Shown here one piece after another: positions 1 to 35,747 of a stretch of 35,747 nucleotides of DNA. A model generated the notes under the pieces. It was given only the letters and a program-made list of their open reading frames with translations. It did not search any database and was not told the DNA's origin. The number at the start of each line of letters is the position of its first letter. The stretch's first letter is position 1. The position numbers and the translations under genes are program-made. Where the stretch lies: contig CALEHW010000029.1 of assembly GCA_937877715.1 (NCBI GenBank), forward strand, positions 1-35,747. The letters run 5' to 3'. The DNA comes from an uncultured Methylophaga sp. Lineage in GTDB: Bacteria; Pseudomonadota; Gammaproteobacteria; GCF-002020875.

Positions 1-35
1 AGGTAGTTACTGTAGAAAAATGTGTGAATTTTTGG

Positions 36-1235
36 TTAAACTGTCGAACTCGGGTATTCTGATGTCACAATGGATGCTGCCGCCCGGTTGGACTTGTCAC
101 GAGCATGGTCAGTATTCTCACCTCTGGAGAGCACAACCCCCATTCTACGGCGGCCACTCACTTCTGGTTTACCAAACAGTCTAAGCTGAGTATCAGGCTC
201 AGTCAGTGCAGAGTCTATGTGTTGGTAGCAGACCTGATCTGACTCTCCTTCAACCATAAGCACACTGGAGGCAGAGGGGCCGTGTTGGTGGATGTTGGGG
301 ATGGGGAGACCAAGGATGGCACGGGCATGGAGTGCAAACTCGGAGAGATCCTGTGAAATCAGGGTGACTAATCCTGTATCGTGGGGACGGGGTGATACCT
401 CACTAAAGATAACCTCATCACCTTTTATAAAAAATTCAACTCCAAACAGTCCTCTGCCGCCCAAGGCATCAGTAATTTTTCTAGCCATCTCCTCAGCAGC
501 TGCCAAGGCAGTATCACTCATCTTCTGTGGTTGCCAGGACTCTTGATAATCACCATCTTCCTGACGGTGTCCAATCGGCTGGCAGTATGAGGTGCATCCA
601 TTGTGTCGGACAGTTAGTAGGGTAATCTCATAGTCAAAATCGACAAACCCCTCAACAATGACACGACCCGCGCCGGTACGGCCACCCTCCTGAGAGTGGT
701 TCCAGGAAGACTCTATGTCGGCACTACTGTTAATGGTGCTCTGTCCCTTTCCGGAGGATGACATAATCGGTTTAATGACACAGGGGATGCCAATCTCCTG
801 AACCGCATCCAGATATTCTTCCCTGCTTTCAGCAAAACGGTAGGGTGATGTTTTGAGCTCCAGCTCCTCTGCAGCCAGGCGACGAATTCCCTCTCGATTC
901 ATGGTTAGTTGAGCTGCACGAGCGGTGGGAATAACTGTAAATCCCTCCTGCTCTAGCTCCACCAGGGTATCGGTAGCAATTGCCTCAATTTCTGGAACAA
1001 TTAAATCAGGCTGTTCCAACTCTATTACTTTCCTCAGGGCCTCATAGTCAAGCATGGAGATTACGTGGGAGCGGTGGGCGACCTGCATTGCCGGCGCATT
1101 GGGGTAACGGTCTACTGCAATTACCTCAACTCCGAGCCGTTGCAGCTCAATTACCACCTCTTTGCCAAGTTCACCGCTTCCACAAAGCAGGACGCGGGTT
1201 GAGGTGGAGGAGAGAGGGGTACCGATTGTGGTCAT
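36..1235 (-). CDS. purT: Formate-dependent phosphoribosylglycinamide formyltransferase (PurT)
   Basis: PurT is an ATP-grasp enzyme that makes formyl-GAR from GAR, formate and ATP, the folate-independent version of the third step of purine synthesis. The 399-residue product has the family's usual length. It opens with a nucleotide-binding fold ([14 protein letters not shown]), then the central ATP-grasp part ([15 protein letters not shown]) and the metal-binding motif [25 protein letters not shown] in pieces. I chose the ATG at 1233-1235 because AAGGA lies a few bases upstream; an in-frame start 17 codons earlier adds residues with no family match. It is divergent from the FKBP-rhodanese gene. 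Identification is secure. Confidence 0.95.
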
Positions 1236-1344
1236 TTTTGAGGTCCTTATTGCTATGAGATATCTGCAAAGGATACCACCTACCAATCTTCGGTTTCAGA
1301 GGATAGAATCGCCCCACTTTTTTACCCATCCGCAAGAGGCGGAT

Positions 1345-1372
1345 TAGACAGAGTGAGTTCCGATGGTATATG
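1345..1372 (+). promoter_or_regulatory. Candidate sigma-70 promoter for the FKBP-rhodanese gene
   Basis: A -35-like TAGACA (1345-1350) and a -10-like TATATG (1367-1372) are 16 bases apart, with the start codon at 1404. A short inverted repeat (TCCGC/GCGGA, about 1329-1343) lies just upstream. The match is fair but not strong. Confidence 0.35.
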
Positions 1373-1403
1373 CCACGGATAGTAGACAATAAAGGAGAGA
1401 GTA

Positions 1404-2165
1404 ATGGTTAGAGTACTAATGGTCTCGTTTGTAATGCTGATATTGGCGAGTTGTTCCGATAGTGGTAATGCTGTGGAGGAGATTACGGTTTCCCCCGGGT
1501 TTGAAATGACGACAGTTAAACAGGGGAGTGGAGTTGATGCGAAACCAGGAAATATAGTATCTGTTCACTATACTGGAACCTTGACTGATGGAACCAAATT
1601 TGACTCTAGTAGAGATCGTGGCGAACCATTCTCCTTCACCCTTGGTGGTGGAGAGGTGATAAAGGGGTGGGACCATGGAGTCAAGGGAATGAAGCGGGGA
1701 GAGCAACGCAAACTGGTGATTCCGCCAGAGATGGGTTACGGAGACCGTAAAGTATCGGTGATTCCTGCCAACTCCACACTGCTGTTTGATGTGGAGTTGA
1801 TTGACATCCTCAGCTATACCGATATCAACAATGAGGAACTACAGGCTCTGCTGAAAGAGGAGGGGGTTACTCTGGTGGATATTCGTCGTCCTGAGGAGTG
1901 GAAACAGACCGGTATTGTGGAGGGTTCTGAGATGATAACCGCCTTCACTAAGCGTGGAGTACCTCATCCGGACTTCAGTGAAAAGTTCCTTAAGCGCTTC
2001 ACAACAGATGACAGGGTCATTATTATCTGTCGAACCGGTAACCGCACCGGAAGATTGGCCCAGGCATTGGTCAGGAAGTTGGAGTGGAAAGGTGTTTACA
2101 ACGTAACAAAAGGGATCACCGACTGGATCAAGCAGGGATATCCGGTGATAAAATCACAAGGTTGA
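1404..2165 (+). CDS. Lipoprotein with FKBP prolyl isomerase and rhodanese domains
   Basis: This 253-residue protein joins two enzyme folds. A hydrophobic N-terminus ends in the lipobox LASC, so Cys17 should be lipidated; Ser at +2 favours the outer membrane. Residues about 32-136 are an FKBP-type peptidyl-prolyl isomerase (VSVHYTGTL, GTKFDSS, VIKGWDHGVKGMKRGE, PPEMGYG, LLFDVELIDI). Residues about 140-250 are a rhodanese domain with a candidate catalytic Cys209 in CRTGNRTG. Seen: both domains in one open frame, with AAGGAG before the ATG. Inferred: a periplasm-facing folding factor that also handles sulfane sulfur or has a redox-active thiol. The substrate is unknown. It seems to be a single-gene unit. 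Confidence 0.85.
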   Translation: MVRVLMVSFVMLILASCSDSGNAVEEITVSPGFEMTTVKQGSGVDAKPGNIVSVHYTGTLTDGTKFDSSRDRGEPFSFTLGGGEVIKGWDHGVKGMKRGEQRKLVIPPEMGYGDRKVSVIPANSTLLFDVELIDILSYTDINNEELQALLKEEGVTLVDIRRPEEWKQTGIVEGSEMITAFTKRGVPHPDFSEKFLKRFTTDDRVIIICRTGNRTGRLAQALVRKLEWKGVYNVTKGITDWIKQGYPVIKSQG

Positions 2166-2257
2166 GTCTCGGGGCAAGAGCCATGATGATCTGATTATCA
2201 GCACCACCTACTTTCTTTTTGTTGAGCAGAAAAACAGTGTATTTTCTGGTCCGGGCG

Positions 2258-2263
2258 TATAAA
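2258..2263 (+). promoter_or_regulatory. Likely -10 element of the tRNA-Leu(UAG) promoter
   Basis: TATAAA followed by a GC-rich discriminator (GCGCCC) lies 15 bases before the mature tRNA 5' end. No good -35 hexamer is seen at 16-18 bases upstream. GC-rich discriminators are common at stringently controlled tRNA promoters. Confidence 0.45.
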
Positions 2264-2277
2264 ATGCGCCCTCTTTT

Positions 2278-2362
<85 letters not shown>

Positions 2363-2370
2363 TAAATTAA

Positions 2371-2405
2371 AAAAGGGGTAGTCTAAAGTGGCTACCCCTT
2401 TTTTT
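2371..2405 (+). terminator. Bidirectional rho-independent terminator
   Basis: GGGGTAG (2375-2381) pairs with CTACCCC (2392-2398) and is flanked by an A-run on the left and a T-run on the right. It therefore serves tRNA-Leu(UAG) on the plus strand and could also end the Gly/Trp-rich gene, whose stop at 2424 approaches from the other side. Confidence 0.9.
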
Positions 2406-2423
2406 GTCTGGTGACTGTGTCAG

Positions 2424-2993
2424 TTATTCAGCTGCGGCATCAACAGGTGCGGTCTCGGCAGGCGCAGTAGCCTCCCCAGTCTTTGATCTTTTTGGGTAAC
2501 GATCTTTCATATCTATAGCTGGTTGTTGTTGAGGTGCTGTCCTATAACCGGGTTGTGGGGCATGATCATATGGTTGCCTCCATCCTTGATTACCACCCCA
2601 ACCCCGATTGTTTCCACCCCATGGCATACCACCCCAGCCGCCTCGGTTTCCGCCCCAGGGCATGCCACCCCAGTTGCCTCTGTCTCCACTCCAAGGCATA
2701 CCGCCCCAGCCACCACGATTACCGCCACCCCAAGGCATGTTGCCACCACGGCCACCCCAACCAGGCTGAGTACCCCATGGGGTCTGCCATCCACCGGGCC
2801 CCCATTGATCCATATCGTTCCAGTTTTCGCGTCTCCACTCCTGCGCATCGGGTGGCCCATCCCACTTGTCCCAGCCACCCCATTTATCCATCTTCCAATC
2901 TTCCGGATCGATAAATGCGTTGGCGCTGCTGGCAGTAAAGCCGGCAACAGCTACAAGCAGAATGGTGGTTGAAAGCCTGCTGATCTTGCTCAT
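2424..2993 (-). CDS. Secreted Gly/Trp-rich tandem-repeat protein (sulfur-globule-like composition)
   Basis: I do not recognise a defined family. The 189-residue product begins with a clear Sec signal peptide ending in SSANA, with likely cleavage after residue 26. The mature part has 19 tryptophans, an acidic Trp-rich section (about 30-75), then 12-residue tandem repeats of the type GGMPWGGNRGGW (about 83-136), and an Ala/Pro/Glu tail. Such low-complexity, aromatic and Gly-rich exported proteins recall the envelope proteins of sulfur globules in Allochromatium-type bacteria. That is an analogy in composition, not proven homology. The ATG at 2991-2993 has GGGGGA upstream; longer in-frame starts would run toward the tRNA gene and place the signal peptide internally. 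Confidence 0.75.
   Translation of the reverse strand: MSKISRLSTTILLVAVAGFTASSANAFIDPEDWKMDKWGGWDKWDGPPDAQEWRRENWNDMDQWGPGGWQTPWGTQPGWGGRGGNMPWGGGNRGGWGGMPWSGDRGNWGGMPWGGNRGGWGGMPWGGNNRGWGGNQGWRQPYDHAPQPGYRTAPQQQPAIDMKDRYPKRSKTGEATAPAETAPVDAAAE
2598..2705 (-). repeat. Tandem 36-bp coding repeats
   Basis: Three consecutive 12-codon units (GGMPWSGDRGNW, GGMPWGGNRGGW, GGMPWGGNNRGW), with degenerate copies on both sides, extend over about 2586-2747. The units differ at synonymous and Asn/Asp/Ser positions, so the array is not freshly duplicated. Confidence 0.85.
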
Positions 2994-3138
2994 GATGAAT
3001 TCCCCCGTCGGTCTATGTTGTTCTGCAAAAACTACCACCATCCCCTGACGAATACAAACCTGGCTATAACGGGTTCCATATATGAGATAGCTGAAACAGT
3101 GGATTGCACGATAGGAACGGCGGATCGGGAGTGAAGAT

Positions 3139-3225
3139 TGGTACCGGGGGGGGGACTTGAACCCCCAAGACATTGCTGCCGGCGGATTTTGAATCCGCTG
3201 CGTCTACCAATTCCGCCACCCCGGC
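3139..3225 (-). tRNA. tRNA-Leu (anticodon CAA)
   Basis: An 87-base class II tRNA with encoded CCA. The anticodon stem GCGGA/TCCGC encloses TTCAAAA, giving CAA for UUG codons. The T-stem and acceptor 3' strands merge into a run of nine C. Acceptor pairing is G1-U72 wobble followed by six Watson-Crick pairs, which is slightly unusual for this isoacceptor. Confidence 0.95.
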
Positions 3226-3243
3226 ATTGAATTGAGGGGGCGG

Positions 3244-3272
3244 ATTATATGGGGTGAGCTGTGATGATACAA
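3244..3272 (-). promoter_or_regulatory. Promoter of tRNA-Leu(CAA)
   Basis: On the minus strand a perfect TATAAT (3244-3249) is preceded at 17 bases by TTGTAT (3267-3272). It lies 19 bases upstream of the mature tRNA end, with a GC-rich discriminator between. It is back to back with the tRNA-Val promoter. Confidence 0.65.
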
Positions 3273-3302
3273 TCACAAAGTGGTTGTGGCGGTTAAGGAT
3301 TG

Positions 3303-3330
3303 TTGACATCGGGTCGCTGCGCTGTACAAT
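3303..3330 (+). promoter_or_regulatory. Promoter of tRNA-Val(GAC)
   Basis: A consensus TTGACA (3303-3308) and TACAAT (3325-3330, 5 of 6) are separated by 16 bases. The predicted start is about ten bases before the mature tRNA. This is the best-looking sigma-70 promoter in the window. Confidence 0.85.
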
Positions 3331-3346
3331 GCCTTGTCGACTTTGC

Positions 3347-3423
3347 AGGCGCGTAACTCAGTTGGTTAGAGTGTCACCTTGACATGGTGGAAGTCGGTGG
3401 TTCGAATCCACTCGCGCCTACCA
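3347..3423 (+). tRNA. tRNA-Val (anticodon GAC)
   Basis: A 77-base tRNA with encoded CCA. The acceptor AGGCGCG pairs with CGCGCCT. The anticodon stem TCACC/GGTGG encloses TTGACAT, giving anticodon GAC (reads GUC and GUU). The T-loop TTCGAAT is standard. Confidence 0.96.
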
Positions 3424-3433
3424 ATTTTTATAA

Positions 3434-3486
3434 AGATGGTCAGTGCATTTGATGGCTAGCGCATCTGATGACTGACCATTTTTTTG
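3434..3486 (+). terminator. Terminator between tRNA-Val and thrS
   Basis: ATGGTCAGT (3436-3444) pairs perfectly with ACTGACCAT (3471-3479), followed by seven T. The loop holds a further imperfect pairing. It ends the tRNA transcript 55 bases before thrS, so thrS either has its own promoter or relies on read-through. Confidence 0.85.
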
Positions 3487-3505
3487 ATGATGGGTGGATA
3501 AACAT

Positions 3506-3526
3506 GCGGCCTTTGGTGTGGGCCGC
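3506..3526 (+). promoter_or_regulatory. thrS leader hairpin resembling a tRNA-Thr anticodon arm
   Basis: GCGGCCT (3506-3512) pairs with GGGCCGC (3520-3526) through six Watson-Crick pairs and one closing U-G pair. The 7-base loop is UUGGUGU: position 33 is U and positions 34-36 are GGU, a threonine anticodon. The hairpin ends four bases before the thrS Shine-Dalgarno GGAG (3531-3534). Known: E. coli ThrRS represses its own translation by binding a leader that mimics the tRNA-Thr anticodon arm. Inferred: the same control here. Confidence 0.6.
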
Positions 3527-3540
3527 CACTGGAGAAAATT

Positions 3541-5451
3541 ATGCCTCTGATTACCCTGCCTGACGGCTCCCAACGTAGTTTTGATCAAGCGGTCACCGTT
3601 TTCGATGTGGCCTCGGATATCGGCCCCGGGCTAGCCAAGGCAGCCCTGGCCGGCAAGATCGATGATCAACTGGTAGATACCTCCTATCTTATTGAGGGTG
3701 ACGTTACTCTCTCACTGATTACCAGTCGTGACGAGGAGGGGTTGGAGATTATCCGCCACTCCACCGCACATCTGTTGGCGCAGGCAGTCAAGGAGCTCTT
3801 TCCAGAGACCCAAATTACTATTGGTCCGGTTATAGAGAGTGGCTTCTACTACGATTTTGCTCGTGATGAGAAGTTCACCCCTGACGACTTCAAGACCATC
3901 GAGAAGAGGATGGCGGAGCTGGCCAAGCAGAATATCAAGATAGAGCGTTCCGAGATGGGGCGTGATGAGGCTGTTGCCTTCTTTGAGGAGCAGGGGGAGG
4001 CTTACAAGGCGGAGATCATTCGTGACATTCCTGCAGATCAGACCCTTTCGCTCTATCGTCAGGGCGACTTTATCGACCTCTGTCGTGGCCCTCATGCACC
4101 CTCTACCGGGCATCTCAAGGGTGGTTTCAAGCTGATGAAGCTGGCCGGCGCCTACTGGCGCGGTGATTCTGATAACGAGATGTTGCAACGCATCTATGGT
4201 ACAGCCTTCCCAGACAAGAAGCAGCTCAAGCAGTATCTACATCGACTGGAAGAGGCTGAGAAGCGTGACCATCGTAAAATTGGTAAGAAGCTCGATCTTT
4301 TTCATGCCCAGGAGGAGGCGCCGGGTATGGTCTTCTGGCACAGCAAGGGGTGGTCAATCTATCGTGAAGTAGAGGATTATGTGCGTGAGAAGCTGCGCCA
4401 TCATGGTTACCAGGAGGTCCATACTCCACAGGTAATTGATAGGGTGCTGTGGGAGAAATCGGGACACTGGGATAAATTTGGTGACATGATCTTCACTACC
4501 CATTCGGAGAATCGCGATTATGCGATCAAGCCGATGAACTGTCCTGGCCATGTCCAGATCTACAATCAAGGTCTACGCAGCTATCGTGACCTGCCACTGC
4601 GGATGGCTGAGTTTGGCTCCTGCCACCGTAATGAGCCCTCGGGCACCCTCCATGGATTGATGAGGGTCCGTAATTTTACCCAGGATGATGCCCATATCTT
4701 CTGTACCGAGGGTCAGATTCAGTCTGAGGTGGCGGCCTTTATGGATCTGCTGTTTGAGGTTTACGAGGACTTTGGCTTCAAGGAGGTGTTGATTAAACTT
4801 TCTACCCGTCCAGAGAAGCGAGTGGGTAGTGATGAGGTGTGGGATCAGGCGGAGCAGGCATTGGAGATCGCACTCAATACCAAGGGATTGGGTTGGGAGC
4901 TGCAGCCAGGTGAGGGCGCATTCTATGGTCCAAAGATAGAGTTCTCACTCAAGGATTGTATTGGCCGAGTCTGGCAGTGTGGCACCATTCAGGTTGATTT
5001 CTCGATGCCTGGACGGCTGGATGCCACCTATATTGATGAGCATGGAGAGAAAAAGAGCCCGGTTATGCTGCACCGTGCAATCCTCGGTTCGCTCGAGCGT
5101 TTTGTTGGAATTTTGATAGAGGAGTATGCTGGCTCGATGCCCGCGTGGCTCTCTCCGCTGCAGGCTGTTGTGGTCAATATTACGGATCATCAGCGTGAAA
5201 CCGCAGAAAATGTTGCAAAACAGCTGAATAATGCAGGGTTTAGGGTCGAATCAGACTTGAGAAACGAGAAGATAGGCCTTAAAATTCGCGAGCATTCCAT
5301 GCAAAGGGTTCCCTACATTCTGGTGATAGGGGATCGAGAGATGGAAGAGGGTGCTGTTGCTGTCCGTGCTCGGGGTGGAGAAGACCTCGGTACACTATCT
5401 GTTGAGGCGTTTATTGAGCTTCTTGAGAATGATATAGAGGCACGCAAGTAG
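3541..5451 (+). CDS. thrS: Threonyl-tRNA synthetase
   Basis: ThrRS charges tRNA-Thr. The 636-residue protein has all the expected parts: an N-terminal TGS domain (ITLPDGS), the editing domain with HSTAH (His73 and His77), the class II catalytic core ([45 protein letters not shown]) and a C-terminal anticodon-binding domain ([28 protein letters not shown]). The length matches E. coli ThrRS closely. The ATG has GGAG upstream and the N-terminus aligns with the family start. It is the first gene of the translation cluster and infC follows closely. Confidence 0.98.
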
Positions 5452-5505
5452 TGGTTTGCGTCTGCAGCCCCGTTGTTTTTATTTTATTGAACAGGAGAAC
5501 TTGAG

Positions 5506-6066
5506 ATCGCACTTCACCCAAGAGGGCCGAGAGGCCGGATGCCGGAGAAAATAAGAGAGCATCGAATCAATGATGAGATTATGGCGCCCGAATTACGTGT
5601 ATTTGGGGCTGATAAATCGGAGTCTGCTGTTGTTTCGAAAGGTGAGGCGCTGGAGATGGCGGATGAGGCTGGATTTGATCTGGTCGAGATTTCACCCAAG
5701 GCGGAGCCACCGGTATGCCGGATTATGGACTACGGGAAGTTTCTATTTGAAGAGAGCAAGAAGAAGAACGCAGCAAAGAAGAAGCAGAAAAAGGTTCTGG
5801 TAAAGGAGATCAAGTTCCGCCCGGGTACCGGTGAAGGAGATTATCAGATCAAGCTGAAGAATCTGATGAAGTTTCTGGGACAGGGTAACAAGACCAAAAT
5901 TACCATCCGCTATCGTGGACGTGAGATGGCTCACCGCGAGATTGGAATGGAGATGCTCAAGAGGATTGAAAAAGATCTGGAGGAGTACGGGAAGGTTGAA
6001 CAGTTTCCCAAGATGGAAGGGCGGCAGATGGTAATGGTGATTGGGCCGATCTCCAGGAAGAAGTAG
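5506..6066 (+). CDS. infC: Translation initiation factor IF-3 (probable AUC start)
   Basis: IF-3 binds the 30S subunit and checks start-codon pairing. The N-domain (RINDEI to [18 protein letters not shown]), the lysine-rich linker and the C-domain ([47 protein letters not shown]) are all present. The first in-frame ATG is at 5539, but its spacing to purine-rich bases is poor. An AUC codon at 5506 lies 8 bases after AGGAG (5493-5497), is in frame, and adds a basic N-terminus, giving 186 residues. Known: infC uses AUU in E. coli, which lets IF-3 repress itself. I therefore favour AUC. If ATG is used, the product is 175 residues. Confidence 0.9.
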
Positions 6067-6084
6067 ACAATAAGATTATTTGGC

Positions 6085-6139
6085 CCCAGTCTGGTCAATG
6101 GCACACCGGCTGGGAATTTGGAACGAGAGCGCTGCTCTC
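6085..6139 (+). promoter_or_regulatory. Structured rpmI leader, candidate L20 operator
   Basis: Two inverted repeats sit in the infC-rpmI gap: CCCAG (6085-6089) with CTGGG (6110-6114), and GAGAGC (6125-6130) with GCTCTC (6134-6139). In E. coli, L20 represses rpmI-rplT by binding structured mRNA ahead of rpmI. The position fits, but the fold was not computed. Confidence 0.4.
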
Positions 6140-6162
6140 ATTATTAAGTAAGAGGTGAAAAG

Positions 6163-6360
6163 ATGCCAAAGATGAAGTCAAAGAGAGGCGCTTCCAAGCG
6201 CTTCAAGCGTACCGCGTCCGGCGGTTTCAAGCGTGGACAGGGTTTCCGCAGTCATATCCTGACAAAGAAATCTACCAAACGTAAGCGTCAGCTACGTAGT
6301 CCACTAAGTGTTCATGAAAGTAATACAGATGCGGTAAAACGCATGCTGCCTTACAGCTAA
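6163..6360 (+). CDS. rpmI: 50S ribosomal protein L35
   Basis: A 65-residue, strongly basic protein of the large ribosomal subunit. The N-terminus [15 protein letters not shown] and the segment [15 protein letters not shown] are typical of L35, and the length matches the family. GAGGTG precedes the ATG. It sits between infC and rplT, the universal arrangement, with 15 bases to rplT, so the two are cotranscribed and probably controlled together by L20. Confidence 0.97.
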
Positions 6361-6375
6361 GCCGGGAGCAGAATT

Positions 6376-6729
6376 ATGCCAAGAGTAAAGAGAGGCGTTC
6401 AGGCACATGCACGCCACAAGAAGGTTCTTAAGGAGGCACGCGGTTATTATGGTGCCCGTAGCCGGGTCTATCGCGTAGCCAAACAGGCGGTCACCAAGGC
6501 GGGGCAGTATGCTTATCGCGACCGTCGTCAGAAGAAGCGCCAGTTTCGTTCACTGTGGATTGTTCGTATCAATGCGGAGGCCCGTAATAACGGTCTCTCC
6601 TACAGCAACATGATCAATGGTCTGAACAAGGCAGGAGTTGAGGTTGACCGCAAGGTTCTGGCCGATCTTGCAGTCCATGATAAGGCGGCATTTGCAGCCA
6701 TTGCAGAACAGGCAAAAGCTGCACTTTAA
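6376..6729 (+). CDS. rplT: 50S ribosomal protein L20
   Basis: L20 is an early assembly protein of the 50S subunit and, in enteric bacteria, the repressor of the rpmI-rplT message. The 117-residue product has the basic N-terminal extension ([19 protein letters not shown]) and the globular part with [20 protein letters not shown] and YSNMINGL. Length and sequence fit the family well. A 7-base perfect inverted repeat overlaps its stop codon. Confidence 0.98.
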
Positions 6730-6741
6730 TCAGCATTAAAG
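6724..6741 (+). repeat. Inverted repeat over the rplT stop codon
   Basis: CTTTAAT (6724-6730) and ATTAAAG (6735-6741) are perfect complements around a 4-base loop, with the TAA stop inside. It stands directly before the larger pheS hairpin and might take part in alternative folding. Confidence 0.6.
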
Positions 6742-6749
6742 GCTGAAAA

Positions 6750-6795
6750 GAGGGGCAGCACACTTTTGAGAAAAAGGTTGCTGCCCCTTCTTTGT
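6750..6795 (+). terminator. Terminator-like hairpin between rplT and pheS
   Basis: AGGGGCAGCA (6751-6760) pairs perfectly with TGCTGCCCCT (6779-6788). The 18-base loop can pair further (TTTT with AAAA). A T-rich tract TTCTTTGTTT follows and pheS starts at 6811. It can end the ribosomal transcript or act as an attenuator for pheST. Unlike E. coli pheM, no phenylalanine-rich leader peptide is visible. Confidence 0.8.
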
Positions 6796-6801
6796 TTCTG
6801 A

Positions 6802-7833
<1,032 letters not shown>

Positions 7834-7861
7834 AAAGTTATAACAATAGACTGAATATAAA

Positions 7862-10246
7862 ATGAAATTTAGTGAATTATGGTTGCGTGAATGGGTCGAT
7901 CCGGCAGTCTCTACCGAGACCTTGCTGGAGCAGTTGACGATGGCCGGACTGGAGGTGGACTCCATTGAGCCCGCAGCTCCCGAGTTTGAAAAGGTGGTTG
8001 TTGGCGAGATTGTGGCGGTCGATCCACACCCTGACGCAGATCGTCTGCGGGTAACTAGGGTAGAGGTGGATGAGGATGAGCCGCTGACTATTGTGACCAA
8101 CGTGGCCGACATTGCTGCAGGCGAGAAGGTTGCGGTTGCTAAGGTTGGATGTGTGTTGCCGGGCGGAATGAAGATTAAGCGAGCAAAGCTGCGAGGGGTA
8201 GAGTCCTTTGGCATGTTCTGCTCCATGGGTACCCTGGGACTTCACGAAGAGAGTGAGATGCTGGAACGCTTCTCCTCCGAGGTGGAGGCAGGCACAGATA
8301 TTCGTGAGCTGTTGGGACTCGATGACCAGGTGATCGAGGTTGACCTGACTCCAAATCGTGGTGACTGCCTGAGCCTCTCCGGTGTTGCCCGTGAGGTTGG
8401 AGTGATTAACAAGGCGGCCGTCAGAGAGGTTGAATTTACCCCTGCTGCTGTATCCTCGGAGAGCATCTTCCCTGTTAGTGTTGAAAATAGCGAGGGATGT
8501 CCCCGTTATCTGGGGCGAGTGATTGAGGGGGTGGATCCTGCTGCCGAAACCCCACTCTGGATGCAGGAGCGGCTGCGTCGTGGAGGGCTGCGTTCACTCG
8601 GGCCACTGGTTGATATCACCAACCATGTAATGCTTGAGTTGGGGCAGCCGATGCACGCTTTTGACCTCTCTCAGCTGAATGGGGGAATAGTGGTGCGCAA
8701 TGCCAGGGTTGGCGAGACAATGACCCTGTTTGACGGCAAGGAGATCGAGCTGACAGAAGAGACTCTGTTGATCAGTGATGAGAGTGGTCCACTGGCGCTG
8801 GCTGGAATCATGGGCGGTGAGCATAGCGGGGTGCGTGACGAGACTGTGGATCTCTTCATGGAGTGCGCCTTCTTTGCCCCCTTGACAATTGCAGGGAGGG
8901 CGAGGAGTTATGGTCTCCATACCGATTCATCTCACCGTTTTGAGCGTGGGGTAGATTCACAACTGCAGCAGCGTGCAATGGAGCGGGCCACCCAATTGAT
9001 GGTCGAGATTGCTGGCGGGGTGGTTGGTCCTATTGTGGAGATTGCTGATGAGGCACAGTTGCCGCAGCCGGAGGCTATTCTGCTGCGAGAGGAGAGGCTG
9101 CAGCGTATTTTGGACCTTGCCCTGACGACTGATGAAGTTACAGAGACCCTCGGTGGATTGGGGATGGCTGTTGAGGTGGTGGATGGCGGCTGGAGAGTGG
9201 CCCCCCCATCATGGCGTTTTGATCTGGCGATTGAGGCGGATCTGGTTGAAGAGATTGGCAGAATCTATGGTTATGACCGTCTCCCTACTGCTCATCCTGA
9301 GTTAAGTGCGGAGATTACCAGAAATCCTGAATCTATCGTTGCGCTGCAGAAGATTAGACAGACCCTGGTCAATCAGGGCTATCACGAGGTGATCACCTAC
9401 AGTTTTGTGGATCCAGCCATGCAGAAGGTGCTGGACCCGGATCATGAGCCGTTGGCTCTTGCCAACCCCATCTCCAGCGACCTCTCGGTTATGCGGACCT
9501 CACTCTGGCCGGGACTGTTGCAGAGCCTCAGTTTTAACACCAAGCGTCAGCAGAGTCAGGTCCGCCTGTTTGAGACTGGCCTCAGTTTTGTTCCCACCGG
9601 AGATGGGCTTCAGCAGCAACGTAAAATTGCCGGCCTGCTGTTTGGTGATGCATCTCCCGAGCAGTGGGGCAGGGATTCGGGGGCGGTGGATTTCTTTGAT
9701 TTGAAGGGTGATCTGGTCCCACTACTTAATCCGCTGAATAATGGAGACCGTCCGCTGCGATTTGTGGCAGAGCAGCACCGGGTGCTGCATCCTGGCAAGA
9801 GCGCCAGGGTGATGGTGGGTAACAATGGTATCGGCTGGATGGGTGCCATCCACCCCGGGATCGCTGCAAAGCTGTCGTTGCCGAAGAACATCTACCTGTT
9901 CGAATTTGAATTGGAGCCTCTGCAGCAGGCCGAGATCCCGGCTTTTGAGCCACTCTCAAAATTTCCAATGATTCGACGGGATATTGCGTTACTGCTGGAT
10001 GAGAGCATTACCTCTCAGTCATTACTGGATACAGTTACCGAATCTATCTCTGGAGAGCTGTTGCGTGACCTGCGTCTGTTTGATCTCTACCAGGGTGGGA
10101 ATCTGGATGCTGGTCAGAAGAGTCTGGCGTTGGGAATTTTTCTGCAGCACAGTGACAAGACCCTGACCGATGAGGATGTGGATAGGGTCATGGCGGTTGT
10201 TGTCGACAGGCTGGAGTCTGTACATGGGGCCAAGTTGCGCAAATAG
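7862..10246 (+). CDS. pheT: Phenylalanyl-tRNA synthetase beta subunit
   Basis: PheT carries tRNA binding and editing of misacylated Tyr-tRNA-Phe. The 794 residues contain the N-terminal tRNA-binding OB domain (VVGEIVAVDPHPDADRLRV), the B3/B4 editing region (ITNHVMLELGQPMHAFDL, GIMGGEHSGV), the B5 domain, the catalytic-like core (EEIGRIYGYDRLP) and the C-terminal FDX-ACB anticodon domain (FPMIRRDIALLLDE). Length matches E. coli PheT. No good Shine-Dalgarno is visible before the ATG, so translation may depend on coupling to pheS. Confidence 0.98.
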   Translation: MKFSELWLREWVDPAVSTETLLEQLTMAGLEVDSIEPAAPEFEKVVVGEIVAVDPHPDADRLRVTRVEVDEDEPLTIVTNVADIAAGEKVAVAKVGCVLPGGMKIKRAKLRGVESFGMFCSMGTLGLHEESEMLERFSSEVEAGTDIRELLGLDDQVIEVDLTPNRGDCLSLSGVAREVGVINKAAVREVEFTPAAVSSESIFPVSVENSEGCPRYLGRVIEGVDPAAETPLWMQERLRRGGLRSLGPLVDITNHVMLELGQPMHAFDLSQLNGGIVVRNARVGETMTLFDGKEIELTEETLLISDESGPLALAGIMGGEHSGVRDETVDLFMECAFFAPLTIAGRARSYGLHTDSSHRFERGVDSQLQQRAMERATQLMVEIAGGVVGPIVEIADEAQLPQPEAILLREERLQRILDLALTTDEVTETLGGLGMAVEVVDGGWRVAPPSWRFDLAIEADLVEEIGRIYGYDRLPTAHPELSAEITRNPESIVALQKIRQTLVNQGYHEVITYSFVDPAMQKVLDPDHEPLALANPISSDLSVMRTSLWPGLLQSLSFNTKRQQSQVRLFETGLSFVPTGDGLQQQRKIAGLLFGDASPEQWGRDSGAVDFFDLKGDLVPLLNPLNNGDRPLRFVAEQHRVLHPGKSARVMVGNNGIGWMGAIHPGIAAKLSLPKNIYLFEFELEPLQQAEIPAFEPLSKFPMIRRDIALLLDESITSQSLLDTVTESISGELLRDLRLFDLYQGGNLDAGQKSLALGIFLQHSDKTLTDEDVDRVMAVVVDRLESVHGAKLRK

Positions 10247-10268
10247 TGCTCTTCAACTCAGAAAATAG

Positions 10269-10297
10269 TTGCTTGAAGGCGTTATTTTTTATATTGT
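10269..10297 (+). promoter_or_regulatory. Possible promoter for ihfA
   Basis: TTGCTT (10269-10274) and TATTGT (10292-10297) are 17 bases apart in the AT-rich gap after pheT. ihfA has its own promoter besides read-through from pheT in E. coli. The match to consensus is modest. Confidence 0.3.
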
Positions 10298-10351
10298 TAC
10301 GACGCTTACACCAACCAGAATAGAAATCAGACTTAACAAGGAACCACCCGC

Positions 10352-10654
10352 ATGACACTAACCAAGGCATCTCTGTGTGAGGCATTGAATAACGAGCTCG
10401 GGTTGAACAAGCGTGAGTCCAAGGAGATGCTTGAGCAGTTCTACGAGGAGATTCGTTCTGCCCTGGAGGGTGGGGAGAATGTGAAGCTCTCCGGTTTTGG
10501 CAATTTTGATCTGCGTGCAAAGTCTCCACGTCCAGGACGTAACCCCAAGACAGGGGAAGAGATTCCAATCACCGCACGACGGGTGGTAACCTTCAAGGCC
10601 GGACTCAGGCTTAAGGAAAGTGTCGGGGGCTACAGTGCCTCAGTCCTCTCCTGA
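10352..10654 (+). CDS. ihfA: Integration host factor alpha subunit
   Basis: IHF is a heterodimer that bends DNA sharply and shapes promoters, replication origins and recombination sites. The 100-residue product opens with [22 protein letters not shown] in part and has the DNA-bending arm [12 protein letters not shown], whose Pro intercalates, followed by RRVVTFKAG. It fits the alpha subunit, which regularly follows pheT in gammaproteobacteria. AAGGA lies upstream of the ATG. The merR-type gene starts 8 bases after the stop. Confidence 0.96.
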
Positions 10655-10662
10655 GAGAGCCG

Positions 10663-11022
10663 ATGAGCCACGATCCAGCATCAATAGAAATCAAGGTTAG
10701 TGAGCTTCCCCCTATTCCATCCAAGCGCTATTTCACTATAGGCGAGGTCTCCAAACTCTGTGTGGTAAAGCCCCATGTGCTTCGCTACTGGGAGCAGGAG
10801 TTTGCCCAGCTGAAACCGGTAACCAGAAGAGGTAACCGACGCTACTATCAACATCACGATATAAAACTTATTCGCAAGATTCGCGGACTGCTCTACGAGG
10901 AGGGTTTCACTATCACCGGTGCCCGCCACAAGCTGGGCAAGAAGGGGCAGGGTGTAAGCTCCAGGGCGGATATCTCCGAGGTGCGTCGTGAACTTGAGTC
11001 TCTCATAAAAGAGCTCTCATAA
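10663..11022 (+). CDS. MerR-family transcriptional regulator downstream of ihfA
   Basis: A 119-residue protein with an N-terminal MerR winged helix-turn-helix (about 20-90: YFTIGEVSKLCVVKPHVLRYWEQEF, then RRGNRRYYQHHDIKLIRKI). The short C-terminus has no metal-binding cysteines, so it is not a typical metal or redox sensor. A MerR-like gene at this place after ihfA is very common in gammaproteobacteria, but its ligand and targets are not known to me. Its last 6 bases overlap the end of the convergent HIT gene. Confidence 0.93.
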   Translation: MSHDPASIEIKVSELPPIPSKRYFTIGEVSKLCVVKPHVLRYWEQEFAQLKPVTRRGNRRYYQHHDIKLIRKIRGLLYEEGFTITGARHKLGKKGQGVSSRADISEVRRELESLIKELS

Positions 11023-11439
11023 TAGTTCTTGTTGTTCAATAAGTTCTATATTTTTTCTAATCAAACTTATAAGCTTTTTTAGCGCGTCAGGACGGTAGCT
11101 AACAGCAGGACTATGGCCCCATACAGGCCCAGGCCATGCCGGATCTCCAATGTTGCGGGCAATATGGTGAAGGTGCAACTGGGGCACAATGTTTCCCAGC
11201 GCCCCGATATTGAGTTTGTCAGGGCTGAGATTGTCCGCCATGAACTGTTGTACCAGACAGGATTCATTTAGCAGTTGTTGCCGGTCACCCGTCGATAGCC
11301 GATATATCTCCTCTGCACCATCTACATCTGGTACCAGAATAATCCATGGATAGCGGGAATCGTTCATCAGCAGGCAGTGGCTGAGTTCAAATCTTCCCAG
11401 ATAGTGGGTATCTGCTCTGAGTTGGGGGTGGACGGTCAT
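11017..11439 (-). CDS. HIT-family hydrolase-like protein
   Basis: A 140-residue histidine-triad protein. The active-site segment is QLHLHHIAR, followed by GDPAWPGPVWG, the signature of a bacterial HIT subgroup that ends its triad in HxHxxxR. HIT proteins hydrolyse nucleotide phosphoramidates or dinucleotides; the substrate of this subgroup is not defined. It is convergent with the merR-type gene (6-base overlap) and divergent from the channel gene. A possible longer start of the channel gene would run antisense through this gene's 5' end. Confidence 0.9.
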   Translation of the reverse strand: MTVHPQLRADTHYLGRFELSHCLLMNDSRYPWIILVPDVDGAEEIYRLSTGDRQQLLNESCLVQQFMADNLSPDKLNIGALGNIVPQLHLHHIARNIGDPAWPGPVWGHSPAVSYRPDALKKLISLIRKNIELIEQQELL

Positions 11440-11478
11440 AGGGGTATACTACCTAAAACTGACACGGGGGAGTATCGC

Positions 11479-12777
11479 TTGGAACAGCCACAAATGTTTT
11501 CTCTGGATGAATTCTTGATTCATCTACAGCCAGCCCTGCTTGTAAGTGAGTTGGTGGTGCTGGCGGTTGCAGCAGCGGCTGCATTCTGGTTCCAGAAGAG
11601 TATTGCCAACTATGTGGAGCTGGCGACAGATGGCAACACCTCACTGGGGCGCTTTACCCGCCACACCCTGCAGCGGATCATCTTTCCTCTGGGGATGATG
11701 TTTGTGGTGCTGGTTGGTCGGGTAATTCTGGAGCGCATCTATCCGAGTGCCATACTATTGAATGTGGCAGTTCCACTGTTGTTTTCGCTGGCACTCATCC
11801 GTATGGCGGTATATCTGTTGCGCAAGGCAGTCAGACCAGGGCCGCTGGTCAAGGCGTGGGAGCACTTGATCAGTACCACCATCTGGGTGATTGTTGCACT
11901 GCATCTGCTGGGGTGGTTGCCAGAGGTGGTGCATGCGATGGATGTAGTCGGGGTCTCCATTGGTGATATCCGCATCTCACTGCGTACGGTGGTGAAACTG
12001 TTTGCTGTGGTTGGTGTGCTGCTGGTGATGGCTGCATGGCTCTCCCGCATAATCGAGAGCTCACTGCACCGCTCCCAGCATCTTACCCCGGCGGCCAAGG
12101 TGGGAATCGGCAAGAGCAGCAAGTTTGCGCTCTTCATCCTGGCGCTGTTGATCGCACTGAATTCGGTGGGAATCGACCTGACTGCGCTAGCAGTATTTGG
12201 TGGTGCCCTTGGCGTGGGGCTCGGTTTTGGTCTGCAGCGTATTGCCAGTAATTTTATCTCCGGTTTTATCTTGATCTTTGATCGTTCGATCCGTCCGGGG
12301 GATGTGATCAGCATCAACGACAAGTTTGGCTGGGTGCAGGAGCTGCGGGCTCGCTATGTGGTAGTGCGCGATCGTGATGGGGTAGAGACCCTGGTGCCGA
12401 ACGAAAATTTGATAACTACGGAGGTGATCAACTGGAGCTACAGTGATCATAAGGTTCGTCTCAAGATTCCGGTGCAGATCAGTTATGAGGATGATCCGGA
12501 GGAGGCGATGGAGATCCTGGTAAATGCCGCCAGGGAGTGTGAGCGGGCACTGGATGATCCGGCTCCGGTGGGACGCCTGATGGGGTTTGGGGACAGTGGG
12601 ATAGAGCTTGAGTTGCGGGTATGGATCTCTGATCCCAATAACGGCATGGGTGGTGTCCATTCCGATATCAATCGGGTAATCTGGAGAGAGTTCAAGGCTG
12701 CAGGCATCACCATTCCATACCCACAGAGGGACGTGCGCCTGATCGACCAGGAGCAATCTGTCGCTGTAGATGGGTAG
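11479..12777 (+). CDS. MscS-type mechanosensitive ion channel (TTG start)
   Basis: This is an inner-membrane channel that opens under membrane tension and releases solutes on osmotic downshock. The 432-residue form has several N-terminal membrane helices, the pore-lining helix and its exit (ALAVFGGALGVGLGFGLQRIASNFISGFILI, seen in parts at about 235-266), the beta domain (DRSIRPGDVI) and the cytoplasmic vestibule. I chose TTG at 11479 because GGGGGAG (11466-11472) lies 6 bases before it. ATG at 11494 is five codons later, and GTG at 11377 would overlap the HIT gene. The stop overlaps the next gene by 8 bases, implying coupling. Confidence 0.93.
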   Translation: MEQPQMFSLDEFLIHLQPALLVSELVVLAVAAAAAFWFQKSIANYVELATDGNTSLGRFTRHTLQRIIFPLGMMFVVLVGRVILERIYPSAILLNVAVPLLFSLALIRMAVYLLRKAVRPGPLVKAWEHLISTTIWVIVALHLLGWLPEVVHAMDVVGVSIGDIRISLRTVVKLFAVVGVLLVMAAWLSRIIESSLHRSQHLTPAAKVGIGKSSKFALFILALLIALNSVGIDLTALAVFGGALGVGLGFGLQRIASNFISGFILIFDRSIRPGDVISINDKFGWVQELRARYVVVRDRDGVETLVPNENLITTEVINWSYSDHKVRLKIPVQISYEDDPEEAMEILVNAARECERALDDPAPVGRLMGFGDSGIELELRVWISDPNNGMGGVHSDINRVIWREFKAAGITIPYPQRDVRLIDQEQSVAVDG

Positions 12778-15700
12778 ATATCTGCGGGAGCCGCAGACTC
12801 TCGGACCATATCTATGGGTGCTGTTTCTCAACGCTTTTGTCGATCTTGGACACAAGATTACAATTCAGAATACGGTATTCAAGGTCTATGACGGGGAGCT
12901 GCAGATTGTTCTCACCGCACTGGTCAATGCCCTTATTCTGATCCCTTTCATCCTCCTTGCAACCCCGGCTGGCATCCTCTCCGATCGACTTCCAAAACCG
13001 CGGGTGATGCGTCAGGCTGCCAGTGTTGCCGTGGTCATCGCCCTGCTGATCACCCTCTGTTACTACCAGGGGTGGTTTGAGCTGGCGTTCTTCCTGACTC
13101 TGCTGCTGGCAGTTCAGAGTGCATTTTTCTCACCGGCAAAATATGGCTATATCCGTGAGCGGGTCGGGGTTGATGGCCTTGCCTCTGCCAACGGGGTGGT
13201 ACAGGCAGTGACCATCATCGCAATTCTCTTCGGTATGTTCTTCTTCTCGTTCCTATTCGAGACCATACTGGCCACCAGGTCACCCCAGCAGAGTCCGGAA
13301 TATCTGCAGGCGGTTGCCCCATTGGGATGGCTGCTGGTGGTTCTTGCTACCCTAGAGTGGGTGGTTGCTGGGCGTCTGCGACCGGGGGAGCATATGGAGG
13401 AGCAGAGAGCCGGGGTTGATGATGAGCTACAGGGACAGCACTCAGTGGCACAAACCATCGGGGTGATTCGACAGACTCCGATCATCTGGTATTCCGTGTT
13501 GGGGCTCTCTCTATTCTGGGGGGTCTCGCAGGTGGCGATAGCCGCCTTCCCTGCACTTGCCAAAGAGTCCTTTGGGGTTACCGATACCCTGGTTATTCAG
13601 GGGGTGTTGGCCTCCGCCGGAGCCGGTATCCTGATTGGGTCACTTGTTGTTGCCAGGGTCTCCAGGGGCTATATCGAAACCGGACTAATCCCGATTGGGG
13701 CGATAGGGGTGACCCTGGCACTGATAACCGTCCCCGAGGCCTCCTCACTGGAGCTTCTCGCGCTGCTCTTCCTGCTGCTGGGGTTTTGTGGTGGACTGCT
13801 GATAGTTCCGCTCAATGCGCTGATTCAGTTTCATGCAGAGCCATCCCGCCTAGGACAGATTCTGGCCGGTAACAACTGGATGCAGAATATTGTGATGCTG
13901 CTCTTTCTCGGGATAACCATGGGGGTAGCCCTGCTTGACTTGGGGGTGCGAATCAACCCGGCCGCACTGTTCTGGATGGTTGCAATGGTTGCCCTGCTGG
14001 CAACCATGGTTGCAGTGGTCAGAATTCCGCAACCCCTTATCCGTCTGCTGGTCAGGCTGCTGTTCAACAGGCGCTATCGAATAGAGGCGATTGGTCTGGA
14101 TAATCTTCCAGCTCATGGAGGGGCCCTGCTGCTAGGCAACCACATAAGCTGGCTTGACTGGGCAATGCTGCAGATTGTATCCCCACGGCCAATCCGTTTT
14201 GTGATGGAGCAGTTGCTCTATCAGAGGCCCATTCTGAAATGGTTTCTCGATCTTTTTGGGGTGATCCCGATCTCCAGTCGACAGAGCCGACAATCGCTAG
14301 AGCAGGTTAGACACCTGCTGCGGGATGGTGAGTTGCTCTGTATCTTTCCCGAGGGGGCAATCAGCCACAGTGGACAGCTTGGAAGATTCAGGCGTGGTTT
14401 CGAGATTGCTGTGGCAGCCAGTGGGGCAGTGGTGGTGCCATTCTATATTCGGGGTCTCTGGGGGAGTCGCTTCTCGCGTTCCGGTAGGGGGGTAAGGGCG
14501 ATCCGTGCAACCGGAATGCGTCGCAGGAGGGTTCAGCTGGTCTTCGGCGAGCCATTGCCGGATTCAGTCAGGGCTGATGAAGTCAAGCAGAGAGTGTTTG
14601 ATCTCTCCATAGAGGCGTGGAGACACTACTCAGAGGAGTTTCTACCAATCCATCAGAGCTGGATGAGGCGGGCCAGACAGATGGGGCGCAGAACTGTTCT
14701 GACCGACCTTGCTTCCGGAGAGCGCATGAGTGGTCTGCGCATGTTGGCAGCGGTATTTGTGCTCTCCTGGAGGATCAGAAAAGAGTGTCTGCAACAGAAT
14801 GTCGGGATACTGTTGCCAACCACCTCTGCTGGAGTGCTGACTAACCTTGCGGCCCTCACTGCAGGCAAGTGTGTTGTCAATCTCAACTACACAGCTGGGC
14901 TGGCTGCGGTGCGCTCGGCAGTTGAGCAGGCGGGAATCACCACTATCTACAGCTCCAGCCGTTTTCTGCAGAGATTGACTGAGCGTGGCAGTGATCTTTC
15001 GCCACTATCGAAAGAGGTTCGGGTGGTTGAGCTTGAGCAGCTAAAAGGGGAGATCACGACCGGTGAACGGGCCGCTGCGGCACTGCCTGCTCTTCTGCTT
15101 CCACTGTCGGTGGTTTCGCGATTTTTTATGCCTACCGTTTCGCTGGATGATACGGCAACTATCATCTTCTCCAGTGGTAGTGAGGGGGTACCCAAGGGGG
15201 TCAGGCTGACCCACCGAAACATCATGAGTAATCTCAAGCAGATCTCCGATGTGCTGGAGCCCGGTTTTCAGCGGGTAGGGGGGGATGTGATGATGGGTAC
15301 TCTGCCCCTGTTCCACTCCTTCGGGTTCACGGTAACCAGCATGATGCCGCTGGTTGAGGGTATCCCCCTGGTGGTCTCTCCGGACCCCACAGACTCCTTG
15401 GCCATTGCGCATGGGGTGGAGAGGTGCCATGCAACCATCTACTGTGGCACCCCCACTTTTCTGCAGTTGATGAGCAGAAACAACAGGGTTAGGGCGGGGC
15501 AGCTACAGTCGTTGCGTATGGTGATTGCCGGTGCAGAGAGGCTCAAGCCGGAGCTGAGAGAGGCATTCAGAGCCAAGTTTGGTAAGGAGATAATTGAGGG
15601 GTACGGGGCGACGGAGACCTCACCAGTCACCTCGGTCAATCTGCCTGACCGTCTTGATGGTGCAGGGAATCTGGTGCAGAAGATGAATAAACCGGGAACA

Positions 15701-16258
15701 GTGGGTCTGCCGCTCCCTGGAACTAGCATCAGAATTGTTGATCCCGAGACACTTAAGCCCTTGGCGCCGGGAGAGGAGGGGTTGATTCTGATTGGCGGGG
15801 TTCAGGTGATGGATGGATATCTTACTACAGACTCTGCTCTCACTCAGCCATTTGTGGAGCTGGATGGAGCATCCTGGTACAGAAGTGGGGACAAGGGTAG
15901 GGTTGATGAGGAGGGCTTTCTCACCATTGTTGACCGCTACTCACGCTTTGCCAAGATTGGAGGGGAGATGGTCAGCCTTGCAGCAGTTGAGGAGGCGGCA
16001 CATCTGTTGCTGGTGAAACATGGGGTTGAGCTTGAGGTGGCAGCAGTAGCGGCAGATGACCAGCGCAAGGGGGAGAAGATCGTTCTCCTCTATAGTGGAG
16101 AGTTGGATGAGCCATCACTGCTACAGTTGTTGCGCAGGGGGGTTGAGTCTCCGTTGATGATCCCCTCTGCCGTGCTCCATATCAGCGAGATTCCGCTGTT
16201 GGGTAGTGGTAAACGGGACTATCCAACAATGCGGCAGTGGATTATTGAGCAGCCGTAG
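12770..16258 (+). CDS. Three-part lysophospholipid transporter / acyltransferase / acyl-ACP synthetase fusion
   Basis: This 1162-residue protein joins what E. coli encodes as lplT and aas. Residues about 1-425 are an MFS transporter like LplT (DLGHKITIQNTVFKVYDG in part). Residues about 430-640 are a PlsC-type acyltransferase with HISWLD (HX4D, His458 and Asp463) and FPEGAIS. Residues about 640-1160 are an AMP-forming acyl-ACP synthetase with the P-loop SSGSEGVPKG (about 801-810) and YGATETSP. Function by family: flip lysophospholipid inward and re-acylate it with a fatty acid activated on ACP. The start overlaps the MscS stop, so a membrane-stress link is plausible. All three sets of key residues are intact. 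Confidence 0.95.
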   Translation: MGRYLREPQTLGPYLWVLFLNAFVDLGHKITIQNTVFKVYDGELQIVLTALVNALILIPFILLATPAGILSDRLPKPRVMRQAASVAVVIALLITLCYYQGWFELAFFLTLLLAVQSAFFSPAKYGYIRERVGVDGLASANGVVQAVTIIAILFGMFFFSFLFETILATRSPQQSPEYLQAVAPLGWLLVVLATLEWVVAGRLRPGEHMEEQRAGVDDELQGQHSVAQTIGVIRQTPIIWYSVLGLSLFWGVSQVAIAAFPALAKESFGVTDTLVIQGVLASAGAGILIGSLVVARVSRGYIETGLIPIGAIGVTLALITVPEASSLELLALLFLLLGFCGGLLIVPLNALIQFHAEPSRLGQILAGNNWMQNIVMLLFLGITMGVALLDLGVRINPAALFWMVAMVALLATMVAVVRIPQPLIRLLVRLLFNRRYRIEAIGLDNLPAHGGALLLGNHISWLDWAMLQIVSPRPIRFVMEQLLYQRPILKWFLDLFGVIPISSRQSRQSLEQVRHLLRDGELLCIFPEGAISHSGQLGRFRRGFEIAVAASGAVVVPFYIRGLWGSRFSRSGRGVRAIRATGMRRRRVQLVFGEPLPDSVRADEVKQRVFDLSIEAWRHYSEEFLPIHQSWMRRARQMGRRTVLTDLASGERMSGLRMLAAVFVLSWRIRKECLQQNVGILLPTTSAGVLTNLAALTAGKCVVNLNYTAGLAAVRSAVEQAGITTIYSSSRFLQRLTERGSDLSPLSKEVRVVELEQLKGEITTGERAAAALPALLLPLSVVSRFFMPTVSLDDTATIIFSSGSEGVPKGVRLTHRNIMSNLKQISDVLEPGFQRVGGDVMMGTLPLFHSFGFTVTSMMPLVEGIPLVVSPDPTDSLAIAHGVERCHATIYCGTPTFLQLMSRNNRVRAGQLQSLRMVIAGAERLKPELREAFRAKFGKEIIEGYGATETSPVTSVNLPDRLDGAGNLVQKMNKPGTVGLPLPGTSIRIVDPETLKPLAPGEEGLILIGGVQVMDGYLTTDSALTQPFVELDGASWYRSGDKGRVDEEGFLTIVDRYSRFAKIGGEMVSLAAVEEAAHLLLVKHGVELEVAAVAADDQRKGEKIVLLYSGELDEPSLLQLLRRGVESPLMIPSAVLHISEIPLLGSGKRDYPTMRQWIIEQP

Positions 16259-16335
16259 AAAAACCATTTTTCAAGCCACGATACTCTATGGTGGTGAGAG
16301 ACTCCCAGGATTGTATAGCGGCGGCGATGTGGGAG

Positions 16336-17376
16336 TCAGCGGTTGTTGAGCTGTTGTGCCATAACCGGCACCGTTCCATCCTCCATCAGGGTGATGTCGC
16401 CCGCCTCAATAATCCCGGTCTCAACCACAGCCAGCCCCTCCCATACTCCGTCACCATCCTTCTGGATCGAGATGATCTCCCCGGCCCCCTGTGATGAGTT
16501 TGAGGAGCGGGAGTAGAGGCTATCCCCACTCTCTGGTGAGCTCTCATCCACAATAGTGATCCGGGCCATGCCGCGTTTCATCTTTCCAAGGTACTCCATG
16601 CGTGCCACCACCTCCTGCCCAGGATAGCACCCCTTGGTAAAGTTGAGGCCGTTGATTGCCTGCAGGTTGAGCATCTGGGGGATAAATGACTCCTGAGTTC
16701 TCTGGGTTATGGTTGGAATAGCGGAGCGGATATCCAGTAGCTCCCACGGCCCGCTGCTGACAGGAGTTGCCTGGACATCCAGATGGGACCAGGTTTTTTT
16801 TGCGCCTGGAAGATCGGTCAGAATGAGAAAACGGGGGTAGAGTGCAGGGTGGAGGCGGACAACAGTGGTGTTCTCCATGTTTATGGTTTCATCTATCTCT
16901 TTTGGAATAGATTCTGTTATCGCACCTAGCTGCTCTTCTGCGTCGGGTCCGGAGAGACCGATCCGGATACGCTGCTCACTGATGTTGGTGATGGTCACTT
17001 TGGAACGCATCACAAACATCTGCAGGCGTTTTTGTATTGGCTCCAGAAGCTCTATTGGGAACAGCAGTAGTGTCTTGTTACTTGACTGCCTGATAACCTG
17101 AAACAGTACCAGCAGACGTCCCTTGGGTGTACACCATCCACTTAGTTGGCTCTTCTTTTCTGTCAGTTCACCGATATCATTAGTGAGTTGGTTCTGCAGA
17201 AATTCGTCACCATCATCTCCGCTGATCTCAAGTACTGCCAGATGAGAGAGGTCACATATGATGTCTCCGGAGGAGACAACATGCCGCTCCTGTTCCGGAT
17301 TGCCAAAGCTCTCTATGGTGTCACCATAAAATTCCGCACCGGCTGATTCAAGAAACTCTCTCCACTCACTGTCCAT
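16336..17376 (-). CDS. ygfZ: YgfZ/GcvT-domain folate-binding protein
   Basis: YgfZ is a folate-binding protein needed for the upkeep of some Fe-S enzymes, including MiaB-type tRNA modification. The 346-residue product has the GcvT-like fold and the family signature KGCYPGQE, within GLNFTKGCYPGQEVVARM, whose Cys is essential in E. coli. The N-terminal part (ICDLSHLAVLEISGDDGDEFLQNQLTNDI, in parts) is also typical. It is convergent with the fusion gene and divergent from sdhC. The neighbourhood of an Fe-S enzyme operon is consistent with its role. Confidence 0.95.
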   Translation of the reverse strand: MDSEWREFLESAGAEFYGDTIESFGNPEQERHVVSSGDIICDLSHLAVLEISGDDGDEFLQNQLTNDIGELTEKKSQLSGWCTPKGRLLVLFQVIRQSSNKTLLLFPIELLEPIQKRLQMFVMRSKVTITNISEQRIRIGLSGPDAEEQLGAITESIPKEIDETINMENTTVVRLHPALYPRFLILTDLPGAKKTWSHLDVQATPVSSGPWELLDIRSAIPTITQRTQESFIPQMLNLQAINGLNFTKGCYPGQEVVARMEYLGKMKRGMARITIVDESSPESGDSLYSRSSNSSQGAGEIISIQKDGDGVWEGLAVVETGIIEAGDITLMEDGTVPVMAQQLNNR

Positions 17377-17440
17377 CTGGCTGATCTCTCCGTTATTGCA
17401 ACTTTAGGGTCTGTCCGCTACTGTTGATGATATTCCTTTT

Positions 17441-17465
17441 ACCGTAGGGATTCTCCCTCTACGGT
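17441..17465 (+). promoter_or_regulatory. Palindrome upstream of sdhC
   Basis: ACCGTA-GGGA (17441-17450) mirrors TCCC-tc-TACGGT (17454-17465) around a short centre, 30 bases before sdhC and in the gap between two divergent genes. It may be an operator for a dimeric regulator or an mRNA hairpin. The regulator is unknown. Confidence 0.45.
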
Positions 17466-17494
17466 CTGATAATAATAACCACAACTGGAGTACC

Positions 17495-17872
17495 ATGGAG
17501 AAGTTTTCGAGGCCCAGATTTCTCAATTTGTTGCAGATCAGTTTTCCTGCAACCGCGATTCTTTCGATTCTTCACCGTATCTCTGGGGTAGTTCTTACCC
17601 TGTACCTGCCACTCTCTCTTGTGCTGTTTGAGCGCTCACTGCTGAGCGCAGACTCATTTCAGCAGCTGCCCCAGCTTTGGGATGTGTTGCTGGTCCGGTT
17701 GCTGGTAGTCGCCGGGCTCTGGGCTCTCTCTCACCACATGATCTCTGGAGTTCGTATTCTACTACTGGATTTTGGGGTGGGAATTGCGGGTGAGGATGCG
17801 CAACGTAGCGCCTACGTGGTTGCAGGGGCCAGCATCTCAACTCTTCTCTGGATCTTGTGGGGGTTGGTCTGA
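17495..17872 (+). CDS. sdhC: Succinate dehydrogenase cytochrome b556 subunit
   Basis: This is a membrane anchor of complex II. The 125-residue product has three hydrophobic helices, the HRISGVVL motif near the quinone site and ALSHHMISGVRILLLDFG, where the second His region is the expected heme ligand. Length and motifs fit SdhC. ACTGGAG lies before the ATG. Its TGA overlaps the ATG of sdhD by one base, a sign of translational coupling in the sdhCDAB operon. Confidence 0.95.
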   Translation: MEKFSRPRFLNLLQISFPATAILSILHRISGVVLTLYLPLSLVLFERSLLSADSFQQLPQLWDVLLVRLLVVAGLWALSHHMISGVRILLLDFGVGIAGEDAQRSAYVVAGASISTLLWILWGLV

Positions 17873-18204
17873 TGTTTGTGCTTACCGGAATGCGAGCGTG
17901 GGTAGTGCAGAGGTTCAGTGCGATTGTCTTGCTACTGGTGGTTCCATGGCTTTTTATCTCCTCCCCGCAGATCAATACCATGAATTATGAGGAGTGGCGT
18001 CTGTGGGTGAGTGGCGGATTTAATCCACCGCTGATTATGGGCGGGTTTACTGCACTACTGTTCCACCTCTGGGTCGGGATACGTGATGTTTTGCTGGACT
18101 ATGTGAGGCATCGTCTATTACGTCTGTTACTGCTGGGGAGTGTGGCGGTTTTGCTCTTCTGGCTGGGGTTGTGGCTGGCACTGATTCTGCTGAGGGCGCT
18201 ATGA
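17872..18204 (+). CDS. sdhD: Succinate dehydrogenase membrane anchor subunit
   Basis: The second membrane subunit of complex II is 110 residues with three hydrophobic helices. The segment [15 protein letters not shown] carries the conserved HxWxGxRDxxxDY pattern of SdhD, with a quinone-site Asp-Tyr. I chose the ATG at 17872 because it overlaps the sdhC stop; an upstream GTG/ATG would run back into sdhC. The stop overlaps the sdhA start as ATGA. Confidence 0.94.
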
Positions 18205-19961
18205 CGCTGCGTAGAAGAACATTCGATACCGTCGTGGTTGGTGCTGGCGGCGGCGGGCTACGTGCTGCACTGCAGTTGGCGAATGAGAATGTCAGGGTGG
18301 CAGTGGTATCCAAGGTCTTTCCAACCAGGTCACATACTGTTGCTGCTCAGGGTGGAATCAATGCTGCCTTGGGTAATGTGATGGATGATGACTGGCGTTG
18401 GCACATGTACGACACAATCAAGGGTAGTGACTGGCTTGGGGATCAGGATGCGATCGAGTATATGTGTCGCTCAGCCTACAAGCTGGTGACCGAGCTGGAG
18501 CATGCGGGTGTACCTTTCTCCAGGCTGGAGAATGGCACCATCTACCAGCGCCCCTTTGGTGGACAGAGCCAGAATTATGGGGGGGCACAGGCGGCAAGAA
18601 CATGTGCAGCGGCAGATCGTACCGGCCATGCCATCCTCCACTCACTATATCAGCAGAATCTGGCCGCACAGACTCATTTCTTTGATGAGTACTTCGCTCT
18701 TGATCTGTTGCGGGATGAGGAGGGGAGGGTTGTTGGTCTGTTGGCGCTGGAGATTGCAACGGGGGAGCCCCTGCTTCTGGATGCCAAGACGGTACTGCTG
18801 GCAACTGGTGGTGCTGGACAGATTTTTAAGACAACCACCAATGCAATGATCAATACTGGGGACGGTATGGCGATGGTGCTACGGGCTGGTATTCCGCTTC
18901 AGGATATGGAGTTCTTCCAGTTTCATCCCACCGGTATTGCCGGCAAAGGGATGCTGCTCTCTGAGGGGGCGCGAGGTGAGGGCGGCTATTTGATCAATGG
19001 AGAGGGGGAACGCTTCATGGAGCGTTACGCTCCTAATGCAAAAGATCTTGCCAGTCGTGATGTGGTTAGCCGCGCCATCTTCCTGGAGGTGGAGGCAGGG
19101 CGTGGATGCGGTATAAACAAGGATCATGTGCTCTTGAAGGTGGACCACCTTGGAGAGGAGGTGGTGAAAAAACGGCTACCGGCTATCAGGGATCTTGCCC
19201 TCACCTTTGCTCATCTGGATATGGCAAGGGAACCAATACCTGTCTATCCCACTGCTCACTACACCATGGGGGGGATTCCAACCAACCGTTTTGGGGAGGT
19301 ACTGGGTCAGGATGGCAGGATGGATCTGCCGGTACAGGGTCTTTTCGCAGTGGGAGAGTGTGCCTGTGTCTCGGTTCATGGCGCCAACCGCCTTGGTGGC
19401 AACTCGCTGCTTGATATTGTGGTCTTTGGTCGTGCAGCAGGAAACCGGATTCTGCAATATCACCGTGACCACAAGCATCGTCTCACCATTCCGGAGGGTG
19501 CAATCTCGCACGCAATGGAACGCCTGAATCGTTGGACCAGATATGGGGAGGGGGAGTCGACAGCGCTACTGCGTGATGAGCTAAAGGAGGTTATGGAGCG
19601 CTACTGTGGAGTCTACCGTACTGAGGAGATGCTACAGGATGGGATGGAGAAGGTTCGTGAGCTCAGAAAACGGGTAGAGAGTGTGGTGGTTCAGGACCAG
19701 AGCAAGGTGTTCAATACCGCCCTTATAGAGGCGCTGGAGCTTGAGAACCTGGCCGATATTGCGCTGGCAACTGTGGTCTCGGCTCTCGCACGCAAAGAGA
19801 GCCGGGGTGCGCACTCAAGAATAGATTACCCGGAACGGGATGATGACAAGTGGATGGTGCATACCTTGTTTTCACTTGGTGATAGTGAGCTTGACTATAA
19901 ACCTGTCAACATGGAGCCACTGACCGAGCCATCGATTCCACCCAAGGCGAGGGTTTACTAG
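18201..19961 (+). CDS. sdhA: Succinate dehydrogenase flavoprotein subunit
   Basis: This is the catalytic subunit of complex II, oxidising succinate to fumarate. It has 586 residues, with the FAD dinucleotide fold ([15 protein letters not shown]), the covalent FAD histidine in [10 protein letters not shown] (His45), the active-site loops [10 protein letters not shown] and [19 protein letters not shown], and [12 protein letters not shown]. The ATG at 18201 overlaps the sdhD stop; an in-frame start ten codons earlier lies inside sdhD. Flavinylation should depend on the SdhE encoded two genes downstream. Confidence 0.98.
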
Positions 19962-19962
19962 C

Positions 19963-20664
19963 ATGAAATTCTCGATATACCGTTTTGATCCGGATAGTGA
20001 TTCAGCCCCACGAATGGAGGAGCATGAGCTGCTGGATTCCGAGATTGCTGATGACATGATGGTCCTGGCGGCACTGAAAAAGATCAAGCAACAGGATGAG
20101 ACTCTGGGTTTCAGGAAGTCTTGTGGTGAGGGTGTGTGTGGTTCTGACGGCATGAATATCAATGGTAAAAATTGTCTCGCCTGTATCACTCCGCTTAAGG
20201 GGCTTAGTGAGCCGGTAGTAATTCGCCCATTTCCTGGGCAACCGGTAATCCGTGACCTGATTGTCGATATGGATCCATTCTTTCGTCAATATCGGGCGGT
20301 AAAGCCGTGGCTAACGGTGCATGATCAGGAGCCGGAGGTGGAGTATCAGCAGTCACCAGAACAGCGTGAGCAGTTGGATGGACTGTATGAATGCATTCTC
20401 TGCGGCTGCTGCTCGACAGCCTGCCCCTCATTCTGGTGGAATCCGGAGGAGTTTCTCGGGCCTGCAGCACTGCTGCAGGCGTGGCGTTTTGTGACGGATA
20501 GCCGGGATCAGGCAACCACCGAACGTCTACAGGCGCTGGAGGGGCCGTTCCGCCTGTTCCGCTGTCGCACCATAATGAACTGTACCAACAGCTGTCCCAA
20601 GGGGCTGAACCCATCAGATGCAATTGGCAAACTGCGTGAGGCAATGTTGAGACGTTCGCTGTGA
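19963..20664 (+). CDS. sdhB: Succinate dehydrogenase iron-sulfur subunit
   Basis: The electron-transfer subunit of complex II has 233 residues. The [2Fe-2S] ligands are in SCGEGVCGSDG and CLAC (Cys54, Cys59, Cys74 with Asp62 nearby). The [4Fe-4S] ligands are in CILCGCCSTACP (from Cys144), and the [3Fe-4S] ligands are Cys154, Cys201 and Cys207 with CPKG closing the set. All ligands are intact. It starts one base after sdhA ends and its TGA overlaps the GTG of sdhE. Confidence 0.97.
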   Translation: MKFSIYRFDPDSDSAPRMEEHELLDSEIADDMMVLAALKKIKQQDETLGFRKSCGEGVCGSDGMNINGKNCLACITPLKGLSEPVVIRPFPGQPVIRDLIVDMDPFFRQYRAVKPWLTVHDQEPEVEYQQSPEQREQLDGLYECILCGCCSTACPSFWWNPEEFLGPAALLQAWRFVTDSRDQATTERLQALEGPFRLFRCRTIMNCTNSCPKGLNPSDAIGKLREAMLRRSL

Positions 20665-20894
20665 TTACCCAGTCGCAACTTCTATGGCGCTGCCGCAGGG
20701 GGATGCTGGAGCTTGATCTTCTGCTTCGACCATATGCGGAGAATCACTTTCAGAGTGCTTCCAGGGAGCTGCAGGATAAATTTCTGATGCTGCTGGAGGA
20801 GTCTGATCAGGATCTCCAGAGCTGGCTGGTGAATGGTGACAAGGTTCCCAGGCCAGGGCTGGAGGATATTGTCTGCAGGCTTACTCCGCAGTAG
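20661..20894 (+). CDS. sdhE: SdhE FAD assembly factor
   Basis: SdhE helps attach FAD covalently to SdhA. The 77-residue product has the family motif RRGMLELD (RGxxE), [12 protein letters not shown] and the C-terminal W-L-x-x-G-D region ([12 protein letters not shown]). The GTG start at 20661 overlaps the sdhB stop, so it is translated as part of sdhCDAB-E. Its 3' end overlaps the convergent nadB by 14 bases. Confidence 0.94.
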
Positions 20895-22539
20895 GCTTGC
20901 TATTCTCGGACCGGCTCCCGGGTTCAAGGATAGTGTCCTCGGCGCTCTCCAGTAGATCGGGGTAGTCCAGGGTGTAGTGGAGGCCGCGACTCTCTTTGCG
21001 CTGTAGCGCAGAGCGTATGATCAGCTCGGCAACCTGTGCCAGATTGCGCAGCTCCAACAGGTTGTTGGAGATTCTGAAGTTGCTGTAGTACTCGGCGATC
21101 TCGTGTTGCAGCAGTTCAATACGGCGCTGGGCCCGCTCCAGCCTTTTGGTGGTACGGACAATGCCGACATAGTCCCACATGAAGCGACGCAGCTCATCCC
21201 AGTTGTGAGAGACCACCACCTCCTCATCCGAGTCGGTAACCCGGCTCTCATCCCATGGGGGGATGGATATCTGCGCACTCTCGTGTTTCGATTGTGCAGG
21301 TGTGTCAGTCTCACCCTGATTTATTTCGCGGGCTGCAGAGGAGGCGAATACCAGACACTCCAACAGTGAGTTGCTGGCCATGCGGTTGGCGCCGTGAAGA
21401 CCGGTATGGGCAACCTCGCCAATAGCATAGAGGCCGTCCAGGTCTGTCTTTCCACAGGTGTCAGTCATCACTCCACCGCAGGTGTAGTGTGCCGCAGGGA
21501 CCACCGGAATCGGCTCCCTGGTCATGTCGATGCCAAATCTCATCAGGCGCTCATGCACCATCGGGAAGTGTCGACGGATGAATTCTGGATCCTTGAAGCT
21601 GATATCAAGATAGAGGTGCTCAACCCCGAGTCGTTTCATCTCATGGTCGATGGCGCGGGCAACGATATCTCTGGGGGCCAGCTCTCCCCGTTCATCGAAA
21701 TGGTCCATGAATGGATTCATGTCGGGGAGCAGAAGTTTGCCGCCCTCGCCACGTACCGCCTCGGTAATGAGGAACGATTTGGCCTGGGTATGGTAGAGAC
21801 AGGTGGGGTGGAACTGGTTGAACTCCATATTGGCGATGCGACAGCCCGCACGCCACGCCATCGCAATGCCATCCCCGGTGGAGATGTCGGGGTTGCTGGT
21901 ATAGAGGTAGACCTTGCTGCCGCCACCGGTTGCCAATACCACCTGGTTGGCCTGGAAGGTGTGAATTTTGTCATCGGTCCGGTCGAGGATGTAGCCGCCG
22001 ATCACCCGGTCACCATCCGGCTTTTTGCCAGCTCCCAGTTTGGATCTGGTGATAAGGTCGATGGCAATATGGTTCTCGAAGATATCGATATTATCCTGTT
22101 GCCGTACCTGCTCACTGAGTGTGACCTCGATCTCCCTGCCGGTTGCATCTGCTGCATGGATAACACGACGGTTACTGTGCCCCCCCTCGCGAGTCAGATG
22201 GAACGGGGAGTCCGGATCAGATGGTTCCGTATGCGAGAAGTTGACTCCGGCCTCAATCAGATGGTCGATGGAGGCACGGGCATTCTCGACAGTAAAGCGC
22301 ACTACATCCTCATTACAGAGGCCGGCGCCGGTCTCAAGCGTATCGTTGACGTGGGACTCGATTGAATCCTCCTGGTCGAGGACAGCGGCAATGCCACCCT
22401 GGGCGTAGAGCGTGCTCCCCTCATCTAGGGTCAGTTTGGAGAGCAGCGCAACCCTCAGGTTTGGCGCAAGCTGCAGCGCCAGGGTCAATCCTGCGGCACC
22501 ACTTCCAATAATCAGGACATCGTGTTGATAGAGAGCCAT
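20881..22539 (-). CDS. nadB: L-aspartate oxidase
   Basis: NadB oxidises L-aspartate to iminoaspartate, the first step of NAD synthesis, using non-covalent FAD. The 552-residue product has the dinucleotide fold [52 protein letters not shown] in parts, HYTCGGV and [13 protein letters not shown], which separate it from SdhA. It is slightly longer than the E. coli enzyme. It is divergent from rpoE, the same arrangement as in E. coli, and its end overlaps sdhE. Confidence 0.97.
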
Positions 22540-22625
22540 CGGTAACTATTCTACAATGCATGGGTCTATCTCATCCACTGTTGGTTGCTGGGAGTGTAGT
22601 TGGGAGTCCGCGGAAAAATTCCGAT

Positions 22626-22654
22626 GGAATCCGGGGTTTATGCTACTGTCGTCA
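22626..22654 (+). promoter_or_regulatory. Possible sigma-E-type promoter before rpoE
   Basis: GGAATCC (from 22626) and TCGTCA (22649-22654) are 16 bases apart, the spacing of RpoE promoters (GGAACTT and TCTGA). The -10 match is weak. Auto-activation of rpoE is known in E. coli. A small palindrome, CGGAA-aaa-TTCCG (22611-22623), lies just upstream. Confidence 0.25.
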
Positions 22655-22687
22655 GGGCGACGGAGTGGGAATGGAAAGGGAACAGGA

Positions 22688-23266
22688 TTGGAACAGCGAG
22701 CTATTGATCAACTTCTGGTAGAGAGGGTTCAGAGAGGGGAGAAGCGGGCATTTGATCTCCTGGTATTGAAGTACCAGCACAAGGTGATCTCTCTGGTCAG
22801 GCGCTTTGTGAATGATCATGCCGAGGCTGAGGACGTGGCGCAGGAGGCATTTATTCGTGCCTACCGAGCGCTGGCCAACTTTCGAGGTGACAGCGCCTTC
22901 TACACCTGGCTCTACCGGATTGCGGTAAACAGTGCCAAGAACTATTTGGTGGCCAAGAAGCGACGCCCCCCGGCAACAGATCTGGATGCAGAAGATGCGG
23001 AACTTTTGCTGCAGGGTGAGGGTCTGACAGAGCAGGCAACACCAGAAAACGAGTTGTTGCGGGACGAGGTGCAGCAGAGGCTATCCAGTGCTCTGGAGGA
23101 TCTGTCGGAGGATCTGAGGACGGCCATTACACTACGGGAGCTGGAAGGAATGAGTTACGAAGAGATTGCGGAGATCATGGGTTGTCCGATCGGTACAGTT
23201 CGCTCCAGAATTTTTCGGGCCCGCGAGGCGATCAGTCAGCAGCTGCAGGCGCTGGAGGAGGAGTGA
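22688..23266 (+). CDS. rpoE: RNA polymerase sigma factor RpoE (AlgU)
   Basis: This is an ECF sigma factor for envelope stress. The 192-residue product has region 2 (FDLLVLKYQHKVISLVRRFV, EAEDVAQEAFIRAYRAL, GDSAFYTWLYRIAVNSAKNYLV) and region 4 (LRELEGMSYEEIAEIMGCPIGTVRSRIFRAREAI, in parts). I chose TTG at 22688, giving MEQRAIDQLLVERVQ, because this matches the family N-terminus and length and a purine-rich AAAGGG lies upstream; a start at 22556 would add 44 unrelated residues. The stop overlaps the rseA ATG. Confidence 0.96.
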   Translation: MEQRAIDQLLVERVQRGEKRAFDLLVLKYQHKVISLVRRFVNDHAEAEDVAQEAFIRAYRALANFRGDSAFYTWLYRIAVNSAKNYLVAKKRRPPATDLDAEDAELLLQGEGLTEQATPENELLRDEVQQRLSSALEDLSEDLRTAITLRELEGMSYEEIAEIMGCPIGTVRSRIFRAREAISQQLQALEEE

Positions 23267-24222
23267 TGGAGAGGGAAGAGTATTCTGCAGAACAGCTCTC
23301 GGCGCTGATGGATGGGGAGCTCTCCGAGAGAGAGCTTGACCGGCTGCTTGCAGAGATTGGGCAAAATCCGGAACTGCGACAGCAGTGGTCAGGCCACCAC
23401 GCTGTTCGCCATCTGCTGTTTGAGAAGGGGGCCCATGGTGACTCACTTCCGTCACGGAGCGTGACACTGGCAGACCGTGTGGCCGCTGCGCTGGAGCAGG
23501 AGGCGACGATCCTGGCCCCGGGGGAGAGCAGAAAACAGAGCAAGACTGAGAGCAGCACAAGAGAGGGGTGGTTCTCCAGGCAGTGGGTGCCGGTTGCCCT
23601 GGCGGCATCACTGGCAGCGATTGCCGTAACAGTAATTCAGCAGACCAATCTTCAGCCTCAACTGGAGGTGGTGGCACAAGCCCCCACAATAAACGCAGCA
23701 GGTGTTACCACGGAGTGGGTGGAGGTGGGTGGGGAGTGGGTCGAGCGCTGGATCAACCCGTTGACCCAATCCCCCCGGGTTCGCTCCTATCTGGTGCGTC
23801 ATGACGAGAATCGCCGCTCTGCGCGGCAGCGGGGGGCAGCACTGGTCTCCACCGCACCACCGACCGAGATTGTAGATAAGAACCAGCAGCAGACCAGACA
23901 TATTGTTGGCTGGCAGCTGGGGTGGCTGCCCGATGGCTTTAGCAGAGTGGGCTCTCTGCGGCACCAGATTCCCTCATCCAGCAGTGACGAGGGGAGGGTG
24001 AATGTGGAGCATCTGGTTCTCAGTAACGGGGAGGATGTATTCTCGGTATTTATCGAAAGGTCCGGGGTCGACGAGATCACCGAGAAGCAGATGGAGAGCA
24101 ACGGCAGAAAACTTAACATCTACAGCTACTTCACTCTGGGACACAGAATTACTGTGCTGGGCGAGGTTTCAATGGAGACGGTAAAGAGAGTTGCGGTCTC
24201 AATGGAGGCCGAGCATGGTTAA
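23266..24222 (+). CDS. rseA: RseA anti-sigma factor fused to the RseB C-terminal domain
   Basis: The 318-residue protein begins like RseA/MucA: a cytoplasmic anti-sigma domain (EQLSALMDGELSERELDRLL, WSGHHAVRHLL), one membrane helix (about 108-124) and a periplasmic stretch with SYLVRHDE as in MucA. From about residue 214 it continues as the C-terminal domain of RseB/MucB (VGWQLGWLPDGFSRV, VEHLVLSNGEDVFSVFIE, ITVLGEVSMETVKRVAVSM). The lipoprotein-binding, LolA-like N-domain of RseB is absent, and no separate rseB lies before rseC. The topology fits, because both segments face the periplasm. It is coupled to rpoE (TGATG) and overlaps rseC by 8 bases. Confidence 0.9.
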   Translation: MEREEYSAEQLSALMDGELSERELDRLLAEIGQNPELRQQWSGHHAVRHLLFEKGAHGDSLPSRSVTLADRVAAALEQEATILAPGESRKQSKTESSTREGWFSRQWVPVALAASLAAIAVTVIQQTNLQPQLEVVAQAPTINAAGVTTEWVEVGGEWVERWINPLTQSPRVRSYLVRHDENRRSARQRGAALVSTAPPTEIVDKNQQQTRHIVGWQLGWLPDGFSRVGSLRHQIPSSSSDEGRVNVEHLVLSNGEDVFSVFIERSGVDEITEKQMESNGRKLNIYSYFTLGHRITVLGEVSMETVKRVAVSMEAEHG

Positions 24223-24685
24223 GGAGTTGGCCACTGTGGTTGCGGTAGATGGTATGGTTGCCTGGGTAGAGACCACACGACAATCATCCTGCAGTAGCTG
24301 TAGCTCATCATCAAGTTGTGGAACCTCCACTCTTGCCAAGGTTTTTGGGAGTCGCCCGTTCAGGGTAGAGGTCACCAACCCGCTTGGGGCCAAAGTCGGT
24401 GAGCAGGTTACCATTGCGGTCTCAGAGAGTGGTTTGATGATGGGGGCAGCACTGCTCTATCTGATCCCGCTTCTGGCACTATTTCTCTCTGCCCTGCTTG
24501 GAGAGTGGATTATGGTCAACTGGTTGCCATTCAACCAGGAGTGGTTGACCGTTTTGGCGGGGTTAACTGGCGCCCTTTTTGCGGTATTGTTGATGCGGAG
24601 CAAGGGGTGGTTTGAGCGCCAGGATATGGTTCCTGTGATCACAGAGATTCAGAATATAAAACAAGTAAATATAAAGATAACATAA
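24215..24685 (+). CDS. rseC: RseC/MucC-like regulator with Cys cluster
   Basis: RseC is an inner-membrane protein linked to sigma-E control and to SoxR reduction. The 156-residue product has an N-terminal cytoplasmic part with the Cys motif CSSCSSSSSC (Cys26, Cys29, Cys35), a TLAKVFG segment, and two membrane helices (about 75-95 and 105-125). This matches E. coli RseC in order and length. The ATG overlaps the rseA fusion gene. A motif of three or four cysteines suggests an Fe-S site or redox sensing, which is inferred. Confidence 0.93.
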   Translation: MVKELATVVAVDGMVAWVETTRQSSCSSCSSSSSCGTSTLAKVFGSRPFRVEVTNPLGAKVGEQVTIAVSESGLMMGAALLYLIPLLALFLSALLGEWIMVNWLPFNQEWLTVLAGLTGALFAVLLMRSKGWFERQDMVPVITEIQNIKQVNIKIT

Positions 24686-24699
24686 AGGTAATTATAGAT

Positions 24700-26199
24700 A
24701 TGAAAGAGCTGTTCGAGAGAGTGAAAACGGGTGCTGTAGCCGGTATCCTGAGGGTACTACTGATTCTTCCTCTTGGTGTCTCGGCCGCTGTAGTGGAGGG
24801 GCTCCCAAATTTCACCAAACTGGTAAAGGAGCAGATGCCGGCAGTAGTCAGTATCAGTGTAAGCCAAAAGAGAACTATGCCTTCCATCCCCGGAATGGAG
24901 CCATTTTCCCAGAGTCCTGATGACCTCCCTTATGATGAGCTGCCAGAGTTCTTTCGGCGCTTCTTCGAGGATCGAGGCATGGCTCCAGGGCCATCTCCCC
25001 ATCCGGAACCACGTGAGTTTGAGTCTCAGGCCCAGGGCTCTGGCAGCATCCTGACCGAGGATGGTTATATCCTCACCAACCACCATGTAGTTGAGGATGC
25101 AGGTGATATTACGGTTCGTCTTTTCGACCATAGAGAGTTCAAGGCCAGGGTGGTGGGCTCTGATAAGCGCTCTGATATTGCCCTGATTAAAATTGATACA
25201 GATGGGCTGCCCGTCATCAAGACTGGAACCAGCAAGGAGCTGGAGATAGGGGAGTGGGTGATGGCAATTGGCTCTCCATTCGGTTTTGAGATGTCGGCCA
25301 CAGCGGGAATTGTCAGTGCCAAGGCACGTAACATCTCCGAGGGCGACAACAGATTCAACTATGTCCCCTTTATCCAGACAGATGTTGCGATCAATCCCGG
25401 AAACTCCGGCGGCCCTCTCTTCAATTTGGATGGTGAGGTGGTCGGGGTTAACTCCATCATCTTCAGCAAATCAGGGGGCTATATGGGACTCTCCTTTGCC
25501 ATCCCCATCGAGGTTGCGATGGATGTGGTCAAACAGATTAAGAATGGCGGCCATGTGACCCGTGGCTGGCTTGGTGTGCTGATCCAGCCCGTAACCAGTG
25601 ATCTGGCTGAATCGTTTGGCATGGATCGCCCTGTAGGTGCACTTGTTGCGCAGGTTGTGGAGGATAGCCCTGCCTCAAAATCTGATCTTCAGGTTGGAGA
25701 TGTGATTATGGAGTTCAATGGCCACTTTGTGGAGAGCAACTCCCATCTGCCCCCGATTGTGGGCAGAACCCCGGTTGGATATCCGGTTCCAGTAAAGGTG
25801 ATGCGAGAGGGACGTGAGTTGGTTGTGCAGGTTGTGATTGGTGAGCTCCCCTCCGATGATGAACTGGCGATTGCCAAGGCAGATACGGTAGAAGAGGAGA
25901 AGGTAGAGCAGGTGATCACTGAGCGGCTGGGGATGACCCTGCGCGAGATTCCACAAGAGATTCGTGAGAGCCGTTCGATCCACTCTGGCGGTGTATTCAT
26001 AGAGAGTGTCGAGAGCGGAAGTGTTGCCGACCGTTTTGGCCTCAAGTCCGGTGATGTCATCAGTCGGGTCAACTATGTTGTGGTTGAGGGGGTGGACCAT
26101 CTGCTACAGTTGCTGGATCGCCTCCCCCAGGGCAGGGGTGTTCCGGTCTATGTGGTGCGTGAGAATGGACCTATCTTCCTCGCCTTGAGGATACCCTGA
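24700..26199 (+). CDS. mucD: Periplasmic serine protease of the DegP/MucD type
   Basis: This is a protease/chaperone for misfolded envelope proteins. The 499-residue product has an N-terminal signal sequence, a trypsin-like domain with the triad His129 (TNHHVV), Asp159 (RSDIALIK) and Ser236 (GNSGGPL), and two PDZ domains (about 285-370 and 405-495). The LA-loop region before the His is short and Pro-rich, nearer to MucD/DegQ than to E. coli DegP. It lies in the rpoE-rseA-rseC-mucD operon, the Pseudomonas-type arrangement, 14 bases after rseC. Confidence 0.96.
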   Translation: MKELFERVKTGAVAGILRVLLILPLGVSAAVVEGLPNFTKLVKEQMPAVVSISVSQKRTMPSIPGMEPFSQSPDDLPYDELPEFFRRFFEDRGMAPGPSPHPEPREFESQAQGSGSILTEDGYILTNHHVVEDAGDITVRLFDHREFKARVVGSDKRSDIALIKIDTDGLPVIKTGTSKELEIGEWVMAIGSPFGFEMSATAGIVSAKARNISEGDNRFNYVPFIQTDVAINPGNSGGPLFNLDGEVVGVNSIIFSKSGGYMGLSFAIPIEVAMDVVKQIKNGGHVTRGWLGVLIQPVTSDLAESFGMDRPVGALVAQVVEDSPASKSDLQVGDVIMEFNGHFVESNSHLPPIVGRTPVGYPVPVKVMREGRELVVQVVIGELPSDDELAIAKADTVEEEKVEQVITERLGMTLREIPQEIRESRSIHSGGVFIESVESGSVADRFGLKSGDVISRVNYVVVEGVDHLLQLLDRLPQGRGVPVYVVRENGPIFLALRIP

Positions 26200-26435
26200 T
26201 CAAGCAGCTCCAGCTGGTAGTTCGGCAGGGGTGCCATCTCTGTGACGAGATGGAGGATCTGTTGAGCCACCACCAGCTACAAGCAGAGTTTGATCTGGAG
26301 TTGATCACTATCAACAACAGTCCGGAGCTGGAGCGGCAATATGGCACAAAAGTGCCGGTTCTACTGGAGCAATCGGAAGAAATCTGTCATTATTTCCTGG
26401 ATGAAAAACGTCTCAGAGAGCATCTGGAGGCGTAG
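26196..26435 (+). CDS. Small glutaredoxin-like protein, probable CTG start
   Basis: A 79-residue thioredoxin-fold protein of the glutaredoxin-like group (formerly DUF836). The N-terminal strand LQLVVRQ is followed by the active site GCHLCDEM (CxxC), and the C-terminal half has YGTKVPVLL with the cis-Pro and ICHYFLDEKRL. No ATG, GTG or TTG lies in frame upstream of the CxxC; the first ATG (26250) would delete it. A CTG at 26196 overlaps the mucD TGA and has GAGG five bases upstream, so I favour it. A sequencing error is the alternative. A terminator follows, so it closes the sigma-E operon. Confidence 0.75.
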   Translation: MIKQLQLVVRQGCHLCDEMEDLLSHHQLQAEFDLELITINNSPELERQYGTKVPVLLEQSEEICHYFLDEKRLREHLEA

Positions 26436-26440
26436 ATGGA

Positions 26441-26467
26441 AATGACCCCAGTCGGGGTCATTTTTTT
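26441..26467 (+). terminator. Terminator at the end of the sigma-E operon
   Basis: AATGACCCC (26441-26449) pairs perfectly with GGGGTCATT (26454-26462), and the T-run 26461-26467 follows. It ends only 2 bases before the TTG start of lepA, so it occupies the place where the lepA ribosome-binding site would be expected. Confidence 0.9.
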
Positions 26468-26469
26468 AC

Positions 26470-28287
26470 TTGACGGAAAACCTTGTGTACGAACTCTCAC
26501 AGATCAGAAATTTCTCCATTATTGCCCATATTGACCATGGTAAATCGACTATTGCGGATCGTTTTATCCAGGTCTGTGGTGGGCTATCCGATCGTGAGAT
26601 GTCAGCCCAGGTGCTCGACTCCATGGATATCGAGAAGGAGCGTGGCATCACCATCAAGGCACAGAGTGTCTCCCTGGAGTACAAGGCAGATGATGGCAAG
26701 ATCTATCTGCTGAACTTTATTGATACTCCCGGGCATGTTGATTTCAGCTACGAGGTCTCTCGCTCCCTGGCTGCCTGTGAAGGTGCGTTACTGGTTGTGG
26801 ATGCGGCTCAGGGGGTGGAGGCACAGACAGTGGCCAACTGTTATACGGCAATTGATCTGGGTTTGGAGGTCCTCCCTGTGCTCAACAAGATTGATCTTCC
26901 CTCTGCTGAGCCGGAACGGGTGATTGAGGAGATTGAGGAGATTATTGGCATTGACGCAGTGGATGCCAAACAGGTGAGTGCCAAGACTGGCCTTGGGGTT
27001 GACGAGCTGTTGGATGAGATTGTGCAAAAGATTCCCGCCCCCGAGGGTGATCCCGAGGGGCCGCTCCAGGCGCTGATCATCGACTCATGGTTCGACAACT
27101 ATCTTGGAGTGGTTTCACTGGTGCGGGTGGTTAATGGAAAAATTGGTGGTCGCATGAAGATGAAGGTGATGTCGACCGGAAACATCCATCTGGTTGATCA
27201 GGTCGGAATCTTTACCCCCAAACGGACCCCCAAAGATGAGCTGATAGCCGGAGAGGTGGGATATGTGATTGCTGGGATCAAGCAGATCGATGGGGCCCCG
27301 GTCGGCGATACCCTGACTACTGCAGAGAGGCCGGTAGAGGAGTCACTTCCAGGTTTCCAGGAGGTCAAGCCACAGGTCTTTGCCGGGATGTATACCGTGG
27401 ACACTGATGACTACGAGGATTTCCGGGATGCCCTGGCCAAACTGCGGCTCAATGATGCGGCCCTAGAGTATGAGCCTGAGGTCTCGCCAGCACTCGGTTT
27501 CGGTTTCCGGATCGGATTCCTCGGGATGCTCCATATGGAGATTGTGCAGGAGCGGTTGGAGCGGGAGTATGGCCTCAATCTGGTCACCACCGCACCGACA
27601 GTTGTCTATGAGATCGAGAAGAGTGATGGCGAGGTGATCCATATCGACAACCCCGCAGACCTTCCGGTGGTAAACAAGATAAACCAGATTCGTGAACCGA
27701 TCATTGTTGCCAGTATTCTGGTGCCGCAGGACTATGTGGGGGCGGTGATCGGGCTCTGCATCGAAAAGCGTGGTCTGCAGAAGGATATGCAGTATATGGG
27801 GCGTCAGGTCTCCCTCACCTATGAGCTGCCGCTCTCCGAGGTGCTGGTCGACTTCTTTGACCGACTCAAGTCGGTGAGTCGTGGCTTTGCCTCGATGGAC
27901 TACTACTTCAAGACATTTATGCCGGCGGATCTGGTTAAGGTTGATCTACTGATCAACGGTGACAAGATGGATGCCCTGTCGATGATCATACATCGGGATG
28001 CCTCCATCTCACGAGGTCGTGTATTGGCCGAGAAGATGAGAGAGATCATCCCGCGACAGATGTTTGATGTGGCGATTCAGGCTACCATTGGTGCCAAGAT
28101 CATCTCCAGAACCACAGTCAAGGCGCTGCGCAAGAATGTGACCGCAAAATGTTACGGTGGAGACATCACCCGCAAGAAGAAACTGCTGGAGAAGCAGAAG
28201 GCGGGGAAGAAGCGGATGAAACGGGTAGGCAAGGTGGATATCCCTCAAGAGGCATTCATGGCAGTATTACAGACAGGCAAGAGATAG
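26470..28287 (+). CDS. lepA: Elongation factor 4 (LepA)
   Basis: LepA is a ribosomal GTPase that acts in initiation or in rescuing stalled elongation. The 605-residue product has the G1 motif [10 protein letters not shown]3 DTPGHVDF, G4 NKID, and the LepA-specific C-terminal part ([21 protein letters not shown], seen in parts). TTG at 26470 gives [17 protein letters not shown]; a GTG at 26485 giving [12 protein letters not shown] is equally possible. Neither has a strong Shine-Dalgarno, because the upstream terminator fills the space. First gene of lepA-lepB-rnc-era-recO-pdxJ-acpS. Confidence 0.97.
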
Positions 28288-28295
28288 GGGGGAGC

Positions 28296-29066
28296 ATGCA
28301 TCTCGACTTTTCAGGAATTTTGGTAATTGCACTACTGGTAACCGGTGGAATCTGGCTACTGGACGCAAAGTTGTGGGCAGGGAAACGTCGGGGCGGGGAT
28401 ATGCCTATGGTGGTGGAGTATGCGCGCTCCTTCTTCCCGGTAATCCTGATTGTGCTGCTGTTGCGCTCCTTCCTCTTCGAGCCATTTCGAATCCCCTCCA
28501 GTTCGATGCGTCCGACCCTGGTAGTGGGTGATTTCATCCTGGTCAATAAATTTGTCTACGGTCTGCGTCTGCCGGTATTGGATAGCAAAATAATCAGTGT
28601 AGGTGACCCCCAGCATGGCGACATCATGGTCTTTCGCTATCCGGAGGACCCCAGTATCGACTACATCAAACGGGTAGTGGGGGTGCCGGGAGACCGCATT
28701 GAATACCGCAACCGTCAGCTCTTTGTAAACGGCAAGGCCTCTACCATGACCAGACACGGCTCTCATCTCTGGATGGACAGACAGTGTCGCACCATTGACT
28801 CATTGCGGTTCCGTGAACAGACCAAGGATACCGACCACGAGATCCTGATTATTCCGCACCACGCCTCTCGCGCCGAGGGGGAGTGGGTGGTGCCAGAGGG
28901 TCACTACTTCATGCTGGGAGACAATCGTGACAACAGTCGTGATGGTCGCTACTGGGGCTTTGTGCCGGAAGAGAATATTGTAGGCAAGGCAGTTGCGGTG
29001 TGGATGAGTTGGGACTTCAACTGTGGGGATGGAATCAGTTGGGGCCGGATCGGCTCAATAAAATAA
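28296..29066 (+). CDS. lepB: Signal peptidase I
   Basis: LepB cuts signal peptides from exported proteins at the outer face of the inner membrane. The 256-residue product has two N-terminal membrane segments (about 8-23 and 46-60), the catalytic serine in PSSSMRPTL (Ser70), the catalytic lysine in DYIKRVVGVPGD (Lys125) and the box MLGDNRDNSRDGRYWGFVP. I chose the ATG at 28296, preceded by GGGGGGAG, 8 bases after lepA; a longer frame would begin inside lepA. Confidence 0.96.
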   Translation: MHLDFSGILVIALLVTGGIWLLDAKLWAGKRRGGDMPMVVEYARSFFPVILIVLLLRSFLFEPFRIPSSSMRPTLVVGDFILVNKFVYGLRLPVLDSKIISVGDPQHGDIMVFRYPEDPSIDYIKRVVGVPGDRIEYRNRQLFVNGKASTMTRHGSHLWMDRQCRTIDSLRFREQTKDTDHEILIIPHHASRAEGEWVVPEGHYFMLGDNRDNSRDGRYWGFVPEENIVGKAVAVWMSWDFNCGDGISWGRIGSIK

Positions 29067-29085
29067 CTGGCACTCAAACCGGCAG

Positions 29086-29769
29086 ATGTCACAGTCACCA
29101 CTCGAACGACTTGCAGCCAGGCTGGGGTACCGTTTTCAGCAACCAGAGTTGCTGCGCCGGGCGATGACCCACCGTAGTGTGGGCCACCAGAATAATGAAC
29201 GCCTTGAATTTCTGGGGGACTCGATCCTCGGTTTCGTGGTGAGCGGGATGCTCTACCACCACTATCCGGATGTTCCAGAGGGTGACCTCAGCCGCCTGCG
29301 AGCCCGTCTGGTTCGCGGGGAGAGCCTAGCAGCGATGGCAAGAGAGCTGGAGCTGGGGGATGCACTGCTGTTGGGGCAGGGTGAACTGAAGAGCGGCGGA
29401 TTCCGCCGGGACTCTATTCTCGCCGATGCCATGGAGGCTCTGATTGGCGCAATCTATCTGGATGGTGGTTTTGAATCATGTGAGCAGTGGCTACAGCAGA
29501 TTTTTGCCCAGCGCATCGCTGCCCTCCCGCCACTGGCAGAGCTCAAGGACCCCAAGACCAGGCTTCAGGAGTGGCTACAGGCACATAAACACCAACTGCC
29601 GGATTACCAGTTGGTCCAGGTCAAGGGGGAGGGGCATCTGCAGAGATTCACCATTGCGTGCAAGCTTGATGCCGTTGATGTGATAACCCATGGTGAGGGC
29701 AAGAGCCGTAGAAAGGCAGAACAGCAGGCGGCCATCAAGGCACTTGCAGAGCTGGAGATGAGTGGATGA
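29086..29769 (+). CDS. rnc: Ribonuclease III
   Basis: RNase III cuts double-stranded RNA, including rRNA precursors. The 227-residue product has the catalytic signature NERLEFLGDSILG with its Glu and Asp ligands, the second acidic site DAMEALIGAIYLDGG, and a C-terminal double-stranded RNA-binding domain (about 155-224, with GKSRRKAEQQAA). Length matches E. coli. The stop overlaps the era start (ATGA). lepB-rnc-era is a standard operon and rnc often regulates its own message. Confidence 0.97.
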   Translation: MSQSPLERLAARLGYRFQQPELLRRAMTHRSVGHQNNERLEFLGDSILGFVVSGMLYHHYPDVPEGDLSRLRARLVRGESLAAMARELELGDALLLGQGELKSGGFRRDSILADAMEALIGAIYLDGGFESCEQWLQQIFAQRIAALPPLAELKDPKTRLQEWLQAHKHQLPDYQLVQVKGEGHLQRFTIACKLDAVDVITHGEGKSRRKAEQQAAIKALAELEMSG

Positions 29770-30683
29770 GCGGTACTGAAAAACAACAATCCAAAAGTGG
29801 GGTGGTTGCGATTGTCGGCCGTCCCAATGTAGGTAAATCAACCCTGATGAACCGTATTCTTGGCGAGAAGCTGAGCATCACCTCCCGCAAGCCGCAGACC
29901 ACCCGCCACCGTCTGTTGGGGATCAAGACCGTTGGACTGTCCCAGTTCATCTATGTCGATACCCCCGGCATCCACTCCAATGTAGAGACTGCGATGAATC
30001 GTTACCTGAATCGTGCAGCTACCAGCAGTATGGACGATGTGGATGCAGTGGTCTTTGTGATTGATGGCGAGAAGTGGAGCAGTGAGGACGAGGCGGTACT
30101 GGAACTGTTGAAAAAACAGCGCAGGCCGGTTATCGCTATCATCAATAAGCTGGATCAGATCGGCAACAGGGAGAAGCTGTTGCCGATGATCGAGAAGCTG
30201 TCGGGGCAGATGGAGTTTAATTCCATAATCCCGCTCTCTGCTCTGAAGGGACAGGGGGTCGAGCAGCTGGAGAAGCAGCTAGAGTCGCTACTGCCGGAGG
30301 GCAGCCACCTCTACGACGAGGATCAGATTACCGATCGGAGCGAACGTTTTCTGGTGGCCGAGAGGATTCGTGAGAAGCTGACAAGACAGCTGGGGCAGGA
30401 GCTCCCCTATGCACTTACAGTCGAGATTGAGCAGTTCAAGGAAGCGGGCAAGATTACCGATATTGCAGCCGTGATCTGGGTTGAGCGTGAGGGCCAGAAG
30501 GGTATCGTGATCGGCAAGAAGGGGTCACGCCTGCGCAGTGTTGGCAAAGAGGCACGAGAAGAGCTGGAGCAGCTGCTTGGACGCAAGATCTTTCTGCAGC
30601 TCTGGGTCAAGGTGCGTGCCGGCTGGTCCGACGATGATCGTGCCCTGCAGAGTCTCGGATACCGGGAAGATCAGCTATTGTGA
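29766..30683 (+). CDS. era: GTPase Era
   Basis: Era is a GTPase that binds 16S rRNA near its 3' end and is needed to mature the 30S subunit. The 305-residue product has G1 GRPNVGKST, G3 DTPG, G4 NKLD and the C-terminal KH domain (GIVIGKKGSRLRSVGKEAREELE, in parts). It overlaps rnc at the start and recO at the end (GTGA), so the three genes are tightly coupled. Confidence 0.98.
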   Translation: MSGTEKQQSKSGVVAIVGRPNVGKSTLMNRILGEKLSITSRKPQTTRHRLLGIKTVGLSQFIYVDTPGIHSNVETAMNRYLNRAATSSMDDVDAVVFVIDGEKWSSEDEAVLELLKKQRRPVIAIINKLDQIGNREKLLPMIEKLSGQMEFNSIIPLSALKGQGVEQLEKQLESLLPEGSHLYDEDQITDRSERFLVAERIREKLTRQLGQELPYALTVEIEQFKEAGKITDIAAVIWVEREGQKGIVIGKKGSRLRSVGKEAREELEQLLGRKIFLQLWVKVRAGWSDDDRALQSLGYREDQLL

Positions 30684-31399
30684 GAAACAACCGAGACCAT
30701 TTTCATAACGCCTTTGTGCTCCATGTGCGCCCGTTTCGCAACAGCAGTCAGATTGTCGAACTCTTTACCGAGGATGCCGGACGGGTCGGAGTTGTTGCGC
30801 GTGGAGCCAGTCGGGGCAAATCACCGCTATCCGCTCTGCTGCAGCCATTCACCCCCCTGCAGCTCTCCTGGAGCGGGCGTGGAGAGCTCCATACCTTGGG
30901 GCGGGTGGAGATGAGAGAGATGGCATATCGGCTGCCCGGCAGGAGGAGCATCTGCGGGCTCTATGCCAACGAGCTGCTGATGCGACTGCTCCATAGAGGA
31001 GATAGCCATAGCGAGCTGTTTCGGCTCTACCACAAGTTATTGCAAGAACTGAGTGAGGGTGGAGACGAGGCCCCTCTGCTACGCTCCTTCGAGGTGCGCC
31101 TGCTGGAGGAGATCGGGTTTGGGTTTGATCTTCAGCTCGACTGTTCAGGGCTTCCGATTCTCCCGGAACAGCATTACGGCTACAATCCGGAGCAGGGAAT
31201 CGTGCCACTTGCAGAAAATGGGGCACAGCAGTTTACGGTGATGGGCAAGACCCTGCAGTGGCTGCGCTCCACCGAGCTGGATGTAGAGAGACAGATACTG
31301 CGGGAGGCCAAACAGCTGTTGAGAACCGCCATTGATTACCACCTTCCAGTCGAGCTGGAGAGTAGAAAACTTATCGCCCAATACGGGGCACTGAGCTGA
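30680..31399 (+). CDS. recO: DNA repair protein RecO
   Basis: RecO works with RecF and RecR to load RecA on SSB-covered DNA. The 239-residue product has the N-terminal OB domain ([35 protein letters not shown], in parts) and the helical C-domain ([23 protein letters not shown]). There is no zinc-finger Cys quartet, as in the enterobacterial form. The GTG start overlaps the era stop. pdxJ follows after 11 bases. Confidence 0.95.
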
Positions 31400-31410
31400 G
31401 GAGCACTGCG

Positions 31411-32157
31411 TTGGGCATAGAGAATATTCCACTACTTGGGGTCAATATTGACCATGTCGCCACCCTGCGACAGGCGCGGGGGACCATATATCCCAGCGTG
31501 ATGGATGCGGCAATTCTGGCAGAGAAGGGTGGAGCAGACGGGATCACCATGCATCTGCGCGAGGATCGTCGCCATATCCAGGACCACGATCTTGAAGAGG
31601 TTGCTGCTCACGTCACTACCAAAATCAATCTGGAGATGGCGGTGACCGAGGAGATGATCTCCATTGCAGAGAAGTTCAGCCCTGCCGACTGCTGTCTGGT
31701 TCCGGAAAAGCGCGAGGAGCTGACCACCGAGGGGGGGCTCGATGTTGCAGGGCAGATCGAGAAGATGAGGGATGCAGTGGCTCGTCTCGCTGCAGCGGGG
31801 ATTCAGGTCTCACCATTTATTGATCCGGACCCTCGCCAGATCGAGGCAGTTGCCGAGATTGGCGCCCCGGTCTGTGAAATCCATACCGGTCGCTTTGCAG
31901 ATGCAACGGATGATCAGGAGCGTAACGAGGAGTTTGAACGGATTAGAGAGGCGGTCCGTTTCGCCAAAGAGCTAGCCATTCAGCCCAATGCAGGACATGG
32001 ACTCCACTACGGAAATGTACAGCGGATTGCGGCCCTGCCGGATATTGTGGAGCTCAATATCGGCCACTCAATTGTTGCGCATGCTCTGTTGGCTGGAGGG
32101 TTGGAGCAGTCTGTCAGAGAGATGAAAAAACTAATGATAGAAGCACGCAGCAGCTGA
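31411..32157 (+). CDS. pdxJ: Pyridoxine 5'-phosphate synthase
   Basis: PdxJ condenses 1-deoxyxylulose 5-phosphate with aminoacetone phosphate to form PNP, the last ring-closing step of vitamin B6 synthesis. The 248-residue TIM barrel has [35 protein letters not shown] in part, [17 protein letters not shown] and AGHGLHYGN. The TTG start at 31411 has GAGGAG 8 bases upstream. recO-pdxJ-acpS is the usual order. Confidence 0.97.
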
Positions 32158-32160
32158 TTC

Positions 32161-32547
32161 ATGATTATTGGGATAGGGACAGATCTGGTTGATGTGAGGC
32201 GAATCAGGGAGAGTCTGGAGCGCCACGGCGACCGTTTTGCCAACAAGATCCTCTCAAAAAATGAGACGATTGAGTTTCAGCAGTGTGGGGAGAGGATCAA
32301 ACCCCACTTTCTGGCCAAGCGATTTGCCGCAAAAGAGGCAACAGTAAAGGCTCTGGGGACCGGATTTCGTGATGGTATCCAGTTGCGTGATATTGAGGTT
32401 ACCCATACCGACAAGGGAAAGCCTGAATTGAAACTTTCTGGTGCAGCCAAGAGAGAGCAACAGCATCTTGGAGTAATATCTACCCATATATCCATATCGG
32501 ACGAACATGAACACGCTGTCGCATTTGTAATAATGGAGAAGGAATGA
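32161..32547 (+). CDS. acpS: Holo-[acyl-carrier-protein] synthase
   Basis: AcpS transfers 4'-phosphopantetheine from CoA to ACP. The 128-residue product has the N-terminal MIIGIGTDLVDVRRI with the metal-binding Asp8, the RFAAKEATVKALGTG motif with its Glu, and the length usual for the family. It begins 4 bases after pdxJ and its TGA overlaps the cysM ATG, so cysM is translationally coupled. Confidence 0.97.
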   Translation: MIIGIGTDLVDVRRIRESLERHGDRFANKILSKNETIEFQQCGERIKPHFLAKRFAAKEATVKALGTGFRDGIQLRDIEVTHTDKGKPELKLSGAAKREQQHLGVISTHISISDEHEHAVAFVIMEKE

Positions 32548-33449
32548 ATTACCAAACCATGCACTCTCTGGTGGGGAACACCCCGCTGGTACAGCTTCAG
32601 CGCCTGCCGGGTGAGGATAGCGAGAGGCGAAACAACACGATTTTGGTAAAGCTGGAGGGCAATAATCCAGCAGGGTCGGTAAAGGATCGCCCCGCCCTTA
32701 GTATGATTCAACACGCCCAGGAGAGAGGGGAGATCGAGCCGGGTGACACCCTGATCGAGGCGACCAGTGGCAACACCGGGATTGCCCTGGCGATGGCCGC
32801 GGCGATTATGGGTTACCGCATGATTCTGGTGATGCCGGAGCACATGAGTGTAGAGCGCCGCGCCTCGATGCGGGCCTATGGTGCGGAGCTGGTGCTGACC
32901 CCGGCAGAGGGGAGCATGGAGGCGGCCATAGACAAGTCACGCGAGCTGGAGGCTGCCGGCAGTGGCAAGATTCTCGACCAGTTTTCCAACCAGGATAACC
33001 CGCTGGCCCACTATGAGGGGACAGCGCCGGAGATCTGGCGGGATACAGCCGGGAAGATCACCCACTTCATCAGTGCCATGGGGACAACGGGGACCATTAT
33101 GGGAAGCTCCCGCTACTTTAAGGAGCAGAACCCCGCAGTGCAGATTATCGGAGTACAGCCGCAGGAGGGGTCAAGCATCCCCGGGATACGGCGCTGGCCA
33201 AAGGAGTATCTGCCAAAAATCTATGATGCATCACAGGTTGACCAGATTGTCGATGTCTCTCAAGAAGATGCGGAAGAGATCACCCGCCGTCTGGCTACAG
33301 AGGAGGGGATCTTCTGCGGTGTCTCCTCCGGTGGAGCGGTAGCGGCGGCACTGAAGCTCTCACGACAGCTGGAGAATGCAACCATTGTGACCATAATCTG
33401 TGACCGAGGTGATCGTTACCTCTCAACTGGTCTGTTTCCAGTAGAATAG
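32544..33449 (+). CDS. cysM: Cysteine synthase B (O-acetylserine sulfhydrylase)
   Basis: CysM makes cysteine from O-acetylserine and sulfide or thiosulfate, using PLP. The 301-residue product has the PLP lysine in NNPAGSVKDRPALSM (Lys47), the substrate loop EATSGNTGIALAM and the CysM-type ending with CGVSSGGAVAAAL. Details such as MSVERRASMRAYGAELVLT favour CysM over CysK. It overlaps acpS and lies 12 bases before rlmD, as in several gammaproteobacteria. Confidence 0.95.
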   Translation: MNYQTMHSLVGNTPLVQLQRLPGEDSERRNNTILVKLEGNNPAGSVKDRPALSMIQHAQERGEIEPGDTLIEATSGNTGIALAMAAAIMGYRMILVMPEHMSVERRASMRAYGAELVLTPAEGSMEAAIDKSRELEAAGSGKILDQFSNQDNPLAHYEGTAPEIWRDTAGKITHFISAMGTTGTIMGSSRYFKEQNPAVQIIGVQPQEGSSIPGIRRWPKEYLPKIYDASQVDQIVDVSQEDAEEITRRLATEEGIFCGVSSGGAVAAALKLSRQLENATIVTIICDRGDRYLSTGLFPVE

Positions 33450-33461
33450 AGGAGTTTAGCC

Positions 33462-34796
33462 GTGGGTCGCAGACGCCGTAAACCACTACCCCAGGAGCCT
33501 GTACGGGCAACCATTGAGTCACTTGCCCACGACGGCAAGGGGATAACCCACAGTGACGGCAAGGTCGTCTTCATTCCGGGGACACTTCCGGGGGAGGAGA
33601 TCCTCTACAAACTGACGGGGCGACGCCGGAACTTCGACTCCGGAGAGGTGGTAGAGGTCATTACCCCATCCCCCGACCGTGTAGAGCCACCATGCCCACA
33701 CTTTGCAGGGTGTGGCGGCTGCTCCCTGCAGCAGATGGAGGCGGGGGCACAGATCCAATTCAAACAGCAGACCCTGCTCGACAACTTCTCCCGTCTGGGC
33801 AAGGTAAACCCCGAGAGCCTGCTCCCCCCACTAACCGGCCCGGTTGTCGGTTATCGGCGCAAGGCACGTCTCGGGGTCCGTTATGTCCCCAAGAAGGGCG
33901 GGGCATTGGTCGGCTTTCGCGAAAAACAGAGTGGCTACCTGACGGTAATGGACTCCTGCATGGTGTTGACGCCAGAGGTTGGCGAGCATATTGGTGACCT
34001 TCGTGATCTGATCAGCGAGATGGATGGTTGCAACAAGATTGCCCAGATCGAGGTTGCCTGCGATGACCACCAGACCCTGCTGGTATTCCGCAATCTGGAG
34101 CCACTGTCGGAGGATGACCAGGCGCGCCTGGACAGCTTTGGCAGAGAGCACAAGATCAATATATATCTCCAGCCCAAGGGGCCGGAGACGGTTGCCCCCC
34201 TCAACCCGGAGCAGCGTACAGAGCTCTCATACCGGCTTGACCAGTTCGAGCTGGAGTACCATTTTCTCCCCACCGATTTCACCCAGGTCAACAGCACAAT
34301 AAACCAGGCGATGGTACCGCTTGCCATTGAGCTGCTCGATCTCAAGGCAGAGGACGAGGTGCTTGATCTCTTCTGTGGGCTGGGAAACTTCACCCTGCCG
34401 ATCGCCACAACAGCGGGCCATGTGGTCGGGGTTGAGGGGAGTGAGGAGCTGGTACAGCGGGCACGTGATAACGCGGAGCGTAACCAGATCAAGAATGCCG
34501 AGTTCTTTGCGGTAGATCTGCAGGATGAAGAGACCGGAGGGGTCTGGCTCAACAACCGTTACAACAAGGTGCTGCTTGATCCTCCACGGAGCGGCGCCCT
34601 GGAGATAGTGCAGAAGATGCGCAAGATCAAGCCGCAAAGAATCGTCTACGTCTCCTGCAATCCGGCAACCCTGGCACGGGATGCCGATGAGCTGGTAAAC
34701 AACCAGGGGTACCGCCTGCTCTCGGCAGGGGTGATGGATATGTTCCCCCACACCGCCCACGTCGAGTCTATCGCCCTGTTTGAGAAGAGCGACTGA
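33462..34796 (+). CDS. rlmD: 23S rRNA (uracil-1939-C5)-methyltransferase
   Basis: RlmD (RumA) makes m5U1939 in 23S rRNA. The 444-residue product has an N-terminal TRAM domain (about 10-70), Fe-S ligands in CPHFAGCGGC (Cys78, Cys84, Cys87) plus a later Cys in DSCMVL, the SAM motif VLDLFCGLGNFTLPIA and the catalytic Cys in YVSCNPATLARD. The start is GTG. In many relatives relA comes next; here a toxin-antitoxin patch follows instead. Confidence 0.96.
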   Translation: MGRRRRKPLPQEPVRATIESLAHDGKGITHSDGKVVFIPGTLPGEEILYKLTGRRRNFDSGEVVEVITPSPDRVEPPCPHFAGCGGCSLQQMEAGAQIQFKQQTLLDNFSRLGKVNPESLLPPLTGPVVGYRRKARLGVRYVPKKGGALVGFREKQSGYLTVMDSCMVLTPEVGEHIGDLRDLISEMDGCNKIAQIEVACDDHQTLLVFRNLEPLSEDDQARLDSFGREHKINIYLQPKGPETVAPLNPEQRTELSYRLDQFELEYHFLPTDFTQVNSTINQAMVPLAIELLDLKAEDEVLDLFCGLGNFTLPIATTAGHVVGVEGSEELVQRARDNAERNQIKNAEFFAVDLQDEETGGVWLNNRYNKVLLDPPRSGALEIVQKMRKIKPQRIVYVSCNPATLARDADELVNNQGYRLLSAGVMDMFPHTAHVESIALFEKSD

Positions 34797-34797
34797 G

Positions 34798-34889
34798 TGG
34801 TTACAGTTAGCGCACCAAACTGTAACCATTCGTAACCAAAGCGACGTGAGATGTCGCTATTCTGTGTCATAAAATACAAGGACACAGAA
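34798..34889 (+). repeat. Three consecutive perfect inverted repeats after rlmD
   Basis: Three hairpins stand in line. TGGTTACAGTT (34798-34808) pairs with 34818-34828 over 11 bases. AGCGAC (34840-34845) pairs with GTCGCT (34853-34858). TTCTGTGTC (34860-34868) pairs with GACACAGAA (34881-34889). None is followed by a T-run. They could protect or end the rlmD message, or form a small structured RNA. Confidence 0.7.
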
Positions 34890-34904
34890 ATTGGGGAGGA
34901 AACT

Positions 34905-35009
34905 ATGACGATTGGGGTGCAAACCTACAGAGCGTATACAAATCCTGAGTCTAATAACGGCCAGGTAATACGCTTGTTGCATATTACGCTACTAGCGTAT
35001 AAAATATAA
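34905..35009 (+). CDS. Possible 34-codon small ORF before the toxin gene
   Basis: An ATG preceded by a strong Shine-Dalgarno (GGGGAGGA, 4 bases away) opens a 34-residue frame ending in TAA two bases before the toxin start. The product (MTIGVQTYRAYTNPES at the start, ILLLAYKI-like end) resembles nothing I know. The frame also holds four copies of an operator-like heptamer and a -10-like box, so it may be regulatory DNA with a fortuitous frame, a leader peptide, or the remnant of a gene. Confidence 0.3.
   Translation: MTIGVQTYRAYTNPESNNGQVIRLLHITLLAYKI
34931..35000 (+). promoter_or_regulatory. Repeated heptamer operator of the toxin-antitoxin pair
   Basis: AGCGTAT occurs at 34931-34937 and 34994-35000; its reverse complement ATACGCT is at 34968-34974, with a one-base variant TTACGCT at 34984-34990. 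The last two form the palindrome TACGCTACTAGCGTA. HTH antitoxins usually repress their own operon by binding such repeats. Confidence 0.6.
34977..35005 (+). promoter_or_regulatory. Candidate promoter of the toxin-antitoxin operon
   Basis: TAAAAT (35000-35005) is a good -10 hexamer, with TTGCAT (34977-34982) 17 bases upstream as a weak -35. Predicted initiation is about 35011-35012, the toxin ATG itself, which would give a leaderless mRNA. The operator palindrome overlaps the spacer. Confidence 0.45.
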
Positions 35010-35011
35010 GC

Positions 35012-35329
35012 ATGATTTTTGTAGAGTTGCCACTGTTTCAAAAGCATGTCACTTTTACAGATGATGAGTTACGAGCAGTTCAGAACGAAATCGTAACCAA
35101 TCCCGACTGTGGGGCACTAATTGCTGGCACTGGTGGACTACGAAAACTACGGGCTGGTCTTGATGGTAGAGGCAAGCGTGGTGGAGCACGGGTGATCTAT
35201 TATGTGCAGATATCAGTATCAGTTTGCTATCTGCTACTGGCATATCCCAAAAATGTGCAAGAGAACCTAAATCCAAATCGGGCTAAGCAACTGAAACAAC
35301 TGTTAGATGAGGTGGTCAACAATGGATGA
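35012..35329 (+). CDS. RelE/HigB-like toxin
   Basis: A 105-residue protein of the RelE/ParE superfamily, nearest to HigB2-type mRNA interferases that cut messages on the ribosome. Supporting segments are TFTDDELRAVQNEIVTNP, the core GTGGLRKLRAG and GRGKRGGARVIYY, and CYLLLAYPKN. It precedes its antitoxin, the reversed order typical of higBA, and overlaps it by 8 bases. Codon use and base composition look AT-richer than the housekeeping genes nearby, which suggests acquisition by transfer. Confidence 0.9.
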   Translation: MIFVELPLFQKHVTFTDDELRAVQNEIVTNPDCGALIAGTGGLRKLRAGLDGRGKRGGARVIYYVQISVSVCYLLLAYPKNVQENLNPNRAKQLKQLLDEVVNNG

Positions 35330-35615
35330 TATGATTTTTAATGATCTTCTGGAGAGCACAAGAAACATGGTGAAGCACTCCAAGGGGGAGACTGTACAAG
35401 GCGCTGTCACTACCACCCTGTCGGAGGTCGACATAAAAAAGGTGCGGGAACGTGTGGGAGTATCACAAGCTGTCTTTGCTGCATTGATTGGGGTGTCTCG
35501 CAGGACACTGGAGAACTGGGAGCAGAGCCGGGTTACTCCATCAGGCCCAGCCAAGGCGTTATTGAAGATTTTGGAGGCAGACCCAGAGGGGGCAATGAAG
35601 GTGCTGCACTCATAA
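35322..35615 (+). CDS. HTH antitoxin of the HigA/Xre type
   Basis: A 97-residue antitoxin. The C-terminal half is an Xre-type helix-turn-helix (VRERVGVSQAVFAALIGVSRRTLENWEQ, in parts, about 45-75) followed by a GPAKALLKILEADP tail. The N-terminal half likely wraps the toxin. I chose the ATG at 35322, which overlaps the toxin stop; an in-frame start five codons earlier lies deeper in the toxin gene. It should neutralise the toxin and repress the operon through the upstream heptamers. Confidence 0.9.
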   Translation: MDDMIFNDLLESTRNMVKHSKGETVQGAVTTTLSEVDIKKVRERVGVSQAVFAALIGVSRRTLENWEQSRVTPSGPAKALLKILEADPEGAMKVLHS

Positions 35616-35650
35616 GTTACATAGGGGGCACCATCCGTCTCACGGGTGAC

Positions 35651-35747
35651 CTACTGGATACCAATTTCTATTTGTACAGCCTCGCCATCGCCCGTGTCTT
35701 CTTCCTGAACCACTCCCGCATATGGGGCGGTTGCAGCACCTCTACCT
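35651..35747 (-). CDS. Possible 3' end of a gene entering from the right edge
   Basis: On the minus strand an open frame runs from the window edge to a TAG at 35651-35653, encoding an acidic C-terminus (segments APYAGVVQEED and VQIEIGIQ). Another minus-strand frame ends at 35668. The piece is too short to identify and may be chance. Confidence 0.25.
   Translation of the reverse strand, partial: GRGAATAPYAGVVQEEDTGDGEAVQIEIGIQ

Follow-up and report, generated by a model that had tools for sequence, protein, structure and literature searches.

The thrS leader of an uncultured Methylophaga sp. (contig CALEHW010000029.1; the whole stretch of 35,747 nucleotides that was analysed is called the window below) contains a hairpin that mimics the anticodon arm of tRNA-Thr, and this arm is very probably, at roughly 0.9, the translational operator through which threonyl-tRNA synthetase (ThrRS) represses its own gene. 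The assignment is based on the structure of the arm, its position, a loop restricted to Thr anticodons, covariation of the stem, specificity for thrS, identity with domain 2 of the Escherichia coli thrS operator, and the domains and anticodon-contact residues of the encoded ThrRS. Molecular mimicry has a textbook example in the E. coli thrS operator, which has been studied mainly in that one organism. On sequence grounds, the arm in the window is an orthologue of this known operator domain, set in a compact architecture.

The hairpin is composed of a 5′ arm GCGGCCU (3506–3512), a loop UUGGUGU (3513–3519) and a 3′ arm GGGCCGC (3520–3526) on the forward strand, with six Watson–Crick pairs and one U–G pair adjoining the loop. 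In anticodon-loop numbering, U33 is at 3514, G34 at 3515, G35 at 3516 and U36 at 3517, and base 37 is G. The original prediction of a seven-pair stem closing a seven-base loop, in which U33 is followed by GGU, agrees with both the letters and the folds, the arm being part of the MFE and centroid structures when 46, 74 or 150 nt are folded. The seventh, loop-closing pair was observed not to be conserved among relatives, however, and what the family shares, as the alignment has it, is a stem of 6 bp whose loop counts 9 nt, or 7 nt if a loose 31–39 contact is taken to close it. As had also been predicted, four bases (CACT, 3527–3530) separate the arm from the Shine–Dalgarno sequence. The distance between the arm and the AUG is 14 nt. 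The UG of the conserved CACUG is able to pair with CA at 3503–3504, apparently a remnant of the lower helix of the E. coli element. The anticodon loop of tRNA-Thr(GGU) from the same genome reads UUGGUAA, compared with UUGGUGU in the thrS arm. Modification of A37 (a t6A context, with U36–A37 in most arms) was considered and rejected; the window arm has G37.

Table 1. Coordinates of the thrS region in the window.
Feature	Position	Strand	Basis
Sigma70-type promoter TTGACA-16-TACAAT (11/12), ahead of tRNA-Val	3303..3330	+	Consensus match only
tRNA-Val(GAC) gene, upstream of thrS	3347..3423	+	tRNA identification
Terminator-like hairpin AUGGUCAGU...ACUGACCAU followed by U7, between tRNA-Val and arm	3436..3485	+	Sequence and fold
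Anticodon-arm mimic, stem GCGGCC(U)/(G)GGCCGC, loop UUGGUGU	3506..3526	+	Sequence, folds, class-wide comparison
GGU at anticodon positions 34–36 (Thr)	3515..3517	+	Positions 35–36 GU invariant in class
Conserved CACUG 3′ of arm (CAC, internal loop; UG can pair with CA 3503–3504)	3527..3531	+	Comparison
Shine–Dalgarno GGAG, 6 nt before AUG	3531..3534	+	Sequence
thrS, full-length ThrRS (TGS, SAD, class II core, HGTP anticodon-binding domain)	3541..5451	+	Domain search, alignment

The hairpin alone proves nothing, because 7-bp, 7-nt hairpins with a UNGU loop are expected about once per window by chance (0.9 expected, two seen). Such a hairpin followed by CACTG was found in none of 30 simulated windows. 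Its location ahead of thrS and its conservation are what raise it above chance.

The leader of E. coli thrS carries, directly before the ribosome site, the element GUGAUC-UUUCGUGUG-GGUCAC-CACUGC, which is domain 2 of the operator, crystallised in complex with ThrRS (PDB 1KOG); an entry 1kog was found among the ThrRS structures. The window sequence GCGGCC-UUUGGUGUG-GGCCGC-CACUGG aligns with it base for base. Both elements share the stem pattern, a 9-nt loop with a Thr anticodon at 34–36 and a purine at 37, and the CAC internal loop with UG 3′ of the stem, and both adjoin the 5′ side of the thrS Shine–Dalgarno sequence. They differ in the loop (GGU in the window, CGU in E. coli), in the stem, which is GCGGCC/GGCCGC in the window with every pair still formed, in the lower helix (at most two pairs, compared with six in E. 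coli) and in the distance to the AUG (14 nt, compared with 21). The homology is also traceable through intermediates, in which the stem pattern and the CACUG tail are kept. The likeness to the E. coli leader that had been predicted was thus borne out but needed refinement: the E. coli operator contains the same element as its domain 2, and the window arm is therefore an orthologue rather than an analogue.

The loop was examined across the class with stems selected blind to it. GU was found at positions 35–36 in all 75 distinct perfect-stem arms of the full leader set, whereas base 34 was free (CGU 44, GGU 19, AGU 8 and UGU 4); a purine was present at 37 in 75/75 and U33 in 69/75. When one mismatch was allowed in the stem and only a 9-nt loop followed by CACTG was required, GU was again present at 35–36 in 44/44 arms from 111 leaders. 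The loops thus read as the four Thr anticodons and nothing else. This natural variation mirrors the identity rules of tRNA-Thr, with G35 and U36 fixed and 34 free, as mutational work would predict. Pairing was assessed in 104 arms anchored by sequence, where pairing was not required and one anchor (L089) is evidently false: all six pairs form in 95 of them, compared with a mean of 52 and a maximum of 63 in 1000 shuffles of the 3′ strands. In the 30-arm alignment, changes on both sides were observed at pairs 2 and 5. The arm sequences are related, and these counts are therefore not independent events. Taken together, the thrS leaders of relatives show compensatory stem changes with GGU, CGU, AGU or UGU in the loop, the pattern proposed in the original prediction for an anticodon-arm mimic of tRNA-Thr.

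A covariance model (R1) was built from 30 arms and covers both the E. coli and the window element. In the genome of the window it gave a single match, at 3502–3532 (E 1.7e-13). Among 369 gammaproteobacterial genomes, 152 gave matches at E <= 0.05, about 120 of these below 1e-5. All 70 matches with E<1e-6 and a listed thrS position were found 7–55 nt before thrS on the same strand, as measured from the end of the model to the start codon (nearly all 7–19 nt), and none elsewhere; the strong matches without a listed thrS position that were inspected also precede thrS. Some leaders without a match were found to contain divergent, Methylophaga-type arms (GGCC/GGCC, lower helix GGUU/AACC), so the true share of arm-bearing genomes is higher than the R1 figure. 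The element is present in at least a third of the sampled Gammaproteobacteria. The operator core emerges as a compact, thrS-specific unit of roughly 31 nt across this class.

The Methylophaga-type arms were noted in L008, L054, L059, L076, L077, L082, L091, L092, L096, L210 and L241. They have a 4-bp upper stem, and GGUU/AACC replaces CA/UG in the lower helix, which reads as a lineage-wide re-pairing of that helix.

Outside thrS and outside the class, little was found. The strongest off-thrS match (E 4e-6; G308, C18:33394-33424) has no open reading frame starting directly behind it as a second target; the remaining ones are weak, and those inspected resemble chance. In 398 genomes of other Pseudomonadota nothing convincing was detected, the two R1 matches near E 7e-5 both lying elsewhere than before thrS. 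The off-thrS sequence in G308 (L143) is a near copy of the thrS arm of that genome, with one base different and the same flanking AGCAUA, and is perhaps a duplicated fragment.

Many other Gammaproteobacteria also lack the element, and it was absent from the Methylococcaceae rows of a ThrRS tree. On that tree (108 rows), the presence of the arm requires 11 changes, compared with 36 for shuffled labels, indicating block-wise inheritance interrupted by several gains or losses. Of five congeners, four retain the arm, and its spacing to thrS is unchanged. One has a GGU loop and, in its 3′ strand, a single change of C to U by which the pair becomes G–U (G004), one a CGU loop (G005), one an AGU loop (G003), and one a UGU loop with C at 33 and the stem GCGACC/GGUCGC (G002). 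The fifth (G001, leader L006) lacks the whole element. Loss in close relatives, which the original prediction had named as evidence against it, was therefore seen in one of the five, as a wholesale loss and not through drift, and represents a recent loss inside a single genus. Together with the absence from many Gammaproteobacteria, it shows that the element is dispensable over evolution. The remainder of the leader is not conserved among the congeners, except for tRNA-Val and the terminator-like hairpin, each of which is present in some members.

The proposed mechanism follows that of E. coli, from which binding, repression and tRNA competition are transferred by analogy. In E. coli, this same element is the hairpin that ThrRS binds; it interrupts a bipartite ribosome site, and the 30S subunit is excluded (PMC3858243). 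There tRNA-Thr competes for the enzyme, and when the Thr anticodon of the mimic is replaced by that of Met, control of the gene passes to MetRS (PMC9976931, PMC7373986). The ThrRS encoded in the window was found to align end to end with the E. coli enzyme (1qf6), with N575, R583, R589, E600 and R609 unchanged. These residues contact the anticodon (1QF6/1KOG). In the organism of the window, ThrRS would be both the product and the repressor of thrS. Free ThrRS would recognise the loop in the same manner as the tRNA-Thr anticodon, through G35 and U36, and the bound enzyme would sit on the mRNA at about −35 to −15, keeping the 30S subunit off the adjacent Shine–Dalgarno sequence. When tRNA-Thr is plentiful relative to ThrRS, it would compete for the enzyme, repression would be lifted, and more ThrRS would be made.

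Does the arm act alone, or is it one half of a two-arm operator? Regulation in E. coli uses a second arm, domain 4. The whole E. coli operator (domains 1–4, with two anticodon-like arms and a U-rich linker) resembles the window leader in having an arm before the ribosome site and a U-rich stretch upstream, the window U7 possibly corresponding to that half of the ribosome site which is U-rich in E. coli. It differs in its second Thr arm: in the window, a tRNA-Val gene and a terminator-like hairpin occupy the upstream region instead, and neither scan nor folds revealed a Thr-loop arm between tRNA-Val and the arm (3421–3505). The hairpin at 3436–3485 could itself be a second ThrRS site, since its part CAUUUGAUGGCUAG resembles the apical sequence of E. 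coli domain 4, CAUUUGUUGGCUAG, and tandem Thr arms do exist in the class; nevertheless, this reading is improbable. The predicted apical loop of the hairpin, GGCUAGC, contains no Thr anticodon, and the shared stretch is in a different pairing context. Two congeners (G003 and G005) keep only its outer stem and U-run, as in a terminator, and G004 lacks the hairpin yet has the arm. When the 130 nt upstream of the arm were scanned strictly in 110 strong leaders, only two further Thr arms were obtained, yet seven arms with AC at 35–36 were detected; these are the tRNA-Val(GAC) arms and formed the main class, which shows that the scan works.

The single-arm operator therefore remains the preferred reading for the window leader, as far as the region from tRNA-Val to the arm was searched. 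The minimal, single-arm form put forward in the original prediction held in this leader, and a second Thr arm proved very rare in the class; the form is common and not peculiar to this genome. Among the arm-bearing leaders compared, a lone arm is usual and additional arms are found occasionally. Tandem Thr arms were recognised by eye and fold in L090, L093, L146 (G356), L147 (G261), L148 (G041), L175 (G348) and L222 (G230), which are spread over several families; some of their stems are 11–14 bp long, and L148 has perhaps three arms. A lone arm may repress more weakly than the two-arm operator of E. coli, and the natural one-, two- and three-arm variants offer material to learn what a second arm adds.

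A second alternative concerns transcription. The only promoter-like site found by consensus scan between 3230 and thrS is the one ahead of tRNA-Val, suggesting that thrS may be made by terminator read-through, and binding of ThrRS to the arm might then affect read-through of the tRNA-Val/thrS terminator. The hairpin at 3436–3485, which a simple terminator scan skips for its overly long loop, ends 20 nt before the arm, and in 47 of 136 other leaders that have the arm, a terminator-like hairpin comes before it, often by 7–13 nt. However, the terminator precedes the arm and the two have no sequence in common, which means that the choice of RNA polymerase falls before the arm has been transcribed; moreover, no terminator is present at that place in G004 or in most leaders with the arm. 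This explanation is very unlikely. tRNA-Val, which in the window has a strong promoter-like site of its own, lies upstream of thrS in 140 of the 260 gammaproteobacterial leaders that reach 290 nt or more, irrespective of whether the arm is present. Least credible of all is a general structure near the ribosome site (ribosome standby, mRNA stability or thermosensing) with an incidental GGU: the arm does adjoin the Shine–Dalgarno sequence and such hairpins do arise by chance, but an element of that kind should withstand changes in the loop and precede many genes, whereas, with the loop ignored in selecting arms, GU at 35–36 never varies and base 34 does, and R1 matches thrS and essentially nothing else.

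How the operator was assembled can be addressed only tentatively. One possible scenario, somewhat doubtful at present, is that the basic thrS operator of Gammaproteobacteria is a single arm and that the two-arm form of E. coli and the tandem two- and three-arm leaders of other families arose by later addition of a modular anticodon-arm unit; in the genome of the window the arm would be attached to a tRNA-Val transcription unit, thrS would be expressed by read-through, and the terminator U-tract would serve as an upstream ribosome landing site. The U7 (3479–3485) is part of the terminator-like hairpin, and the linker that follows (3486–3505) is mostly unpaired and not U-rich. That the U-run acts as a landing site, like the U-rich domain 3 of E. 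coli, is a guess by analogy.

Other systems offer partial parallels. Autoregulation through an anticodon-like mRNA arm has been proposed for Saccharomyces cerevisiae aminoacyl-tRNA synthetases (AspRS, MetRS and others; PMC6542539), and it resembles the thrS arm in principle but is eukaryotic, concerns other enzymes and involves no claimed sequence relation. The T-box leaders of Gram-positive thrS genes likewise tune synthetase expression to tRNA. Unlike the thrS arm, T-box leaders bind tRNA itself and contain no anticodon mimic. A search of the window with the 4227 curated Rfam models, at gathering and permissive thresholds, gave only tRNAs and then chance matches, and no Rfam family matches the E. 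coli thrS leader either; the arm alignment provides a basis for the missing family. No report of the class-wide distribution of the arm was found in the open-access literature, and an earlier notice in subscription papers is possible. Apparently new, at least to us, are that a single arm is generally the rule, how widely it is spread, how its loop varies in nature, and that tandem variants exist.

Two minor observations were made in the window. Upstream of the leader, positions 1404–2165 encode an FKBP-type peptidyl-prolyl isomerase fused to a rhodanese domain. Behind thrS, in the stretch 5494–5541, the probable start codon of infC is an in-frame AUC at 5506, with the Shine–Dalgarno sequence AGGAG at 5494–5498, rather than the AUG at 5539; in E. 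coli, a rare start codon of this kind is the means by which IF3 keeps its own synthesis in check.
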